Shown: piece after piece, positions 1 to 64,000 of the stretch
How the letters are laid out: every line of letters begins with the position of its first letter
Position numbering within the stretch: position 1 is the first letter of the stretch
Source of the DNA: Mesorhizobium sp. NZP2298
GTDB lineage: Bacteria; Pseudomonadota; Alphaproteobacteria; Rhizobiales; Rhizobiaceae
Assembly: GCF_013170825.1 (NCBI RefSeq)
Contig: NZ_CP033365.1
Coordinates: 3,174,001-3,238,000 of the forward strand
Length of the DNA: 64,000 nt
Direction of reading: 5' to 3'
Program-made: the position numbers and the translations under genes
Notes under the pieces: model-generated
Seen by the model: only the letters and a program-made list of their open reading frames with translations
Databases searched by the model: none
What the model was told of the DNA's origin: nothing

Positions 1-46
1 TATTTTCGGGGGTCGCGCCGCCGGTGCCGGAATGGATGTCGGTCAT
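1..46 (-). CDS. N-terminus of an unidentified protein, cut by the window edge
   Basis: An ATG at 46-44 on the minus strand opens a frame that reads MTDIHSGTGGATPEN and runs off the window. A purine-rich stretch (AGGGAAAAAGGACC) lies directly upstream and could serve as ribosome binding site. It is in the same orientation as the DUF899 gene that ends at 157, about 110 bases away, so it may be the next gene of that operon. Fifteen residues are too few to assign a family. Confidence 0.5.
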   Translation of the reverse strand, partial: MTDIHSGTGGATPEN

Positions 47-156
47 GGTCCTTTTTCCCTGATGATCATGCCAGTGACGAGGCCAGGGCTTGGGTTCCTC
101 GCCCCACGGTGTGGGCAAGAGGAACCCAGGCTGGATGGGGCGTCGATCCACCGGTC

Positions 157-909
157 CTATTGTTCGCCCTTGTCGCGGAAGGCGGCTTCGCCTGCGGCGG
201 ACACTTCGGCCCATTTCTTGTCGGCCCCGGCTTCGTAATTGTCGTGCCAGTTCCACCAGCTGTAGAGCGGCGTCTGGGGATAGCCTTCGGGCGAGTCCTC
301 CCAGACCTCCTGGCGACCGAGCGGGGTGGCGTCGAGGTAGCTCCAGACCGTGCCCATCGCCTCGTCGCCGCGGCTGTTGATGAAATAGGTGCGGAAGACG
401 CGGTCGCCGTCATGGATGAAGACGTTGTGGCCATGCCATTCGTCGACCCCGAAGTCTTTGTCGAAGCTGTCGGTGATGGTGTACCAGGGCATTTCCCAGC
501 CCATCCGCGTCTTCAGCCGCGCAATGTCGGCCTGCGGGGCGCGCGAGGCGTAGGCGAGCGTGGTGTCGCGGGCGTTGAGATGGGCGAGGTGGCCGACCTG
601 GTCGGCGCCGAGCGAGCAACCGCGGCAGGCGTGATCGGGCCAGCCATAGACACCGGGCTCGAAGAAGGCGCGGTAGACGATCAGCTGGCGGCGGCCTTCG
701 AACAGGTCGAGCAGGCTTGCCTTGCCGTTGGGGCCCTCGAACACATAGGCCTTGTCCACTTCCATCCACGGCATGCGCCGGCGTTCGGCGGCCAGCGCGT
801 CCTTGGCGCGCAGCGTCGCTTTCTCCTTCACCAGCATCTTTTCGCGCGCGGTGTCCCATTCCTGCCTCGAAACGATCGGCGGGGTCTTCATCGTCATGTG
901 CTTGGTCAT
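157..909 (-). CDS. DUF899 family thioredoxin-like protein
   Basis: This 250-residue protein matches the DUF899 family, which adopts a thioredoxin-like fold and has no settled reaction. A CxxC pair (C95-R-G-C98) sits in the segment ACRGCSLGADQVGHL, where a thioredoxin-type motif is expected. It is followed by the aromatic-rich C-terminal part (YSWWNWHDNYE) usual for the family. It looks cytoplasmic, with no signal peptide. The first ATG (909) has GGAGAAG eight bases upstream and overlaps the stop of a 67-residue ORF as ATGA, so translation is probably coupled. A regulator gene is transcribed divergently from 1224. A redox or detoxification role is inference. Confidence 0.85.
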   Translation of the reverse strand: MTKHMTMKTPPIVSRQEWDTAREKMLVKEKATLRAKDALAAERRRMPWMEVDKAYVFEGPNGKASLLDLFEGRRQLIVYRAFFEPGVYGWPDHACRGCSLGADQVGHLAHLNARDTTLAYASRAPQADIARLKTRMGWEMPWYTITDSFDKDFGVDEWHGHNVFIHDGDRVFRTYFINSRGDEAMGTVWSYLDATPLGRQEVWEDSPEGYPQTPLYSWWNWHDNYEAGADKKWAEVSAAGEAAFRDKGEQ

Positions 910-1109
910 TGATCTTCTCCTTTGCCAGTCATGGGGCCGTCGTGGCCTGTGATCGCCCGGGGATCCTGAGCCAGGGTGGGGCGATGAGGGACGGGTGTTG
1001 CAAAAGCGGTCGGATCCGCATCGTCCGGTCCGGCGCAGCAGGGGTGACGTCGGGCATGCCCGGCGCCGTCCTTCGATGCGTCGAGAGCAAGGTCGGTTGA
1101 GACAGTCAT
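906..1109 (-). CDS. small ORF (67 aa) coupled to the DUF899 gene
   Basis: The ATG at 1109 follows a good ribosome binding site (AGGGAGA about 5 bases upstream). The frame ends in a TGA at 908-906 that overlaps the DUF899 start as ATGA. The peptide is rich in Ala, Asp, Pro and His and has one CC pair (RRHPCCAGPDD). No domain is recognisable. The RBS and the overlap favour real translation, as either a small protein or a leader that couples expression of the next gene. It could also be the worn-down remains of an upstream gene whose tail still drives coupling. Confidence 0.5.
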   Translation of the reverse strand: MTVSTDLALDASKDGAGHARRHPCCAGPDDADPTAFATPVPHRPTLAQDPRAITGHDGPMTGKGEDQ

Positions 1110-1223
1110 TGCGTTCTCCCTGGTGCGCCGCCCGTTGCCGATGCGGCTTGCTGCTTGGCCGTGGTGACTTAAGTTAGGGCGGTGCTTCGCGAAGGTGGGA
1201 GTTACAAGTGTGACGGGATTTGA

Positions 1224-2444
1224 ATGGACTCGCTGATCACGGCGGCGGCACTTGCGCTGGCGGCGGGCGATCCGCTCGGCGCGCTCGACCGCGTCGCCCT
1301 GCGCGAGGACGCGCCGGCCCTGGCGCTGCGCGGCATCGCCATGGCGCAGCTCGGCGACTTCGACCGCGCCAAGCTTTTGTTGCGGCGCGCGGCCCGCGCG
1401 TTCAGCCCGAAAGAAGCCGTCGCGCGCGCCAGATGCGTCGTCGCCGAGGCCGAGATCGCGCTGGTCTCGCGCGATCTGGGCTGGCCCGCCAAGGCGCTCG
1501 ACGCGGCGCGGACCGCTCTGGAGAAGCATGGCGACCGGCTGAACGCGGCGCATGCCGGCCAACTCAAGGTTCGGCGCCTGTTGCTGATCGGCCGCCTCGA
1601 CGAGGCCGAACATGTGCTGGCGGGGCTTGACCCGACGCCGCTGCCGCCGGCCGCGAGGGCCGCCCATGAGCTCGCTGTCGCCGGCATCGCCATGCGGCGC
1701 CTCAGGATCCGGCCGGCGCGCGCGGCGCTGGAATGGGCACGCAACGCCGCCCGCCAGGCCGGTATTCCAGGCCTCATGGCGGAGGTCGCCAGCGCATCGC
1801 TGGCGCTCGAAACACCGGCGGCGCGGCTGATCACGCAAGGTGCGGAGCGGCCGCTGCTGCTCGAAGAGGTCGAGGCGCTGCAGGCATCGCCGGCGCTGGT
1901 CATCGACGCCATTCGCCATGTCGTGCGCGCCGGCGCCAGCACCGTCTCGCTGGCGAGCCGGCCGGTGCTGTTCGCGCTGGCGCGTGCGCTTGGCCAGGCG
2001 TGGCCCGGGGATGTATCGCGCGAGGATCTCGTGGCGCGGGCCTTCGGCGGCAAGCACGCCGATGAATCGCACCGCGCGCGCCTGCGCGTCGAGATCGGCC
2101 GGCTGCGCGCCGAGCTTGCCGCGCTGACGGATATCAGCGCCACCAAGCGCGGCTTCACGCTGGCGCCGCGCGAGGGGCGCGCGGTGATGGTGCTGGCGCG
2201 GCCGATCGAGGAACGGCACGCGGCGGTGCTGGCCTTGCTCGCCGACGGCGAGGCCTGGTCGAGCTCGGCGCTGGCGCTGGCGCTCGGCACTGGCCAGCGC
2301 AGCGTGCAGCGGGCGCTCGAGCCGCTTGCCGACGCCGGCAAGGTACAGTCCTTCGGCCATGGCCGGGCGCGTCGCTGGATGACGCCGCCAGTGGCCGGAT
2401 TCACGACCACCTTGTTACTCCCGGCGCCGCTGCCGAACGGCTAA
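1224..2444 (+). CDS. TPR and winged-helix transcriptional regulator
   Basis: This 406-residue protein starts with Ala-rich helical pairs resembling TPRs (about residues 1-200). The middle segment (about 265-320) reads like an OmpR-type winged helix (SREDLVARAFGG, then RARLRVEIGRLRAEL, then KRGFTLAP). A second helix-turn-helix-like segment follows (about 335-385, SALALALGTGQRSVQRAL). The start has GGGA six bases upstream. It is divergent from the DUF899 pair with about 110 bases between, so it probably controls those genes or the beta-propeller gene downstream. The signal it senses cannot be read from the sequence. Confidence 0.75.
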   Translation: MDSLITAAALALAAGDPLGALDRVALREDAPALALRGIAMAQLGDFDRAKLLLRRAARAFSPKEAVARARCVVAEAEIALVSRDLGWPAKALDAARTALEKHGDRLNAAHAGQLKVRRLLLIGRLDEAEHVLAGLDPTPLPPAARAAHELAVAGIAMRRLRIRPARAALEWARNAARQAGIPGLMAEVASASLALETPAARLITQGAERPLLLEEVEALQASPALVIDAIRHVVRAGASTVSLASRPVLFALARALGQAWPGDVSREDLVARAFGGKHADESHRARLRVEIGRLRAELAALTDISATKRGFTLAPREGRAVMVLARPIEERHAAVLALLADGEAWSSSALALALGTGQRSVQRALEPLADAGKVQSFGHGRARRWMTPPVAGFTTTLLLPAPLPNG

Positions 2445-2533
2445 GGTGTGGCGATATTCAGGTGAGGCCGGCCTGCAAATGGCGGCCTGACCCGGATTTC
2501 GACACCTTGGATGACGACCATGAGGATCAAGAC

Positions 2534-3166
2534 ATGAAACATTCAGCGGCCGAAATCCTGCGCGAATACGGACCCTTTTCCGGGGTGGAGCGGGTGCATG
2601 GGGTGAGCTTCGACGGCGAGAACGTCTGGTTCGCCTCGGGCGACAGGCTGAACGCCTTCGATCCGGAAAGCGGGCAGGCGCTGCGTTCGATCGACGTCGC
2701 GGCGCATGCCGGCACCGCCTATGACGGGCAGCATTTCTTCCAGCTCGCCAATGATCGCATCCAGAAGATCGATCCCGATACAGGCAAGGTGGTCGCCACG
2801 ATCCCGGCGCCGGGCGGCGGCCGCGATTCCGGGTTGACCTGGGCCGAAGGCACGCTTTGGGTGGGGCAGTACCGGGAACGCAAGATCCACCAGATCGATC
2901 CCGAGACCGGACAAATCCTGCGCACGATCGAATCCAACCGCTTCGTCACCGGGGTGACGTGGGTGGACGGCGAGCTGTGGCATGCCACCTGGGAAGGCGA
3001 CGAGAGCGATCTGCGCCGCGTCGACCCACAGACCGGCAAGGTCCTGGAGAGGCTCGACATGCCTGATGGTATCGGCGTCTCGGGGCTGGAATCCGATGGC
3101 GGCGACCGCCTCTTCTGCGGCAGCACATCCTCTGGGGTGGTGCGGGCGGTGCGTCGGCCGAAATGA
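2534..3166 (+). CDS. beta-propeller protein, glutamine cyclotransferase/PQQ-repeat-like
   Basis: The protein has 210 residues with repeating blade-like units, each carrying a D(P/S)-x-T/S-G-x-(V/I/A)-L core (FDPESGQALRSID, IDPDTGKVVATI, IDPETGQILRTIE, VDPQTGKVLERLD). This is typical of PQQ-like or glutaminyl cyclotransferase-type propellers. There is no signal peptide, and five or so short blades is small for a closed propeller. ATG 2534 is chosen because GAGGA lies eight bases upstream. The longer frame from 2462 lacks an RBS. It lies 90 bases after the regulator gene and may be co-transcribed with it. A sugar-lactone or surface-binding role would be a guess. Confidence 0.75.
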   Translation: MKHSAAEILREYGPFSGVERVHGVSFDGENVWFASGDRLNAFDPESGQALRSIDVAAHAGTAYDGQHFFQLANDRIQKIDPDTGKVVATIPAPGGGRDSGLTWAEGTLWVGQYRERKIHQIDPETGQILRTIESNRFVTGVTWVDGELWHATWEGDESDLRRVDPQTGKVLERLDMPDGIGVSGLESDGGDRLFCGSTSSGVVRAVRRPK

Positions 3167-3308
3167 GACGGTTCTCCTGACAGGGGCATCAGGCCTGGCA
3201 GCCCGCCTTTGCGAATTTGTCCACTGGTGACTGGCCGTCGCCCCAGTGCGCGCCTAGATAGGCTGCGTTGGGCGACCGCCCGGACATCTCTTCGCAAAGG
3301 AACCGACC

Positions 3309-4139
3309 ATGCCCGAACAGATCACGCTGAACGACGGCGCCACCATTCCCCAGCTTGGCCTTGGCGTCTGGCAGGTCGATCGTGACATTACGGCTGATGT
3401 GGTGGGCTGGGCGATCAAGGCCGGCTACCGGCTGATCGACACTGCCGAGGGCTACCAGAACGAGGAGGGCGTCGGCGAGGCGATCCGCGCCGCCGGCGTG
3501 CCGAGAAGCGAGCTCTTCATCACCTCGAAACTGCGCAACGGCGCGCATCAGCGCGATGCGGCCCTTCGCGCTTTCGACGATACGATGAAGAAGCTCGGCA
3601 TCGAGCAGCTCGACCTGTTCCTGATCCACTGGCCGGTACCCAGCCAGGACAAATATGTCGAGGCCTGGAAGACGCTTGTCGAATTGAAGCAGGCGGGGCG
3701 GATCAAGTCGATCGGTGTCTCGAATTTCAACCAGGATCATCTGGAGCGCATTATCGGCGAGACCAGCGTAGTTCCCGTGGTCAACCAGATCGAACTGCAT
3801 CCCCGTTTCCAGCAGCGCGAGCTCAGGCATTTCCATGCCCGCTACGGCATCCACGCCGAAAGCTGGAGCCCGCTGGGCAGCGGCCGGCTGCTCACCGACC
3901 CGACGATTGCCGGGATTGCGGGGAAGCACGGCAAGTCGGCCGCGCAGACCATCATCCGCTGGCATCTTCAGGAGGGCTTGATCGTCATCCCGAAGTCGAT
4001 CCACCAGGATCGCATCGCGGCCAATTTCGACGTCTTCGATTTCGAGCTGGACGAGCAGGACCTGAAGACGATCGCAGGCATGGATTCGGCCGATGGACGC
4101 GACGGACCGAACCCGGCCACGGCGGCATTCCTGTTTTGA
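3309..4139 (+). CDS. aldo/keto reductase, 2,5-diketo-D-gluconate reductase type
   Basis: This 276-residue TIM-barrel reductase uses NADPH to reduce aldehydes and ketones. The catalytic tetrad is visible as D44 (RLIDTA), Y49 (EGYQ), K74 (ITSKL) and H107 (LIHWP). The family signatures GVSNF and the C-terminal PKSIHQDRIAAN coenzyme loop are present. Length and motifs fit the AKR5 / DkgA-B group. The natural substrate is not evident. It ends two bases before the convergent Rieske ferredoxin gene and has its own leader after 3166. Confidence 0.92.
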   Translation: MPEQITLNDGATIPQLGLGVWQVDRDITADVVGWAIKAGYRLIDTAEGYQNEEGVGEAIRAAGVPRSELFITSKLRNGAHQRDAALRAFDDTMKKLGIEQLDLFLIHWPVPSQDKYVEAWKTLVELKQAGRIKSIGVSNFNQDHLERIIGETSVVPVVNQIELHPRFQQRELRHFHARYGIHAESWSPLGSGRLLTDPTIAGIAGKHGKSAAQTIIRWHLQEGLIVIPKSIHQDRIAANFDVFDFELDEQDLKTIAGMDSADGRDGPNPATAAFLF

Positions 4140-4140
4140 G

Positions 4141-4458
4141 CTAGTCCGGCAGATCGACCAGCACGGCGCCGCCTTCCAAGCGCGCTGCGTAGCTCTTGAG
4201 ATTGATGCAGGGCGGGAGGCGTTTTGCTGCGCCGGTGCGATAGTCGAAGGCGCCGCCGTGCTTGGGGCATTCGACCTCGTAGTCCATCACCAGCCCGTCG
4301 GCGAGGTGGACCGCCTCATGGGTGCACAGCCCGTCGGTGCAGAACACTTCGTCGTCGGGCGAGCGGAAGATGGCGTAGGTCCGGCCGCCATGATCGAAAC
4401 GGCGCGCGCCTTCCTGTTCGATGTCGTCGAGGCCGCAGGCCTTGATCCAACTGGACAT
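4141..4458 (-). CDS. MocE-like Rieske [2Fe-2S] ferredoxin
   Basis: This 105-residue single-domain Rieske protein has the cluster ligands C45-T-H47 and C64-P-K-H67, with the usual GGAFD after the second pair. It is soluble and probably passes electrons to an oxygenase. Such short ferredoxins are annotated MocE-like after the rhizopine catabolism genes, where they occur beside a diiron hydroxylase, as here (hydroxylase at 4533-5537). It is the last gene of a minus-strand operon that begins at the PanB-like gene. AAGGAAG sits just ahead of the ATG. No reductase gene is present in the cluster, so the electron donor must be encoded elsewhere. Confidence 0.9.
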   Translation of the reverse strand: MSSWIKACGLDDIEQEGARRFDHGGRTYAIFRSPDDEVFCTDGLCTHEAVHLADGLVMDYEVECPKHGGAFDYRTGAAKRLPPCINLKSYAARLEGGAVLVDLPD

Positions 4459-4532
4459 GTTGCTTCCTTCTTTGTCGCATGATGTGAGCGCGCCGGCTGG
4501 CGCCGTCTACTGGCTGCCTGGTCGGGCCGGGG

Positions 4533-5537
4533 TCAGTTGGCGGCGTTGGCGCGCGCCTTCTTCTTCTCGTAGCGAGCCTGCATGCGGGCCTCACCTTCCT
4601 TGCCGCCGTCGTGGAAAGTGCCCAACCATCGGTCGAACGGGATGAGACCGTCGCCGTAGTTCACCTCGAAATATTTGTGGTGGAGGTAGTGGATATAGGC
4701 ATGGCTATCGACGCTGGCCTTCTCGCCCAGCTCGATCTTGTCGAAGCCGACATGGCCGGGAATGGCGCCGAAGCCGGCATAATTCAGTTGGTAGAGCGCC
4801 AGGATCGGGTTGGACGGAATGACGAGGTGCCAGAGCGCCACGCCGAGGTAGCCGAACTGCTCGACCGGGTGCATCGCCAGCGACGACCACGGCGACGGGT
4901 TGACCGAATTGTGGTGCACCGAATGCACCCATTTGTAGAGCGGCGGCCAGTGGATCGCGCGGTGCAGCAGGAAGAAATGCGTCTCGTGGATGATCGGCAC
5001 CGCCAGCGCCAGGCAGAAGAGGTAGATCGGGTGCGAAGTGAAGGTCAGCCACGGCACATAGCCATTGGCGTAGGCGTAGAGAACGCCGACCTCTATCGCC
5101 GTCCAGATCGGCATGCCGGTGCCGAAGGTGCGCAGCATGTTGTCGAGGTTCTGGTTCTGGAAGAAGAACGCCTTGCTCTTCTGCTCCGACGGCCATTTGC
5201 CGTTGTATTTGAATCGGTTGCCCTGGCTTCTCAAGATGTAGAGTCGGAGTTCGAAGGCACCGAAGAACACAAGCAATGCCGCGCAGTTGACGAGGAACAG
5301 CCGCAGGATCCAGCCCCAGCCAAGCGTCTTCATCACCTCGACATCGGGCAGCACGAAGTGCCACCAGGCCACCGCCGAGAGCGCGAAAAGGAGATTGTAG
5401 GGCAGGAAATAGTGCGGCAGCCATTTCAGGAACGCCAGCGGTTGCGGCGGGAAGGTAAAGAGCGGCGCCGTGCCGGCAGGCTCGTTCGGCGCCCAGTCGC
5501 CGCGCTTGTTGCGTGTGCCGTATTTCAGATCGTCCAT
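4533..5537 (-). CDS. membrane diiron hydroxylase (sterol desaturase/fatty acid hydroxylase family)
   Basis: The 334-residue integral membrane protein has several hydrophobic helices (about 40-60, 76-100, 145-185, 230-260). Its histidine clusters bind two irons in this family: H184-E-T-H187 with H192, H205-S-V-H-H209, and H283-Y-L-H-H287. The enzyme should insert oxygen into a lipid-like or other hydrophobic substrate and needs a ferredoxin, which the next gene supplies. ATG 5537 is chosen for GAGG upstream and because the extra 42 N-terminal residues of the longer frame are low-complexity. It lies 22 bases after the PanB-like gene, so the two are surely co-transcribed. Confidence 0.9.
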   Translation of the reverse strand: MDDLKYGTRNKRGDWAPNEPAGTAPLFTFPPQPLAFLKWLPHYFLPYNLLFALSAVAWWHFVLPDVEVMKTLGWGWILRLFLVNCAALLVFFGAFELRLYILRSQGNRFKYNGKWPSEQKSKAFFFQNQNLDNMLRTFGTGMPIWTAIEVGVLYAYANGYVPWLTFTSHPIYLFCLALAVPIIHETHFFLLHRAIHWPPLYKWVHSVHHNSVNPSPWSSLAMHPVEQFGYLGVALWHLVIPSNPILALYQLNYAGFGAIPGHVGFDKIELGEKASVDSHAYIHYLHHKYFEVNYGDGLIPFDRWLGTFHDGGKEGEARMQARYEKKKARANAAN

Positions 5538-5559
5538 GGCGGCCTCACAAGGTGCTGGT

Positions 5560-6351
5560 TCACAAGGATTGGGAGAGGGTGAGAAAGCGGTCGTAGGCGG
5601 CATCGTCCATGTCCACCTGGTGCCTGGCCTCGGGGTAAAGGCCATCTGCCACGTCGCGACCAAAGGCGCGGAAGGCGGCGATGCGCTTTTCCTGCAGTTC
5701 GGCTTCCAGCGTGACGAAGTCGGCGTAGCGCCTGGCGTGGCGCGGATAGTGGCCGGTATGAGTGCCGAGCACGTCAGAGGAAAACAGATACTGCGTGTCG
5801 CAGGCGCTGCCGCAACCCATGCCCATGGTGATCAGCGGCGTCGAGCGGGTGACGTGCTCGGCAAGCCTGACCGGCACCACCTCGACCTCGATGCAGGCCG
5901 CGCCCGCATTCTCCAAATCCTTGGCGGCGCGCAGCACCGTGATCGCTTCTTCGGCTGATTTGCCGATGGCGCGGAAATTGGTCCAGGTGGCGCGGTTGGG
6001 CACCAGGCCGACATGGCCGGTGACGGGAATGCCCTCGACCGCCATGGCTTCGATGAAGCGCGGCGAATGCGATGAATAGACCGCATCGGCGCCGCGCTTC
6101 ATCATCGCGAAGCCGAGCCGCACCGCCTCATCAGGCGAGGCGACCGCGCCGTGCGGCATCCCCACGGAGAGGAAGGCGAAGGGTGCTGCCTGGCGAATGG
6201 CTTCGAGATTGTGGTCGGGTTCGCAGGACAGGATGACGATGTCGCTGGCGACGGCGGCGCCGGCCTCGGCCGGGGTGTCGACATGCAACTGCAGCCATTT
6301 CTTGCTGCCCTTGGCGCCTTGCAGGTCGTGTACCGTCAGCCGTCTGGTCAC
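5560..6351 (-). CDS. PanB-like ketopantoate hydroxymethyltransferase paralogue
   Basis: The 263-residue TIM-barrel protein resembles 3-methyl-2-oxobutanoate hydroxymethyltransferase. It keeps the GIPVTGHVGLVPNRATW segment and the AGAACIEVEVVP region with its conserved Glu. The family's metal-binding GDS loop is ILSCEPDHN here, and the IGIGAG-dGQ loop reads MGMGCGSACDTQ. It is therefore probably a paralogue with another aldehyde/ketoacid aldol reaction, not housekeeping PanB. GTG 6351 is chosen because GGGAGG lies about six bases upstream. The upstream ATGs at 6384 and 6366 precede that RBS. It is the first gene of the operon behind the operator at 6413-6428. Confidence 0.8.
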   Translation of the reverse strand: MTRRLTVHDLQGAKGSKKWLQLHVDTPAEAGAAVASDIVILSCEPDHNLEAIRQAAPFAFLSVGMPHGAVASPDEAVRLGFAMMKRGADAVYSSHSPRFIEAMAVEGIPVTGHVGLVPNRATWTNFRAIGKSAEEAITVLRAAKDLENAGAACIEVEVVPVRLAEHVTRSTPLITMGMGCGSACDTQYLFSSDVLGTHTGHYPRHARRYADFVTLEAELQEKRIAAFRAFGRDVADGLYPEARHQVDMDDAAYDRFLTLSQSL

Positions 6352-6412
6352 CAGTGATCCTCCCATTTGCGAGAGGCGTAGCATCGCGGCCGGCGGAAGG
6401 CCGCTTGTTCCT

Positions 6413-6428
6413 TGATCAAATCAGATCA
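6413..6428 (-). promoter_or_regulatory. operator O1 in front of the panB-like operon
   Basis: The sequence TGATCAAATCAGATCA is a 16-bp site with TGATC...GATCA inverted arms. It overlaps the stop codon of the LacI-type gene and lies about 60 bases upstream of the GTG of the PanB-like gene. An exact copy in inverse orientation lies at 7444-7459, upstream of the regulator itself. Confidence 0.75.
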
Positions 6429-7433
6429 AAGGTTCTCGGCGGTGAAGGTGATGAAGCGGATCGGCGGGTTGTCGATTGGCAGATCGTGCAGGCCAAGCCG
6501 GGCCAGGATGAGATCGATGGCGCGGCGCGCTTGCGCTTCCGGCGCCTGGTCGAGCACGACGTCCATGGTCCCCGCGCGCAGGGCAGCACCGCTGCGCTCG
6601 GTGAGTTCATGGCCGACGAAGAAAATCTCGTGGCGGCGCGGATGGGGAGCCAGCACCTCGTTCAGCGAGCCGTTGCCGCCGCCGGCGTTGTAGAAGCCGG
6701 CGAGATCGGGGCGCTGGCCCAGCACATCGACGAGAAGGTCGGCGCTGCGGCGCCCTTCGTCATGGCCAAACAGCACCTCGGCGAAGGTGAGGTCGGCGCG
6801 CGGGTGCTCGGCAAGATAATCGGAAAAGCCGCGGATGCGGTCGCGGTGCACCTGGTAGATCTGGCTGTGGCAGAGCGCGACGATGCTACCACTGCCCATC
6901 TGCATGCGGCTCATCAACTGCGCGGCCATGCGGCCGGCGGCGTAATTGTCGATGCCGACATAATCGGCCTTCGAGCCCGCGATGCGGGTCACCACCTGGA
7001 CCGTCGGCACGCCTTGCCCTTCGACTTCGGCCAGCGCCGCACGGATCAGCGGATCGTCCGGCACCGCCAGGATCAGCCCGCCACGGCGCATGCCGGGCTC
7101 GCGGATGCGCCGGGCGATGGCCGTGGCGTCGCCTTCGTCGAGGAAGGTCCGGTGCACGGCGACCGTGCGGTCGAGTGTGGCGGCGATGCGCTCGAAGGCA
7201 CGGGACAGGCGGGAGAAAAAGGTCGAGTCCGGCCGCACCAGGATGACCTCGATGCGGATGATGCCGCGATGCGCCTCGGGAAGCCGGCGCGGATAATCGA
7301 GCGAGCGCGCGGCGGTGACCACCTTCTCCACCGTCTCGGGTCGCACGCCGCCCCGGCCGTTGAGAACGCGCTCGACCGTCGCGGTGCCGACGCCGGCGCG
7401 GCGGGCAATAGCGGCGAAGGTCGGCTTGGTGAT
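6426..7433 (-). CDS. LacI-family regulator with a non-standard start codon
   Basis: The protein has an N-terminal LacI helix-turn-helix (TKPTFAAIARRAGVGTATV then ERVLNGRGG) followed by a periplasmic-binding-protein-like sensor domain. The first ATG/GTG/TTG in frame is the GTG at 7346, which would delete the whole DNA-binding helix pair. The frame is open back to 7487 but holds only CTG, ATC and ATT as possible starts. AGGAG at 7444-7440 is six bases from an ATC at 7433, which I take as the start (335 residues). CTG at 7460 is the alternative. The flanking identical operators imply autoregulation and control of the PanB/hydroxylase/ferredoxin operon. The ligand is unknown. Confidence 0.82.
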   Translation of the reverse strand: MTKPTFAAIARRAGVGTATVERVLNGRGGVRPETVEKVVTAARSLDYPRRLPEAHRGIIRIEVILVRPDSTFFSRLSRAFERIAATLDRTVAVHRTFLDEGDATAIARRIREPGMRRGGLILAVPDDPLIRAALAEVEGQGVPTVQVVTRIAGSKADYVGIDNYAAGRMAAQLMSRMQMGSGSIVALCHSQIYQVHRDRIRGFSDYLAEHPRADLTFAEVLFGHDEGRRSADLLVDVLGQRPDLAGFYNAGGGNGSLNEVLAPHPRRHEIFFVGHELTERSGAALRAGTMDVVLDQAPEAQARRAIDLILARLGLHDLPIDNPPIRFITFTAENL

Positions 7434-7443
7434 GGCGGGCTCC

Positions 7444-7459
7444 TGATCTGATTTGATCA
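7444..7459 (-). promoter_or_regulatory. operator O2 in front of the LacI-family gene
   Basis: Read on the minus strand this is TGATCAAATCAGATCA, identical over 16 bases to O1 at 6413-6428. It abuts the ribosome binding site of the regulator, a position suited to autorepression. Confidence 0.75.
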
Positions 7460-7487
7460 GGGAGATATCATATCTTGCTGGGAACCC

Positions 7488-7796
7488 TCAAATCCCCGAC
7501 CCATCCAACTGCTGGGCATCCTCACCCTCCCAGGGCGCCGGCAGCGAGCCGCCGCGGCTGAGGTTGGCCGAGGGCAGGGGCATCCAGCACTTCAGCTCGG
7601 GGTCGGCGTATTCGACGACGCGGCCGGGCGAGGAATCCGACGCCCGCCAGCCTTCGCCGGCGAACTGGTCGCCGCGCGACCAATAGGCGAGGTCGACTTC
7701 GGCCGGTCCCTGCTCGGAGGGACGGACCGTGACCAGGATGCGGCTGCCGTCCTTGGGCGCTGTCGACATGTGGCGCCACCGTTCGGGCTCGTCCAT
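7488..7796 (-). CDS. conserved hypothetical protein (102 aa)
   Basis: This is a small soluble protein that begins MDEPERWRHMSTAPKDGSRI. The W-x-x-MSTAPKDG-x-x-I-L-V opening is one I recognise from a group of rhizobial and phage-associated hypotheticals. Tryptophans and a WMPLPS motif follow. The ATG has GGAGGA six bases ahead. Its stop lies 28 bases before the operator of the LacI-family gene, in the same direction. It is divergent from the GST gene, 136 bases away. Function unknown. Confidence 0.72.
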   Translation of the reverse strand: MDEPERWRHMSTAPKDGSRILVTVRPSEQGPAEVDLAYWSRGDQFAGEGWRASDSSPGRVVEYADPELKCWMPLPSANLSRGGSLPAPWEGEDAQQLDGSGI

Positions 7797-7932
7797 CGCA
7801 TTTCCTCCTGCCTTTGGTGCGAGAGGAAGTGTCGCCTCGCCATCGGGGCCGGTCAACCCAAACTTTGTCGGATTGCACCGTCCACTTTCGTCCTTGGTCT
7901 GGCGATGTTCGCCAGGACAAGGAGAGGCATTC

Positions 7933-8613
7933 ATGAGTGACAAGGTCGAGCTGGTGCCGGCCGCGGGCGAAATGAAACTGTATTTCAGCCGCAATCCCAA
8001 TCCGCGCCTGGCGGTCGCGGTGGCGCGTCACCTCAAGGCGCGGGTGACTTTCGAATTCGCCTCACCGTTCGCGCCAGGGCAGGCCGACAAGTATCGTCCG
8101 CTCAATCCCAATCTTTCCATCCCGATACTGGCATGGCCGGGCGGCAGCCTGTGGGAGACCGACGCCATCGCCTGCCGTCTGTCGCGTGATGTCGGGTCGG
8201 ATTTCTGGCGCACCGGCGATGACGAGCCCGACATGATCCGCTGGATAAGCTGGGGCAAGGAGAATTTCGCCAGGGCCTGCGACATGGTGCATTTCGAGCG
8301 CGGCACCAAGCAGCGCTATCATCTGGGCCCGATCGATCATCTGCTGGTCGAGGAGGGGCTGAGTCTGTTCCACTCGACGGCGGCGATCCTTCAGGCCGCA
8401 CTTGCGGGCCAGCAATGGCTGGTCGGGGATCGGGTCTCCTATGCCGACTTCCGCATGGCAACTTTCCTGCCTTTCAACGATGTCGCCGGCCTGCCGCTCG
8501 GTGATTATCCCGTGCTTGCCGGGTGGTATCGCCGGCTTGAAGGCATCGAGCCCTGGCGCGATCCGTTCAGAGGTCTGGATGCACCTCAGCTGCCGCCGGT
8601 GCAGCCTGGCTGA
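7933..8613 (+). CDS. glutathione S-transferase family protein
   Basis: The 226-residue protein has an N-terminal thioredoxin-like half (MKLYFSRNPNPRLAVAVARH, then LSIPILAWPGGSLWETDAI, with the cis-Pro and the E-x-x-A-I glutathione-binding pattern). The C-terminal half is helical and has the GDRVSYADFRMA capping motif. It is expected to conjugate or reduce small electrophiles with glutathione. The N-terminal catalytic position has Ser (YFSRNPN) in place of Tyr. The start has GGAGAGG five bases upstream. It stands alone between convergent and divergent neighbours. Confidence 0.88.
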   Translation: MSDKVELVPAAGEMKLYFSRNPNPRLAVAVARHLKARVTFEFASPFAPGQADKYRPLNPNLSIPILAWPGGSLWETDAIACRLSRDVGSDFWRTGDDEPDMIRWISWGKENFARACDMVHFERGTKQRYHLGPIDHLLVEEGLSLFHSTAAILQAALAGQQWLVGDRVSYADFRMATFLPFNDVAGLPLGDYPVLAGWYRRLEGIEPWRDPFRGLDAPQLPPVQPG

Positions 8614-8676
8614 GGCACGGCGCGGAATGGCGACCAAGCTGATGCGAGGACGAAGGCTTCGCACGACCGGATATGC

Positions 8677-11250
8677 TCATTTCGCCTGGGCGAGCTGCTG
8701 TTCCACCAGGCCGAGTTCCTTCTCGTAGAAGCCCTCGAAACCGGGGGCATAATGCTGCTCGCGGAAGATGTCGCGCGCGCTGATGAAGGCGTCACGGGCG
8801 GCGAGCAGGCTGGCCCTGTCATGCGTCCTTGTGCCGATGGCGAGCAGGATCTCGCCGCGCACCGAATGGGTCTTGCCCCAGATGATCGGCGACTTGCCGC
8901 GTGTCAGCTCGGTCAACGCGAGATCCATCTGTTCCAGCGCCTTGCGGTAGCTTGGCACGCTGGCCTCGGCGTCGCCGATCAAGCGGTAGGCCCTCCCCAT
9001 ATTGTGGGTGATGGTTGCCCAGGTGAAGGGGTCAACCTCCCGGGTGATCACCTCATGCGCCTTGTCGAAGGCGGCGATCGCCTGCGCGAAACAGTCGGGG
9101 CAGTTGCCGCGCTGGCCGAGCGACAGCAGCACCGAGCCGAGATTGTTTTGCGTGTTGGCCCAGTCCATGGGCTGGGTTTCGCGAGCACGGAAGGCGAGCA
9201 CGTCCTCGAAGGCGGCCCGCGATGCTTCCAGCTTCTCGGTGCCGCCGCCGACGTCGCCGAGCCTCTGCAAGGCGACGGCGAGGTTGCCCAGTGCCATGGC
9301 CCATTGCATCGGCACCTTGTCGCGGGTCCAGACGGTGAGCGCGGCATGATAGGCCTCGATCGCCGAAGTGTAATTCTTTTGGGGGTCGGCGGCATCGCCA
9401 AGGGCGGTGAACGCGTTGCCGATGTTGTTTTGCAGCCCCGCCCATTTTTCGGGATAGGTCTTTCTCGTGTAGACCTTGGTTGCCTGGCGGTAGGCCTCCA
9501 TGGCCTTGGCATAATAGGCCATGCCGCCGGCGCGCTGGCCCATCAGGTGGTAGGCGTTGCCGAGGTTGATCAGCACGGTGGCCCACAATTGCGGCTTGCG
9601 CTTGCGGGTGAAGAAATCAAGGGCGTCCTCATAGACCTTGATCGCCTGCTCGAGACGGGCCGTGCCGTTCTCGCGCTCGGCCAGCGCGGTGAGGGTGATG
9701 CCCTCATTGATGGCGACGCCGGCCGGACCGCCGGTGAAGACCGTGACGCCCGGCAGGAGCTTCGCCGCTTCGTAGACATCGACGGCTTGCGACAGCGCGG
9801 CGTTCTCGCCCTTGATCATGCCCTGGTCGGTCAGCGCGTCGGCTTCGAAGATCTTGTAGATGAAGGCGGTCTTCGGGTCCCAGCGCTCGGCTTGCCGGAA
9901 GGCGTCCTCGTAGCGCGCCGCGGCGGTGCGGTAGTCGAAGTTGAGGATCGCGGTGCGGGCATGGTCGGCGAAGGTGTCGGCCAGTTCCAGCCGGCGCTGC
10001 CTGATATCGGCCTCGGCCTCGTCAAGCGCCTTGCCGATCTCCTCGGCGCGGGCGCTGGCCTTGGCCCGGAAGGTCAAGGCGAGGCGGATCGCGCCTTCCG
10101 ACTGCGCGCGATCAGCAAGGCCGGAAAGCCGAATCAATTCCGGGTCCTGCCTGGTTTCGGTGTCGTGCCGGTCGAGGATCTCACGCAACTTCTGTGCGCC
10201 CGCCGCAAGCTGCGCCCGCAAATCGGCGGGACCGGCCGACGTATCGACCTGCAAGGCGCCGAGCATGCCGTACAGCTGGTCGAGAGGCACCTCGTTCTGC
10301 GCCGCCACCGTCTCGACCATGGAGCGCTGTTCAGCCGGTGTCGCGGCGATGGTCAGCAATAGCTTGCGCCGCGCGGAGCGGATCGAGGCCTCGTCGCTGC
10401 CGGTCTCTTCCGGTGCCTGGCCGAAATAGAGCAGGCGGCGCAGGCTGGCGTTGGTCCATGGCAGTTGCCGGCCGCCGGTCTTCACATAGACCTCCTCGGC
10501 GACCATGGTCATGACGTCGCCGAAGGCGAAGCCGCCGGCGGCCAGATGTTTCAAGAGCGCCGCGGCATAGGGGCTGTTGCCGCCGGGCTCGCCGTCCAGC
10601 GCCGCGTGGCCGGGCTCGGCGGCAAAGCCGATGACCTCGCCGAGGCTCTGCGGCGCGCCGGATGCATCCGCCAGCGGCGCCGCGCCGCGCGCCAGGTCTA
10701 GTCCGGCGGCCGCGACCGTCGCCGGGCCGGACGGGGCGGTCAGCCTGGCACCCGGTGGAAATGGATTCGAGCGGCAGGCGTCGAGCAGCACGATTGCCAC
10801 CGGCACGCTGGCCTTCAGCTCAGCCAGCAGAGCGGAGACAGGCACCAGCCGGTTCGCCGGATCGGACAGCGAAGTGGCGTCCGCTTCGACCGGCACCAGG
10901 TAATTCTCGCCGCCGGCCTCGATGCCGTGGCCGGAATAGTAGAGCAGCGCGACGTCGGCGCCGGCGGCGTCCTCGACGAAATGCTTGAGGCCGCGCGCCA
11001 GGCGAGGCGCGTCGCCGTCGGGAATGGAGCTGACCTCGAAGCCGAGGCTGGTCAAAAGCTGGGCGACAGCGCGCGCGTCATTGGCCGGGTTGGGAAGCGC
11101 GGGCAGGGAGCGGTATTGGGATTCGCCGATGACCAGTGCCACGCCGCGCAGCGGCTTGGCGTCGTCGGCCCGTGCCGGCCAGGCCAGCACAACGGCCTGC
11201 AATGCCAGCAGCAATGCAGCGCAAAGAGCAAAGCGACACCAACCCGCCAT
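8677..11250 (-). CDS. exported caspase-family (C14) peptidase with TPR region
   Basis: This protein of about 857 residues has a signal peptide (hydrophobic LCAALLLALQAVVLAW ending ARA-DD). A caspase-like domain follows with the catalytic dyad H108 (YYSGHG) and C159 (LLDACRSNPF). A helical stretch leads into a long C-terminal TPR array from about residue 430, with units such as LINLGNAYHLMGQ, NNIGNAFTALG and NNLGSVLLSLGQ. Such proteins are thought to cleave partners recruited by the repeats, outside the cytoplasm in this case. ATG 11250 follows GGGG at six bases. A TTG two codons upstream is possible. It is divergent from the HerA-like ATPase gene across 385 bases. Substrate unknown. Confidence 0.85.
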   Translation of the reverse strand: MAGWCRFALCAALLLALQAVVLAWPARADDAKPLRGVALVIGESQYRSLPALPNPANDARAVAQLLTSLGFEVSSIPDGDAPRLARGLKHFVEDAAGADVALLYYSGHGIEAGGENYLVPVEADATSLSDPANRLVPVSALLAELKASVPVAIVLLDACRSNPFPPGARLTAPSGPATVAAAGLDLARGAAPLADASGAPQSLGEVIGFAAEPGHAALDGEPGGNSPYAAALLKHLAAGGFAFGDVMTMVAEEVYVKTGGRQLPWTNASLRRLLYFGQAPEETGSDEASIRSARRKLLLTIAATPAEQRSMVETVAAQNEVPLDQLYGMLGALQVDTSAGPADLRAQLAAGAQKLREILDRHDTETRQDPELIRLSGLADRAQSEGAIRLALTFRAKASARAEEIGKALDEAEADIRQRRLELADTFADHARTAILNFDYRTAAARYEDAFRQAERWDPKTAFIYKIFEADALTDQGMIKGENAALSQAVDVYEAAKLLPGVTVFTGGPAGVAINEGITLTALAERENGTARLEQAIKVYEDALDFFTRKRKPQLWATVLINLGNAYHLMGQRAGGMAYYAKAMEAYRQATKVYTRKTYPEKWAGLQNNIGNAFTALGDAADPQKNYTSAIEAYHAALTVWTRDKVPMQWAMALGNLAVALQRLGDVGGGTEKLEASRAAFEDVLAFRARETQPMDWANTQNNLGSVLLSLGQRGNCPDCFAQAIAAFDKAHEVITREVDPFTWATITHNMGRAYRLIGDAEASVPSYRKALEQMDLALTELTRGKSPIIWGKTHSVRGEILLAIGTRTHDRASLLAARDAFISARDIFREQHYAPGFEGFYEKELGLVEQQLAQAK

Positions 11251-11635
11251 GCACAACCCCGATCAGCCCAGCCCATGCTAACCGGCATAAAGTGGCGGCT
11301 CAATGGCGAATGGTGGTCCGCCGACTGGCGAAAAGACTGGCGACCGGCGTATACACGAAGGGACTTGAAGACGCCGGCCGCCATTTGGGGCGTTGGGTGC
11401 ATCCCGTTGGGGCGCGATGCAGGGTCAGGCTAGGCGGATGACCGGCATCTTCAATCGGAACGCCTGCCCATGGTGAATGAGGGGTTACTATCCACAGGGG
11501 CCGGCCAAGCGATGGCGCACTCTTCGCCCGGCCTTCGCCGTCTCTCGCAACTGTGTGCAACGCCGGGCAGTCGGCCATCAGTGCTCGACGGGCAGCGCCT
11601 GGGTTGGTAAGCCCCATGCCGCGCAGGAGACCTTT
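11251..11635. other. divergent intergenic region between caspase-TPR and ATPase genes
   Basis: These 385 bases separate two gene starts pointing away from each other and must hold both promoters. I see no convincing reading frame with an RBS, no strong palindrome and no repeat. One stretch (CTATCCACAGG near 11500) resembles a DnaA box with a mismatch but stands alone. Confidence 0.5.
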
Positions 11636-13150
11636 TTGAGTCGAGACATGACCGTTGCGATCGAGATGGGACACACCACGGCGGGCGCCCCAGCCAACCT
11701 CGATCTCGAGGAACTGCTGGCGACCCGCCTTCTGGTGCAGGGCAATTCCGGCTCCGGCAAGTCGCATCTCTTGCGCCGCCTCCTGGAGCAGAGCGCGCCC
11801 TGGGTGCAGCAGACAATCATCGATCCCGAAGGCGACTTCGTCTCGCTCGGCGAGCGCTACGGCCATCTGGTGATCGATGCCGAGGAGCATACCGAGCGCG
11901 GGCTGCAGGCGGCCGGCGAGCGGGCGCGCATCCACCGCGTCTCGACCGTGCTCAACCTCGAAGGGCTCGACGCGGAGAACCAGATGCGGCGCGCCGCCGC
12001 CTTTCTCGGCGGGTTGTTCGAGGTCGCCCGTGACCATTGGTACCCGATGCTGGTGGTGGTGGACGAGGCGCAACTGTTCGCGCCGGCGGTGGCCGGCGAG
12101 GTTTCCGACGAGGCGCGCAAGCTTTCGCTCGGCGCCATGACCAATCTGATGTGCCGCGGCCGCAAGCGCGGGCTGGCCGGCATCATCGCCACGCAGCGTC
12201 TGGCCAAGCTCGCCAAGAATGTCGCCGCCGAGGCGTCGAATTTCCTCATGGGCCGGACTTTCCTCGACATCGACATGGCGCGCGCCGCCGATCTGCTCGG
12301 CATGGAGCGGCGCCAGGCGGAAGCCTTTCGCGATCTGGAGCGCGGGCAGTTCATGGCGCTGGGGCCCGCGCTGTCGCGCCGTCCGCTCGGCCTGCGTATC
12401 GGGCCGACCGACACCAGCCCGCGCAACGGCACGCCGCGGCTGATGGCGATGCCGGAGGCAGCGCTTGAGGACGCCCGCGCGATCATCCTGGCGGCGCCGC
12501 CGCCCGAGACGGTGCGCGCGCCGCGCCGGGTGGCGTCGCCGGATCTGCTCGACCAGCTGATGGCGGCGAAGTCGGCGGCGCTCGAAATCCGCCCCGAACC
12601 GCCGGAGCCGCAGATCAGCGCCGAGGATCTGGCCGATCGGCGCGAACGGGTCGACCGCGTGCTGCGCGCCATTCTCGCGCAACCCGACGCGGGTTTCCGC
12701 GTCATCGGGGTGCTCTACCAGGAATTCGTGGTACGCTGCCGTATCGAGGGCCTCGCCTCGGTGGTGCCGGATCTGCCGGAGTTCCGCCGCATGCTGACGC
12801 GCGCGCGCGCCGGCCTCGGCTCCGAGACGACGCAGGATGACGCGTGGCGGGACGTTTCCGTCCGCGCCTCGCTGCTGCCCGACGACATGCAGGGTGTGTT
12901 CATGATGATCGCGCGTGCCGCCAAGGAGGGCTGGCCGTGCCCGAGCGACGCCGCGATCGCGCGCGCCTATGGCTCGCACTCGCTGCGCCGCGCCCGGCGC
13001 CTCCTGACCTATATCGAGGAGCAAGGCCTCATCGTCTGCCAGATCGACGGCACGGGAAAGCGCACCGTGACACTGGTCGAACTCGCCTGGGCCACGGCGC
13101 CGGGCGATCCCAATGCCGAGGAGGCGGAGCAGGGGAGCCTGGCGCTATAG
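11636..13150 (+). CDS. HerA/DUF87-like P-loop ATPase
   Basis: The ATPase has Walker A GNSGSGKS (residues 32-39 counted from ATG 11648) and Walker B MLVVVDE (134-140). An arginine-rich RGRKRGLAGIIATQR sensor region follows, as in HerA/FtsK-type proteins that motor along DNA. The C-terminal 200 residues carry winged-helix-like segments (AIARAYGSHSLRRARRLLTYI). TTG 11636 is favoured because AGGAGA lies five bases ahead. The ATG four codons later has no RBS. HerA partners such as NurA are not adjacent. Similar stand-alone ATPases are common in rhizobia and their role is unclear. It may share a regulatory region with the caspase gene. Confidence 0.85.
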   Translation: MSRDMTVAIEMGHTTAGAPANLDLEELLATRLLVQGNSGSGKSHLLRRLLEQSAPWVQQTIIDPEGDFVSLGERYGHLVIDAEEHTERGLQAAGERARIHRVSTVLNLEGLDAENQMRRAAAFLGGLFEVARDHWYPMLVVVDEAQLFAPAVAGEVSDEARKLSLGAMTNLMCRGRKRGLAGIIATQRLAKLAKNVAAEASNFLMGRTFLDIDMARAADLLGMERRQAEAFRDLERGQFMALGPALSRRPLGLRIGPTDTSPRNGTPRLMAMPEAALEDARAIILAAPPPETVRAPRRVASPDLLDQLMAAKSAALEIRPEPPEPQISAEDLADRRERVDRVLRAILAQPDAGFRVIGVLYQEFVVRCRIEGLASVVPDLPEFRRMLTRARAGLGSETTQDDAWRDVSVRASLLPDDMQGVFMMIARAAKEGWPCPSDAAIARAYGSHSLRRARRLLTYIEEQGLIVCQIDGTGKRTVTLVELAWATAPGDPNAEEAEQGSLAL

Positions 13151-13228
13151 GGGAAGCCATGACGCGTCAACTCCTGAGGCAGCGTGGTCGCTCATCCGGT
13201 TTTGGCGAGGGTGGTCGACAAATACTGG

Positions 13229-13864
13229 TCAGCCTGCGGCCGCAATGCCGGCGTGATGGCTGCCCAATTGCCACAGGGGCAGGGGAAAGCGCCCGTGCTG
13301 CACTTCGATGAGGCGGAAGCCGGCGGCGCCGATCAGGCGCAACGGATCGCGGTTGAGGTGGCAGCCGCCGGCGATCGATCCCCACAGCCGGTTCAGGCGC
13401 TCCTGCCACCGGCGGCAACGCGGCCCCTCGGCCTGGCCGTGCTCGATGAAGATCAGTCGCCCCGTCGGCTTCAGGATGCGCCGGATTTCGCCGAGCGCCG
13501 CCTCTGGGTCCGGAATGGTGCAGAAAGCATAGGTGACGACGACCGTGTCGGCGAGGCCATCGGCCAGTGGCAGGCTTTCGCCGCTCGCCCGCAGGCACTC
13601 GACCCGGAATGGCAAGCCACGGCTCCTGGGTCCGGCAAGGCCGAGCATCGTGCCGTCGGGATCGACGCCGATCAGCCATTCCACTTTGGCGGGGTCGTAA
13701 TAGGGAAGGTTGAGGCCGGACCCGAAGCCAACCTCGACGACGACGCCTTGCGCCCGCGGGATGACGCGCTTGCGCATATGCGAAAAGGCGCCGGCCGAAC
13801 AGCCGGCGTGGACGAAGTAAGGGGCGACGCAGCGCGCGTACCAGGAAAGGCAGGTCTGGCACAT
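13229..13864 (-). CDS. class I SAM-dependent methyltransferase
   Basis: The 211-residue methyltransferase has the SAM-binding motif I VVEVGFGSGLNLPYY, an acidic motif II (IGVDPD) and the post-motif VVTYAFCTIPDPEAAL, followed by FIEHG. The N-terminus MCQTCLSWYARCVAPYFVHA with two cysteines resembles the METTL7/UbiE-like thiol or membrane-associated group. GGAGG lies seven bases before the ATG. It is convergent with the ATPase gene. The substrate is unknown; a small thiol or lipid is plausible for this group. Confidence 0.88.
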   Translation of the reverse strand: MCQTCLSWYARCVAPYFVHAGCSAGAFSHMRKRVIPRAQGVVVEVGFGSGLNLPYYDPAKVEWLIGVDPDGTMLGLAGPRSRGLPFRVECLRASGESLPLADGLADTVVVTYAFCTIPDPEAALGEIRRILKPTGRLIFIEHGQAEGPRCRRWQERLNRLWGSIAGGCHLNRDPLRLIGAAGFRLIEVQHGRFPLPLWQLGSHHAGIAAAG

Positions 13865-14054
13865 GGTTCAGCCTCCATGCCCGGCGGCAGGGGCGCCGGC
13901 TAGCGGTTCTGACTTGCGATGGCTTGATGTATTGACCGGTGACATTTCTCGCTCCAAGGGAGTTGATCGGGCCGGATCGGCTCGAAACCGGGGATAGAAG
14001 GCCGGCGTCCCCTCAACGTCCTCTGAAAACCCTTGCCCGGCCGCGTGCGGATCG

Positions 14055-15599
14055 ATGGAGCTGATACAACTCAGACTTCTGGGTTTTCCGGAGTTCCGGC
14101 TGAACGGGCGGCCGATAGAGCTTGCCTTGCGCAAGGCGGCGGCGCTGGTCATCTACCTCGCCGAGGCCGGCGGGCCGGTGGCGCGCGACGTCGCCGCCAC
14201 GCTGCTATGGCCCGAGGCCGACGCGGAAGCCGCCCGCGCCCGCCTGCGGCGCACGCTCTACAAGATCCGCGTCGCGTTCGGCGAGGAAGTCATATCCGCC
14301 AGCGCGGCATCGCTGAGCCTGCGCCCGGCGCTGTCGGTCGAGGCCGACTCCCGGGCTTTCGACCACGCCTGCGACGCCGGGCTTCTCGACGATGCCGCCG
14401 ACCTCTACACCGGCGACTATCTCGCCGGTTTCTCGCTGCCGGATTGTCCCGAATTCGAGGAATGGGTTTTCTTTCGCCGCGAGGCCTTGCGCAGCCGGCT
14501 GGTGCAGGCGCTGGAGCGGCTGGTCGAAGCCAAGATCGCCGGGGGCGAACCGCGCGGCGCTGTAGTCCACGCGACGCGGCTTGCCGCCCTCGACCCCTTG
14601 AGCGAAAGCGCGCACCGCCACCTGATCCGCGCCCATCTGGCGGCGGGCGACAGGGCGGCGGCCGAGCGCCAGGGCGAAACCTGCATGCGGCTGCTGCGCG
14701 ACGAACTCGGCGTGGCGCCGGACCCGGCCACGCTCGCCCTGCTGCGCGCGCCGACGCCCGACCCCGAACTGGAGATGCCCAGGACCTGCTATGTCGAGGT
14801 GGACGGCATCCATATCGCCTACCAGACCGTCGGCAACGGCCCGGCCGATATCGTGCTGGTGCCGGGCTTCATCTCGCATGTCGAGCGCATCTGGGAGGAC
14901 AGGAGCTGCCGCGCCTGGCTCAGCGCGGTGTCGCGGCTCGGCCGCCTGATCCTGTTCGACCGGCGCGGCATGGGCCTGTCCGACCGCGTCGGCGCCCGCC
15001 CGACCGTCGAGGCGACGGCGCGCGACATTCTGGCGGTGATGAACGCGGCCGGCAGCCGCAAAGCCTTGCTGGTCGGCGCCTCGGAGGGCGGCCCGGGCTG
15101 CATCCGCTTCGCCGTCGACCACCCCGACCGGCTGACCGGCCTGGTTCTGTGGGGCTCGCTCGCCAAGGGCAGCCACGCGCCCGACTACCCCTTCGCGCTG
15201 ACATCGGCGCAATACGATCTGTGGCAGGGGCGCCTGCTCGCGGGCTGGGGCGGCCCGGCGGAAATCGAGACCTTCGCGCCGAGTGTTGCCCAGGATCGCC
15301 AGGCGCGCGCCTGGTGGGCCGGCCTGCTCAGGGCCGCCTCCAGCCCCGGCGCGGTGGCGGGCCTGCTGCAGGCGCTGCGCGATGCCGATGTGCGGCCGCT
15401 GCTGTCAAAAGTCTCGGCCAGGACGCTGGTGCTGCACCGCACCGGCGACCACGCCGTGCGCATCGAGGCCGGGCGATACCTGGCGGCGCGGATCGCGGGA
15501 GCCCGGTTTGTCGAGGTGGAGGGGGAGGATCACTGGTTCTGGGTGGGGGAGCAGCGGCAACTGCTGGAGACGATCGCGGCGATGGCGGGCGCACGGTGA
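14055..15599 (+). CDS. BTAD activator domain fused to an alpha/beta hydrolase
   Basis: The 514-residue fusion protein has residues 1-90 resembling a winged-helix OmpR-like domain (LRLLGFPEFRLNGRPIEL, then ALLWPEADAEAARARLRRTL). Residues 95-235 form a BTAD helical domain of the SARP activator type (YTGDYLAGFSLPDCPEFEEW, then LDPLSESAHRHLIRAHLAAG). The C-terminal half is an alpha/beta hydrolase with RRGMGLSD, nucleophile motif GASEGG and late His in GEDHWFW. Acidic, histidine and serine positions are intact, so activity is likely. The design suggests a regulator that binds or turns over a small effector. A decayed copy of its hydrolase half lies at 19915-20456. Confidence 0.88.
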   Translation: MELIQLRLLGFPEFRLNGRPIELALRKAAALVIYLAEAGGPVARDVAATLLWPEADAEAARARLRRTLYKIRVAFGEEVISASAASLSLRPALSVEADSRAFDHACDAGLLDDAADLYTGDYLAGFSLPDCPEFEEWVFFRREALRSRLVQALERLVEAKIAGGEPRGAVVHATRLAALDPLSESAHRHLIRAHLAAGDRAAAERQGETCMRLLRDELGVAPDPATLALLRAPTPDPELEMPRTCYVEVDGIHIAYQTVGNGPADIVLVPGFISHVERIWEDRSCRAWLSAVSRLGRLILFDRRGMGLSDRVGARPTVEATARDILAVMNAAGSRKALLVGASEGGPGCIRFAVDHPDRLTGLVLWGSLAKGSHAPDYPFALTSAQYDLWQGRLLAGWGGPAEIETFAPSVAQDRQARAWWAGLLRAASSPGAVAGLLQALRDADVRPLLSKVSARTLVLHRTGDHAVRIEAGRYLAARIAGARFVEVEGEDHWFWVGEQRQLLETIAAMAGAR

Positions 15600-15677
15600 G
15601 GGCAGGCCCGCTTCCGCGCGCGTCGGCCATATCAGGCATTGGTCGGGGCCGCGCTTGCGAGGCCGGCCGCCGCGACG

Positions 15678-16736
15678 TCAATTACACGTCGTCGCGGTCC
15701 TCAGTGCCTGCGCACGGGAAGGCTCGGGCAAGGCCGCGATCCGCCGAACGGACGCATAGAACCTTGGATAGTCGCCGGAGCACAAATCATGCAGGCGAAG
15801 GAACGCCGGGACCTGTTCGCCGTAGACGGACGTCGCGGCGAGCTTTGCGTTGTTGATGGGGCTGTTGAACCAGGCGTCGTATCCGCGGTATCCGGCCCAG
15901 CGCCCGTCACGCATTTGCCGGTAGCGCACCCGCAGCCTGTCGATCACGGCTGTCTTGGCGGCAGCCATCTGTTGCGGGGCGCGGGGACTTCCGTAGACCT
16001 GCCGCAACTCGTCGCGCGTTTGCGCGATGAGTCCGAGAAAATCCGCACTGCGCTTGCGGCCGGCTTCGTAGCGGCGCAATCCGGCGCGATTGCCGGTGAC
16101 CCGCAGCCATTTCCTCACGCCGCTGGTTTCGACGGCGACCGCGAAAGCCTCGTTGAACGCGGAGTCGTTGTTCACATAGATTTTCTGATGCGCCAGCTCA
16201 TGGAAGATAAGGCCCGCAATATAGGTGTCGTCCTGACGCAGCATGGTGCTGAGCAGCGGGTCGCTGAACCAGCCCAGCGTGGAATAGGCGGTGATGCCCG
16301 AGACGTAGACGTCCAGCCCCTTCCGCTGCAGGTCGCCGGCGCTTTCAGCCGCTGATTTCGGGGAAAAGTAACCCCGGTACGGAACGCAGCCGAAGACCGG
16401 AAAGCACCATGTTATGGGTGTGAGCGAGAATTGCGGCGCGGCAAAAACCGCAAAGGTCACATTGTCCCGGCCGATGTCGACATAGCTTCGATAGCTGCTG
16501 TTGTCGGGCAGCGCCAGCTCATCCGTGGCAAAGCGACGTATGGCGCTCGCCGACGTCAACTTCGCGCGCAATGCCTCCGGCGTCGAGGGGTCGTGGATGA
16601 GCCTTCCGACATTCTTGCGCGCCGCCATGATCCGCGCATGGCCTTCCAGCGACTGCGCGTAGTAGGAAACGCTGGTGCACCCGGCCACCCCGGAGACCAT
16701 GGCCACAGCGGCAAGCAATCGAAAAAAGCGCTTCAC
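15678..16736 (-). CDS. lipoprotein zinc aminopeptidase-like protein (DUF2265)
   Basis: The 352-residue protein has a lipoprotein signal (LLAAVAMVSGVAGC, lipobox VAGC with C20), so it should be anchored in the envelope. A gluzincin-type zinc motif H179-E-L-A-H183 is followed by E196 (FNEAFA), matching the predicted aminopeptidase family. A GTG start is used, with AGGG seven bases ahead. It is convergent with the BTAD-hydrolase gene and divergent from the transglutaminase-like gene. The substrate is not known. Confidence 0.85.
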   Translation of the reverse strand: MKRFFRLLAAVAMVSGVAGCTSVSYYAQSLEGHARIMAARKNVGRLIHDPSTPEALRAKLTSASAIRRFATDELALPDNSSYRSYVDIGRDNVTFAVFAAPQFSLTPITWCFPVFGCVPYRGYFSPKSAAESAGDLQRKGLDVYVSGITAYSTLGWFSDPLLSTMLRQDDTYIAGLIFHELAHQKIYVNNDSAFNEAFAVAVETSGVRKWLRVTGNRAGLRRYEAGRKRSADFLGLIAQTRDELRQVYGSPRAPQQMAAAKTAVIDRLRVRYRQMRDGRWAGYRGYDAWFNSPINNAKLAATSVYGEQVPAFLRLHDLCSGDYPRFYASVRRIAALPEPSRAQALRTATTCN

Positions 16737-16976
16737 AGCTTGCCCTGCTCATCTCCCCATGGAGCGATTGCCCCATTTGCCCTAGTGTCTCAAACAGGCG
16801 CACCGGTTTTCGTCAAGAGCTGGGGGGCAGGCGGCCTCGGTTGCGCCAGGGAATGAACCGGATATAGGCGCCCCTTATCCCTTGCTTCCGGTCGGTCGCC
16901 TTGGCCATGCCGCGAAATAGCTGTACGCAGGGATCAGAAGCCGAACAAACCATTCGGAAGCCGGGACGGACGCCAA

Positions 16977-17864
16977 ATGGCCCGAATCAAGATTGTCCAT
17001 ACGACCGAGTACACCTACCGCAATCCGGTCGGCCTCCTGCGTCACCGGCTGATGGTGCGGCCCGACGACAGCCACGATTTGAGACTGCATCAGGCCGATC
17101 TGAGGATTGAGCCGGAGCCAGCCTCCATCCACTGGAAGCACGACACATTCGACAATTCCATCTGTTTCGTCGAATGGCCCGAAACGCTCAGGACCAAGCG
17201 CCTGAGCATCGTCTCGACGCTGGATTTGACGCATCATCCCGAAGGCCCGCCGCTGCCGCAATACAGCCTTGAGCCCGCGGCCGAGAAATTCCCGCTCTCC
17301 TACGACCAGAGCGAAACCGCTGATCTGGGGCGTCTGGCCGAACTGCAAATGCCGGACGCGGACCGCAAGGTCGAGGCCTGGGCGCGACGCGCGGTCGCCG
17401 AGGCCGGCGGCACGGACACGTTGAAGGTGTTGGAGGCGATGACTCGCGCCATCCAGCGGCAGTTCCGCTACGGCGCCCGCCATGAGGAAGGCACGCAGAC
17501 AGCCGCCCAGACAATCGAGCTCGGCACCGGTACCTGCCGCGACTTCGCTGTCCTGATGATGGAGGCGCTGCGAAGCTTCGGCCTGGCCACCCGCTTCGTC
17601 ACCGGGTACCTCTACGACGACACCTCCGGCACGACGCGCGGAGGCGGCAGTACGCACGCCTGGTGCGGTGTCTATCTTCCGGGCGCCGGCTGGGTCGAGT
17701 ACGACCCGACCAACGGGCTGGTCGCGGGCGCCAACCTGATCCGCGTGGGGGTGACCCGCGAAGCCTCGCAGGCCCTTCCAATCTCGGGAGGCTTTGTCGG
17801 CAGCGCCGCAGATCCGACTGGCATGCATGTCGACGTATCGGTCTCCGCGGTTCCGATACGCTGA
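16977..17864 (+). CDS. transglutaminase-like cysteine protease family protein
   Basis: The 295-residue cytoplasmic protein has an N-terminal beta-rich domain (KIVHTTEYTYRNPVGLLRHR) and a transglutaminase core. The core carries the catalytic triad C187 (GTGTCRDFAVLMM), H227 (GGSTHAWC) and D243 (VEYDPTNG). These bacterial enzymes are usually proteases or peptidases rather than cross-linkers. It is upstream of the SLC13 permease in the same direction with a gap of 192 bases. A link to lasso-peptide leader proteases was considered and rejected, since the N-terminal domain is that of the general family. Confidence 0.9.
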   Translation: MARIKIVHTTEYTYRNPVGLLRHRLMVRPDDSHDLRLHQADLRIEPEPASIHWKHDTFDNSICFVEWPETLRTKRLSIVSTLDLTHHPEGPPLPQYSLEPAAEKFPLSYDQSETADLGRLAELQMPDADRKVEAWARRAVAEAGGTDTLKVLEAMTRAIQRQFRYGARHEEGTQTAAQTIELGTGTCRDFAVLMMEALRSFGLATRFVTGYLYDDTSGTTRGGGSTHAWCGVYLPGAGWVEYDPTNGLVAGANLIRVGVTREASQALPISGGFVGSAADPTGMHVDVSVSAVPIR

Positions 17865-17997
17865 AGCATCTGTCCTTGAAGGCAGTCTTCCCCTGGTGTC
17901 GGTGCAAAGCCTTGCTGGTGGGAATCCCGACTCTCGGATAGCCTTCGACCGACCGAACGCCTTCCATTCCGCCGCCGACCGCCAACAACGAGCCAAG

Positions 17998-18060
17998 ATG
18001 CCTTCAATTGAGGAAATCGCCCGCGCGGGTTGGCTGCCATTGAACGGGGATGCAAAATGA
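17998..18060 (+). CDS. possible 20-aa leader ORF overlapping the permease start
   Basis: ATG 17998 opens MPSIEEIARAGWLPLNGDAK and stops in a TGA that overlaps the permease start codon as ATGA. The upstream RBS is weak (CGAGCC). It may be a translational coupler for the permease or chance. No family is recognisable. Confidence 0.25.
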   Translation: MPSIEEIARAGWLPLNGDAK

Positions 18061-19880
18061 ATGCAGAACTCGGGCTTGTCCTCGCTCTACTGGTCTCCGC
18101 GATTGTCATGTTCGCGGTCAACAAGCCAAGGCTGGACGCCGTCGCGCTTATCATGCTGGTGGCGCTGCCTTTTACCGGCGTGCTGTCGATGGGAGAGGCG
18201 CTGGCGGGCTTCAGCGATCCGAACATCGTCCTCATCGCGGCCCTTTTTGTCATCGGCGACGGATTGGTGCGCACGGGTGTCGCTCAGCAGCTCGGCGACT
18301 GGCTCATTGCAACAGCGGGCTCAAGCGAGCTCCGGCTGACCGTGCTCCTCATGCTGGTCGTCTGCTCGCTCGGGGCGACGATGAGTTCGACGGCGGTAAC
18401 CGCGATTTTCATTCCCGTCGTCCTGCGTATTTCGCAAAGCACCGGCATTGGCCCGGGACGGCTGATGATGCCGCTCAGCTTCGCTGCCCTCATCAGCGGC
18501 ATGATGACCCTCGTGGCCACCGCGCCCAACCTTGTCGTCAACAGCGAGCTCGAGCGGCACGGTGTGCCAGGCTTCGGCTTCTTCAGTTTCACGCCGTTCG
18601 GCCTTCCGGTTCTTGGTCTTGCGATCGTGTACATGATCTTTGCCCGACGCTGGCTGCCTGGCGAAAACGAGCCGAAAGCATCCCAACAGGCGACGTTCGG
18701 GGCCTGGGTGGACGAATACAAGCTCGCTCATCGAGAGCGGCGGGTGAAGATTTCAGACCGCTCTCCCCTGGTCGGACAGAATCTGGAGCAGTTGGACCTG
18801 CCAAGCACATCGGGCGCCAACATCCTGGCGATCGAGCGCAGTCACAAGTTCCGAAAGGAAATTCTCAGGCCCACCGTCAACACGGAGTTGCAGGCCGGCG
18901 ACATTCTCCTGATCGACCTGACGGCTCCCGGCGGTCAATTCGACGAGCTCCGGGCGCGGATGGCCCTGGAAGACCTGCCATTGAGCGGCGGCTATTTCGC
19001 GGATCGATCACAAGAGATCGGCATGGCGGAGACCATCGTGCCGCCGACGTCGGAACTCATCGGCAAGACGGTGGTGGAGGCCGAGCTGCGGACCCGGTTC
19101 GGGTTGACGGCCGTCGGCCTGAACCGCGGCGACGGCCCGCACACGGACAATCTCCTGGCCGAGAGACTCAGGACCGGTGATACGTTGCTGGTGATCGGAT
19201 CCTGGAAGGAAATCGAGCGGTATCGGACCGATACGAAGGATCTGGTCGTCATCAAATTGCCCGTCGAGATCGAGGAACGGCTTCCGGTCCCCGGAAAGTC
19301 ATTGCACGCGGTGATTTGTCTGCTTTTCGTCATCGGCCTGATGGTCAGCGGCATCGTGCCGAATGTGCAGGCGGCGCTCATCGGCTGCCTGCTCATGGGC
19401 GTGCTCGGCTGCGTCGACTTCGCGAGCGCCTATCGATCGATCGACTGGAAGACGATCATCCTGATCGTCGGCATGCTGCCGTTTTCCGTCGCCCTGGAGC
19501 GAACCGGCGGCGTCGACCTGGCGGCGGAAGGCCTGAAGACGCTCACCGCCGGGGCGGGAAACAGCATTGTCCTTGCCATGCTCTTCGCCATCACGGCCGC
19601 CCTGGGCATGTTTATCTCGAACACGGCAACCGCGGTGCTGATGGCTCCGGTCGCCCTTGCCGTGGCCCACGAATTGGGTGTGTCCCCCTATCCATTCGCC
19701 ATGACCGTCGCGCTGGCGGCCTCGACAGCCTTCATGACGCCGGTTTCCTCGCCCGTGAATACGCTGGTGGTCGCGCCGGGACGCTACTCGTTCGGGGATT
19801 TCGTCCGCATCGGCGTTCCCTTCTCCTTCATCGTCCTGATCGTGAGCGTGATCCTGGTCCCGTTGCTGCTGCCTTTTTGA
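18057..19880 (+). CDS. SLC13-family permease with central TrkA-C (RCK_C) domains
   Basis: The protein of about 607 residues has roughly five membrane helices at each end. Two TrkA-C-like soluble domains lie between (about residues 210-400, including LDLPSTSGANILAIERSHKF and LRTGDTLLVIGSWKEIERY). The repeated helix-hairpin signatures SSTAVTAIFIPVV and SNTATAVLMAPVALAVA match sodium-coupled anion transporters of the SAC1/SLC13 type. Sulfate or another small anion is the likely substrate, but no neighbour fixes it. ATG 18057 has GGGGA seven bases upstream. The decayed BTAD-hydrolase copy follows directly. Confidence 0.9.
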   Translation: MNAELGLVLALLVSAIVMFAVNKPRLDAVALIMLVALPFTGVLSMGEALAGFSDPNIVLIAALFVIGDGLVRTGVAQQLGDWLIATAGSSELRLTVLLMLVVCSLGATMSSTAVTAIFIPVVLRISQSTGIGPGRLMMPLSFAALISGMMTLVATAPNLVVNSELERHGVPGFGFFSFTPFGLPVLGLAIVYMIFARRWLPGENEPKASQQATFGAWVDEYKLAHRERRVKISDRSPLVGQNLEQLDLPSTSGANILAIERSHKFRKEILRPTVNTELQAGDILLIDLTAPGGQFDELRARMALEDLPLSGGYFADRSQEIGMAETIVPPTSELIGKTVVEAELRTRFGLTAVGLNRGDGPHTDNLLAERLRTGDTLLVIGSWKEIERYRTDTKDLVVIKLPVEIEERLPVPGKSLHAVICLLFVIGLMVSGIVPNVQAALIGCLLMGVLGCVDFASAYRSIDWKTIILIVGMLPFSVALERTGGVDLAAEGLKTLTAGAGNSIVLAMLFAITAALGMFISNTATAVLMAPVALAVAHELGVSPYPFAMTVALAASTAFMTPVSSPVNTLVVAPGRYSFGDFVRIGVPFSFIVLIVSVILVPLLLPF

Positions 19881-19914
19881 GGTGGAGCGGGGCAGAATCT
19901 GGAAGCGGGTTCGT

Positions 19915-20456
19915 GAGGGATGCCGCCGGCAGCCGGCGCGCTGCTGGTCGGCGCCTTAGAGGGGCCGGACTGCATCCGCTTTGCCGTCGACCACTCCGAC
20001 CGGCTGAGCGGCCTCGTTCTGTGGGGTTCCTGCTCGCCGACTGGGGCGCCCCGGCCGAAATCGAAACCTTCGCGCTAGAGCGGTTCAGCGTTCACGGAAT
20101 CGCAGAACCGCTCTAACTATTTGTTTTTACGCAATTCCGGACGGAAAACCGTTACACACTTTTCCTGGAATTGCTCTAGGCGTCGCCTCCTACCGCCAGC
20201 GCGCGCCTGGTGGGCCGGCCTGCTTAGAGCCGCCTCCAGCCCGGCGCGGTCGTCGGCCTGCTGCAAGCGCTGCGCGACGCCGATGTGCGGCCGTTGCTGT
20301 CAAAGTCTCGGCCAAGACGCTGGTGCTCCACCGCAAGGGTGACCGGGCGGTGAGGGCTGAGGCCGGGCGGTATCTGGCGGCAAGGATAGCAGGGGCGCGG
20401 TTTGTCGAGGTGGAGGGGGAGGATCACTGGTTCTGGGTGGGGGAGCAGCGGGGGGC
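19915..20456 (+). pseudogene. decayed hydrolase-domain copy of the BTAD-hydrolase gene
   Basis: Two blocks of this stretch align closely with the hydrolase half of the gene at 14055-15599. The left block (19930-20075) begins at the nucleophile region, where GASEGGPGCIRF is degraded to a frame with an in-frame TAG, and it lacks about 70 bases after the LVLWGS segment. The right block (20199-20456) runs from the AWWAGLLRAAS segment to GEDHWFWVGEQR with a one-base loss near 20301. A 103-bp repeat sits between them. No start, regulator half or open frame remains, so it cannot make protein. It is a local duplication relic. Confidence 0.85.
20076..20178 (+). repeat. two-hairpin dispersed repeat, copy A
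   Basis: This 103-bp element is bounded by TAGAGC and GCTCTA. The first hairpin has arms AGAGCGGTTC and GAACCGCTCT. The second has GCAATTCC and GGAATTGC with extra AAAA/TTTT pairing. It is inserted in the decayed hydrolase copy. A second copy lies at 42315-42418. Confidence 0.85.
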
Positions 20457-20516
20457 TGGATTGGGCGGATGGTGCGGGGTGGTTGAGAGGCGGGGCGAAG
20501 TTGGCCATCAGCCGAT

Positions 20517-20541
20517 GCTTGCTTAACAGCAAGAAGCAAGC
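20517..20541. terminator. weak hairpin downstream of the ABC exporter genes
   Basis: GCTTGCTT and AAGCAAGC form an eight-base inverted repeat with a nine-base loop, just past the end of the minus-strand exporter unit. No T-run follows on either strand, so termination is only a possibility. Confidence 0.25.
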
Positions 20542-20553
20542 CCAGGGTCGGAC

Positions 20554-20718
20554 TTAAATAAGGGTGTTGTGGGCCGAGGCGTCGCGCGCCCACGCTAATT
20601 CAAGGTCCGCTTTGCGCCTCATGTAAGCCGTTGAAGTCAGCTTTTCCATTTTCCGCAAGCGGTCATTGAGTGCGATTGCTGGAGTCGGACTTTGGACGAA
20701 GATGATTGTCGGAGACAA
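20554..20718 (-). CDS. possible small ORF (54 aa) after the ABC permease
   Basis: A TTG at 20718, 12 bases past the permease stop, opens a frame for 54 residues with an amphipathic charged middle (RLRKMEKLTSTAYMRRKADL). The RBS is poor. The base composition is lower in GC than the neighbours, and the peptide is not an obvious shadow of another gene. It could be a genuine small protein of the exporter operon or chance. Confidence 0.3.
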   Translation of the reverse strand: MSPTIIFVQSPTPAIALNDRLRKMEKLTSTAYMRRKADLELAWARDASAHNTLI

Positions 20719-20729
20719 CTCGGATTTAC

Positions 20730-22268
20730 CTATCCCGTCGCTTTTGGCGCGGCAAAATAAGCTACCACCAGCGTCAGTACGGTCAGAATCCCGGCAACGA
20801 CGCTGGCCGCTGTAATGCCACCAGCGTAGAGGGCGGCTGTGCCTGCCCAGCCGACCGACGAAAACCCTTCGGCGAATGTAGCGATCCGCGAGGAGGTCTG
20901 GCGACGATGAAATTGGGCACGCCGCGCCTGCGCGCGGAACCAAAGCTGGATCATCGTCGCCGAGATCGCGGCCAGTGCCGAGCCGGCTGCCAGAACCAGC
21001 GCGTGTCGCGTCGAAACCAATGCGAAAGCCAGGACGAATGGGGCGACGACGACTATGATTGCGCGCAAAACCGCCTCGACCTTTGCGCGTATGATGCTTG
21101 TCGCGGTGACCGGCGCGGTTGCCACCAGATCGGGTGCATCCTCACCGGAAATGGCAAGCCAGGCCAGGCCGCCGGCCAACTGCCCGGATGCCATCACCAG
21201 CACGGGGATGATCAGAACCAGAGCGTCCGTGCCGTGGCCATAACTCTTCCACAGCAATATCGCGGGTGGCAGCATGTAAAGCAGTTGCATCAGGCTTTGC
21301 GATATGAGCCAAGGATCGCGAAGCAACAATGTCCATTCCTTTGAACGCAAGGCGTGTCCCGGCGACGTCAGACGAAACGACGCTGCCTTGCCTTGGCGGA
21401 TCAAACCGCTTTCGCCAATGTTGGCGGTGAGCGCCGTGTAGCGCACGAAACGCCATGAGAAAACTGCAATAGCGGCGGCGGCCAAAGCCACCGCACAGCC
21501 AAGCACCCAGGCCAGCCTCACGCCGTCGCCAAGCACGGCCCGCGCCGGCCACCACACCAGGCTGTCCTCGGGCGGCGAAAGCGCGATTACCCACTCGTCC
21601 CGCAAGACCGCCAGTTGCGAGAGCGTGTCGGTCGTGAAGATAGCGATGACCTGCAGAGATATGACGAACAGCGCGCCGACGATTGCGGCCACAAACTGGG
21701 CGGCAAATCGCGTGCGCCGTGGGCCGACGACGTTGAATAAAAACGCCGTTAGCGTGATGGCCAAAGTAGCTGCAACGCACCCCGTCGCGAACACCACGCC
21801 ATAGGCGGCCAGCCATTGAGCTCCGTGGCGCCAAGCCAAGACGTTGATGAAAGGCGATGCGATCAGCATCGCCATTGTGGCGATCGAAATCGCGATCATC
21901 GTCAGGCGCACGACAAAGACCCGCCGCAGCGCCACCGGGGATGAATGCAGCAATTCCAGATCGGCGCGGGCATACAGCACACGGGTCGCCGCCTCCATCG
22001 CCTGCGAGGTCATCAGGAAGAAATAGAGCAGAACACCGCTGGTCAGCAGTAGATAGTTGGCGCGCGAAACGGGAAAATCGGCGGCGGTGAAACGTCCAAT
22101 CACAAATAGAGCAAAGGCATGCGCGAGCAGCACGCCGACTATCAAGAGTATGCCTAACCCGCGCGAACGCCCCTTCTTGCCTGCAGTGAAGAGATAAAAC
22201 CAGTCGCGCCACGAGAGGCGCAATTCATGTGCCGCTAGCCAACCGATCGTTGCGGGATGGGCGCTCAT
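20730..22268 (-). CDS. ABC-2-type exporter permease (512 aa)
   Basis: This integral membrane protein has about 12 hydrophobic helices, including ILLIVGVLLAHAFALFVIG and ANYLLLTSGVLLYFFL, and long polar loops with RSKEWTLLLRDPWLISQSL. That motif is typical of large permeases paired with a single ATPase. Its start overlaps the ATPase stop as ATGA, so the two are a translationally coupled exporter. Nothing adjacent identifies the cargo. Confidence 0.82.
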   Translation of the reverse strand: MSAHPATIGWLAAHELRLSWRDWFYLFTAGKKGRSRGLGILLIVGVLLAHAFALFVIGRFTAADFPVSRANYLLLTSGVLLYFFLMTSQAMEAATRVLYARADLELLHSSPVALRRVFVVRLTMIAISIATMAMLIASPFINVLAWRHGAQWLAAYGVVFATGCVAATLAITLTAFLFNVVGPRRTRFAAQFVAAIVGALFVISLQVIAIFTTDTLSQLAVLRDEWVIALSPPEDSLVWWPARAVLGDGVRLAWVLGCAVALAAAAIAVFSWRFVRYTALTANIGESGLIRQGKAASFRLTSPGHALRSKEWTLLLRDPWLISQSLMQLLYMLPPAILLWKSYGHGTDALVLIIPVLVMASGQLAGGLAWLAISGEDAPDLVATAPVTATSIIRAKVEAVLRAIIVVVAPFVLAFALVSTRHALVLAAGSALAAISATMIQLWFRAQARRAQFHRRQTSSRIATFAEGFSSVGWAGTAALYAGGITAASVVAGILTVLTLVVAYFAAPKATG

Positions 22269-23017
22269 GCCGCTTCGGCCACCAGAGCCAGGAAGGTATC
22301 TTCTAGGGTTCCCACCCCATGGCCGGCCTGCCGCCGCAGTTGCTCGAAAGTGCCCTCGGCGATCAGCCTACCCTTGGCAATGACTCCGATGCGCTCAGCC
22401 ATGCGTTCGGCCACTTCCAGAATGTGCGTCGTCATTATGACCGTTGCGCCGGCATCGACGCGTTCGCGCAACACCCGCTTGACCTGACGCGCCGAGCCGG
22501 CATCAAGGCCGGTCAGCGGCTCGTCGAGGATGATGATTTCCGGGTCATGGACCAATGCTCCGGCCAACGCCACCTTCTGTCGCATGCCTTTCGAAAAGCC
22601 GCTGCAATGCGTGTGTGCATACGGCGTCAAGTCCAGCAGATCGAACAGCTGCCTTGCCCGTTCCTGTGCCGTGCTTGCCTTGACGCTCCACAGACCGGCG
22701 ACGAATTCGAGATATTCGAATGGCGTGAGCTTGTCGTAGATCATCGGTTCGTCCGATATCCAGGCAATGATGCGTTTGGCTTCGATGGGGCTTCGGAGCG
22801 CGTCGCGACCTGCAATGGTGATCGTTCCCGCATCCGGTTGCAGCAGCCCCGCTACCATGCGCAGCGTCGTTGTCTTTCCGGCGCCATTTGGGCCAAGAAG
22901 GCCGTAAAACTCTCCCGCCCTGACGGTCAGGTCGAGGCCAGCCACCGCAGGCTTGTCGAAGCTTTTGTAGAGCCCACGAATTTCAAGCGCGTTCGCAGTC
23001 GTCGTCTCAGCGGCCAT
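22265..23017 (-). CDS. ABC transporter ATP-binding protein (exporter type)
   Basis: The 250-residue single nucleotide-binding domain has Walker A LLGPNGAGKTTT, Q-loop region IAWISDEPMIYDKLT, signature FSKGMRQKV (a common variant of LSGGQ), Walker B IIILDEPLTGLDAG and H-loop MTTHIL. This pattern matches drug and polysaccharide exporter ATPases of the CcmA/NatA group. ATG 23017 is chosen for GGAG upstream. The longer frame adds a poorly conserved leader. It drives the permease at 20730-22268. Confidence 0.92.
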   Translation of the reverse strand: MAAETTTANALEIRGLYKSFDKPAVAGLDLTVRAGEFYGLLGPNGAGKTTTLRMVAGLLQPDAGTITIAGRDALRSPIEAKRIIAWISDEPMIYDKLTPFEYLEFVAGLWSVKASTAQERARQLFDLLDLTPYAHTHCSGFSKGMRQKVALAGALVHDPEIIILDEPLTGLDAGSARQVKRVLRERVDAGATVIMTTHILEVAERMAERIGVIAKGRLIAEGTFEQLRRQAGHGVGTLEDTFLALVAEAA

Positions 23018-23147
23018 GGCGATCTCCAATGGATGGAGTTGGTAGCCCGGCAACGGTTTCCTAGGGGTGAAGGCCGCACCTGCACGTGAGCCACCGTGTC
23101 CCATTGGTTAACGAACGGTAATCCGACCCCGCGCACGCCAGGGGCGG

Positions 23148-24209
23148 TCACAGCCCCAGTGCCGCAGCGACCCGTTCCTGGAAATACTGCACTCCCCGCT
23201 CATGCCGCCCCGAGAGCGGGCCGGAGCTATAGGCCCCCGCGGCATAGTTGCGATGCGTATCGGCGCAGATGGTATAGTCCTCGCGTACCACGGCCAGGGT
23301 GCCTTGCACGGATTTCGCCCTGCTCTCGGATGCTTCTGCAGAGGTGTCGGCAAAGAAGAAATGGTAGTGCTGGTCCGTGTGATGCGGTGAGGTCGGGTTG
23401 ATCCGGCTAACGTTCATGCCGCCGTCGAAAAGCGACAGCGTCCAGTTCGGCCACATCCAAAGCCATTTGCCGCGATAGAACAGACCGTCTTTCGGCGGTG
23501 CGGTCATCCGGACATAACCGGGATGGGCGGTGGTCTGGAAAGCTTCGAAGTCGATGGCAGCGTAGAACGAGGGATGCGTGCCAGGGATGTGGTAGCCTTC
23601 GACGAAATTGTCGGTGTAGATCTTCCAGTTCGCCGCAAAGCTGACAGTGGCCTGATCGGTGGCGGCATAGGTTTCCAACGGCTCATCCGCCAGTTCGGCG
23701 GGCAGAGAGCCAAGTTGATCCAGAAGACTTTCCTTCGGGTCCAGTGCCGCGAAGAGCAGCCCGCGCCATTCGGACAACTGCACCGTCTCCAGCGGCCAGT
23801 CTTCGGCGATGATCGCGGGATCCTTGCCATACCATGGGGCCTGCACCAGCCGTCCGGTGTCGGCAAAGGACCATTTGTGATAGGGACAAACGATCAGCCC
23901 ACATTTGCCCGCGCCATCGGCCAGAAGTTTCGCCCCCCGGTGGCGGCAGACGTTCTTAAATCCGCGCAAGGTCCCGTCCCGGCCCCGGATGGCGAAGACC
24001 GGCGTGCCGGCGATGTCGATGGCAAGATATTGACCTGATGTCGCGACCGAGGCGGCAGGCCCCATGAACTGCCAGGTGCGCGCGAAGATGTCGCGCCGTT
24101 CCTGCTGCCAGATATCATCGCGGACATAAAGCGAAGGGTCCAGGTTCAGGTATTGCACGGGCGGAGCGTCGAGTGGCAGGTGGTCGGGCCGCAAGGTGTC
24201 TGGCGTCAT
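23148..24209 (-). CDS. Rieske non-heme iron oxygenase, alpha subunit (GbcA/stachydrine demethylase-like)
   Basis: The 353-residue oxygenase has a Rieske centre C88-R-H90 and C108-P-Y-H111. A catalytic mononuclear iron site carries H207 and H212 in NFVEGYHIPGTH. This layout and length match enzymes that demethylate quaternary amines such as glycine betaine, stachydrine or carnitine, with a separate reductase. No reductase or betaine genes are adjacent. GAGG lies before the ATG. It is in the same direction as the exporter genes downstream but about 130 bases away, so a link is uncertain. Confidence 0.87.
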   Translation of the reverse strand: MTPDTLRPDHLPLDAPPVQYLNLDPSLYVRDDIWQQERRDIFARTWQFMGPAASVATSGQYLAIDIAGTPVFAIRGRDGTLRGFKNVCRHRGAKLLADGAGKCGLIVCPYHKWSFADTGRLVQAPWYGKDPAIIAEDWPLETVQLSEWRGLLFAALDPKESLLDQLGSLPAELADEPLETYAATDQATVSFAANWKIYTDNFVEGYHIPGTHPSFYAAIDFEAFQTTAHPGYVRMTAPPKDGLFYRGKWLWMWPNWTLSLFDGGMNVSRINPTSPHHTDQHYHFFFADTSAEASESRAKSVQGTLAVVREDYTICADTHRNYAAGAYSSGPLSGRHERGVQYFQERVAAALGL

Positions 24210-24612
24210 AGGTTAACCTCAAGTTGCGGCAATCCTGTCGTAAGCGGGGCGACATCGCAAGGGAATTGGCTCTGCCGCGCACAGCCTGTAAGCCGGCGTG
24301 CAATTTTGCTCTAACGCAGATTTGCTGGAGTTGCGGTTCATTTCCAATTCGCCGACCTAGTTGTCGACCGCGATCAACACGTCGTCTGCCTTAACCGCAG
24401 CACAGGTTCCAGACCGACCTCGAGCCCAGTTCGTCGTCCGCCTGATGAACTGCCGGTATCACAATGGTGCGGTTCGCTCGCGAACGACGAGGATGGGGTC
24501 GTCAACTGACGAGGCAAACTTTGCCCGATGACTGTGAGCTCGAACGGCAGCTTACCGACGAGCGCTTCCTAGAAGCAGACCGTCAGGATACGGCCCAAAG
24601 TGAGCCGTTCCC
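24210..24612. other. 400-base gap without a recognisable gene
   Basis: The stretch between the oxygenase start and the end of the sugar permease is lower in GC than its surroundings. No frame has a ribosome binding site and codon pattern I trust. It may hold the oxygenase promoter (minus strand) and worn remnants. No repeats or strong palindromes were found. Confidence 0.45.
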
Positions 24613-25665
24613 CTACCTTTCCTCCACAATCCGCAAATAAGCCGCCGTCACGAACAGCACGATCAGCCCGAACAGAATTCGCCTTGCCCCCTCCGGCATC
24701 TGCAAAATCGTCAGCAGCGTCGTCAGCACGGTCAGGATCAGGGCGCCGATGATGGTGCCGGTGTAGCCGCCGCGGCCGCCGAAGATGGAGGTGCCGCCGA
24801 TGACGGCGGCGGCGACCGAGGGTAGGACCAGGGGTTCGGCGAGCGAGAGCGACGGAGCCTTGATCAGGCCGATATAGAGCAGGCCGGTGATGCCGGCGAG
24901 CACGCTGGATGTGATGTAGAGCGCGGTGATGACCTGCCAGTATTGCACGCCCGACAGGCGGGTCGCGCGCTCATTGTCGCCGACGGCGTAGAGCAGGCGG
25001 CCGAAGCCGGTGCGGGCCAGCGTGAAGACGATCAGGGTCGCCAGCGGCACGTAGAGCAGAAGCGCGTTGGGGAAGCTGAAACCGATGCCGGCGTCGGTCA
25101 ACCACTGGCGCGCCGCCTCCGAAGGCACCCATGCGTCCGGCAGGCGGGTGACGCCTGTGCCGAGCCAGGCCAGGAAGTCGGGGATCTTGGCGCCCGACGC
25201 GATCACCGTGCGCTGGTAGACCTGCAGGCAGCCGGTGCCGATCAGGCTGGTGCCCAGCGTCATGATCAGCGGGTGGACGCGGAAGACGCCGACGCCGATG
25301 CCGTTGACGAGGCCGATCAGCACCGCCGGCATCATCGCCAGCAGGAAGGCGATGGTCGGGTCCTGGTTGACGATTTGCGTCGCCATGATGAAGGCGCTCA
25401 TCGTCGCCACCGTGCCGACCGAGAGATCAATGCCGCCGGTCAGCATGGTCATGGTCTGGCAGCCGGCCAGGATCGCCAGCGGAATGGCGAACTTGATGGT
25501 GTTGGCGATCCAGCGCTCGTTGACGATGCCGGGGCGCAGGATCTGCAGGATCACCACCAGGATGACGAGCAGGATGATCAGCGGCACCAGCGGCCGGTCG
25601 GCCATGAAGCGCTTCAGGCGGCGGCCGAAGGGGACGGTTTGGGGAACAGTCGCGGCGTTGCTCAT
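24613..25665 (-). CDS. sugar ABC transporter permease 2 (RbsC type)
   Basis: The 350-residue membrane protein of the ribose/xylose permease family has about ten helices, including FAIPLAILAGCQTMTMLTGGIDLSVG. The conserved cytoplasmic GDNERATRLSGV loop is followed by the SVAAAVIGGTSIFGGRGG signature. It pairs with permease 1 and the double ATPase to import a sugar or polyol. The start has GGAG upstream and overlaps the stop of permease 1 as ATGA. It is the last gene of the operon. Confidence 0.93.
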   Translation of the reverse strand: MSNAATVPQTVPFGRRLKRFMADRPLVPLIILLVILVVILQILRPGIVNERWIANTIKFAIPLAILAGCQTMTMLTGGIDLSVGTVATMSAFIMATQIVNQDPTIAFLLAMMPAVLIGLVNGIGVGVFRVHPLIMTLGTSLIGTGCLQVYQRTVIASGAKIPDFLAWLGTGVTRLPDAWVPSEAARQWLTDAGIGFSFPNALLLYVPLATLIVFTLARTGFGRLLYAVGDNERATRLSGVQYWQVITALYITSSVLAGITGLLYIGLIKAPSLSLAEPLVLPSVAAAVIGGTSIFGGRGGYTGTIIGALILTVLTTLLTILQMPEGARRILFGLIVLFVTAAYLRIVEER

Positions 25666-26636
25666 TGTTGCCGGCTCCGCATGGTGATGAACGCTCCGAA
25701 CATCACCACGGCGACCATGATCAGGCCTTCGATGATGGCGGTGACGTTGGGGTCGATGGCGAGCAAGGTGAGATCCGTGCGCACCAGGCGCAGCACGAAG
25801 ACGGCGATGATCGGGCCGAGCAGGCCGCCCTTGCCGCCGCCGAGCGCCACGCCGCCCAGCACCACGGCGGCGACGCTGGCCAGGAGATAGGGGCCGGGGA
25901 TGGGCGCGCCGATGCCGGTGCTCATGGTCAGCGCCAGCCCGCCAAAGGCGGCGAACAGGCCCGACAGCGCATAGGCGATGATGCGGGTGCGCTTGACCGG
26001 TACGCCTGAGCGGAACGCGGCCAGCTCGCTGGAGCCGATGGCGTAGATGGAGAGGCCAAGGCGCGAGCGCCGCAGCGGTATCCAGATGATGGCGAGGCAG
26101 ACGATGAGCACCAGCAGCGCCTTGGGCAGCCAGGCGTCGATGGCGTCGGGCAGGCCCGGTATCGGCACGGTGCCGGAGATCAGCGCCTTCAGCCATTCGG
26201 CCGCGGCACCGCCCGGCGCGTCGAGCACCAGAAGGGCCGCGCCCTGCAGCACGAACAGCATGGCGAGCGTGACGACGATGTCGGGCACGCGGGTGACGAC
26301 GATCAGGACGCCGTTGAGCGCGCCGAGGACAAAACCCATGGCCAGCACGAAAGGCACGACGAACAGCGCGTATTCTTCCGACGCACCCGCCATCATCGAG
26401 GCGGCGGTGACGCTGGTCAGCGCCATCATGGCGGCGACGGAGAGGTCGATGCCGCCAGCGATGACCACCACCGTCTGCGCGGCGACGGCGAAAGCGTAGG
26501 GCAGCACGGCCCGCGCCAGCGAGCCGAAATCGCCGCTGCCATAGCCGGGCTGGATGATCTTGGTGGCAATGAACAGGACGACGAGGAGGGCGAACAGGCC
26601 GATGACCCAGCCCTGGCGGCGCAGGAAATGGTTCAT
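25662..26636 (-). CDS. sugar ABC transporter permease 1 (RbsC type)
   Basis: The 324-residue membrane protein of the same family as the next gene has TVVVIAGGIDLSVAAMM, the loop IGSSELAAFRSGVPV and SVAAVVLGGVALGGGKGG. ATG 26636 overlaps the ATPase TGA as ATGA and is the only start that avoids reading through the ATPase gene. The two permeases probably form a heterodimer, as in other polyol importers. Confidence 0.92.
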   Translation of the reverse strand: MNHFLRRQGWVIGLFALLVVLFIATKIIQPGYGSGDFGSLARAVLPYAFAVAAQTVVVIAGGIDLSVAAMMALTSVTAASMMAGASEEYALFVVPFVLAMGFVLGALNGVLIVVTRVPDIVVTLAMLFVLQGAALLVLDAPGGAAAEWLKALISGTVPIPGLPDAIDAWLPKALLVLIVCLAIIWIPLRRSRLGLSIYAIGSSELAAFRSGVPVKRTRIIAYALSGLFAAFGGLALTMSTGIGAPIPGPYLLASVAAVVLGGVALGGGKGGLLGPIIAVFVLRLVRTDLTLLAIDPNVTAIIEGLIMVAVVMFGAFITMRSRQQ

Positions 26637-28183
26637 GGCTTTGCCTCCGGCGCATCGGAGGCGTTGGCAGTGGGGGCCGCCAGGATGCCGACATCGGCCT
26701 TGGCGCCGCGCGGCAGGCCGTAGGCGGCGCGCATCAGCGCCGGCTCGTCGGCCTCCTCGACCGGGAAGATGTCGACCAGGCGGCCGCCGAAGATGACGAT
26801 GACGCGGTCGCAGACGCGCTGCACCTCTTCGAGTTCGGAGGTGTAGAACAGCACCGACTTGCCGTGGCCGGCAAGCTCGCGCAGCAGCTTGTAGATCTCC
26901 TGCTTGGTGCCGACATCGATGCCGCGCGTCGGGTCGAAGCACAGGATGGTGCGGGCGTCCGCCGCGATCCAGCGGGCAATGGTCACCTTCTGCTGGTTGC
27001 CGCCCGACAGGCGCTGCACCTCGCCTTGCGCGCGGGTGTCGATCTGCAGCCGCTCGATGGCGCTGAGCACCTTCGCGCGCTCGCGGCGCATGGGAATGGG
27101 CCCCCAGTTGCGCAGCGCGGCGCTGAAGGGCAGCGCGATGTTTTCACGCACCGAACGCTGCATGGCGAGCGCCTCGGAACGGTCGCCCGGCACATAGGCG
27201 ATGCCCGATCGGATGGCGTCGATCGGATGCGAAAATTTCACCGGGTGGCCATCGACCTCGATCGTGCCGCCGGAAGGCCGGATCGAGCCGGCAAGGGCGG
27301 AAAACAATTCATCCTGGCCCTGGCCTTCCAAAGCCACCACGCCGGCGACCTCGCCATCCCCGAGATCGAAGGAGACGTCGTTGAGCTTGGTGCCGACGCG
27401 CAGGTTTTTCACGGCAATGCGCGGCCGGGCAGGGGCGGGCGCGGCCTTCTCGGCGGCACTGCGGGCGGCGACATGGGTCTTGACGATGCGGGTGCCGAGC
27501 ATCAGCTCGACGATCTTTTCCTCGACGCCGGGCACGATGTCGACGACGCCGACGGTCTCGCCGTCGCGCAGCACGGTGGCGCGGTCGCAGAGCGCCGATA
27601 TCTCGACGAAGCGGTGCGAGATGAAGATCACGGCGCGGCCGGCGTCGCCCTGGCGGCGCACCACTTCGAGCACCTTTTCGGCGAGGTTGGCGGGGAGTGC
27701 GGCCGTCATCTCGTCGAGCAGCAGCACATCGGGCTCGACGGCCAGCGCGCGGGCAAGGTCAAGCACGCGCAGCACGGCCAGCGGAATGTCGCGCGCGGTG
27801 TCGCGCAGGTCGAGGTCGGCTATGCCGAGCTCGCGCACCCAGGCGCGGAACGGCTCGACCGGCGTGCCGGTGAGCCGCAGATTGGACAGAACGTCGAGAT
27901 CGGGGATCAGCGACGGCTCCTGGTAGACCGGCAGCAGCCCGGCGCGGCGGGCGGCGGCGGGCGAGCGTATGTCGCGCGCCTCGCCCCGGATCAGGATGCG
28001 CCCGGCATTGGCCGATATGGCGCCGGTCAGGATCTTCACCAGCGTCGACTTGCCGGCGCCATTGGCGCCCATCAGCGCATGCACCTCGCCCGGCAGCACG
28101 GAGAGCGACGCGTTGCGCAGTGCCGCGACCGCGCCGTAATTCTTGGCGACGCCTGACGCGTCGAGGAGGGGGCTGGTGGTCAA
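26633..28183 (-). CDS. double-NBD sugar ABC ATPase with asymmetric motifs
   Basis: The 516-residue RbsA-like protein has two nucleotide-binding halves. The first has intact Walker A MGANGAGKST and Walker B LLLDEMTAAL with ISHRF. Its signature position reads IPLAVLRVLDLARAL in place of LSxGQ. The second half has a degenerate Walker A (ALEGQGQDEL), an intact signature LSGGNQQK, and ILCFDPTRGIDVG, which lacks the usual Glu of LDEP. One composite site (first Walker A/B with second signature) should work and the other looks dead. It is coupled to the permease genes by overlapping starts. Confidence 0.92.
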   Translation of the reverse strand: MTTSPLLDASGVAKNYGAVAALRNASLSVLPGEVHALMGANGAGKSTLVKILTGAISANAGRILIRGEARDIRSPAAARRAGLLPVYQEPSLIPDLDVLSNLRLTGTPVEPFRAWVRELGIADLDLRDTARDIPLAVLRVLDLARALAVEPDVLLLDEMTAALPANLAEKVLEVVRRQGDAGRAVIFISHRFVEISALCDRATVLRDGETVGVVDIVPGVEEKIVELMLGTRIVKTHVAARSAAEKAAPAPARPRIAVKNLRVGTKLNDVSFDLGDGEVAGVVALEGQGQDELFSALAGSIRPSGGTIEVDGHPVKFSHPIDAIRSGIAYVPGDRSEALAMQRSVRENIALPFSAALRNWGPIPMRRERAKVLSAIERLQIDTRAQGEVQRLSGGNQQKVTIARWIAADARTILCFDPTRGIDVGTKQEIYKLLRELAGHGKSVLFYTSELEEVQRVCDRVIVIFGGRLVDIFPVEEADEPALMRAAYGLPRGAKADVGILAAPTANASDAPEAKP

Positions 28184-28222
28184 ATCGCTGTCCGCATCAG
28201 AAATTCTCTTGCTGGCATTCTA

Positions 28223-28261
28223 CGGCGCCCCCTCTGTCCGGCAGGAAAGAGAGGGGCGTCG
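28223..28261 (-). terminator. hairpin between binding-protein and ATPase genes
   Basis: The stretch can fold with arms around GGCGCCCCCTCT and AGAGAGGGGCGTC (one bulge). It sits in the gap between the binding-protein stop (28329) and the ATPase start (28183). Such stems commonly slow transcription so that binding protein is made in excess. There is no T-run, so it is more likely an attenuating or RNA-stabilising stem than a full terminator. Confidence 0.5.
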
Positions 28262-28328
28262 CAGAGCGCCAATCTGAGTGGCGAGGATGGTAGTTCGCCG
28301 TCCTTGCCATGCAATTCAAAGCCCAGAC

Positions 28329-29363
28329 TTACTCGCCCGGGCCCTTGCAGGCCACGATCTGGTCCTTGGTGTAGGTCGTCCAGTCCGGGATGGAGATCGA
28401 GACCGGCCATTCGGGGCTGAGCGACGGGTCGGCGGCGGCCTTCAGCTTGGCCTTGCCTTCGTCGGTGGCGTTGTCCCACAGCTGCGGGTCGACCAGCACG
28501 GTCTGCTGTGCCGGCTTCTTGCCGTCGAGGATCTGCAGGGCCAGCGTCACGCCCGCGCCGCCGATCGAACCGGGGTTGGTGACGGCAGCGCCGACGAGGC
28601 CCTTGACCGAGCTCAACTGGCCGACGAAGCCGGCATTGTCGGCGCCGACCACCGGCACCAAAGGCGCCTGCGATTCAACCAGCGCGTCGACGATGACGTT
28701 GTCGATGCCCGACGTCCAGACGCCGTTGAACGGCGTGCCGGTGGCGAGGAACGACAGCATCTGCTGCTTGGCCTGGTCCTGCTGCCAGCCGGTGAAGACT
28801 TCCTGCGCGACCTTCACGTCGGGGAATTCGGCCAGCGCCTTCTTGAAGCCTTTGTCACGATCGCTGTCGGCGGAAGCGCCGGCGGCGCCGCGCATGTAAA
28901 ACACCTCGCCCTTGCCGCCCATCTGCTGGAACAGCCACTTGGCGCCGAGATAGGCATACTGCTCCTGGTTGTTGGAGATGATGTAGGCCGACGGTTCGGT
29001 GACCGCCTGGTCGACGGCGACGACGACGATGCCGGCCTTGGTGGCTTCTTCCAGGCCCGCCTTGATGCCGGCCGGATCGGCGGGGTTGACGACGATGGCG
29101 TCGACCTTAGCGCTGATCAGGTTGCGGATGTCTTCCAACTGGCCGGCGGCGTCGGTGTTGCGGTGCGCGATGTTGAGCTTGGCGACTTCGCCCGAAGCCA
29201 GCGCCTGCGCCTTCATGGCGCAGACCATCTCCTCGCGCCAGCCATTGCCCTGCACGGTGTTGGAAATGCCGATCGTGTATTTGCCGGCGGCCGACGAGAC
29301 GCCCACCGAGGCCAGCAAGGCCGCGCCCGCAAGCAACGGAACCATGGTCAGGATTTTCTTCAT
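28329..29363 (-). CDS. sugar ABC transporter periplasmic binding protein
   Basis: The 344-residue protein has a Sec signal peptide (LTMVPLLAGAALLASVGVSSAAG). It has a type I periplasmic binding fold of the ribose/allose type (KYTIGISNTVQGNGWREEM, then IVVNPADPAGIKAG). It captures the sugar for the two permeases. ATG 29363 is set by GGAGGAG eight bases upstream. It is the first gene of the transporter part and is followed by a stem before the ATPase gene. The likely ligand is a polyol or sugar, given the dehydrogenases upstream. Confidence 0.92.
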   Translation of the reverse strand: MKKILTMVPLLAGAALLASVGVSSAAGKYTIGISNTVQGNGWREEMVCAMKAQALASGEVAKLNIAHRNTDAAGQLEDIRNLISAKVDAIVVNPADPAGIKAGLEEATKAGIVVVAVDQAVTEPSAYIISNNQEQYAYLGAKWLFQQMGGKGEVFYMRGAAGASADSDRDKGFKKALAEFPDVKVAQEVFTGWQQDQAKQQMLSFLATGTPFNGVWTSGIDNVIVDALVESQAPLVPVVGADNAGFVGQLSSVKGLVGAAVTNPGSIGGAGVTLALQILDGKKPAQQTVLVDPQLWDNATDEGKAKLKAAADPSLSPEWPVSISIPDWTTYTKDQIVACKGPGE

Positions 29364-29396
29364 TTCAGTACTCCTCCACATTGTTTTTCAGTTTCA

Positions 29397-29414
29397 GTTT
29401 CAACCTGTTGAAAC
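29397..29414 (-). promoter_or_regulatory. perfect palindrome upstream of the binding-protein gene
   Basis: GTTTCAAC and GTTGAAAC form an eight-base inverted repeat around CT, some 35 bases ahead of the binding-protein ATG. It could be an operator for a LacI- or RpiR-type regulator, or a hairpin after the isomerase gene. Nothing in the sequence decides between these. Confidence 0.5.
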
Positions 29415-29452
29415 ACGCCGCTGACAAAGTGAGTCATGCGGCGCGCTCTCAT

Positions 29453-30367
29453 TCATTTGACGAAGGGGCGCAGCACGTCGCGGGCGAGCAGGAAACCGCG
29501 CTTCACCTTGTCGTCGCTGCCTTCAAATCGCCTGTCCTCGTGTTCGATGATGATGGATCCATCATAACCGGCGCGGTAAAGGCCGGAGAAGAAGCCGCTC
29601 CAGTCGACATCGCCCAGCCCCGGCATGCGCGGCACCTGCCAGCCTATGCCGGCCGAAAGGATTCCGCGCTCGTACAAACCATCATGATCAATCATCAGGT
29701 CCTTGGCGTGGACATGCAGCATGTAGGGGCCGAACTCCCTGATGAAGCGGGCCTGGTCGATCATCTGCCAGACCAGGTGCGAGGGGTCGAAATTCATGCC
29801 GACATCGCCGCCCCAGGTCTCCAGGATGCGGCGCCAGACCTGCGGCGAATAGGCGATGTTATGCCCGCCCGGCCACTCGTCATGGCTGAAGATCATCGGG
29901 CAGTTCTCGAAGGCGAGTTTCACCCCGTGCCCGCGCGCATAGGCGACGATCTCGGGCCAGATATTCAGCGCGTCCTGCCAGTTGACGTCGACCGTCTTGG
30001 ACGCATCGCCGCCGCAGAAGGTGTTGACGACCGGCACGCCCATAGTGGCGGCCAGCACGATCACCTTCTTCAGATGGCCGATGACCGCCTCGCGGTGCGC
30101 TGCATCCGGGTGCAGCGGGTTGGGATAGTAGCCGAGGCCCGAGACAGTGAGGTTCTTCTGCGCCAGCGAGGCAACGATTTCCTTGGCCTGCGCGGGGGAG
30201 GTGCCATCCGCATCGATGTGGCTGGTGCCGGCATAGCGGCGGGTCGCGCCGGATGTTTTCGGCCAGCAGGCGATTTCCAGCGCCTCGAAGCCGACAGAAC
30301 TCGCCCAGCCGGCAACCTCGCCAAGCGGCGTCTGCGCGAACGGTGCCGTAAGCACACCAAGTTTCAT
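29453..30367 (-). CDS. sugar phosphate isomerase/epimerase (xylose isomerase-like TIM barrel)
   Basis: The 304-residue TIM barrel of the AP endonuclease-2 superfamily has metal-binding acids and histidines expected for an isomerase or epimerase: E in AFENCP, D and H in NFDPSHLVWQ, H-x-H in LHVHAKD, and E in IIEHED. ATG 30367 is preferred to 30370 because GGAGG then has a workable spacing. It lies between the transporter and the dehydrogenases of the same operon. The probable step is interconversion of a keto sugar or inosose formed by them. The substrate is inferred only. Confidence 0.88.
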   Translation of the reverse strand: MKLGVLTAPFAQTPLGEVAGWASSVGFEALEIACWPKTSGATRRYAGTSHIDADGTSPAQAKEIVASLAQKNLTVSGLGYYPNPLHPDAAHREAVIGHLKKVIVLAATMGVPVVNTFCGGDASKTVDVNWQDALNIWPEIVAYARGHGVKLAFENCPMIFSHDEWPGGHNIAYSPQVWRRILETWGGDVGMNFDPSHLVWQMIDQARFIREFGPYMLHVHAKDLMIDHDGLYERGILSAGIGWQVPRMPGLGDVDWSGFFSGLYRAGYDGSIIIEHEDRRFEGSDDKVKRGFLLARDVLRPFVK

Positions 30368-30390
30368 CATGCCTCCCCTAAAGCCAATGC

Positions 30391-31935
30391 CTATAATGCC
30401 GATTGTTTGGATCGCTTCAACCTCGCGACCTCATCTTGTTCAAGACTGCGCCTGACAGCCGCCATCGGATCGTCCGAGAGCAGCTCGCCAAGCGCCGAGG
30501 TCACGGCCTCGCGGAACATGGCGCTCGCTGCGAGGCCAGGGTCGAAAATCGTGTCGATCGCGAGAATGGCGGAGGCCAGCGCCGGGACATCGCGCCCGGT
30601 CATGTCCGCGATCTCGGCGACCTTGCCGGCATAGGGGTCCGACACCGGCCAGCGTTTGCCGAAGCGGGCCGAGGCCTGGATGAGGTAAGCCATCCAGCCG
30701 GCGACCGGCACCGACAGAAGGCCGATGCCCTGGCCCATGGCAAGGCGGTCGCGGATCGGGTTGAGCAGGCGCTGCACGATCTTCTGCGAGCCGTCGGTGG
30801 CGATCTGGTGGTTGCGGTGGCGGATCGCCGTGTTCTTCAGCCGGCCAAGGCTTTGCTCGACGTAGGCCAGCGGCTCCATGCCGGGCACCGGCATCAGCGT
30901 CGGCAGCGTTTCCTCGACAAGCATGCGGTGCACGAAGACCGACAGCAGCGGGTCGGCGATGGCATCGAATGTGTGTTCAAGTCCGGCCAGCACGCCGAGG
31001 GTCGCAAGCGTCGTCTGGGCGCCGTTCAACACCCGCATCTTGAGATGCTCGAACGGCGTCACGTCTTCGACGAAGGTCGCGCCGGCGAGATCCCAGCGCG
31101 GCATGCGCCCGGCGAATTTCTTCTCGATCACCCATTGCCGGAACGGTTCGCCGACGGCAACGGCGGCATCGCGGTAGCCGAACCATTGCTCGACGCTGTC
31201 GATATCGTCCTGCGTCACCGCCGGTGCGATGCGGTCGACCATGGCCGAAGGGAAGGCGCCATTGGCCGCGATCCAGTCGGCCAGGCCATTGCCGCGCCGT
31301 TCGGCAAACGTGCGCACGACATTTTCGAGGATGACGCCGTTGGTCGGGATGTTGTCACAGGACAGCAGCGTCAGCTTCCGGCCATGCGTGGCCCGGCGCA
31401 ATTCCAGCGCCCGCGTCAGTATGCCGGGCACGCTGCGCGGTGCTTGCGGGTTGGCGAGGTCGTGAACAATGTCAGGGTGGCCGAGATCCAGCGCGCCGCT
31501 GGACGGGATGTGGCAATAGCCTTTTTCCGTCACCGTCATCGTCACCAGTTCGATGTCGGGGGAGGCCAGCACATCGAGCGCCGGCGTGGCGCTATCCTGG
31601 CTGTCGACCACTTCGACGATGCTGCCGATGACGCGCGCCTCGACATGGCTGTTCTCGCGGATCAGCCTCGTATAGAGCCCGCCCTGCCGGCCGAGCGTGT
31701 CGGCAAGGTGAGGCGGGCGGATGTTGATGCCGACAATGCCCCAGCGGCCGAACTGGAGCGAGAGCAGATCATCCGTGTATTCGGCCTGGTGGCAACGGTG
31801 AAAGGCACCGACGCCGAGATGCGCCATGCCCGGGGCCAACGCAGCGCGGTCATAGGACGGTGTCTGGACAGCCGACGGAAGCCGGTCAAGCAAGGTCGGC
31901 CCAAGCGTTTCCGGCGATTTGGGAGCAGCGTTCAC
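30391..31935 (-). CDS. mannitol dehydrogenase family protein (polyol/fructuronate type)
   Basis: The 514-residue NAD-dependent long-chain dehydrogenase has an N-terminal GVGAFHRCHQAEYTDDLL and a central TVTEKGY. Its C-terminal catalytic helix reads HLKMRVLNGAQTTLATLG, in which the family's usual LNxxHS has Gln for His. It oxidises a polyol such as mannitol or arabinitol, or reduces a sugar acid. GTG 31935 overlaps the SDR stop as GTGA. The frame continues further upstream only as an artefact across the SDR gene. It is co-transcribed with the SDR and the isomerase. Confidence 0.9.
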   Translation of the reverse strand: MNAAPKSPETLGPTLLDRLPSAVQTPSYDRAALAPGMAHLGVGAFHRCHQAEYTDDLLSLQFGRWGIVGINIRPPHLADTLGRQGGLYTRLIRENSHVEARVIGSIVEVVDSQDSATPALDVLASPDIELVTMTVTEKGYCHIPSSGALDLGHPDIVHDLANPQAPRSVPGILTRALELRRATHGRKLTLLSCDNIPTNGVILENVVRTFAERRGNGLADWIAANGAFPSAMVDRIAPAVTQDDIDSVEQWFGYRDAAVAVGEPFRQWVIEKKFAGRMPRWDLAGATFVEDVTPFEHLKMRVLNGAQTTLATLGVLAGLEHTFDAIADPLLSVFVHRMLVEETLPTLMPVPGMEPLAYVEQSLGRLKNTAIRHRNHQIATDGSQKIVQRLLNPIRDRLAMGQGIGLLSVPVAGWMAYLIQASARFGKRWPVSDPYAGKVAEIADMTGRDVPALASAILAIDTIFDPGLAASAMFREAVTSALGELLSDDPMAAVRRSLEQDEVARLKRSKQSAL

Positions 31936-32714
31936 CGGTTCGCCCCGATCACCGACTGCTCCTGATCGATGACGGCGCCGGTCATCGGCCCGGCCGCGTC
32001 GGAAAGAAGGAAGACCGCGAGGCTGGCGATATCGCCTGGCTCGAGCAGCCTGCCGAAAGGCTGCGCGGCGCTGGCGGCGTCGAGCCAGCCGGGGCCATGG
32101 CCGAGCGTTTCGGACTGCATGATGCGTTCGGCCGGCGTGTCGGTCCAGCCGACATTGATGCCGTTGACGCGGATGCGGTCGAAACGGTGGGCGTTGGCGG
32201 CGTTCTTGGTCAGCGTCGCCAGAGCGCCCTTGGTGGCGGAATAGACGGCAAGCTCGGGCGAGCCGCAATGGGCGTTGATCGACAGGATGTTGACGATGGC
32301 GCCGCGCTCGCCGCGCTTCTTCATGTCGGCGATGGCCGCCTGCATCAGGAAGAAGGGCGCGCGCGCGTTGACGGCGAACAGCGAGGCCCAATCGTCGAGG
32401 CTGGCATCGAGGAAGGAGGCGCGGTCGGTCAGCCCCGCCGCGTTGACGAGACCGTCGATGCGGCCGAAGCGCTCGACGCAGGCCTGCGTCAAAAGGGCAG
32501 GAGCTGCCGGGTCTCCGAGGTCGGCGGCCACGAAGACAGTCGGCGTGCCCAGCCGCGAGAGCTCCGCCGCCACCGCATCGCCACGCGTCTTCTCGCGGCC
32601 GGTGACCAGCAGCCCGGCCGCGCCGGAGCGCGCCAGCGTCTCGGCGATGGCCCGGCCGATGCCTTGCGTCGACCCGGTGACCAATATCACCTTGCCGTCG
32701 AGCCTGATCTCCAT
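31932..32714 (-). CDS. short-chain dehydrogenase/reductase
   Basis: The 260-residue Rossmann enzyme has TGSTQGIG (13-20) for NAD(P), the NAAG motif (91-94) and the triad S145, Y158 and K162 (YSATK). It probably oxidises a sugar or polyol taken up by the adjacent ABC transporter. It starts the catabolic part of the operon. The RBS GGAGGAGG lies just ahead of ATG 32714. An AATATGGAA motif follows in the upstream 80 bases. Confidence 0.92.
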   Translation of the reverse strand: MEIRLDGKVILVTGSTQGIGRAIAETLARSGAAGLLVTGREKTRGDAVAAELSRLGTPTVFVAADLGDPAAPALLTQACVERFGRIDGLVNAAGLTDRASFLDASLDDWASLFAVNARAPFFLMQAAIADMKKRGERGAIVNILSINAHCGSPELAVYSATKGALATLTKNAANAHRFDRIRVNGINVGWTDTPAERIMQSETLGHGPGWLDAASAAQPFGRLLEPGDIASLAVFLLSDAAGPMTGAVIDQEQSVIGANR

Positions 32715-32747
32715 TCCTCCTCCCGGAACAAAGTTTCTATTTTTTGA

Positions 32748-32756
32748 AATATGGAA
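32748..32756. promoter_or_regulatory. AATATGGAA motif upstream of the SDR gene
   Basis: This nine-base motif recurs exactly at 33720-33728 in the gap before the Gfo/Idh/MocA gene. Here it overlaps GGAATGATAATTCC, a five-base inverted repeat. It could be the site of the RpiR-type regulator encoded between. Confidence 0.35.
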
Positions 32757-32792
32757 TGATAATTCCCGATAGTCAATTGTGCCAGCACCACC

Positions 32793-33686
32793 TCATGTGC
32801 CGCGCTTTGCCGCGACGCCTTGGACCAGTGCCATGCCGACCGCCAGCGACGCCGCCAGCGAGCGGAAGCCGGCGAAGTCGGATTCCACCACCTCCAGCCA
32901 GCTGTCCGACAGCCGTATCAGCGGGCTGAAGGTGCTGTCGGTGATGGTGACGATGCGGGCCTTGCGCTCATGCGCCACCGCGACGAGGTCGGGTGTGATC
33001 GAATTGTAAGGGCTGAAGGACACCGCCAGCACGGCATCGCGCGCACCAATGCAGCCGACCTGGTCGAGCGCGGTGGAGCCGACATTGTCGACCAGCACGT
33101 TGCGCACGCCCTGCTGGGAGAGCGTCAGCGACAGATAGGTGGTGACCGGGAAGGCGCGCTTGGAGCCGATGACATAGATCAGGTCGGCGGCCGCCAGCAC
33201 CTCCACCATCTTCTCGAAACTCTCGACGTCGAAGCCCGCCTCGATGCGGCCAAGCGAGGCCTGCGAGGCGCCGACCATGCCATGCAGGAAATGCAGGAGA
33301 GCATTGGGTTCGGCCTCGGTCCGCTGCTCGCCGCGCCCGTCCGGCCATGACCCCTTGATGTGCTCCTTGAACAGGCCCTGGAAATCGGAAAAACCGGAAT
33401 AGCCGAAGATCTGCGCGAAGCGCACCAGTGTCGATGGCTGCACGCCGGCCTGTGCCGCCACCTGGGCGATGGTGCCGAGCGCTACATCGCTCGGATGCTG
33501 CCACAGGAAGATCGCCACCTGGCGCAGGCGCTTGGGGAAATGTACCGTGCCGGATGACAGCACGGCGCGCAGTTCCTCATAGGTCTGCGGCTGGATATAG
33601 CCCAGTGCCGCCAGCGAGCGCCCGCGCTTACGTGTCGCCGCCTCGTCGCTGAGAGACCGTCCCGATGATTTGCCCGCCCCACTCAT
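32793..33686 (-). CDS. RpiR/MurR family transcriptional regulator
   Basis: The 297-residue regulator has an N-terminal helix-turn-helix (about 30-95, VAAQAGVQPSTLVRFAQIFGY) and a SIS sugar-phosphate-binding domain (about 130-265, LIYVIGSKRAFPVTTYLSLTL and AVSFSPYNSITPDLVAVA). It should sense a phosphosugar and control the polyol operon downstream and the divergent oxidoreductase. ATG 33686 is chosen. The longer frame extends into the intergenic promoter. The RBS is weak. Confidence 0.9.
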   Translation of the reverse strand: MSGAGKSSGRSLSDEAATRKRGRSLAALGYIQPQTYEELRAVLSSGTVHFPKRLRQVAIFLWQHPSDVALGTIAQVAAQAGVQPSTLVRFAQIFGYSGFSDFQGLFKEHIKGSWPDGRGEQRTEAEPNALLHFLHGMVGASQASLGRIEAGFDVESFEKMVEVLAAADLIYVIGSKRAFPVTTYLSLTLSQQGVRNVLVDNVGSTALDQVGCIGARDAVLAVSFSPYNSITPDLVAVAHERKARIVTITDSTFSPLIRLSDSWLEVVESDFAGFRSLAASLAVGMALVQGVAAKRGT

Positions 33687-33719
33687 GATGTTCAGGCTAG
33701 CGCGGCACAATCGTATTAC

Positions 33720-33728
33720 AATATGGAA
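33720..33728. promoter_or_regulatory. second AATATGGAA motif, between RpiR and the Gfo gene
   Basis: An exact copy of the motif at 32748-32756 lies in the 119-base divergent region. It is followed by TGGAAATT, a partial second half. This supports a shared operator for the regulator but rests on two occurrences only. Confidence 0.35.
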
Positions 33729-33805
33729 ATTGGAAATTGTGTTCGAAAGTGGTAGCCGAGCTTGAGGCTTGGCGCGTCGCCAATGATCTGCCCGGAGGAG
33801 AAAAC

Positions 33806-34993
33806 ATGGTCTACGCAACATCGGATGGGTCGGCGGGCAAGCGCCTGAGGGTCGGCATGGTCGGCGGCGGCCGCAATGCCTTTATCGGCGCGGTGCACCG
33901 GTTGGCGATGCGCCTCGACGACCAGATCGCGCTGGTGGCAGGCGCGCTGTCGTCCGACCCGGAGAACGCCGCCGCTTCGGCCGCCGAGATCGGCATCGCG
34001 CCGGAACGCAGCTATGCCGATTACCATGCCATGGCCAAGGCCGAAGCCGCGCGGCCTGACGGTATCGAGGCGGTGGTCATCGTCACGCCCAACCATCTGC
34101 ACGCGCCGATCGCCACCGCCTTCCTCGAGGCCGGCATCGACGTCATCTGCGACAAGCCGCTGTCGACGACGCTCAGCGATGCCGAAGCGCTGGTGGCGCT
34201 GGCACGAGCAAGACAACGCCGCTTCGTCGTCACGCTCAACAACACCGGCTACGCCATGGTGCGGCAGGCGCGCGAGATGGTGATGGCGGGCGAGCTCGGC
34301 CGGATCGTGTCGGTGCATGGCGCCTATATCCAGGACTGGCTGACCAAGCCGATCGACGCCGAGGGCCAGAAGCAGGCGGAGTGGCGCACCGATCCGGCAA
34401 GGGCAGGGCAGTCGGCTGTGCTGGCCGATATCGGCGTGCATGCCTTCAACCTGGCGAGCTTCATCTCCGGCCGCGAGGCCGAGGCGGTCTCGGCCGACCT
34501 GTTCACCGCCGTGCCCGGGCGCCGGCTCGACGACAACGCGCATGTGCTGGTGCGCTGGACGGAGGGCGCGCGCGGCACGATCCTGGCCAGCCAGACCTCG
34601 CCTGGCCACTACAATGATCTCTCCGTGCGCATCTATGGCGACAAAGCCGGGCTCGAATGGTCGGGCGGGCGGCCGGAGGAACTGCGCTTTTCGCCCTATG
34701 GCGAGGAAACCCGCACGCTGGTGCGCGGCGGCCATGGATCGACGGCGGAAGCGCGGCGGGTGTCGCGCATGCCGGCGGCGCACCCGGAAGGCTATATCGA
34801 GGCCTTCGCCAATTTCTACCGCGACGCCGCCGACATTATCCGTGCGCATCGCTCCGGCGGCGTGGTCGATCCGGCGCGCGCGGCGCAGGTGCCCGATGTT
34901 GTCGATGGCGCGCGGGGTGTGAAGTTTGTCGCGGCGGCGGTGGAGTCGAACGCGGCGGGCGGGGCTTGGACGGCCGCAAGGTTTGGAGGATGA
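33806..34993 (+). CDS. Gfo/Idh/MocA family oxidoreductase
   Basis: The 395-residue NAD(P)-dependent sugar or inositol dehydrogenase has a Rossmann fingerprint (RLRVGMVGGGRNAFIG), IVTPNHLHAP and the catalytic CDKPLSTTLSDAE (DKP lysine). A later Asp and His are in LADIGVHAFNLA. It probably acts on the same polyol as the divergent operon. ATG 33806 has GGAGGAG seven bases ahead. The frame open to 33737 lacks an RBS. No partner gene follows in the same direction; the convergent NUDIX gene ends at 35021. Confidence 0.92.
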   Translation: MVYATSDGSAGKRLRVGMVGGGRNAFIGAVHRLAMRLDDQIALVAGALSSDPENAAASAAEIGIAPERSYADYHAMAKAEAARPDGIEAVVIVTPNHLHAPIATAFLEAGIDVICDKPLSTTLSDAEALVALARARQRRFVVTLNNTGYAMVRQAREMVMAGELGRIVSVHGAYIQDWLTKPIDAEGQKQAEWRTDPARAGQSAVLADIGVHAFNLASFISGREAEAVSADLFTAVPGRRLDDNAHVLVRWTEGARGTILASQTSPGHYNDLSVRIYGDKAGLEWSGGRPEELRFSPYGEETRTLVRGGHGSTAEARRVSRMPAAHPEGYIEAFANFYRDAADIIRAHRSGGVVDPARAAQVPDVVDGARGVKFVAAAVESNAAGGAWTAARFGG

Positions 34994-35020
34994 CAGCGGA
35001 TCTCTCGACAAGCGGGGAGA

Positions 35021-35491
35021 TCACTCAATTCCCAGTTGCCTCGCCAGATCCTTTAACATCGGGCGTTGCCCCTGGACAATCTTGGCCTCGGCCTCGGGCA
35101 GGCCGAACCAGCCGGCCCTGTCGGCCTCCGGAAACTCTTTCATCGACCCGGACCGCGGCGGCCATTCCATCGTAAAGCTGTTGCTCTTGATGGTAGTCAC
35201 ATCGATCTCGGTATGCGCTTCGACCGACCAGGCGATGACGATCTTGCCGCCCGGTTGCTTGTAGTCGCCAAGGCGCGTGAAGGGGCCTTCGACCGTGATG
35301 CCGAGCTCTTCCCCGGTCTCGCGCTGCGCCGCCGCCAGTCCGTCCTCGTTCTCCTCGACGAGGCCTTTCGGGATCGACCAGGCGCCGTCGTCCTTCTTTG
35401 CCCAGAATGGGCCGCCGGGATGAACCAGAAGCACTTTGAGTTCGCCATTGCTTCGACGATAAATCAGCAGGCCCGCACTGCGTTTTGCCAT
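35021..35491 (-). CDS. NUDIX hydrolase
   Basis: The 156-residue NUDIX protein has the full box GLVEENEDGLAAAQRETGEELGI (about residues 42-66 with the REtGEE core), which binds magnesium for pyrophosphate hydrolysis. It resembles the diadenosine/nucleoside diphosphate-X group. The substrate is not clear from the sequence. It is divergent from the fatty acid hydroxylase-like gene at 35581. Confidence 0.9.
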   Translation of the reverse strand: MAKRSAGLLIYRRSNGELKVLLVHPGGPFWAKKDDGAWSIPKGLVEENEDGLAAAQRETGEELGITVEGPFTRLGDYKQPGGKIVIAWSVEAHTEIDVTTIKSNSFTMEWPPRSGSMKEFPEADRAGWFGLPEAEAKIVQGQRPMLKDLARQLGIE

Positions 35492-35580
35492 GATAGCATG
35501 TCCGTTTGCCGTGCTGGTGCGAGTCGGCCGATTCCGCAGGGATCATGGGTGCCGAACTTGCACCGGGAAATTGCGACGCT

Positions 35581-36207
35581 ATGTCAGATGCTTCTGCATT
35601 GCACCTCACCCGCGAGTTAGGCAATCTGATATCATCGTTTCTGGGGAGGCGTCGAAAATCGGATGGGACGTCCGGAATGCAACTGAGTCTGATCGGCTAC
35701 TACAGCGACTTCGTGGTCTATCCCTTGGTAATCGCCCTCCTGGGGGTGGCAGGGCTGATCGAGGCCGGCGAAGAGAGCGCGCCGGAATGGATCGGCACGG
35801 TGCTGATCTGTCTCGTTCTGTGGACCTTGATCGAATACGTCCTGCACCGCTTCGTCCTGCATCACGTTCCCTACATCAGGGATCTGCACGACCGTCATCA
35901 TGTCGAGGAGCGCAGTCCGGTCGGCACGCCGACCTGGCTGAGCCTCGGCGTGCATGCGTTGATCGCACTGCCCGTCTGGCTGATCTCGGATTTCGCGACC
36001 GCCAGCGCGGTCGGCTGCGGGCTGATGCTGGGTTATCTCTGGTACATCAGTGTTCACCACATGATCCACCACTGGCATCCCGCCCATCCCAGCTATCTCT
36101 ACACGCTCAAGCGCCGCCACGCGGTGCACCACCATATCGACGACAACGCCAATTTCGGCGTGACGTCGCTGTTGTGGGATCGGGTTTTCGGCACGGCGCG
36201 GCTTTAA
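35581..36207 (+). CDS. small fatty acid hydroxylase/sterol desaturase family protein
   Basis: The membrane protein of about 208 residues has paired helices (VVYPLVIALLGVAGLIEAG, then LICLVLWTLIEYVL). The diiron histidine boxes are HRFVLHH, DRHHVE, VHHMIHHWHP and HHHIDDNANFG. It resembles compact 2-hydroxylases of fatty acids or ceramides. ATG 35581 is the preferred start but the RBS is weak, and 35545 is possible. No redox partner is adjacent. It is convergent with RsgA. Confidence 0.8.
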   Translation: MSDASALHLTRELGNLISSFLGRRRKSDGTSGMQLSLIGYYSDFVVYPLVIALLGVAGLIEAGEESAPEWIGTVLICLVLWTLIEYVLHRFVLHHVPYIRDLHDRHHVEERSPVGTPTWLSLGVHALIALPVWLISDFATASAVGCGLMLGYLWYISVHHMIHHWHPAHPSYLYTLKRRHAVHHHIDDNANFGVTSLLWDRVFGTARL

Positions 36208-36226
36208 GGCGGCAGTAGGCAGTGGT

Positions 36227-37258
36227 TCAGCGCCGCTTGCCGCGGCCGGCGGGGGACTTGGCTCCGCGCGGCCCGCTCTGCACTGGTGTGTTGTGCTGGT
36301 TTTCTTCGGACAGTTTGCGCCAGCGGGCCAGGCGCTCGGGATCGAGCGTGCCGGCCTTGATGGCAGCCTGCACCGCGCAGCCCGGTTCGTGCACATGGGT
36401 GCAGTCGCGGAACTTGCACAGTGGGGCAAGCTCGGTGATCTCGGCAAACAGCGTGTCGATGCCGTAGCCGACGTCGCTGACCTGCAGCGTGCGCATGCCC
36501 GGCGTGTCGATCACCCAGCCGCCGCCGGCAATGGCATGCAGCGACCGCGCCGTGGTGGTGTGACGTCCCTTGGCGTCGTGTTCGCGAATGGCTCCGGTTT
36601 GCTGCGGCGATTGCTGCGCCGATCCAGCCAACGTGTTGACCAGCGTCGATTTGCCGACGCCGGAGGAACCGATCAGCGCCACCGTCTGCCCCGCGCCGCA
36701 CCAGGCGGCGAGGGCGGTCGCGGCATCCGCTATGCGCGGGTTCAGCGTCACCACGGCCAATCCGCGCTGCAGCGCGGCGGCTTGGCGTTGATACGCCTCG
36801 GCGTCTTCAGCCGTGTCGGCCTTGGTCAGCAGGATGACGGGTGTCGTTCCGGCCTCGTTGGCCAGCGCCAGATAGCGCTCGAGCCGCGCGATGTTGAAGT
36901 CGGCATTGCAGGAGGTGACGATGAACAGCGTGTCGACATTGGCCGCGGCCAGCTGCGGCACCCGGCCGCCCTGGGCGCGGCGCTCCAGCACCGTCTTGCG
37001 GGTCAGGCGGCGCTTCACAAGCTGATCATGCGGCTCGACCAGCACCCAGTCGCCAACGGCATAGTCGCCTGTGGTGGCCTGCGGCGGCAATGTCAGGTCG
37101 GTTTGCCCTGCCTGGGACAGGCCGCTCAGCCGGTCACGATGGACCATGGCGATGCGGGTCGGGATCAGGCTTGCCTCGCCCGATTCGAGCTGATCGGCGA
37201 AGAAATCCGACCAGCCAAGGTTGACAAGCGAGGGTGACGAGGCAGGGGAGGAGGCCAT
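36227..37258 (-). CDS. rsgA: ribosome small subunit-dependent GTPase RsgA
   Basis: The 343-residue circularly permuted GTPase matures the 30S subunit. It has an N-terminal OB-like part (GDYAVGDWVLVEPHDQLVKRR), G4 TKAD at 145-148, G1 GSSGVGKS (197-204), G3 DTPGM (251-255), and the zinc knuckle C281, C286, H288 and C294 (CKFRDCTHVHEPGC). ATG 37258 is the sensible start by family length, although the reading frame is open upstream all the way into the dinB frame because of a frameshift there. The promoter must lie in the 340 bases shared with the divergent small ORF at 37601. Confidence 0.93.
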   Translation of the reverse strand: MASSPASSPSLVNLGWSDFFADQLESGEASLIPTRIAMVHRDRLSGLSQAGQTDLTLPPQATTGDYAVGDWVLVEPHDQLVKRRLTRKTVLERRAQGGRVPQLAAANVDTLFIVTSCNADFNIARLERYLALANEAGTTPVILLTKADTAEDAEAYQRQAAALQRGLAVVTLNPRIADAATALAAWCGAGQTVALIGSSGVGKSTLVNTLAGSAQQSPQQTGAIREHDAKGRHTTTARSLHAIAGGGWVIDTPGMRTLQVSDVGYGIDTLFAEITELAPLCKFRDCTHVHEPGCAVQAAIKAGTLDPERLARWRKLSEENQHNTPVQSGPRGAKSPAGRGKRR

Positions 37259-37538
37259 CAAGGCTTCGACCAAGGGTACGGCGTCGCAGACATCGGACAG
37301 TATCTCTGGCAAGAAGAGGTGTGGCGCGGACAACGCCTTTCGGGGGCGATCCGCCCACGCTGTTGTATGGGCGGCATGGCCGGATTTGGCAAGCATCTCA
37401 CGGCGAGAGGGGCTGGCTCGGGTGCACTCTGACCATTCGCGGCCACAAATCATACGTCCGGCGACGTCGATTGTCGCGATGATCACCGGGCGAGCCCTCA
37501 AGACGAGAAGCCACTCGCCAGGCCGGAGTCCGCAATTC

Positions 37539-37567
37539 TTGACAAGCCGCGCTTGCCGGATGTTACT
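37539..37567 (+). promoter_or_regulatory. promoter-like boxes ahead of the small RiPP-like ORF
   Basis: TTGACA at 37539-37544 is a good -35 box. A weak -10 (GTTACT, 37562-37567) follows after 17 bases. They sit about 35 bases ahead of the GTG at 37601, which itself is preceded by GGGGGA. The -10 matches only half of the consensus. Confidence 0.4.
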
Positions 37568-37600
37568 GCCGCCAGCTGCTTGGGGCTGGGGGACTTTGCC

Positions 37601-37687
37601 GTGAAGAAGACATATCAGAAGCCGGTCTTGGTGAAGCGCGAGCTGCTGTCCGCCGTGACCGCCGCGCCTGCCACTTCCGGGCGTTGA
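37601..37687 (+). CDS. 28-aa orphan RiPP-like precursor peptide
   Basis: GTG 37601 has GGGGGA seven bases upstream. The peptide reads VKKT, then YQKPVLVKRELLSAVTAA, then PATSGR. Its leader follows the lasso-peptide recognition pattern Y..P.L...G.....T in spacing: Tyr, Pro at +3, Leu at +5 and Thr at +15, with Glu where Gly is usual. The tail after the Thr has no Asp or Glu to close a ring, so a lasso product is unlikely. I recall short rhizobial peptides of this kind being called putative RiPP precursors. No cyclase, protease or transporter gene is adjacent. A promoter lies at 37539-37567. It is convergent with dinB and divergent from rsgA. Confidence 0.55.
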   Translation: MKKTYQKPVLVKRELLSAVTAAPATSGR

Positions 37688-37727
37688 TCCGGAAGCCGTG
37701 GCGCGAGGGGGCTGACGCCTCCCGCGC

Positions 37728-38974
37728 TCACAGCTCCTTTTCCGCCAATTCCTGAATTCGTCGGGCACGGAGCGCGCTGCTTCCAGCGCCACCGTGCCGT
37801 AGCCGACCGCCTGTTTGCCGAAGCGCTCGCGGATCTTGTCGATGGCGCGGTCGGCGCCGAAGCGGGCCAGGCCTTTTTGGCTGCCGGGGCGGCGCTTTTC
37901 GTCGGCGAGGCCAAGCGGCAGGTCGAGTTGCAGCTCGGCGCTCTCCTCCAGATGCGAAACGGAGATCGCCAGCAGCGAGATCGTCTTTTCCCGGGGATGG
38001 TCGGCGAGTACGCCACGCACCAGGTCCTGCGCGATTTCGGCCAGCATGGTGGTCGCCGAGATCGGTTGGTCCAGCGTGATCGAGCGTGTGACGGCACTGA
38101 GGTCGGCAAAGCGCACGCGCACCGTCACCGTGCGGCCGGGCCGCGCCTTGGCGCGCAGGCGGCTGGCGACGCGGTCGGCCAGGTGCAGCAAGGTCGGCTC
38201 GATCACCCGCGCCACGGCGGGTTTCTGGCCAAGCGCCGATTGCGCACCGGCCGAGTGTGCCCGGCGCTTGGTTTCCAGTTTTCTCGGGTCGCGGTTCCAC
38301 GACAGGGCGGCGAGCTTTTCGCCGGCGGCGGGGCCGAGCAGCCTTGTCAGCGCGCCGCTATGCGTCCTGGCCAACTGGCCGATGGTCTCGACGCCGATCT
38401 CGGCCAGCCGCGCTTTGGTCGCCGGGCCGACGCCCCACATCAGGGAGACCGGCAAATCGTGCAGGAAGGCGAGTTCGGTGCCGGGTTCGACCACCACGAG
38501 CCCGTCGGGCTTGGCGACTTGCGAGGCGATCTTGGCCAGATGCTTGGTGCGCGCCACGCCTATCGAGATCGGCAGGCCAAGTTCCGTGCGCACGCGGCGG
38601 CGGATCGCCGTGGCGATCTCCGCCGGTTGCCCGAACAGATGCGTGCAACCGGCGACGTCGGCGAAGGCCTCGTCGATGGAAATGCGCTCGACCACCGGCG
38701 TGAAATCGTCGAGCACTTTTATCGCCGCGTCGCCCAGCCGCTGGTAGTGGCTGAAATTGCCGCCGACGAAGATCAGCTGCGGGCAAAGCTCGCGCGCCTT
38801 GCGCCCCGGCATGCCGCCGCGCACGCCGAAGGCGCGCGCTTCATAGGAGGCGGCGAGCACCACACCGCCGCCGACGGCGATCGGCTTGCCGCGCAGCGAT
38901 GGATCGAGCAGCTGCTCGACCGAGGCATAGAACGCGTCGAGATCGGCATGCAGGATGGTGGCGGTCGTTTCCAT
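37728..38974 (-). CDS. dinB: DNA polymerase IV (DinB) with a 3-prime frameshift
   Basis: This Y-family translesion polymerase of about 415 residues has catalytic D11 and D13 (HADLDAF) and D101-E102 (SIDEAF), the palm, thumb (GVGPATKARLAEIGVETIGQ) and little-finger domain. The last residues of the family (ELAEKEL) are found one frame away, ending at TGA 37728. A one-base deletion near 37755 (AGGAA where AGGGAA is expected) therefore removes the natural stop. In the original frame translation would run on through 37258 into rsgA. It may be a sequencing error or a recent mutation. Catalytic residues are untouched. ATG 38974 fits the family start. Confidence 0.85.
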
Positions 38975-39076
38975 CCGGCTGCATATCCGAGGTTGCTGAT
39001 GGATTTGAACAAATAGAGAACAAAAGGTGATAATTGTCAAGCCAGGCGTGGAGTGCATCCTCCAGGCGCCGTCTCC

Positions 39077-39493
39077 TCAAACAACATGCTCCGCCCGCAG
39101 CGCGGCCTTCATCCGTTCCAGCGCCGGCTCGCCGCCGGCCGCCAGTTCGTCGGCAATCCGGGCCAGGTGATCGTCGGCCTTGCGGTGCTTGCTGCCCCAG
39201 GCGCCGAGCGCGGCCAGCACCGGCAAAAGGTCGATGCCGGCCTCGGTCAGCCGGTAAATCGCCTTCAGCCCATGGCTCGGGTCGACGCTGCGGGTGAGGA
39301 TGCCTTCGTCCTGCAGCGTCTGCAGCCGCTCCGCCAGCGTGCGTGAGGAGATGCCTTCATCGGACTGCAGGAACTCGCGAAAATGCTTTTTTCCGGCGAA
39401 GACCAGGTCGCGGATGATGAGCAGCGTCCAGCGGTCGCCGAGGAGTTCCAGCGACAGGCTGATCGGACAGCCGGATCTTTCACGCGTCGACAT
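39077..39493 (-). CDS. HxlR-type transcriptional regulator
   Basis: The 138-residue winged-helix protein has the HxlR opening with its near-N-terminal Cys (GCPISLSLELLGDRWTLLI). The recognition part reads FREFLQSDEGISSRTLAERL, followed by LTEAGIDLLP. It probably controls the divergent DHFR-like gene 107 bases away. The intergenic stretch has an imperfect inverted repeat at 39518-39568. The signal is unknown; many relatives respond to aldehydes or redox state through the Cys. Confidence 0.9.
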   Translation of the reverse strand: MSTRERSGCPISLSLELLGDRWTLLIIRDLVFAGKKHFREFLQSDEGISSRTLAERLQTLQDEGILTRSVDPSHGLKAIYRLTEAGIDLLPVLAALGAWGSKHRKADDHLARIADELAAGGEPALERMKAALRAEHVV

Positions 39494-39517
39494 GTCTATG
39501 CTTCCATTTTTAAATCA

Positions 39518-39568
39518 CTTTACTATTGACACCATTTTTGGCTTGCGTCAATGGTTCCAAAAGTAAAG
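39518..39568. promoter_or_regulatory. nested inverted repeats between hxlR-type and DHFR-like genes
   Basis: Outer arms CTTTAC and GTAAAG (39518-39523 and 39563-39568) enclose inner arms TTGAC and GTCAA (39526-39530 and 39547-39551). The position in a divergent promoter suggests a site for the HxlR-type regulator, and TTGACA may double as a -35 box. Arms are short, so this is tentative. Confidence 0.35.
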
Positions 39569-39599
39569 CAATTACCTTTGATCTCGCAGGGAGACGACG

Positions 39600-40187
39600 A
39601 TGAAGAAGCTCATCCTTCAGATGCAGATGTCGGTCGACGGTTTCGTCGGCGCCTATGAGGATCATGGCTGGCAGCTCTGGGAGTGGGGCGACGACAGCGC
39701 CTGGGACGAGGAGCTGAAGCGGGACTTCAACACCGTCTTCGCCGGCACCGACACAATCCTGCTCAGCCGCAAGATGGCCGAGGAGGGGTATCTGACCCAT
39801 TGGGGCAATGCGGCGAAGAGGTTTCCGGCCGATCCGTTCTACGCCTTCGCCCAGCGCATCGTGGAGGCCCGGAAGGTGGTGCCGAGCGACAGGCTGAAAA
39901 CCTCGCGCTGGGAGCGCACGACGGTGGTCAGTGGTGACCTGCCGCGCGAAGTCGAGGCACTGAAGGCGGGCGAGGGCGGCGACATCGCCGTCTTCGGTGG
40001 TGCCGGCTTTGCGTCGGCGCTGATCGCGGCCGGGCTGGTCGACGAGTTTCAGCTGTTCATCAACCCGGCTGTCCTGGGCGCGGGACGTCGTATCTTCGAG
40101 CAAGGCGGTTTCCAGAACCTGCTTCTGCTCGGCTCGAAGGCTTATGCCTGCGGCATGGTGGTCAACCGTTACGCCCCGGCGGGGTGA
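39600..40187 (+). CDS. dihydrofolate reductase/RibD C-terminal domain protein
   Basis: The 195-residue protein of the RibD-C fold starts MKKLILQMQMSVDGFVGA. It has AVFGGAGFASALIAAGLVDEFQLFINP, the usual NADPH-binding stretch. Such stand-alone proteins are annotated dihydrofolate reductase family but their reactions are mostly unknown. GGGAGACGACG precedes the ATG. It is probably controlled by the divergent HxlR regulator. Confidence 0.9.
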   Translation: MKKLILQMQMSVDGFVGAYEDHGWQLWEWGDDSAWDEELKRDFNTVFAGTDTILLSRKMAEEGYLTHWGNAAKRFPADPFYAFAQRIVEARKVVPSDRLKTSRWERTTVVSGDLPREVEALKAGEGGDIAVFGGAGFASALIAAGLVDEFQLFINPAVLGAGRRIFEQGGFQNLLLLGSKAYACGMVVNRYAPAG

Positions 40188-40312
40188 TTGGGGGCACGGC
40201 GAAGGTTTCAGTCAAAAAACTGTTTGGGGAGAATCCTTTGCCCTCGTCTCTTCGTCTTCAGGGTGCGGTCGCCGCTGTGGCGCCCATCTCAATCCCAGAC
40301 GGAGAGAAGACG

Positions 40313-41194
40313 ATGATCCTGGTGACGGGCGCCACGGGCCTGAACGGCAAAGCGATCGTGCGCGAGTTCGCGCGGCAGAAACATGAGGTGAGGGCGCTGG
40401 TTCGCGACCCGAAGCGGGCGTCCATGGCGGGACTCGGCGGCCTTGCCGGCGTCGAACTGGTCGAGGGCGACATGCGGCGGGCGGAAACGCTGGGCGCGGC
40501 GCTCGAAGGTGTCGACCGCGTGCTGATGATTTCGACCGCCGCCGAAGACATGACGGAAACGCAGTGCCGTTTCGTCGATGCATGCAGGCAGGCCGGTGTC
40601 GCGCATGTGGTGAAGTTCTCCGGTGCCGAATCCAACATCGGCTACGACGCGACGAGGTTCCGCTTCACGCGCATGCATGAGGAGGTCGAACGCTATCTGG
40701 AGGGAGCCGGCATGGCCTGGACGCATCTGCGCCCCAGCCAGTTCATGCAGGTCTACCTGCGCGACGCGCCGACCATTGCCGCCGAGGGGGCTTTCTACCT
40801 CGCACTTGGCGACACTGAACTGTCGCCCGTCGATGTCGAGGATATCGCCAAGGTGGCCTTCCGGCTGCTGCGCGATGGCGGCCATGAAGGCGAGAGCCTC
40901 GACATGACCGGGCCGGAGGCGCTGACCATGGCCGATATCGCGGCGCGTATATCGCAGGCGATCGGCAAGCCGGTCCGCTATGTCGATGTCAGCCCCGCGG
41001 AGCGGCGGCGCAACCTTTTTGCCGCCGGCATTCCGCCCGGTTTCGCCGATGCGCTCGACGAGCAACTGGCCGAGCGGCTGCGGCGGCCGAAATCGCGGGT
41101 GCATCTGGCGACGCACGACATGTTCGGTGTGCGGGCAACGCCATTCGTCGAATTCGCCCAACGCCACGCGGCCATGTTCCGGGGCGAGGCTTAG
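40313..41194 (+). CDS. NmrA-like NAD(P)-binding oxidoreductase
   Basis: The 293-residue atypical SDR has the Gly-rich opening MILVTGATGLNGKAIVREF and a later SGAESNIGYD. It resembles NmrA and quinone-reductase-like sensors that bind NAD(P) and often act as redox sensors rather than classical dehydrogenases. GGAGAG lies before the ATG. The frame open from 40184 adds a leader without an RBS. It follows the DHFR-like gene by 125 bases and may be co-regulated. Confidence 0.87.
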   Translation: MILVTGATGLNGKAIVREFARQKHEVRALVRDPKRASMAGLGGLAGVELVEGDMRRAETLGAALEGVDRVLMISTAAEDMTETQCRFVDACRQAGVAHVVKFSGAESNIGYDATRFRFTRMHEEVERYLEGAGMAWTHLRPSQFMQVYLRDAPTIAAEGAFYLALGDTELSPVDVEDIAKVAFRLLRDGGHEGESLDMTGPEALTMADIAARISQAIGKPVRYVDVSPAERRRNLFAAGIPPGFADALDEQLAERLRRPKSRVHLATHDMFGVRATPFVEFAQRHAAMFRGEA

Positions 41195-41300
41195 CCGAGC
41201 CTTGGAAAAAAGCATCGGCGGCCGCGTATCCTTTTCGCCCGCCCGTGCGTCTCTGCTTCTCGAAGGTCGCAGTCGGCGATCCGTAACCCGGGAGACCATC

Positions 41301-42242
41301 ATGGCGAGCACTGAGAGCGAGGCAAACAGGAACCACTATGCGGCGATCGCCGCCAATGCGGGCAAGCTGACCAGTCCGCAGGCGATCATCGACCACAATG
41401 ACACGCATTGGACGGCGCTGACCGGCGAGCCGGGCGGTGTCGACTATAGCGAGGTGGATGCCGGCGGCGTGCCGGCGCTATGGATCGTGCCGAAGGGCGC
41501 CGACGCGCAGCGCGTGCTGTTCTACGCCCATGGCGGCGGCTTCATCGGCGGTTCGATCTACACGCACCGCAAGCTGGTCGGCCATCTGGCCAAGGCGGTC
41601 GGCTGCCGGGCACTGGCCTACGATTATCCGCTGGCGCATCAGGCCAAGCATCCGGCCCAACTCGAGGCGGCGATGGCCGCCTGGAACTGGCTCATCGACC
41701 AGGGCGTCGACCCCAGGCGTGTCGCGCTTGCCGGCGATTCTTGCGGCGCGGTGCTGACCTATGGCGTGCTGCAGCGGCTGCGTTCGCAAGGCCGGCCGTT
41801 GCCAGCCGCCACGCTGATCATCTCCGGCTGGTTCGACATGGCGCTGACCGGCGCCAGCTACGAGACCAACCGGAAGAAGGATCCAGCCTTCGCCAGGGAG
41901 GCCGTCGACTGGCTGGTGACCAACTTCATCGGCGACCGCGACCGGCTCGATCCGGAGGTCAGCGCGCTCTACGCCGACTTGAGCGGCTTTCCGCCTGTGT
42001 TCCTGCAGGCCGGTGCCGACGAGACGCTGGTCGACGAAAGCCGCATGTTCGCCGAGCGCGCGCGGCAGGCGGGCATCGAGACGCGCCTCGATGTCTTCGA
42101 CGGCATGCTGCACTCCTTCCAGATGATGGCCGGCCGGGCGCCGGAGGCCGATGACGCGATCGGCCGCTTCGCCGCCTGGGTGCGGCCGAGGCTGGGCCTG
42201 CCGGATGCCGTCAACATGGCGGCCGGCGAAAGGGCCGCGTGA
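41301..42242 (+). CDS. HSL-family alpha/beta hydrolase (carboxylesterase)
   Basis: The 313-residue esterase has oxyanion motif HGGGF and nucleophile S147 in GDSCG. The acid is in QAGADETLVD and the histidine in GMLHSF. It belongs to the hormone-sensitive-lipase group acting on short-chain esters. ATG 41301 is preceded by GGGAG. The longer frame upstream overlaps the NmrA gene and is not coding. It is followed by repeat copy B and the ECF sigma gene. Confidence 0.9.
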   Translation: MASTESEANRNHYAAIAANAGKLTSPQAIIDHNDTHWTALTGEPGGVDYSEVDAGGVPALWIVPKGADAQRVLFYAHGGGFIGGSIYTHRKLVGHLAKAVGCRALAYDYPLAHQAKHPAQLEAAMAAWNWLIDQGVDPRRVALAGDSCGAVLTYGVLQRLRSQGRPLPAATLIISGWFDMALTGASYETNRKKDPAFAREAVDWLVTNFIGDRDRLDPEVSALYADLSGFPPVFLQAGADETLVDESRMFAERARQAGIETRLDVFDGMLHSFQMMAGRAPEADDAIGRFAAWVRPRLGLPDAVNMAAGERAA

Positions 42243-42314
42243 CCATGCGCCGGCTGAGCCGGGCGAGCTTCGCGCTTGTGGATGTGCCGCGCTTGCGCGA
42301 TGCTGCGGTGACGT

Positions 42315-42418
42315 TAGAGCAGTTCACCGTTTCACGGAAACGGCGAACTGCTCTAACTCTTTGTTTTGACGCAATTCCGAACAGAAAACCGCTACACACT
42401 TTTCCTGGAATTGCTCTA
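42315..42418 (+). repeat. two-hairpin dispersed repeat, copy B
   Basis: This 104-bp second copy of the element is at 20076-20178 in copy A. Its first hairpin has arms AGAGCAGTTC and GAACTGCTCT, that is, the G-C pair of copy A replaced by an A-T pair on both sides. An inner CCGTTTC/GAAACGG stem is intact. It ends 14 bases before the sigma gene ATG. Confidence 0.85.
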
Positions 42419-42432
42419 AGCGACGTGCCGCG

Positions 42433-43362
42433 ATGAACCAGCAGATCCGCACATCCCGTGAAACGAGGCAGGTGATCGAGCCGCGCCTCGATCCCGAAGG
42501 CCTGTTCGACCTGCGCTACAGGGCATTCCTGGAGACGGTCTCGCATTTGCGCGTCCGTCTGCACCGCTACTGCGCGCGCATGACCGGCTCGGCTCTCGAC
42601 GGCGAGGACATCATGCAGGAGGCGCTGTTCGAGGCCTACCGCAAGATCGGGCTGCTCGACGATGCACAGGCATTGCGGCCATGGCTGTTCCGCATCGCCC
42701 ATAACAGGTGCATCGACTTCATCCGCAACCGTCGCACGCGGCTCAAGGCCGAAGCCTCCTATGCCAGCGATGAGATCGTGCTGCCCATCGAGCCCGCCGG
42801 CGCGGGCGCCGGCCGCGCCATCGAGCGGCTGGTGGTGCACCTGCCGCCGAAGGAGCGCGCCTGCGTGTTGCTCAAGGATGTCCTCGACCATTCGCTGGAG
42901 GAGATCGCCGACCTGGTCGGCTCGACATCGGGTGGCGTCAAGTCGGCGCTCAATCGCGGCCGCGCCAAGCTCGCCGCCTTGCCGGCGCAACCGGTCGCGG
43001 CACCCGCGCACGACCCCGAACTGGCGCGGCTGCTCGGCCGCTATGTCGAGCTCTTCAATGCCAGGGACTGGGACGGTGTGCGGGCACTGACCAGCGCCGA
43101 TGCCCGGCTGCGGGTTTCGGACTGCTACAATGGCCTGCTCTCCCGCTCGCCCTATTTCGTCGAATACGAGCGCGGCGAGCCCTGGCGCATGCGGCAAGAT
43201 GCGATCGAAGGGGAGGCCGTGCTGGTCGTCGACAGGCTGCAGGGCGAGGCGTGGCGGCCGGCCTATCTGGTGCGCATCCATGCCGATGGCGGCGTCATCG
43301 ATCGCATAGCAGACTATTATGCCTGCCCCTGGATCCTGGAGATGGTCTTGGCGGACGGGTGA
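42433..43362 (+). CDS. ECF sigma factor with SnoaL-like C-terminal domain
   Basis: The 309-residue protein has sigma-70 region 2 (about 36-105, YCARMTGSALDGEDIMQEAL, then LRPWLFRIAHNRCIDFIRNR) and region 4 (about 130-185, LLKDVLDHSLEEIADLVGST). A SnoaL-like domain extends the C-terminus (about 195-309, RYVELFNARDWDGVRALTSAD). This layout is that of ECF41/ECF56-type sigma factors, in which the extension tunes activity and no classical anti-sigma is needed. No anti-sigma gene is adjacent. Repeat copy B lies directly upstream, so its own promoter may be displaced. Confidence 0.88.
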   Translation: MNQQIRTSRETRQVIEPRLDPEGLFDLRYRAFLETVSHLRVRLHRYCARMTGSALDGEDIMQEALFEAYRKIGLLDDAQALRPWLFRIAHNRCIDFIRNRRTRLKAEASYASDEIVLPIEPAGAGAGRAIERLVVHLPPKERACVLLKDVLDHSLEEIADLVGSTSGGVKSALNRGRAKLAALPAQPVAAPAHDPELARLLGRYVELFNARDWDGVRALTSADARLRVSDCYNGLLSRSPYFVEYERGEPWRMRQDAIEGEAVLVVDRLQGEAWRPAYLVRIHADGGVIDRIADYYACPWILEMVLADG

Positions 43363-43383
43363 CGGACCGATCCGGCCCGCCTC

Positions 43384-44145
43384 CTATTTCACCGAGTCGG
43401 CCGCCGCCAGAATGACATCGGCCACCTCGCGCGGTTTGGAGAGCATCGGAACGTGGCTGGTCGCAAGCTCGGTCACCTCGGCGCCTATCGCCTTGGCCAT
43501 CGCAGCTTCGGCCGCCGGCGGTATCATGCCGTCGTGGCTGGCGACGATGTAGAAGCTCGGCTTGGTCTCATAGGCGGCGGCCGTGAGCTTCTCGTCGAAG
43601 ATACCGGCAAAGGGCGGACCTTGCGTGGCTGCGATCAGGCTGATTTCCTGTGGCGGCAGGTCCTGCGCGAAATGTCTGGCGACGCCTCCGGCGCTTAGCC
43701 TGACATAGCCGCCGCTATCGGCTTCCAGGGCGCTCGCCCAGGGCAGCGGCGGCTGACCCTTGCCAAGATCGTTCACCGACACGCCCTTTGGCGGTGCGAA
43801 GGCGGCGACGTAGACCAGCGCCTTGACCTTGTCGTTCACGCCCGCCTGACTGATGACGACGCCGCCCCAGGAATGGCCGACCAGGATGACCGGCCCCGGC
43901 TGGGCATCGATGACCCGCCTGGTTGCGTCGACATCGGCGGCCAGCGAGCTCAACGGATTCTGCACCGCCACCACATTGAGCCCCTTGGCCTCCAGCAAGG
44001 GGATGACCTTGCTCCAGCTCGAGCCGTCGGCAAAGGCGCCATGCACCAGCACCACCGTTTTCTTCGGCGCGCCGGCGGCCGAAGCCGGCCCGGCCATCGC
44101 CATCAGGACGGCGGTTCCCGACAAGAGAAGATGCGACAACGACAT
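43384..44145 (-). CDS. exported alpha/beta hydrolase
   Basis: The 253-residue protein has a signal peptide (LLLSGTAVLMAMAGPASAAG), the oxyanion HGAFADGSSW, nucleophile S92 in GHSWGG, and D205/H231 as the acid and base. It is probably periplasmic and resembles the salicylate-ester/hydroxynitrile-lyase-like hydrolases. ATG 44145 has GGAG eight bases ahead. It is the second of two exported hydrolase genes in the same direction, divergent from a LysR gene. Confidence 0.87.
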   Translation of the reverse strand: MSLSHLLLSGTAVLMAMAGPASAAGAPKKTVVLVHGAFADGSSWSKVIPLLEAKGLNVVAVQNPLSSLAADVDATRRVIDAQPGPVILVGHSWGGVVISQAGVNDKVKALVYVAAFAPPKGVSVNDLGKGQPPLPWASALEADSGGYVRLSAGGVARHFAQDLPPQEISLIAATQGPPFAGIFDEKLTAAAYETKPSFYIVASHDGMIPPAAEAAMAKAIGAEVTELATSHVPMLSKPREVADVILAAADSVK

Positions 44146-44250
44146 CGGATGGCTCCATTTTTGTCGTGAGGGCCGCCTTGCGGGGGCAACCCATCGGATT
44201 GGCTTCACGGGATCGGTTTCGGCAGGCCCGAGATGATCGCCGGTCGGTTG

Positions 44251-45165
44251 TTACCTGGCGAGGAAATCGGTGATGAGCTTGACCGTGGCATCCGGGTTCT
44301 CTTCCATGATCCAATGGCCGGACGCGGGCACGATGGCGCCCGTCACGTCGGACGCGACGAACCGCAGGATGTCGGCCTGTGACGTGCCTGCCGATTTCTC
44401 CGCGCCGGCCGCGAGCACCGGCATGGGCAGCTTGCCGCCGGCGGCAAGCATCGCCTGGTTGTCGACGGCGTCCTGGTCGAATGCCTTGAACTGCTCGAAG
44501 GCGTCATGCATGGCATGCGGCCGCGCATAGAGTTTTGCGTAGTGGGCGCGCGTCGCCTCGTCGATCTTCTTCGGGTCGGCCGACAGTTCGTTGTAGAAGC
44601 GGTCGAGATAGATGCGCTCGCGGCCCGCGACCAGCCGCTCCATGTCGGGGCCGCGGAAGTTGAAGTGCCAGAGCAGCGGGCTTTGCTTGATCTTGTCCCA
44701 GTCACCTATGCCCGGCAGCGGTGCGTCGATGACAACCCATTTCGTGATGCGCTTCGGATATTGCGCGGCCAGCGCATAGCCGACCATGTTGCCGATGTCG
44801 TGCGTCACCAGGTCGGCCTTGTCGATCTTCAGCGCATCCATCACGCCGGCGATGTCGACCGCCTGGTTCTTCTTGGCGTAGCCGCTGTCCGGATGCGCCG
44901 AAAGGCCCATGCCGCGCAGGTCCGGTACAATCACCGTGTGATCCTTCATCAGCTTTATCGCCGCCGGTGCCCACATGTCGCCGGTATCGCCGAAGCCGTG
45001 CAGCAGAATGACCGCGGGCCCTTGTCCGCCGACGCGCACATGCAGGCTGGTGCCATTGGTCTCGATCGACTGGGTCTTGAAGCCCGCCGGAAACGGGATC
45101 ACCCGCGCCGAGGCCGGAGCGGCGAGTGACAGCAGACCAAGCACGATAACCAAAGGACGAAACAT
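44251..45165 (-). CDS. exported epoxide hydrolase/dehalogenase-like protein
   Basis: The 304-residue alpha/beta hydrolase has a signal peptide (VIVLGLLSLAAPASARV). Its nucleophile position is Asp (D123 in LVTHDIGNM) instead of Ser. This is the mark of epoxide hydrolases, haloalkane and fluoroacetate dehalogenases. The oxyanion motif LLHGFGDTGDMW and the late base in ASGHWIMEENPD are present. It is likely periplasmic. It is divergent from a LysR gene across 115 bases, which probably regulates it and the neighbouring hydrolase. Confidence 0.86.
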   Translation of the reverse strand: MFRPLVIVLGLLSLAAPASARVIPFPAGFKTQSIETNGTSLHVRVGGQGPAVILLHGFGDTGDMWAPAAIKLMKDHTVIVPDLRGMGLSAHPDSGYAKKNQAVDIAGVMDALKIDKADLVTHDIGNMVGYALAAQYPKRITKWVVIDAPLPGIGDWDKIKQSPLLWHFNFRGPDMERLVAGRERIYLDRFYNELSADPKKIDEATRAHYAKLYARPHAMHDAFEQFKAFDQDAVDNQAMLAAGGKLPMPVLAAGAEKSAGTSQADILRFVASDVTGAIVPASGHWIMEENPDATVKLITDFLAR

Positions 45166-45280
45166 GATGCATTACCCCGAGCTTTTGTGGCCGCCTATCG
45201 CGGTCCTTCCAACTATGGCACCATGCCCTTGATTTCGTTAGGCGTCGGTCGCCTGATTGTGAATTCGGGAACGCCGAACA

Positions 45281-46183
45281 ATGCTAAAGCTTGAAGCCGC
45301 CGCCGCGTTTGTCGCCGTAGCGGAATCCGGTTCGATCAGCGAGGCGGGCAGGCGCATGAGCCTGTCCAAGTCCGTCATCAGCGAGCGGCTGTCGGAGCTC
45401 GAGCGCAGCCTCGGCACAAAGCTGCTGGACCGCACCACCCGCAAACTCTCGATCACCGAAGCGGGGCGGGGCTTTTACGAACGCGCCAAGCGCATCATGC
45501 AGGAGGTGGCCGATGCCAGCGCCGAAATCGCCGAACATCGCGGCGAACTGGCCGGGCCGCTCAGGATATCGGCGCCGACCAGTTTCGGCATCCTCCATCT
45601 CGGCCCGGCGCTGTATGGCTTCCTGGCCAGGCACCCGGGGATCGAACTGACGCTTGATCTCGACGATCGTTTCGTCAGCATGGTGGCCGATGGCTACGAT
45701 GCCATCGTGCGTCACGGGCCGGTCGTCGATGACGGACCTGTCATCGTCAAGAAGCTGGCTTCCAGCGAGCGCTTCCTGGTGGCCTCGCCGGATTATATCG
45801 AGCGGTTCGGACGACCCGCGACCACTGACGACCTGAAACGCCACAAGGGCATCATCTATTCCATCCGGGGCGCCGCCGACTGGCGGTTCAAGATTTCGCG
45901 GCGGCTGGTGACGATCCGCCCGCAAACCGCGCTGCGCGTCAACAACGGGATCTTGATGCGCGACGCCGCTCTTGCCGGCCTCGGCCTGGCATTGCTCCCC
46001 GCCTACTTCATCCAGACCGAAATCGCCGACAAGCGATTGACGGTCGTCGATGTCGGCGCCGAGCCGCAAGGAGCCACCATCTATATCGCCTATCCCGAGG
46101 ATAGGCGCGGATCCGCCAAACTGCGCGCGCTCACCACATGGCTACGCGATGCCTTTGGCGATCCGCCCTATTGGGAGGCTTGA
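45281..46183 (+). CDS. LysR-family transcriptional regulator
   Basis: The 300-residue regulator has an N-terminal winged helix (AAAFVAVAESGSISEAGRRM, then LSKSVISERLSELERSLG) and an effector-binding domain. It resembles the DhcR/AaeR subgroup that controls adjacent divergent genes, here the two exported hydrolases. The ATG follows an AT-richer promoter at about 45200-45280. The effector is not known. Confidence 0.92.
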   Translation: MLKLEAAAAFVAVAESGSISEAGRRMSLSKSVISERLSELERSLGTKLLDRTTRKLSITEAGRGFYERAKRIMQEVADASAEIAEHRGELAGPLRISAPTSFGILHLGPALYGFLARHPGIELTLDLDDRFVSMVADGYDAIVRHGPVVDDGPVIVKKLASSERFLVASPDYIERFGRPATTDDLKRHKGIIYSIRGAADWRFKISRRLVTIRPQTALRVNNGILMRDAALAGLGLALLPAYFIQTEIADKRLTVVDVGAEPQGATIYIAYPEDRRGSAKLRALTTWLRDAFGDPPYWEA

Positions 46184-46190
46184 GCAGCGC

Positions 46191-46934
46191 TCACTTGGCA
46201 TCGTGAAAAATGATGCCGATCGTGTGGCGCATGCCCGAGCGCAGCCGGCTGACGCCGTGGCGCAGGTTGACGCGGTAGTTGCCCTTGGTTCCCTGCACCG
46301 GCCGGTTGTGGACGGCGAAGGCCACCGCATCGCCCTGGCGCAACGGCACCACTTCGACGCGGCTCTGCATGCGCGGCCGCTGCTCGGTCAGCGCGAACTC
46401 GCCGCCGGTGAAATCCTCACCCGGTTCGGAGAGCAGGATCGCCACCTGAAGGGGGAAGGCGAGGTCGCCATAAAGGTCCTGGTGCAGGCAGTTGAAGTCG
46501 CCGGGCACATATTGCAGCAGAAGCGGCGTCGGCCTGATCTGGCCGGCGGCATGGCACTGGTCGAGAAACGCGGCATGCGTGCCGGGATAGCGCAGGGCGA
46601 TGCCCATGCGCTCGTTCCATCGGTTGGCGACCTCGGCCAGCCTTGGATAGAGCGCGCTGCGCAGGCCGCCGATGAGGTCGGGCAAGGGATAGCGGAAATA
46701 GCGGTATTCGCCCTTGCCGAAACCGTGCCTGGCCATGTGGACATGGCTGCGGAAATGCTGCTCCTGGGGGTAGAGGCCGGCGATCCGCCGGCACTCCTCG
46801 GGTGAGAGCAGCTTTTGCATCACCGCGCAGCCGAAGCCGTCGAGTTCGGCTGCAAGGGCCGGCCAGTCATAGCCGGCGATGCGGGTCTCCGCGGCTTCGA
46901 CCACGGATGTGGCAACCTTGGCATGGGCGTTCAT
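46191..46934 (-). CDS. 2OG-Fe(II) dioxygenase of the alkylation-repair cluster
   Basis: The 247-residue oxygenase has the iron triad H151-x-D153 (CLHQDLYGD) and H226 (RVNLRHGV). R232 or R236 is placed to bind 2-oxoglutarate. Its gene is coupled by ATGA overlap to the methyltransferase Ogt and near Ada. It is therefore probably an AlkB-like or related enzyme that removes alkyl damage from DNA or another polymer. Sequence similarity to AlkB itself is not obvious, so the exact substrate is inferred from context. Confidence 0.82.
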   Translation of the reverse strand: MNAHAKVATSVVEAAETRIAGYDWPALAAELDGFGCAVMQKLLSPEECRRIAGLYPQEQHFRSHVHMARHGFGKGEYRYFRYPLPDLIGGLRSALYPRLAEVANRWNERMGIALRYPGTHAAFLDQCHAAGQIRPTPLLLQYVPGDFNCLHQDLYGDLAFPLQVAILLSEPGEDFTGGEFALTEQRPRMQSRVEVVPLRQGDAVAFAVHNRPVQGTKGNYRVNLRHGVSRLRSGMRHTIGIIFHDAK

Positions 46935-47485
46935 ATCGCGGCCTCCTTGTCCAGCAGCGCGCGCTTGCGCTCGATGCCCCAGCGGTAGCCCGACTGCGTG
47001 CCGTCGGCTCTGACAACACGATGGCAGGGAATGCCGAGCGCGATCGCGTTGGCGGCGCAGGCGATCGCCACGGCGCGGGCACCGTTCGGCTGGCCAAGGC
47101 GCCGGGCAAGCGCGGTGTAGGTGATGGTGGCACCGCACGGTATGGTGCGCAGCATCTCCCAGACCCGTTGCTGGAACGGCGTGCCGTGACGCATGTCGAG
47201 CGGCAGGTCGAGGCCGGCGCGAGGTGTTTCGATGAAGCGCGCTATTGCCGCGAGATCGTCGCGCAAGGCGGCCTCGTCCTCGGCCAAGGGCTTGCCGGGG
47301 AAGCAGCTGGCGAGATCCTGTTTCAATGCATCGGCGTCGGAGCCGATCAGGAGGGCGCAGACGCCGAAGGGGCTGCGCGCCGCCAGGATGTGGCCGATCG
47401 CGGATTGGCCGGTGGCATAGGCGATGGTGTCGAGGGTGGCAGTGTTGCGGGCCGTCGCGGGCATGTGGGTTTGCATCAGGTTCAT
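46931..47485 (-). CDS. methylated-DNA--protein-cysteine methyltransferase (Ogt)
   Basis: This 184-residue suicide repair protein has the acceptor cysteine C154 in IPCHRVV. The DNA-binding segment FQQRVWEMLRTIPCG and the ALARRLGQPNGARAVA helix are present. It transfers methyl groups from O6-methylguanine to itself. AGGAG lies eight bases before ATG 47485. It lies upstream of the 2OG oxygenase in the same operon. A second such domain is found in the adjacent ada gene. Confidence 0.93.
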   Translation of the reverse strand: MNLMQTHMPATARNTATLDTIAYATGQSAIGHILAARSPFGVCALLIGSDADALKQDLASCFPGKPLAEDEAALRDDLAAIARFIETPRAGLDLPLDMRHGTPFQQRVWEMLRTIPCGATITYTALARRLGQPNGARAVAIACAANAIALGIPCHRVVRADGTQSGYRWGIERKRALLDKEAAI

Positions 47486-47625
47486 TGTCCTTACTCCTTC
47501 TGTGTGCCTGAACCCTAGCCGCGTGCCGGTGGGCGCTCACTCCGGTGCTTGCTTTCAAATTCAGATCTTGGCGTTCGAGGGACTAGCGATGCCAAGGTAA
47601 GCACCCCGTAGAGCGCTGAGTGTGC

Positions 47626-47844
47626 CTATGCCACACGCGTGACGGACACCTCGCCCAGCACGAGCACTTCGCCTGATGACAGCCGCAGCTCGATCTCACC
47701 TGTCGCGGTGCGGCTCCATTCCGCCCTGCCGGTGTCGACCAGTTCGCCGATGGCGGCCAACACCAGCGACTTGGCGTCTTCTGGGCGGCTGACCGCGATC
47801 TGGCTGTTCGCGCCGGTGGTGGAGGACCTTGCCATCGCGCGCAT
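47626..47844 (-). CDS. small conserved-looking protein downstream of ada (72 aa)
   Basis: The protein reads MRAMARSSTTGANSQIAVSR, followed by a regular LVLAAIGELVDTGRAEWSR and beta-rich LRLSSGEVLVLGEVSVTRV. The ATG has GAGGA seven bases upstream and lies 12 bases after the ada stop. It therefore likely belongs to the ada transcript. No domain is recognised; the pattern (helix then beta hairpin) resembles small winged or beta-rich hypotheticals. Confidence 0.6.
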   Translation of the reverse strand: MRAMARSSTTGANSQIAVSRPEDAKSLVLAAIGELVDTGRAEWSRTATGEIELRLSSGEVLVLGEVSVTRVA

Positions 47845-47856
47845 CGCCGATCCTCG

Positions 47857-48984
47857 TCAGGCCCGCGAAGGCCGGTCGGCCCTGTCGGCGGCGGTCGCCG
47901 TCCCGTCCGCCTCGCGGTCGAGAAGCGCGCGCCGGCGCTCGGCACCCCAGGCATAGCCTGAGAGGGCGCCGTCCTTGCGGATCACGCGGTGGCAGGGAAT
48001 CGCGACCGCGTGGGCGTTTGCGGCGCAGGCACCGGCGACGGCGCGGGTTGCCTTGGGCGAGCCGATGCGTTCGGCGATCTCGGCGTAGGAAACCGTGCTG
48101 CCGACCGGGATATCCCGCAAGGCCCGCCAGACGCGCTGCTGGAACGCGGTGCCGCGCACGTCGAGCGGCAGGTCGAGACCGAACTGTGGGGCCTCGACGA
48201 AGCCGACGACGCGGGCGACCAGCGCCTCGTAGTCGCGTTCGCCGCCGATCAGCCGGGCCCTGGGGAAACGGTCCTGCAGGTCGCGCACCAGCGTGTCCGG
48301 GTCGTCGCCGAGCAGGATCGAGGCGACGCCCTTGCGGCTCGACGCCACCAGTATGGTGCCGAGCGAGGTCTCGCCGACGGCGAAGCGGATATCCTCGTTG
48401 GTGCCGCCGGCGCGGTAGCGCGTCGGCGTCATGCCGAGCATGCCGGTCGATTTTTCGTAGAAGCGCCCGCTCGAATTGAAGCCGGCGTCGTAGATCGCGG
48501 CCGTCACGCTGGCGCCGTCCTCCAACCCCTGGCGGACCCGGGCGGCGCGGTGCGCGGCGGCATAGTCCTTCGGCGTCAGCCCGGTGGTCGCCTTGAAGAT
48601 GCGGTGGAAATAGCCGGCGCTGCGGCCGGCGGCATCGGCGAGTTCGGCGAGCGAGGGCTCTTCCTCGCATTGTTCGATCCTGCGGCAGGCATCGGCAACC
48701 ATCGCGGCATTGCCGGCCTCGAGCGATCGACCATCCGGGTTGCAGCGCCGGCAGGCGCGAAAGCCGGTCGCCTTCGCCTGAGCCAGCGTGTCGTGCAGTT
48801 GCACATTGGCAGGGTTGGCCTGCCGCGACGGGCAGGAGGGCCGGCAATAGACGCCGGTCGTCGCCACGGAATACCAAAATTGCCCGTCCGCCAATTTGTC
48901 GCGCGCGACGATGCGCGCCCAACGCGGATCATCCGTGACCGGCAGCGGCGTGGATTTTAGATCTCTGGCCAAGGTGACGAACAT
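47857..48984 (-). CDS. ada: bifunctional transcriptional activator/DNA repair protein Ada
   Basis: The protein has three parts. An N-terminal zinc domain has the phosphotriester acceptor (C59 in TGVYCRPSC, with C63, C90 and C93; numbering from a start at 49020). An AraC helix-turn-helix follows (about 120-200, LADAAGRSAGYFHRIFKATT). A C-terminal O6-methylguanine methyltransferase has C343 in IPCHRVI. Methylation of the N-terminal Cys turns it into an activator, probably of this cluster. The start is uncertain: ATG 48984 is taken, while the alternative GTG 49020 adds 12 residues. All catalytic cysteines are present. Confidence 0.92.
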   Translation of the reverse strand: MFVTLARDLKSTPLPVTDDPRWARIVARDKLADGQFWYSVATTGVYCRPSCPSRQANPANVQLHDTLAQAKATGFRACRRCNPDGRSLEAGNAAMVADACRRIEQCEEEPSLAELADAAGRSAGYFHRIFKATTGLTPKDYAAAHRAARVRQGLEDGASVTAAIYDAGFNSSGRFYEKSTGMLGMTPTRYRAGGTNEDIRFAVGETSLGTILVASSRKGVASILLGDDPDTLVRDLQDRFPRARLIGGERDYEALVARVVGFVEAPQFGLDLPLDVRGTAFQQRVWRALRDIPVGSTVSYAEIAERIGSPKATRAVAGACAANAHAVAIPCHRVIRKDGALSGYAWGAERRRALLDREADGTATAADRADRPSRA

Positions 48985-49056
48985 GGCCGCATTGAAGCCT
49001 AGCGAAGCCGGGCTCGCCACCCGTTTCCTGCCAACTGTCAGGATGCCTCACGGGTC

Positions 49057-49071
49057 TTCCCAGATTGGGAA
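49057..49071. promoter_or_regulatory. HigA operator 1 (TTCCCA-GAT-TGGGAA)
   Basis: This perfect six-base inverted repeat with a three-base spacer is repeated at 49083-49097 with only the spacer changed. It lies 43 bases ahead of higB. Autoregulation by the antitoxin on such paired sites is standard for type II modules. Confidence 0.8.
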
Positions 49072-49082
49072 GATTCCTCTTG

Positions 49083-49097
49083 TTCCCAATTTGGGAA
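49083..49097. promoter_or_regulatory. HigA operator 2 (TTCCCA-ATT-TGGGAA)
   Basis: This is the second copy of the same inverted repeat, 26 bases from the first, centre to centre. It ends 16 bases before the higB start codon. The two sites share the arm TTCCCA exactly, which identifies the probable recognition element. Confidence 0.8.
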
Positions 49098-49113
49098 GTT
49101 GCTATATCGGGAC

Positions 49114-49410
49114 ATGCAGATCATCGCCAAGAAAGCGCTGAAGGATTTTTGGGCCAAACACAATCAGGCCGAAGCTCCTTTGACGGCTTGGTATGTGGCT
49201 GTCAGCAATGCTGACTGGAAGACTCCGACAGACATCAAAAACGCATTTGGAGCGACAGTCGATTTCGTGGGCGACAATCGCGTCATTTTCGACGTTGGCG
49301 GCAACAAGTACCGCTTGATTGTCCACGTCGCCTACAAGTTTCACCGCGTTCTGATCAAATTCGTCGGGACGCATCGAGAGTATGACAAGGTTGATCCGGA
49401 GAAGGTGTGA
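49114..49410 (+). CDS. higB: HigB-family type II toxin
   Basis: The 98-residue toxin of the RelE/HigB fold has MQIIAKKALKDFWAKHNQAE, the YRLIVHVAYKFHRVLIKFVG core and THREYDKV near the end. It should cleave mRNA on the ribosome when antitoxin is lost. ATG 49114 is chosen. The TTG at 49099 is an alternative but overlaps the operator region. It overlaps higA by one base (TGATG). Base composition is lower in GC than the flanks, which fits horizontal acquisition. Confidence 0.92.
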   Translation: MQIIAKKALKDFWAKHNQAEAPLTAWYVAVSNADWKTPTDIKNAFGATVDFVGDNRVIFDVGGNKYRLIVHVAYKFHRVLIKFVGTHREYDKVDPEKV

Positions 49411-49808
49411 TGGAGAATATTCGACCCATTAAGACCGAAGCCGATTATGATTGGGCGATTGCCGAAATCACCAAATATTTCGATAATGAGCCGGAGGTCG
49501 GCTCCCTCGATGGTGACCGCTTCGATGTCCTCGCAACGCTGATCGAGGCTTATGAGGACAAGCACTACCCGATCGAAGCGCCCGATCCCGTTGAAGCCAT
49601 TCAATCGCACATGCAACTGTTCAGCCTGTCGCGAAAGGCTCTGGCCGAGGTGATCGGATCATCGCCTCGGGCGACTGAGGTGCTGAACAGGAAGCGGGCT
49701 CTCACCCTGGATATGGTCTTCAAACTGAACAAGGAATGGAACATTCCTGCAGAAGTCCTCGTGCAACCCTATCACCTCGCAAATGACAGGGGCCGCAAGC
49801 GCGCCTAA
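49410..49808 (+). CDS. higA: HigA-type antitoxin with helix-turn-helix
   Basis: The 132-residue antitoxin has an N-terminal acidic toxin-binding part (EADYDWAIAEITKYFDNE) and a C-terminal helix-turn-helix (about 65-125, LSRKALAEVIGSSPRATEVL, then LTLDMVFKLNKEW). It neutralises HigB and binds the twin TTCCCAnnnTGGGAA operators. GGAG lies ahead of the ATG within higB. The order toxin first, antitoxin second is the usual HigBA order. Confidence 0.92.
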   Translation: MENIRPIKTEADYDWAIAEITKYFDNEPEVGSLDGDRFDVLATLIEAYEDKHYPIEAPDPVEAIQSHMQLFSLSRKALAEVIGSSPRATEVLNRKRALTLDMVFKLNKEWNIPAEVLVQPYHLANDRGRKRA

Positions 49809-49825
49809 GCCGCCGCCAGACCCTC

Positions 49826-50011
49826 CTACGCCGCGCGTTTGGGCTCCACCGCGAACGGGCTGAGCCCGAGCCAGGTCTGCATCTTCCTGCCGATGGCCTG
49901 GTCGCCGGTCAGGGAGACCTTGGCGCCGGCCTTCTCGACGGTCAGCAACCCCATCCAGATCGCCGTCATCGTGTGCAGGTCGGTGGCGGTCGAATACATC
50001 ACCTCGAAGGG
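49826..50011 (-). pseudogene. C-terminal fossil of an HxlR-type regulator
   Basis: The minus-strand frame ends in EVMYSTATDLHTMTAIWMG, then AGAKVSLTGDQAIGRKMQTW, then LGLSPFAVEPKRAA. This is the C-terminal tail seen in long HxlR-type regulators. The conserved N-terminal winged helix is absent and no start with an RBS is present. Homology stops at about 50011, where a plus-strand fossil begins. It therefore cannot make a functional regulator. Confidence 0.65.
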
Positions 50012-50184
50012 GCCGGCGTCGCTGGACGGACAGCTGTTCAACTTCAACAGCGCGCCCAACCGCTACGGCCTTGGTGAATTCTACGAGCTGCATGTCTGGG
50101 CCTGGAAGGGGCAACCCGACCGGCACTTTCGCCGACATGAACCCGAAAGTGTCTTGCGAACACACCATGGCGCCGAGCCAGTAG
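50012..50184 (+). pseudogene. C-terminal fossil of an unidentified protein
   Basis: The plus-strand reading LDGQLFNFNSAPNRYGLGEF, then YELHVWAWKG, continues after a one-base insertion in the GGGG run at 50108-50111 as NPTGTFADMNPKVSCEHT and ends in TAG at 50182-50184. The tail is familiar to me from conserved hypothetical proteins, but I cannot name a family. The 5-prime end is missing, joined to the opposite-strand fossil. Confidence 0.55.
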
Positions 50185-50261
50185 CCAGCCAAGGCCAGGC
50201 GGCGCCGAGGCCGCCTGGCCGAAAGGCCGCGGGGCGGTTTACCGGCCTCAGCCGGGCCCGG

Positions 50262-51350
50262 TCATTGCGACACCGGTTCGGGCAGCGGCAGATCCATCCC
50301 GACGGTTTCCCGGCTCGCTTGCGGCAGGACGAAACGCCCCGTCAGATACCAGATCGCCGACACGACAAGGATCGAAAGGTAGCCGTCCACGGCATAGTGC
50401 CAGCCGGTATAGACCGAGCCGAACAGGATGAGTGCTGCGAAAGACCAGCCGGCGACGGCCCAGCGGCGGCCGAAACCGGTGAGGAAGAGAGCATTGAGCG
50501 TGGCGATGGCGACATGCATGCTGGGCATCGCGGTGATGCCGGTGCCCAACTGGGACCTGCCGTTGTCGTGTGCATCGAGCAGATAGTTGGCGGCGAACCT
50601 CACCGGCAAGGCATGCGGGTCCGCCAGCAACGCGGCCAGCACCCCGGCAAATCGGTCACCGCCGTAGAACCGGTCGTAGAATATCGGCCCGGTGGATGAC
50701 AGCACGGTCGCAAGAACGGCTCCGCACGACATCATGGTGAGCGCGAACGCCCAAAAATAGCGGATGCGCCGGGCGGGATTGTTCCAGAAGGCGACGAAGA
50801 GCATGACGCCGAACCATTGCATGAACCACCAGGACATGTAGGCCTTGAAAACCAGCATGGAGGCGGGCTCTGAAACGATGCGGTGCGTCCATACCCAGGG
50901 ATCGATGCCATGCAGCCAATGGTCGAGTTCTGCCAGCTTGGGATCGGCATAGTAAGGCACGACCTCCGGTATGGTGATCCTGAACGTCGTGAAAGCGGTG
51001 ATGCCGAGAAAGAACAGCAGGACGACCCGCGCGGCCGCCAGGCCACGTTCCCTGAGCACCCGCACCATGAACCTTGTCGGCCTGGGCCTGCCATACATAA
51101 GGGCCGCCAGCCCGAGGCCAACCACCAGGAGCACCGGCAGCACGCTGAGGAATGTCCCGAAATACTGTATGGACAGCCGCAGATAACGCTCCGGCCGCAG
51201 GCAAATCGCCGCCGCGATAGGGGTAAGGCAAAGGGCGGTCAGCAGCCAGCCGCTCCTGGTCACCGCGATGTCCACGTCGAAAACGGCAAGGGATCGGCGA
51301 TCGCGGCCCTGTTGCCCGGTGTGCGCAGTCATTGAGGGACGTCCCGCCAT
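50262..51350 (-). CDS. PAP2-superfamily membrane phosphatase/phosphotransferase
   Basis: The 362-residue membrane protein has about six helices, including LSVLPVLLVVGLGLAALMYG and ARVVLLFFLGITAFTTF. The acid phosphatase motifs are AMPSMHVAIATLNALF (C2) and VYTGWHYAVDGYLSI (C3). The arrangement and length resemble the inositolphosphotransferase or AUR1-like members that act on lipids. ATG 51350 is used, with a second ATG six codons on. The low-GC stretch upstream (51363-51480) may hold its promoter. Confidence 0.85.
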   Translation of the reverse strand: MAGRPSMTAHTGQQGRDRRSLAVFDVDIAVTRSGWLLTALCLTPIAAAICLRPERYLRLSIQYFGTFLSVLPVLLVVGLGLAALMYGRPRPTRFMVRVLRERGLAAARVVLLFFLGITAFTTFRITIPEVVPYYADPKLAELDHWLHGIDPWVWTHRIVSEPASMLVFKAYMSWWFMQWFGVMLFVAFWNNPARRIRYFWAFALTMMSCGAVLATVLSSTGPIFYDRFYGGDRFAGVLAALLADPHALPVRFAANYLLDAHDNGRSQLGTGITAMPSMHVAIATLNALFLTGFGRRWAVAGWSFAALILFGSVYTGWHYAVDGYLSILVVSAIWYLTGRFVLPQASRETVGMDLPLPEPVSQ

Positions 51351-51616
51351 CTGCCCAAAGCATTATTGATGGGTATTTCGCATATTGTGTATTACTATTC
51401 AGTTACACTTGGCAAAGGTAAAAGTTGAAATATTAGACGTCTATAATTCTTCCTTTTTTATCAAGGAATCGTTGACGAAGATATCGTCGTTAGTATTGAC
51501 GATGTCGCGGGCCGCTTCCGAACGCCCTGGACGGCTCCCAGCTTCAACCAAGGGGCCACCGCCTAGGCCGTGAAGTCATAAATGCGGAAAAACCGACATG
51601 GGAGTGGAAGCAGACT
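51351..51616. other. AT-rich intergenic stretch without a gene
   Basis: These bases contain an unusually AT-rich run at about 51370-51500 (for example TATTAGACGTCTATAAT). The only open frame has no RBS and no protein-like composition. It probably carries the promoter of the PAP2 gene. The low GC hints at transferred or remnant DNA. Confidence 0.4.
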
Positions 51617-52306
51617 TCAGGGAAAGCGTCGACTGCGTTGACGAGCCTGGATTTCGGCGGCCATCAGCTTCTGGATTTGCCACAGGTTTCTGTCGCGGAT
51701 TCCATGTTCTTCCAGCTTGTTGATGGTGTTGAACGCATACTGCGCCGCGGACCCCCAGTGCCCAGCCGCTTGAGAAAGCACACTGGCGACCTCCGATAGA
51801 GGCCTCTTGCCAGCGTAAGCGCCGCCACTGCGCAAAGCTATGAAGGCGAGAGCTTTGAAACGTCCTTCATCTGTTGAAACGTCTATCCATCGAGGCACAT
51901 TCGTTGGAGGATTTGCATCGATCTCACGTTCAAGCAGCCGGACGATCTGCCCTTGCTTGTCGCCGGGTGGCAAGCGATACGCAATTCCCACGCAGGAGCC
52001 GCCGCGGTCGAGTGCCAGCATGAGGGCAGGAAGCTCGCGTGTGCCTCGCCATCTTGTCAGCTTCAGACAAAAGGATCGGTGCCATCCGGCTGCGACGGCA
52101 CGGCGTTGTTCGACCGTCTCAAACTCCGGGTTCCAGATCAAGGAACCATAGGCGAAAACCCACAGGTGCTCTGGATCGTGTTGAGCCAGCATTGCATCGG
52201 CCATCGACGCGAAATCGCCAGCAGTGTGTTCGGCGGTGCCAGCCTCGGGACCAGGATCTGGTTCCTTCCGCTCAATCAGTGCGATGAGTTCGGCCGTCAG
52301 GTGCAT
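51617..52306 (-). CDS. ChaC-type gamma-glutamylcyclotransferase
   Basis: The 229-residue protein has the nucleophile-free cyclotransferase signature FAYGSLIWNPEFE and the later IAYRLPPGDKQGQ. This marks glutathione-specific ChaC enzymes that make 5-oxoproline and Cys-Gly from glutathione. A catalytic Glu is expected in the middle of the fold, and several are present (LLEREID). It is cytoplasmic and a single gene, divergent or convergent to neighbours without obvious partners. Confidence 0.9.
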   Translation of the reverse strand: MHLTAELIALIERKEPDPGPEAGTAEHTAGDFASMADAMLAQHDPEHLWVFAYGSLIWNPEFETVEQRRAVAAGWHRSFCLKLTRWRGTRELPALMLALDRGGSCVGIAYRLPPGDKQGQIVRLLEREIDANPPTNVPRWIDVSTDEGRFKALAFIALRSGGAYAGKRPLSEVASVLSQAAGHWGSAAQYAFNTINKLEEHGIRDRNLWQIQKLMAAEIQARQRSRRFP

Positions 52307-52396
52307 CGCGTTCCTCGGATCTCGATCTCAAAGCCAATATGGAGATCGCGTTGCCGCCTGCGTTCATCGCAGCAATGATCGCAGATGAGGACCATC

Positions 52397-52759
52397 CTAC
52401 GTGTGAAGGTGGTAGAGCTTGCTGACGATCTTCCACTCTCCGGCGATCTTGAGCAGGGAAAGATAGTCGGTGAACTTCATGCTCCCGAACTCGTCCTCAA
52501 CCTTCACCGTGGCTGCGTCGACCGTGATGTCGAGCAACGAGACTTTCCAGTTGGGGCTGCTGTTCGGTGCCAAGCCGGCGCCCATCACCTCGCCCACATA
52601 GGCATCGGCGCTCAACCATTCGACCGCGCCTTGGTAGTTGCCGATGATTGATGCTGATGCGTGAAACGCCGCTCGCAGCTTCTGTTCGTCGGCAGCGGAC
52701 ATGGCCAGGACGTAGGCCTCAACCACAGCATTGATTTGGCTTTCTTCGGTTCGCGACAT
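52397..52759 (-). CDS. NTF2-like (SnoaL/lumazine-binding) protein
   Basis: The 120-residue cone-shaped fold reads MSRTEESQINAVVEAYVLAM, then FHASASIIGNYQ and, at the end, FTDYLSLLKIAGEWKIVSKL. It resembles the putative lumazine-binding group. The start at 52759 is chosen over 52798. The reaction, if any, is unknown; many relatives only bind ligands. Confidence 0.78.
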   Translation of the reverse strand: MSRTEESQINAVVEAYVLAMSAADEQKLRAAFHASASIIGNYQGAVEWLSADAYVGEVMGAGLAPNSSPNWKVSLLDITVDAATVKVEDEFGSMKFTDYLSLLKIAGEWKIVSKLYHLHT

Positions 52760-52820
52760 CAAGGATAGCCCCAAGCTTTCCCCAAAATCATAGCCCAATC
52801 AAAGAGCATTCGCCACTTCC

Positions 52821-53015
52821 ACTGACCTCGAATGGCGCGCGATCGAGCCGCTGTTGCCTAACAAGCCGCGAGGAGTGCCGTGCGTAGACGGCCGCCGGGT
52901 GCTGAACGGCATCTTCTGGGTGCTGCGATCGGGTGCGCCCTGGCGCGATCTGCCAGAGCGATACGGCCCCTGTACCACTTGCTACAATCGCTTCGTCCGA
53001 TGGCGGAAGGCAGGT
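52821..53015 (+). mobile_element. IS5-family transposase N-terminal fragment
   Basis: The frame reads TDLEWRAIEPLLPNKPRGVP, then RVLNGIFWVLRSGAPWRDLP, then ERYGPCTTCYNRFVRWRKAG. This is the DUF4096-type N-terminus of IS5-group transposases. It lacks a start codon, the DDE core and visible inverted repeats. After VWG the frame passes without a stop into the RiPP-like peptide that follows. It is an insertion sequence relic. Confidence 0.85.
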
Positions 53016-53111
53016 GTGTGGGGCGACTACGAAAAGCCGAGGCTCGAAAGGCGCGAAAAGCTGTCCAGCGTGACGGCGGCCAGTGGCGTGTCAACGGTCG
53101 AGATAAATTGA
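53016..53111 (+). CDS. 31-aa orphan RiPP-like precursor joined to an IS5 relic
   Basis: From GTG 53016 the peptide reads MWGD, then YEKPRLERREKLSSVTAA, then SGVSTVEIN. The Y..P.L.........T spacing of lasso leaders is present and the same E-x-L-S-x-V-T-A-A run occurs as in the peptide at 37601. If cleaved two residues after the Thr, the remaining ASGVSTVEIN has a Glu at position 8, the spacing for an eight-residue ring, but only two residues would follow. GGAAGG lies six bases ahead. The original start was probably replaced by the IS fragment. No maturation genes are adjacent. Confidence 0.5.
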   Translation: MWGDYEKPRLERREKLSSVTAASGVSTVEIN

Positions 53112-53251
53112 CGGGCCGCCCGTTGCGGCAAGCAGCGTGGACGCCTTGACGGGCCGCTGACCTTCCAGACATGGCAATCCGCCCCTCCGGTAACTGTTTC
53201 TTCTCTGGTTTTGGCGCAGATTGCCCTTGGGTGGGGCAAGCGAAACAGACT

Positions 53252-55345
53252 ATGGCGCGTCCGGGCAAGAAAAGTCGCAATGGAGCGTTCTGGGCCAAGG
53301 CCCTGGAACGCGCTCATCTTGGCGTCTGGGACTGGGATCTTCGCAGCGGCGACTGCTTCTATTCGGCGACCTGGGCGCGAATGCTGGGTTACGGGGAAGA
53401 TGAACTCGCCAACGCCAGCGACCTGTGGCTGCAACTCACCCATCCCGAAGATCGCGAGCGGGCGCTGGCCAGTGGCGACCGCCACATCGCCGGGCTAACC
53501 GATATCATCGAGACCGAACTCAGGCTGAAGCACAAGCAGGGGCACTGGGTGTGGGTGCTCGATCGCGGTGGTATCGTCGAGCGCGGCACGGACGGGCGGC
53601 CGCTGCGGCTGATGGGCGTGCAGACCGACATCTCGAAGCAGAAGGCTGCCGAAGCCGCGCTCGAACAAGTCACGATGCGCTTCCGGCTGGCGCTCGCCGC
53701 CAGCGGCACCGGCATCTGGCACTACGACATCGCCACCCACAGGAGCTATTGGGACGCCCGCACCAGGGCCATATTCGGCGTCGCCGCGGATGCCGACGAG
53801 GTGCCCGCCGACCTCTGGCACAGCTTTCTGCACCCTGACGACAAGGAAGCCACCGAGCGCGCGCACCAGCCGATACCCGGATCGGACGGCGTCACCGCCT
53901 CGCAATACCGCATCATCAAGCGCGACGGCGAGATCCGCCATATCGAATCGCTGGTGCGTTTCGTCGCCGCCGCGGGCGCTGCCGGCCAGGTCCTCGGCAC
54001 GGTGCGCGACATCACCGAGGACAAGCTGCGCGAGCAGGAGCTTGCCTTCGCCGCGCGTCACGACGCGCTGACAGGCCTGTGGAACCGCGCCGCCTTCGAC
54101 AGGCTGCTTGCCGACCATATCGCCACGGGCATGCCGCTGGCGGTGTTCTACGTCGATCTCGACTACTTCAAGGCGCTCAACGACTTCGCCGGCCACGCCG
54201 CCGGCGATCTCGCGCTGAAGAGCGTGGCGGCGGGCATCGGCCGCTGCCTGCCGCCATCGGCGCATGCGGCGCGGCTGGGCGGCGACGAGTTCGCCCTGCT
54301 GGTGCCCCATTGCGACACCGCGCAGGCCGAGCGGCTGGCCGGCGCCATCCTGGCGGCCGTGCGCGGCGCCGATCTCGGCCTCGCCGTGACCTCGCGCCGG
54401 CTTGCGGCGAGCATCGGCATCGCGATCGTCGATGACCGAGCCACCACGGTTGCCGACGCGCTGGCCTGCGCCGACGATGCTTGCTACGCGGCCAAGGCCG
54501 CCGGGCGCGACCGTTTCGCGGTGTTTTCGGCCGAGGCCGCTTCGGGCGGCCTCAACGCGGCACGGCTCGCCGCCGATACGGTCGACGCCATGGAGGACGG
54601 CCGGCTGAAACTGTTCGGCCAGGAGATCCACCGGCTGGGCCGGCCCTGGCAGGAAAGCCGCCATGTCGAGGTGCTGGCGCGGCTTGCCGGGCGCGGCGGC
54701 AAGCTGATCCCGCCCAGCGAATTCATACCGGCGGCCGAGCGCTTCGGCATTGCCGCCAGGCTCGATCGCTGGATCATCCGCACCGCGCTCTCGCAGCATG
54801 GCGCGGCCATGAGGTCCGGCGCGATCACGCTCGGCTTCAACCTCTCGGCGCAGACGCTGAGCGACCCGGGGTTGTGGGATTTCGTCGACAGCATCATCGA
54901 GCAAACCGGGGCGCCGCATTCCGGCATCGGATTCGAGATCACCGAGACCGCCGCCGTCACCAATTTCGACGCCGCCGAGGCGTTCGTGCGCAAGGCGCGC
55001 GAGCGGCGCTGCAAGGTCAGCCTCGACGATTTCGGCGCCGGCATGAGTTCGTTCGAATATCTCAGGCGTTTTCCGGTCGATGCCATCAAGATCGATGGTT
55101 CCTTCATCGAGCACATCGCCGAGAGCCGCTTCGACCGCGAGATCGTCTCCGCCATATCAGGCATTGCCCGCAGCGTCGGCTGCGCCGTCGTGGCCGAGAA
55201 GATCGAGCAGGTGGAGACGCTCGGCATCCTGCAGGCAATGGGCGTCGATTTCGGCCAGGGCTTCCTGCTGCACCGGCCCGAACCGCTGGAGCAGATCGTG
55301 GCACGTGCGGCCCGGCCGGCAAGCGGTGCCCGCAAGGCATCCTGA
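53252..55345 (+). CDS. PAS-PAS-GGDEF-EAL cyclic-di-GMP signalling protein
   Basis: The protein of about 697 residues has two PAS domains (about 15-130 and 140-260, LGVWDWDLRSGDCFYS and GTGIWHYDIATHRSYW). A GGDEF cyclase domain carries an intact LGGDEF (343-347). An EAL phosphodiesterase domain keeps its metal and catalytic residues (EVL, FNLSAQTL, EITETA, DDFGAG, IKIDGSF, AEKIE). The RxxD inhibitory site upstream of GGDEF is not present (LPPSAHAARLGGDEF). It can probably make or break c-di-GMP in answer to a PAS ligand. ATG 53252 is preferred over 53171 but neither RBS is strong. Confidence 0.88.
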   Translation: MARPGKKSRNGAFWAKALERAHLGVWDWDLRSGDCFYSATWARMLGYGEDELANASDLWLQLTHPEDRERALASGDRHIAGLTDIIETELRLKHKQGHWVWVLDRGGIVERGTDGRPLRLMGVQTDISKQKAAEAALEQVTMRFRLALAASGTGIWHYDIATHRSYWDARTRAIFGVAADADEVPADLWHSFLHPDDKEATERAHQPIPGSDGVTASQYRIIKRDGEIRHIESLVRFVAAAGAAGQVLGTVRDITEDKLREQELAFAARHDALTGLWNRAAFDRLLADHIATGMPLAVFYVDLDYFKALNDFAGHAAGDLALKSVAAGIGRCLPPSAHAARLGGDEFALLVPHCDTAQAERLAGAILAAVRGADLGLAVTSRRLAASIGIAIVDDRATTVADALACADDACYAAKAAGRDRFAVFSAEAASGGLNAARLAADTVDAMEDGRLKLFGQEIHRLGRPWQESRHVEVLARLAGRGGKLIPPSEFIPAAERFGIAARLDRWIIRTALSQHGAAMRSGAITLGFNLSAQTLSDPGLWDFVDSIIEQTGAPHSGIGFEITETAAVTNFDAAEAFVRKARERRCKVSLDDFGAGMSSFEYLRRFPVDAIKIDGSFIEHIAESRFDREIVSAISGIARSVGCAVVAEKIEQVETLGILQAMGVDFGQGFLLHRPEPLEQIVARAARPASGARKAS

Positions 55346-55360
55346 TGCCTGTCGCTTACA

Positions 55361-55567
55361 TCAGCTGGGTTGCCGCATCGTCGCCTGAGGAAAGTCCAGC
55401 ACTCCGGTCCCGGGCCGCCTGTGCTGGGCTTCCGCCACCGTCTCGATGAGGAGGTCGAGGGCCTCGCATGTCGAGCGGCTCGTCTCGTCATTGCCGCGCA
55501 GATAGTGATAGGCGCGTTCGAGATGGATGCGGGCGGCTGAAAAATCACTGGTCAATGGTCCCTCCAT
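55361..55567 (-). CDS. small hypothetical protein (68 aa)
   Basis: The ATG at 55567 has AGGGCGAG just upstream. The 68 residues read MEGPLTSDFSAARIHLERAY, then HYLRGNDETSRSTCEALDLL. They appear helical and soluble. The gene stands alone and convergent to the c-di-GMP protein. No domain was recognised. It is about the right size for a real small gene but support is limited. Confidence 0.5.
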   Translation of the reverse strand: MEGPLTSDFSAARIHLERAYHYLRGNDETSRSTCEALDLLIETVAEAQHRRPGTGVLDFPQATMRQPS

Positions 55568-55742
55568 GATCTCGCCCTAATTTATCTTGGCTCGCCCGCC
55601 GGAACGCTGGGTAAATATCCACAGGCGTTTTTTATTCAAATGCCGCCGGACCTTGCCCCGCTGTCAGGAGAGACACCGCGCAACTCTTTGCCTTGCCTGG
55701 CCGCACGGCTAGACTGTGACTTCCTTGCCCGAGGTGACATTC

Positions 55743-56462
55743 ATGATCGTCCAGGCCTGCATCAACGGCGCGCGTCCGCGCGATTTCCACCCGAAGCTGC
55801 CGCTCGACGTGCAGGCCATGGCAAGCGATGCCGCGGCCTGCGTCGCCGCCGGCGCCGGCGAACTGCACATCCATCCGCGCGGCGCCGAGGGGCGCGAAAG
55901 CCTGGCCGCCGTCGACGCGACGGTGCTGGCGGTGCGCCGGGCTTGCCCGGGCACGCTTGTCGGTGTGTCGACCGGCGCCTGGATCGAGAACGATGTCGGG
56001 CTGACCCGCGCGGCGATCGCCGGCTGGCGCGAGCTGCCCGACTACGCCTCTGTCAATCTGTCGGAAGCCGACGCGCCCGCCGTGATGGAGCTGTTGCGCC
56101 AGCGCGGCGTCGGCATCGAGGCCGGGCTTGCCACGACGGAGGATGCCGAGCGCTTCGTGGCGCTTGCCGACCGCAACCGGGTGCTGCGCGTCCTGATCGA
56201 GATCGACATACAGGACCTGGCGGCGGCGCTCGACGAGGCTCGAGGCATCGGCGCCGTGCTCGAACGCGCCGAAATGCGGCGGCCGATCCTGCTGCATGGC
56301 GTCGACGCCACGGTCTGGCCGTTCGTGGAGCTCGCGCGCCAAAAGCGCTGGTCGACGCGGGTCGGGCTGGAAGACGGCAAGACGCTGGCCGATGGAACGG
56401 TGGCGAAGGACAATGCCGAAATCGTTGCGGCGGCGGTGGCGATTTTCTCGTCGCGGGGCTGA
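55743..56462 (+). CDS. BKACE-type 3-keto-5-aminohexanoate cleavage enzyme
   Basis: The 239-residue TIM barrel of the DUF849/BKACE family condenses acetyl-CoA derivatives with beta-keto acids and yields acetoacetate or its analogue. It has MIVQACINGARPRDFHPKLP, GELHIHPRGAEGRESLA (metal-binding H-x-H) and RVGLEDGKTLADG near the end. This is the short form of the family, in which the substrate varies widely. GAGGTGAC precedes ATG 55743. It is convergent with the DUF1275 gene and alone in its direction, so the acid it acts on is not shown. Confidence 0.88.
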   Translation: MIVQACINGARPRDFHPKLPLDVQAMASDAAACVAAGAGELHIHPRGAEGRESLAAVDATVLAVRRACPGTLVGVSTGAWIENDVGLTRAAIAGWRELPDYASVNLSEADAPAVMELLRQRGVGIEAGLATTEDAERFVALADRNRVLRVLIEIDIQDLAAALDEARGIGAVLERAEMRRPILLHGVDATVWPFVELARQKRWSTRVGLEDGKTLADGTVAKDNAEIVAAAVAIFSSRG

Positions 56463-56464
56463 TC

Positions 56465-57148
56465 CTATTGCCTCGTCTCGTCCGGCGCCGCGAGCCGCAG
56501 CACCAGCGCTGCCAGCGCGATCACCGGCGGAACGACGAAGCACCAGACATTGACGAAGGCGAAGCCGAGGGCGGCTGCCGCGCAGCCGGCGGCGAACACG
56601 GCGACCGCCGCCGCCATGCGCCGCAGGCGGGCAACAAGCGCCGGACGGGTCTCCGGCGCCGGGACGCCGATGAGGTCGGCGAGGTCGATCATGATCTGGG
56701 TGGTGGTGCCGGTCATCAGCGTCGAGGGCGGGGCTGCCGCCAGATGGACCCGATGCACGGCGTTCTGGATCGCCATGGCGGCGACCAGCACCATGCCGGT
56801 GAGGATCGCGGCCGCGCTGTCGCCACTGGCGAAGGGGCCAAAGCGGATCGCCAGGGCGGCCCCGACGACAAGCAGCGCCAGTTTGGTTCCCAATAGCGGC
56901 CCGAGCGCCGGCCGGCCATGCCGGCGCAGATGTTCGCCGGCCAGCCGGGTCAGGATGACGACGATGCAGAACACCGGCAGCGCCAGGAGCTTTGCCAGCA
57001 CACCCGAAATGCCGAGCACCAGCGAGGCGCCCAGGGTGACGAAGTTCCCCGTCACATGCGCGGTGAACAGGCCCTGCAGCGCCAGGAAGCCCGCCGTGTC
57101 GACATAACCGCCATTGAGGCTCAACAGCAGCGGCAGAGTGAGCTTCAT
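56465..57148 (-). CDS. DUF1275 (YoaK-type) membrane protein
   Basis: The 227-residue integral membrane protein has six or seven helices. It opens with the family pattern SLNGGYVDTAGFLALQGLF, then THVTGNFVTLG-like residues (FTAHVTGNFVTLGASLV). The function of the family is unknown; a transport role has been suggested only by topology. It is adjacent to but convergent with the BKACE gene and has no other partner. Confidence 0.87.
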   Translation of the reverse strand: MKLTLPLLLSLNGGYVDTAGFLALQGLFTAHVTGNFVTLGASLVLGISGVLAKLLALPVFCIVVILTRLAGEHLRRHGRPALGPLLGTKLALLVVGAALAIRFGPFASGDSAAAILTGMVLVAAMAIQNAVHRVHLAAAPPSTLMTGTTTQIMIDLADLIGVPAPETRPALVARLRRMAAAVAVFAAGCAAAALGFAFVNVWCFVVPPVIALAALVLRLAAPDETRQ

Positions 57149-57269
57149 GGCGGCATCTCGCGTCCGGGAATCAGGCAGCGTCTCATATCCCTGCGCGGCA
57201 TGCCAGTTGCGAGCGCACCAACCGCAACGATCGCGGCATCACGTCTTTCTTCGCGATCGCGTGCTCAGC

Positions 57270-58370
57270 TTACTCGAGAATGATCCGGATCGCTTGATCG
57301 ACCACTGGATGGAGGCCGCTGGCCTGGAAGGAGAGGCGGTTGCCGGAGCCGACATTGCTGGTCATGGCGATGGTGAGATCCGTTTCCGGGTCATGCAGCA
57401 TGACGGCGACATAGCCCGGAATGCTGCCCTGGTGGCCGTAGAAGGCGCGGTCGGCATAGGCGCTCTGGAACATGCCGGCGCCGGTTTCGCGCATGCGTGT
57501 GCCGGGAAAGCTCGCCGGCACGCGGTGTTCGAACATCTCCGCGAAGAAGGGCGGCGACAGCAGCCCGCCGGAAAACAGGCCGCGCATGAAGCCCACCATG
57601 TCGGACGGGGTCGACACCATGTCGCCGCAGCCATAGGCGGCGCCGAAGGGGAAGGAATCGGAGGAATCCTGCAAGGCGTCGGAATAGGGCAGAACGCCGT
57701 CCATGCGCCACATCTCGCCGCCCGAGGCGATGTCGGTGGGCGCGTTCGGCGCCGGCGGCGGCCGGTGGTAGTAACCGCGCACCATCGATTTTTCCGGAAA
57801 CGCTTCGGTCGCCGGCGACCAGGTGTTTTTCAGGCCGAGCGGCTGCAGGATCGCGCTTCTGACATAGGCGCCCAGCGACTGGCCGGTGACGGCCTCGATC
57901 ACCATGCCGGCCAGCACATAGCCGGTGTTGTTGTAGACGGCCGGACCGCCCGGGGCCTTCTGCCTGTCGGAGGCGAAGGCGATATCGACCAGCTGCTGCG
58001 GCGTCCACCGCCGGCTTGGGTCCATCGGAATGTAATATTCGAATTCCGGCAGCCCGCTGCGATGGTTGATCAGCTGGCGCACCGAAACATCCCTGGCGCC
58101 TGGCAGGTCCGGGAACCAGGCGGAGATCGGCGCGCCGAGATCGAGCTTGCCGGTCTCGGCGAGCTTGACCAGTGCCGCCGCGACGAAGGTCTTGGTGCAA
58201 CTGCCGATCTTGAACAGTTGGTCCGATGTGACGCCGGCCCCGCTTTGCCGGTCGGCAAGCCCTGATGCGAGGGCGGTCGGTGTCGCGCCGTTTCGCGCAT
58301 AGGCCAGCGAGGCGCCTACCGCGCCATCGGCGAGGTAACTGTCGAGGAGGGCGTTCAAATTTTCACGCAT
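57270..58370 (-). CDS. beta-lactamase-like serine hydrolase
   Basis: The 366-residue serine hydrolase of the class C/esterase-like group has the S-x-x-K motif S57-C-T-K60 and Y-x-N motif Y146-N-N148. It ends in GYVAVMLHDPETDLTIAM, then TSNVGS, of the family's C-terminal end. D-aminopeptidases and esterases share this fold. The start is uncertain: ATG 58370 is taken because ATG 58421 lies inside the 14-bp hairpin at 58411-58443. It follows the FAD oxidase and peptide-binding protein genes in the same direction and may be part of that peptide-processing unit. Confidence 0.87.
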   Translation of the reverse strand: MRENLNALLDSYLADGAVGASLAYARNGATPTALASGLADRQSGAGVTSDQLFKIGSCTKTFVAAALVKLAETGKLDLGAPISAWFPDLPGARDVSVRQLINHRSGLPEFEYYIPMDPSRRWTPQQLVDIAFASDRQKAPGGPAVYNNTGYVLAGMVIEAVTGQSLGAYVRSAILQPLGLKNTWSPATEAFPEKSMVRGYYHRPPPAPNAPTDIASGGEMWRMDGVLPYSDALQDSSDSFPFGAAYGCGDMVSTPSDMVGFMRGLFSGGLLSPPFFAEMFEHRVPASFPGTRMRETGAGMFQSAYADRAFYGHQGSIPGYVAVMLHDPETDLTIAMTSNVGSGNRLSFQASGLHPVVDQAIRIILE

Positions 58371-58410
58371 CGATTCTGCTTTCGCCGCTAAATTGCTGGT
58401 TTCATGGATG

Positions 58411-58443
58411 TCGTGGTCCATCCTGCCGAAGGATGGACCACGA
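58411..58443 (-). terminator. perfect 14-bp hairpin after the peptide-binding gene
   Basis: TCGTGGTCCATCCT and AGGATGGACCACGA form a perfect stem around GCCGA, 12 bases past the binding-protein stop. No T-run follows on the minus strand, so it may act as RNA-stabilising or translation-blocking stem rather than a simple terminator. It overlaps the upstream candidate start of the serine hydrolase. Confidence 0.6.
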
Positions 58444-58454
58444 GGAGCCGAGCC

Positions 58455-60059
58455 TCACTCCGCTATATCGACCGCGGCGAAATTCTGCCGGCCGAAGGGG
58501 TCGAGCACGTAGTTGAGCACGCTCTTGCGGATCGGGATCGCCACCATGGAATGAGCGATCGGGGCCACCGGCACTTCCGCCTTCAGGATGGCCTGCGCCT
58601 TGCCGTAGATCGCGGCGCGTTCCTTCGGGTCGGCGGCGACGCGGCCTTCGTTCAGCAGCTTCTCGAAATCCTTGTCGCACCAGCGCGAGCGGTTGGAGCC
58701 GCCCTTCACGCCGTCACAGGACAAGAGGTAGCTCAGCATGTTGTCGGGATCGCCATTGTCGCTGCTGCCGCCGAGCAGGAAGGTGTCCTGCTCGCCCGCC
58801 GCGGTACGCTTGAGGTATTCGCCCCATTCGAAGCTGACGATCTCCGACTGGACACCAACCTTGGCCCAGTCGGCCTGGATCATCTCGGCCATACGCTTGG
58901 CATTGGGATTGTAGGGACGCGACACCGGCATCGCCCAGAGGCTGATCTTCAGCCCGCTTTCGTGCCCGGCTTCCTTCAGCAGCTTCTTGGCGCCGTCGGG
59001 ATCATAGTCGATGCCGGCATCGGTGACGGCACCGAGCTGCGCCGGCGGCACGACGCTGCCGGCGACCGTGCCCGCGCCGGCATAGACGGCCTCGACGATC
59101 GCCTTGCGGTCGATGGCCTTGGCCAGCGCGGTGCGCACGCGCACATCGCCCAGCGGCTGGTGTTCGACATTGAAGCCGAGGATGCCGATGTTCTGGCCCT
59201 TGAGATCGAGCACCGTGATGTCGGGATCGGCGCGCAGGTCGGCCACCGCGCTTGGCGGCGGCGGGGCGGCGATCTGGCATTCATTGGCCTTGATGCGCTC
59301 GACGCGGGTGGTCGGCTCGGGCGTGATGGCGAAGACCAGCGTGTCGATCTTCGGCGCGCCGCGCCAGTAATCCTTGTTGGCGGTGTAGCGGACCTGGCTG
59401 TCGGGCACATAGGCCTCGAGCATGAACGGGCCGGTGCCCACCGGCTGGCTGTCGATCAGTTCCGGCGTGCCGGCAGCCACCATCTTCTCGGTCTGCTCCA
59501 GCGACAGGATCGAGAGATAGTCAAGCGCCAGCCCGGCCAGGAAGGTGACGTTGGCTGATGTCAGCGTGAAGCGCACCGTGTAGTCGTCGACCTTGTCGAT
59601 CTTGTCGATGAGCGTGCCCATGCCCAGCGCGTTGAAGTACTCGTAAGTGCCGCCGCCGAGCTTGTGGTAGGGATTGTTGGCGTCGCGCTGGCGGTTGAAG
59701 GTGTAGAGCACGTCGTCGGCGTTGAAATCACGCGTCGGGGTGAAATGCTCGTTCGACTGGAACTTCACGCCGTGGCGCAGGTGGAAGGTGTAGGTCTTGC
59801 CGTCCGGGGAGACATCCCAGCTCTCGGCCAGCGCCGGCCCGACCTCCGTCGTGCCCGGCTTGAATTCGACCAGCCGGTTGAAGATCGTCTTGGCGGCGGC
59901 GTCCATGGTGGAATCGGCGATGCCGATCGCCGGGTTGAAGGTCTCCGGATTGGCTTCCGAACAATAGACCAGCGTCTTGGCGTAGGCCTGCCCGCCGAGA
60001 AGGACGGACGAGGCCAGAAGGGTCGAGGCAAGCACTGCGCGCAGAACGGTGGATTTCAT
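58455..60059 (-). CDS. peptide ABC transporter substrate-binding protein (DppA/OppA type)
   Basis: The 534-residue protein has a signal peptide (LRAVLASTLLASSVLLGGQAYA) and the family 5 fold (LVYCSEANPETFNPAIGIAD, then FHLRHGVKFQSNEHFTPTRD). It binds dipeptides or similar molecules. AGGAG lies eight bases ahead of ATG 60059. No permease or ATPase genes are present near it, so it either shares a transporter encoded elsewhere or acts as a sensor. It is co-directional with the FAD oxidase gene upstream, 49 bases away. Confidence 0.92.
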   Translation of the reverse strand: MKSTVLRAVLASTLLASSVLLGGQAYAKTLVYCSEANPETFNPAIGIADSTMDAAAKTIFNRLVEFKPGTTEVGPALAESWDVSPDGKTYTFHLRHGVKFQSNEHFTPTRDFNADDVLYTFNRQRDANNPYHKLGGGTYEYFNALGMGTLIDKIDKVDDYTVRFTLTSANVTFLAGLALDYLSILSLEQTEKMVAAGTPELIDSQPVGTGPFMLEAYVPDSQVRYTANKDYWRGAPKIDTLVFAITPEPTTRVERIKANECQIAAPPPPSAVADLRADPDITVLDLKGQNIGILGFNVEHQPLGDVRVRTALAKAIDRKAIVEAVYAGAGTVAGSVVPPAQLGAVTDAGIDYDPDGAKKLLKEAGHESGLKISLWAMPVSRPYNPNAKRMAEMIQADWAKVGVQSEIVSFEWGEYLKRTAAGEQDTFLLGGSSDNGDPDNMLSYLLSCDGVKGGSNRSRWCDKDFEKLLNEGRVAADPKERAAIYGKAQAILKAEVPVAPIAHSMVAIPIRKSVLNYVLDPFGRQNFAAVDIAE

Positions 60060-60108
60060 CGCAAACGCTCCTGATGACACTTTCGGGGTTGAGGGAAGGG
60101 CATGAACT

Positions 60109-61242
60109 TCATGGCGTTGCCGCCGGGACGAGGAAGCGGTCCGGCGCCAGCGCCGCGGCGGTGACGCCGAGCGCGGTGACATCCGCCGGCAAGGGCTGGC
60201 CGCGCATCAGCGCCGAGCTCAGCCTGGCCAGCGTCAGCGACACCTGGAAGCCGTAGCCGCCCTGGCCGCCGAGCCAGAAGAAGCCGGGCAGGCGCGGGTC
60301 GAAGCCGGCGACCGGCGTGCGGTCGGGCGCGAAGGTGCGCAGGCCCGCCCACGGCGTCGAGGGCCGGCCGATGCGCATCGACGTCGCCTGCTCGATGCGG
60401 TCGACAGCGATAGCGATGTCGATGTCTTCGGGCCAGGCGTCGCAAGGCTCGGAGTCCGTTTCGTCGGCGAGCGAGCCGATCAGCCTGCCGGCATCGGGCT
60501 TGAAGTAGAATTGTTCGTGCAAATCGACCACCAGCGGCCAGCCGGAAATGTCGATGCCCGCGAGCGGGTCGAACAGGAAGGCGGTACGCCGTTTCGGCTG
60601 GAAGCCAAGGCCGGAGAGTCCGGCAAGGCCGGCGACGACATCGACCCAGGCGCCGGCGGCATTGACGACGATGTCGGCCCGATGCTCGCCGGCACTGGTG
60701 GTGATGCGGAAGCCGTCTCCAGCATGGGCGATCTCGCGGACTTCCTCGCCGGTGCGGATGATGCCGCCGCTGGCCTTCAGCGCCGAGGCGCTTGACCCCA
60801 GCATCTTGCCCGTGTCGACATCCATCGCGTCCGGCTCATAGACGCCGCCGCAGGTAGCCTCCGTGGCAATGACCGAAACCAGCGTGTGCAGTTCGGCCGC
60901 GGAGAGGCGGCGCACGCTCGGCACCAGCGCCCGCAATTCGCCGGCAAGCCGGTCTATCGCCGCGTCGTCGCCGCGCCAGCCGACATGCAGGGCGCCACGC
61001 CGGTGGGCGACGAACCCGCCCTCGACGATGGCCTGCCGGCTGGCCAGCGTCAGCCCGCGTACCACCCGGTTGCCATAGGTCTCGGTGAACAGGGCGGCGG
61101 AGCGGCCGCTGGCGTGGTAGCCCAGATGCGGCTCACGCTCGATGACGATGACATCAGCCCAGTCCCGCACGGCCGCGGCCAGCGACAGGCCGGCAATGCC
61201 ACCACCGATGACGACGATTTTTTGGGGAGACTTCGACTGCAT
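60109..61242 (-). CDS. FAD-dependent oxidoreductase (DAO/glycine oxidase family)
   Basis: The 377-residue flavoenzyme has the dinucleotide-binding opening KIVVIGGGIAGLSLAAAV and the later GWPLVVDLHEQFYFKPDAGR, then GGQGGYGFQVSLTLARL. The family oxidises the C-N bond of amino acids or amines to imino acids. ATG 61242 is used; the longer frame is in the divergent promoter. It forms an operon with the peptide-binding protein and a serine hydrolase. Breakdown of D-amino acid or modified peptides is a reasonable inference. The divergent XRE-cupin gene at 61378 probably regulates it. Confidence 0.88.
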   Translation of the reverse strand: MQSKSPQKIVVIGGGIAGLSLAAAVRDWADVIVIEREPHLGYHASGRSAALFTETYGNRVVRGLTLASRQAIVEGGFVAHRRGALHVGWRGDDAAIDRLAGELRALVPSVRRLSAAELHTLVSVIATEATCGGVYEPDAMDVDTGKMLGSSASALKASGGIIRTGEEVREIAHAGDGFRITTSAGEHRADIVVNAAGAWVDVVAGLAGLSGLGFQPKRRTAFLFDPLAGIDISGWPLVVDLHEQFYFKPDAGRLIGSLADETDSEPCDAWPEDIDIAIAVDRIEQATSMRIGRPSTPWAGLRTFAPDRTPVAGFDPRLPGFFWLGGQGGYGFQVSLTLARLSSALMRGQPLPADVTALGVTAAALAPDRFLVPAATP

Positions 61243-61377
61243 CCACCAGTCGTAAAAATTTTTTCGTATCCAGTCAATATTTAGCGTATAAGAAAATTGT
61301 TGGTATTGTTGATGGCGGCGGGGAGTTCGACTACCTAGAGCAAACGAGCGACGGGTGGCCGCGCCATGGAGCTGATG

Positions 61378-61995
61378 ATGTCGGAGCAACCGAACCTCGG
61401 TGATTGTCTGCGTGCCCTGAGAAAGACGCATGGCTGGACCTTGCAGGAGGTCAGCACGCTCACCGGCGTCGCGGTGTCGACGCTGTCCAAGGTCGAGAAC
61501 GACCAGATGTCGCTGAGCTACGACAAGCTCCTGCAGATCTGCGAGGGGCTCGGCATCCATGTGACGGAGCTGCTCAGCGGCGACCGCAAGCAGCCGGCGT
61601 CGCGCACGCGCCGCTCGGTGACCTCGCCGGCCAACACGCTGCGTCAGCTGACCCGCAACTACGACTACCGCTATCTGGCCACCGACCTGGTGCGCAAGCG
61701 CATGGTGCCGATCCGCGCCTATGCGCGCGCCCGCACGCCGGAGGAGTTCGGCCCGCTGACCAGGCATGCCGGCGAGGAATTCCTGATCGTGCTCAAGGGC
61801 GAGATCGAACTGCACACCGACCAGTACGCGCCGGTGCGGCTCAAGGAGGGCGAAAGCGTCTACATCGATTCCACCATGGGCCACGCCTACCTCTCGGTGG
61901 GCGAAGGCGACGCAGAGATGCTGTGCGTGTGTTCCGGCGACGAGCCCGACATGGAAGGCACGCTGCTGAGCGTGCTGGAGACTGTGGAGGGGTAG
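61378..61995 (+). CDS. XRE-family regulator with C-terminal cupin
   Basis: The 205-residue regulator has an N-terminal Xre helix-turn-helix (about 10-65, LRALRKTHGWTLQEVSTLTG, then VAVSTLSKVENDQ) and a C-terminal cupin (about 105-195, RHAGEEFLIVLKGEIELHTD), which probably binds an amino acid-like effector. Start 61378 is chosen since GGAG is six bases ahead; 61366 is possible. It is divergent from the FAD oxidase across a 123-base AT-rich region that should carry the shared operator. Confidence 0.9.
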   Translation: MSEQPNLGDCLRALRKTHGWTLQEVSTLTGVAVSTLSKVENDQMSLSYDKLLQICEGLGIHVTELLSGDRKQPASRTRRSVTSPANTLRQLTRNYDYRYLATDLVRKRMVPIRAYARARTPEEFGPLTRHAGEEFLIVLKGEIELHTDQYAPVRLKEGESVYIDSTMGHAYLSVGEGDAEMLCVCSGDEPDMEGTLLSVLETVEG

Positions 61996-62033
61996 GGGGC
62001 GGGAAGGCTCGGTGAATTCACCGCCCCATTTGG

Positions 62034-63161
62034 CTAATGGAGGCGCTCGTCGTACTGATCGCTGCCGGCAATCCGCACCACTTGCGGGAAGATCCCGAAG
62101 AACATTCGAAGCCCTTGAAGCCGGGTACCAAAGTTCCCTCGGCCCTTGATCATCCGCATTGCAAGCGCGCGTTGCGCAAAAAGATGACCGGCATTGGCCG
62201 CCTTCAGCAGAAGCTCATTGCACTCGCCCGCGTGGCGTTCCAGCTGCGGGTTCGTGTCCAGGACCCTGAACTGCCAGTAGAGTGAGGAGATCGGCTTGCT
62301 TGTCTCTGTCCGCAACCACTTCAGCGCCACCTCTGGACGGCCAGCCCGGAAGTTTGCGACCCCCGCGATGTTTGCGACCGCGTGCCGGCCACCTTCGTAA
62401 GCTGCCTCGTAATGCCGGACCGCCTGGCCAAAATTCTTGGCGACACCACAGGCACAGAAGTAGATATACCCTAGGCATTCGTGAGCCCATGCATCGCCTT
62501 CCTCGGCAAGCTTTTCGAAGACAGGTAAAGCCTCCGCATAGCGTTTTGCAGTCAGGAGGTTGTGAGCTTCACGTTGGTGCTGCCATTTGATCGAAGGCTT
62601 ATGGTCCTGTGCCGCTGCTTTTCGCAACCACCGATCTGATTCTTCGTGTTCGCCCGCTGCCGCTAGAACCGATCCATAGTTGTATTGGCCGTCAGCGTCC
62701 CCCAATTCTGCCGACTTGGAGAACCAAAGGCGTGCTGCATCGAGATTGACGGGCACTCCGATCCCTTGCGAGAGCATGTAACCGAGCCAGGACATCGCGC
62801 TGGCATCACCTGCATCCGCCGCCTTCGCATACCACTGGTATGCCGTGGCCTTGTCCACGTCGACACCGCTGCCTCTGAAATAAATGTTGCCGATCCAGCC
62901 CATGGCCTCCGCGTCGTCTGCTTCCGCGGCTTTCAAAAACCATTCAAGCGCCGCCGCGGTGTCGACCGCTACACCTTTGCCTTTCAGATAGACATATCCG
63001 ACCCATGTCATCGCCGGCGCCGAGCCGGACTCCGCAAGCTTTTTGAATAGGGGTACAGCGTCGGCCTCATCCCCGGACCGGTAGAGGGCTTTGGCCGCCT
63101 CCAACTCCGGGTCCAACTGGACGGAGTGCGAGTTGTGATTGGCAGTAGCGTCTTCGTCCAT
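62034..63161 (-). CDS. Sel1-like repeat protein
   Basis: The 375-residue protein has about six Sel1-type repeats, including units such as MTWVGYVYLKGKGVAVDTAA, MGWIGNIYFRGSGVDVDKAT and MSWLGYMLSQGIGVPVNLDA. These solenoids bind partner proteins. No signal peptide or catalytic domain is visible. ATG 63161 is used; the longer frame from 63236 is leader-like. The gene stands alone and convergent with the XRE-cupin gene. Confidence 0.87.
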   Translation of the reverse strand: MDEDATANHNSHSVQLDPELEAAKALYRSGDEADAVPLFKKLAESGSAPAMTWVGYVYLKGKGVAVDTAAALEWFLKAAEADDAEAMGWIGNIYFRGSGVDVDKATAYQWYAKAADAGDASAMSWLGYMLSQGIGVPVNLDAARLWFSKSAELGDADGQYNYGSVLAAAGEHEESDRWLRKAAAQDHKPSIKWQHQREAHNLLTAKRYAEALPVFEKLAEEGDAWAHECLGYIYFCACGVAKNFGQAVRHYEAAYEGGRHAVANIAGVANFRAGRPEVALKWLRTETSKPISSLYWQFRVLDTNPQLERHAGECNELLLKAANAGHLFAQRALAMRMIKGRGNFGTRLQGLRMFFGIFPQVVRIAGSDQYDERLH

Positions 63162-63332
63162 TGACAGAAACAGTCCTGATCCTGGTCCGTTCTGCCAAAT
63201 ATATGTATTCCGAAAATGGGACGTTAGACGTCTCAACTTAAATCGAAGACATGCCTACATTCTGGTAAACGTGCGTTCTTCGTTGCTTCATAGGCAAGCG
63301 GCTTGACGTCTCCAACGGGTGCGGCGTCATCG

Positions 63333-64000
63333 TCAAGACAACGCCCGTTCCCCCGCATCCAGCAGCCATTGCCGCACGGCCTGCGTCGGTTCGGGATGGC
63401 GCTGCTTTCTCGGCATGACGACATAAAAATCCTGCGTGCCGCGCATTTCGCCACGCACCGGCTGGACCAGACGGCCGGCGGCGAGGTCAGCGGCGACGAG
63501 GAAGCGGCTGGCCAGCGCTATGCCCTGGCCGGCGATGGCCGCGTCGATGGCCAGCCCTGTCTGGTTGAAGCGCATGCGTTTCAACTCGGTCGTCATCTTC
63601 AGGCCGACCGCCTTTTCCATGAACTCCGGCCACAGATTGTGCGCGTCGTGCAGCAGGACGTGATGCTGGATTTCGGTCGCCGCCATTTCAGTTGTGCCGG
63701 CCGGCAGCAGGGCCGGACCGCAGACCGCGATGATCTGCTGGGGGAACAACAGGTCGACGATCAGGCCGGGGCCGAAGGGAGCGCGGCCTTGCCGCACCGC
63801 GATGTCGACGCCGTCGGCCTGGAAGCTCGACAGGCTCTCGCTGGCCAGCACGCGCAGGTCGACCAGCGGATTGTCCGCCATGAAGTCCTGCAGCCTGGGG
63901 ATCAGCCATTTGGTGGCGAAGCTCGGGGTCACGCTGATCGTCAGCCGCGCCGGTTCGGGGCGCAGCAGCAGGGTTGCCTCCGAGATCAGGTCGAAGGCGC
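63333..64000 (-). CDS. LysR-family regulator, GcvA-like, cut at the window edge
   Basis: The C-terminal effector-binding part is present (VTPSFATKWLIPRLQDFMAD, then VDIAVRQGRAPFGPGLIVDL, then GIALASRFLVAADLAAGRLV). The frame runs past 64000 without its winged-helix N-terminus, which must lie outside. The pattern is typical of GcvA/AmpR-type regulators. The target genes are not in view; a divergent gene is expected beyond the window. Confidence 0.9.
   Translation of the reverse strand, partial: AFDLISEATLLLRPEPARLTISVTPSFATKWLIPRLQDFMADNPLVDLRVLASESLSSFQADGVDIAVRQGRAPFGPGLIVDLLFPQQIIAVCGPALLPAGTTEMAATEIQHHVLLHDAHNLWPEFMEKAVGLKMTTELKRMRFNQTGLAIDAAIAGQGIALASRFLVAADLAAGRLVQPVRGEMRGTQDFYVVMPRKQRHPEPTQAVRQWLLDAGERALS

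Follow-up and report, generated by a model that had tools for sequence, protein, structure and literature searches.

The short open reading frame (ORF) studied here lies in a 64,000-nucleotide stretch of Mesorhizobium DNA (the window), between rsgA (start at 37258, minus strand) and dinB (minus strand), as the earlier note had placed it, and is convergent with dinB (Table 1). Its translation is (V/M)KKTYQKPVLVKRELLSAVTAAPATSGR, in which KKTYQKPVLVKRELLSAVTA forms the leader and APATSGR the tail, with Ser at tail position 5. The spacing of a lasso-type leader claimed in that note is present (Y5, P8, L10 and T20, with E14 in the Gly position), and the tail indeed consists of seven residues without an acid. 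The proposed ribosome-binding site GGGGGA stands 7 nt 5′ of the start codon. Of the promoter pair that had also been proposed, the TTGACA half was retained, but the −10 half is weak and a consensus scan gave no plus-strand promoter. The hairpin that follows the stop codon has a folding energy of −33.1 kcal/mol (z −3.1) and was not called a terminator by the T-run rule. The NCBIfam scan of this copy found no model above its cut-off, and the only model listed was lasso_cyano (14.7 bits, cut-off 33). An RNA element was ruled out, as the 64-kb window contains no Rfam match at the gathering score and no tRNA.

Table 1. Features of the peptide gene region and of a second family copy in the window
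Feature	Position	Strand	Basis
TTGACA, −35-like element, 62 nt upstream of the GTG	37539..37544	+	Family upstream comparison
GGGGGA, likely ribosome-binding site	37588..37593	+	Sequence; GGGGGA enriched 10–19 nt before family starts
Predicted precursor peptide gene, 28 aa, GTG start	37601..37687	+	Translation, family searches, conservation
Strong hairpin directly 3′ of the stop, possible terminator between the peptide gene and dinB	37690..37744	+	Folding energy
Second family copy, with a transposase-like fragment (ORF 52854–53111) in place of its 5′ end, probably dead	53028..53111	+	Transposase identity by eye from residues

Two peculiarities of the window sequence were observed. In the region 36227–39058 (minus strand), dinB continues in frame into rsgA as a single 943-aa ORF, and this extension is antisense to the peptide gene. 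Relative to three related loci (L002, L004 and L005), the window is one base short at ~37751, close to where dinB would normally end, so that the usual dinB stop is lost; the missing base may be real or an assembly error. In addition, the leader and tail of the second family copy are joined in one ORF to an N-terminal stretch resembling a transposase, so that this copy is disrupted.

Comparison with other genomes confirmed that the 28-codon ORF is real and a member of a family rather than an orphan. The family consists of peptides of 26–36 aa with the common leader MKKTYEKPVLVKRExLSAVTA and a variable tail of 5–15 aa, and the consensus of a 40-row alignment (A1) continues this leader with xxxxS. 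A first search gave 16 matches in the strain's own genome; of the 101 genomes searched, 53 had a match, although in eight of these (G017, G020, G035 and G044 of the genus and four outside it) the best E-values are 0.2–2.8 and the matches may be due to chance. The A1 profile (E ≤ 0.01) detected 17 matches in the own genome and at least 893 in all, distributed over at least 101 of 146 Mesorhizobium genomes; these copy and presence counts are lower bounds, since more candidates were found at first look than were scored (e.g. 79 found, 56 scored). The copies are dispersed, with tandem arrangements in some genomes (e.g. G037, G001 and G053), and occupy eight places on four plasmid records, all from Mesorhizobium. 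Across the genus, the predicted precursors thus amount to hundreds of tiny genes at scattered positions.

The annotation of these genes is sparse. The best place on each of the four plasmid records is labelled 'hypothetical protein' or is unannotated, and only five matches were obtained when the 44-aa ORF was used to query a protein database, one of them 'hypothetical protein [Mesorhizobium erdmanii]'. One paralogue, MKKKYEKPVLTKRDRLGSVTAQVVVISGPVA on plasmid pMspAR02b (WP_258589706.1), belongs to the same family and has the NCBI name 'putative RiPP precursor', but the name stands bare, with no partner enzyme stated in the regions viewed, and is a precedent at the level of the name only. No paper on this Mesorhizobium family or its enzymes was found in the open-licence PMC literature. 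RiPP precursors are usually sought beside their enzymes. Because most of the present ones are far from their probable enzymes, about 30 codons long and often unannotated, they can escape both gene callers and genome mining. The plasmid copies L082 (pMspAR02b) and L083 (pMESCI01) lie near genes for SOS response-associated peptidases, L083 also near Ku/ligase genes; the location of the window copy near dinB and of plasmid copies near SOS-type genes may be a coincidence.

The ORF is conserved in related genomes, and the listed matches contain no internal stop. The relatives are intact with a single exception, L011, a copy beside dinB that has lost its first codons. Nonsynonymous changes are fewer than synonymous ones, with pN/pS-type ratios of 0.14–0.55 and few changes per pair over the 15 pairs among six sequences, the window copy plus the five full-length copies closest to it (L002–L005 and L012). 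Among paralogues of the own genome, for which 11 of the 17 profile matches were used, the leaders have a mean identity of 63% and a ratio of 0.39 (pS 0.70, pN 0.27), and the tails are 15% identical. An orphan chance ORF is ruled out by this conservation and by the family matches. At the seven loci tested, dinB adjoins L001 (the window copy), L003, L004, L005 and L011, rsgA lies within the fetched 3 kb only for L001 and L004, and L002 and L012 have neither, so that the dinB–rsgA setting recurs in one of six relatives only.

Upstream regions were compared for a set of 109 peptides, two of them from more distant genomes, which omits copies without a start codon within four codons, with less than 160 nt of upstream sequence or longer than 45 aa. 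TTGACA is present at −40 to −75 in 70 of the 109, versus 1 of 425 control gene starts from the fetched loci, and in 47 of 74 upstreams after clustering by shared 6-mers; in L002, L004 and L005 it is located at −60/−61. Because TTGACA precedes most copies, most of them look like separate transcription units. Copies without it include later members of arrays. Downstream of TTGACA, at least four of the six TATAAT positions are matched in 3 of 70 cases (4.6 in shuffles) and three of six in 31 of 70 (18.3 in shuffles), which amounts to at most a mild lean towards TATAAT, without clear enrichment of the canonical box. A general-stress promoter, for which the motif is GGAAC...GTT, was ruled out, as this motif was found in 2 of the 109 upstreams.

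The residue at leader position −2 of the 109 peptides is Thr in 83, Val in 17, Ala in 8 and Ser in 1, and the 'Gly' position of the lasso motif is occupied by Glu in 53, Gln in 22, Asp in 19 and Gly in 10. All of the 103 distinct tails have Ser in positions 3–6 (2,000 shuffles: mean 56.5, maximum 73), and in 73 of them Ser is at position 5 (10,000 shuffles: mean 16.6, maximum 31), with a mild bias because the query contained Ser. The tail sets were all defined by a leader pattern with obligatory [ATVS]A at −2/−1. An earlier, overlapping set of 64 tails, drawn from 65 rows, two of which lack a start codon and one of which is the disrupted copy in the window, has Ser at position 5 in 49 (shuffles: mean 11.7, maximum 24). 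The tail sets do not include the remnants in genomes G112 and G113, one of which carries a Ser-free tail. Two Cys occur in 26 of the 103 tails, in every case with Ser between them, and SG is present in 39. Asp or Glu at tail positions 7–9, which a lasso ring needs, was found in 9 of the 103 and is absent from the window copy; this bears out the expectation that the product would be unlike a known lasso peptide. When 12 different family peptides (the window copy, L008, L019 and nine more) were scanned, the lasso_leader_L3 model NF033521 (cut-off 19 bits) reached at best 14.2 bits, in L185, and was not listed for the window copy.

The description of the window ORF as an orphan holds only in the local sense, as probable enzymes that would serve many copies are present elsewhere in the genome. 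A four-gene set (set II) encoding an RRE protein (B1), a leader peptidase (B2), an HprK-fold kinase (K) and an NTP_transf_5 protein (NT) is located 2.97 Mb from the window ORF in an exopolysaccharide region, with Wzz and NTP_transferase genes as neighbours and Bac_transf near a lasso cluster. B1 matches PF05402 (47.2 bits) and B2 matches NF033537 (67.3 bits, cut-off 33); NCBIfam matches of B1 and K are below cut-off only, and a PDB search with B2 gave nothing clear. This type of peptidase (B2-II) was found in 97 of the 146 genomes, and all 97 have peptides, at least 3–29 copies each (median 8) and at least 888 in all, whereas 45 of the 49 genomes without B2-II have no peptide by profile match (Fisher 2e-33; the counts are not independent of phylogeny). 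For these B2-II counts and the checks of the exceptions, at most one candidate was left unscored in the genomes listed. The four exceptions each have one strong PF13471 match and carry a truncated remnant (G113), one remnant and one divergent peptide (G112), a divergent peptide (G168) or one intact copy (G177, 11% contamination). Five genomes (G016, G020, G035, G046 and G060) have a strong PF13471 match but neither B2-II nor a profile match, with weak single-sequence matches in G020 and G035 (E 2.6 and 0.225), and G040, which has the B2-II type only, contains six peptides.

A scan of genome contigs for the kinase identified 76 loci, 71 at 64–90% identity (67 of them in Mesorhizobium) and five at 34–44% in Oricola indica and in Xanthobacteraceae, Notoacmeibacter, Hyphomicrobiales and Rhizobiales bins. 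B1 and B2 are present in all 76 and NT in 75. An order-wide sample of 397 genomes contained the kinase in at least 17, a lower bound given that few candidates were scored per genome; 11 of these belong to seven other genera, and their loci all have B1, B2 and NT. With the own lasso cyclase C as tblastn query, no macrolactam cyclase was found at any of the 76 loci (flanks up to 6 kb) or at these 11 further loci of 11–19 kb. The lasso ABC protein as query likewise gave no match at the 76 loci (flanks up to 6 kb) and matched in 2 of the 11. Since the ring-closing step is absent from the set, the products are probably short linear peptides.

Some copies do lie beside the enzymes. Among the 71 close loci, 19 have a family peptide no more than 800 nt upstream of B1 and 52 showed none; one of the 71 (L123) lacks the upstream stretch, and two of the 19 leaders (L164 and L166) look degenerate. 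These 19 copies (L134, L144, L147, L157, L162, L171 and others) have Thr at −2 only in L150, the others having V, L or A (VVA, VLA or VAA). Many carry SGPxG tails, and they form a sub-type unlike that of most dispersed copies. In the own genome, none of the small ORFs listed directly upstream of B1 has the leader. With a looser pattern and visual selection, leader-type peptide genes were seen beside the set at 11 of the 16 more distant loci and at none of the other five. L185 has five precursors upstream of B1, L188 three, L189 one and L183 none, and L186 has one there plus an array of nine; small ORFs with the leader motif number three near L218, six near L220 and one each near L216, L222, L223, L224 and L225, and none was found near L217, L219, L221 and L226. 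By reading, Ser is in tail positions 3–6 of these precursors, with L216, which has a longer tail, left out.

Taken together, these data make it probable that the window ORF encodes the precursor of a linear, probably phosphorylated RiPP matured in trans. The RiPP-like character suggested by the lasso-type leader is upheld by the conserved leader with its variable tail, the RRE protein and B2 that track the family, the lack of a cyclase and the small number of tails with a ring acid. The RRE protein B1 would bind the YxxPxL leader, the Cys-His peptidase B2 would cut after the leader end ...TA (or VA), and K would transfer one or more phosphates onto the tail Ser, after which NT may attach a sugar or a nucleotide, in line with a proposal made for pseudomycoidin. 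No ring would be closed, and a single enzyme set would generate many different small peptides from scattered genes. Several observations count against this reading: the 26 of 109 copies without Thr at −2 (V, A or S), the missing leader-bearing ORF directly upstream of B1 in the own genome, the 52 close and five more distant loci at which no peptide was seen there, the lack of a lasso ABC match at the 76 loci and the below-cut-off NCBIfam matches of B1 and K. The exopolysaccharide setting suggests a role of the peptides at the surface or in signalling.

HPr-like genes are present near the set in 63 and PtsI-like genes in 65 of the 71 close loci, and in the study of linear polyphosphorylated peptides (LPP), in its available part, no effect of the NT homologue could be demonstrated (PMC13381572). 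Both observations would suit a scheme in which B1 and B2 cut the leader and release the tail as an unmodified linear product (e.g. a signal), with K and NT acting on a polysaccharide precursor or a nearby HPr-like protein. We regard this as unlikely, because HPr and PtsI had no match at E ≤ 1e-6 in the 16 more distant loci, although B1, B2 and K are present in 16 of 16 and NT in 15, and because Ser is the sole residue kept by every compared tail. A complete A-B1-B2-C-K lasso cluster with a kinase and an ABC-like gene is located at ~265–271 kb of contig G000:C1, about 27 kb from set II (9138–15040 of L063, G000:C1:256000–275900); its predicted core starts GGGGSTAID (boundary by eye). Given this cluster and the lasso-like leader, the peptides could be imagined as true lasso precursors closed in trans by its cyclase. 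This is very improbable in view of the rarity of a ring acid, the seven-residue acid-free window tail, the five genomes with a strong PF13471 match that have no B2-II and no profile match, the peptides of G040, which has the B2-II type only, and the location of peptide genes at set II; tail composition, the missing cyclase and the co-occurrence pattern rule out the designation 'lasso peptide'. We give hardly any credence to a decaying or selfish repeat cassette without functional product, which high copy number, dispersal, plasmid copies, the disrupted window copy, truncated remnants and the truncated relative L011 would fit, but which is at odds with the lack of internal stops in the listed matches, the pN/pS-type ratios of both the window relatives and the own-genome leaders, the tight co-occurrence with B2-II, the fixed distance of TTGACA and the Ser kept amid divergent tails.

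The preferred reading of a linear, phosphorylated product has a parallel in the LPP systems. According to the available part of their description (PMC13381572), an RRE presents a YxxP leader, an HprK-like kinase puts several phosphates on core Ser and a leader peptidase releases the linear core; that work leaves the part played by the NTP transferase undecided. LPPs and paeninodins are described as restricted to Bacillota. The Mesorhizobium system shares with them the RRE, HprK-like kinase and NTP transferase without a macrolactam cyclase, the YxxP leader, the variable C-terminus, the polysaccharide locus and a phosphorylated-type lasso cluster nearby. However, by the same source (PMC13381572), the LPP peptidase is SpI-like, whereas here a canonical lasso B2 fills the space from B1 to K, so that another gene would not fit there, and the LPP transporter is MsbA-like, whereas the own lasso ABC query found none at the 76 loci. 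Likewise, LPP clusters contain 1–3 precursors of 35–200 aa in Bacillota, in contrast to many scattered ones of 26–36 aa in Alphaproteobacteria, and alignment A1 lacks the LPP leader motif YxxPxVLxHQxIxFETxxS (PMC13381572). Judged from these sequences, the system is best classed as analogous to LPP and not as a member, as it differs in peptidase, transporter, leader motif and precursor size.

Paeninodin and pseudomycoidin, as far as described in the available part of PMC9266682, resemble the set in having B1, B2, an HprK-like kinase with a His-Lys-Asp-Asp motif and a nucleotidyltransferase, which for pseudomycoidin is credited with hexose addition to phospho-Ser. They differ in that our set has no cyclase, ring acids are few and Ser is inside a short tail rather than C-terminal (PMC9266682). 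From lasso systems in general, the family and set have the YxxPxL leader with Thr at −2, B1 and B2, but not the ring acid at core positions 7–9 or the macrolactam cyclase C. Prochlorosins have dispersed precursors with a conserved leader and a variable core. One promiscuous enzyme, ProcM, serves them according to the available part of PMC10783134, a likeness to the single set proposed here, but enzyme class, leader family and chemistry (lanthionine) are different. No LanM/Nif11-type family is among the NCBIfam matches listed for the 12 scanned peptides. Apart from the LPP paper, no report of cyclase-less phospho-RiPPs in rhizobia was found in the open-licence PMC literature. If the preferred reading is true, linear kinase-type RiPPs reach beyond Bacillota with the lasso-type B2 peptidase retained, and many of the bacteria of legume nodules have a varying stock of peptides, with exopolysaccharide or strain recognition as candidate roles.

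With considerable doubt, we suggest as a further possibility a combinatorial system, in which hundreds of mini-genes, mostly transcribed as their own units, would feed one cyclase-less set, and the Ser phosphate would be a handle for a sugar or polysaccharide, giving strain-specific peptide-decorated glycans or signals. The AMP-binding and GNAT proteins in some distant sets raise the possibility that a lipid or acyl group is attached in another branch of the system. A weak acyl-CoA-synthetase-type match is present near the set in 12 of the 16 more distant loci, AMP-binding enzymes were identified by Pfam in the three tested (L185, L186 and L218), and L185 and L188 additionally have a GNAT protein. 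Small ORFs in L186 and L189 resemble acyl carrier proteins by eye and have no Pfam match. The presence of an AMP-binding enzyme, in places with GNAT and a carrier-like ORF, hints at acylation of the product. The regions concerned are 8027–10050 of L185, 8009–10270 of L189 and 8020–10326 of L186. The array in L186 (10502–11871) consists of nine tandem precursors with a nearly identical core, G(A/T)NFSGKK, and varying leaders and C-termini, the reverse of the pattern in Mesorhizobium, where the tails vary.
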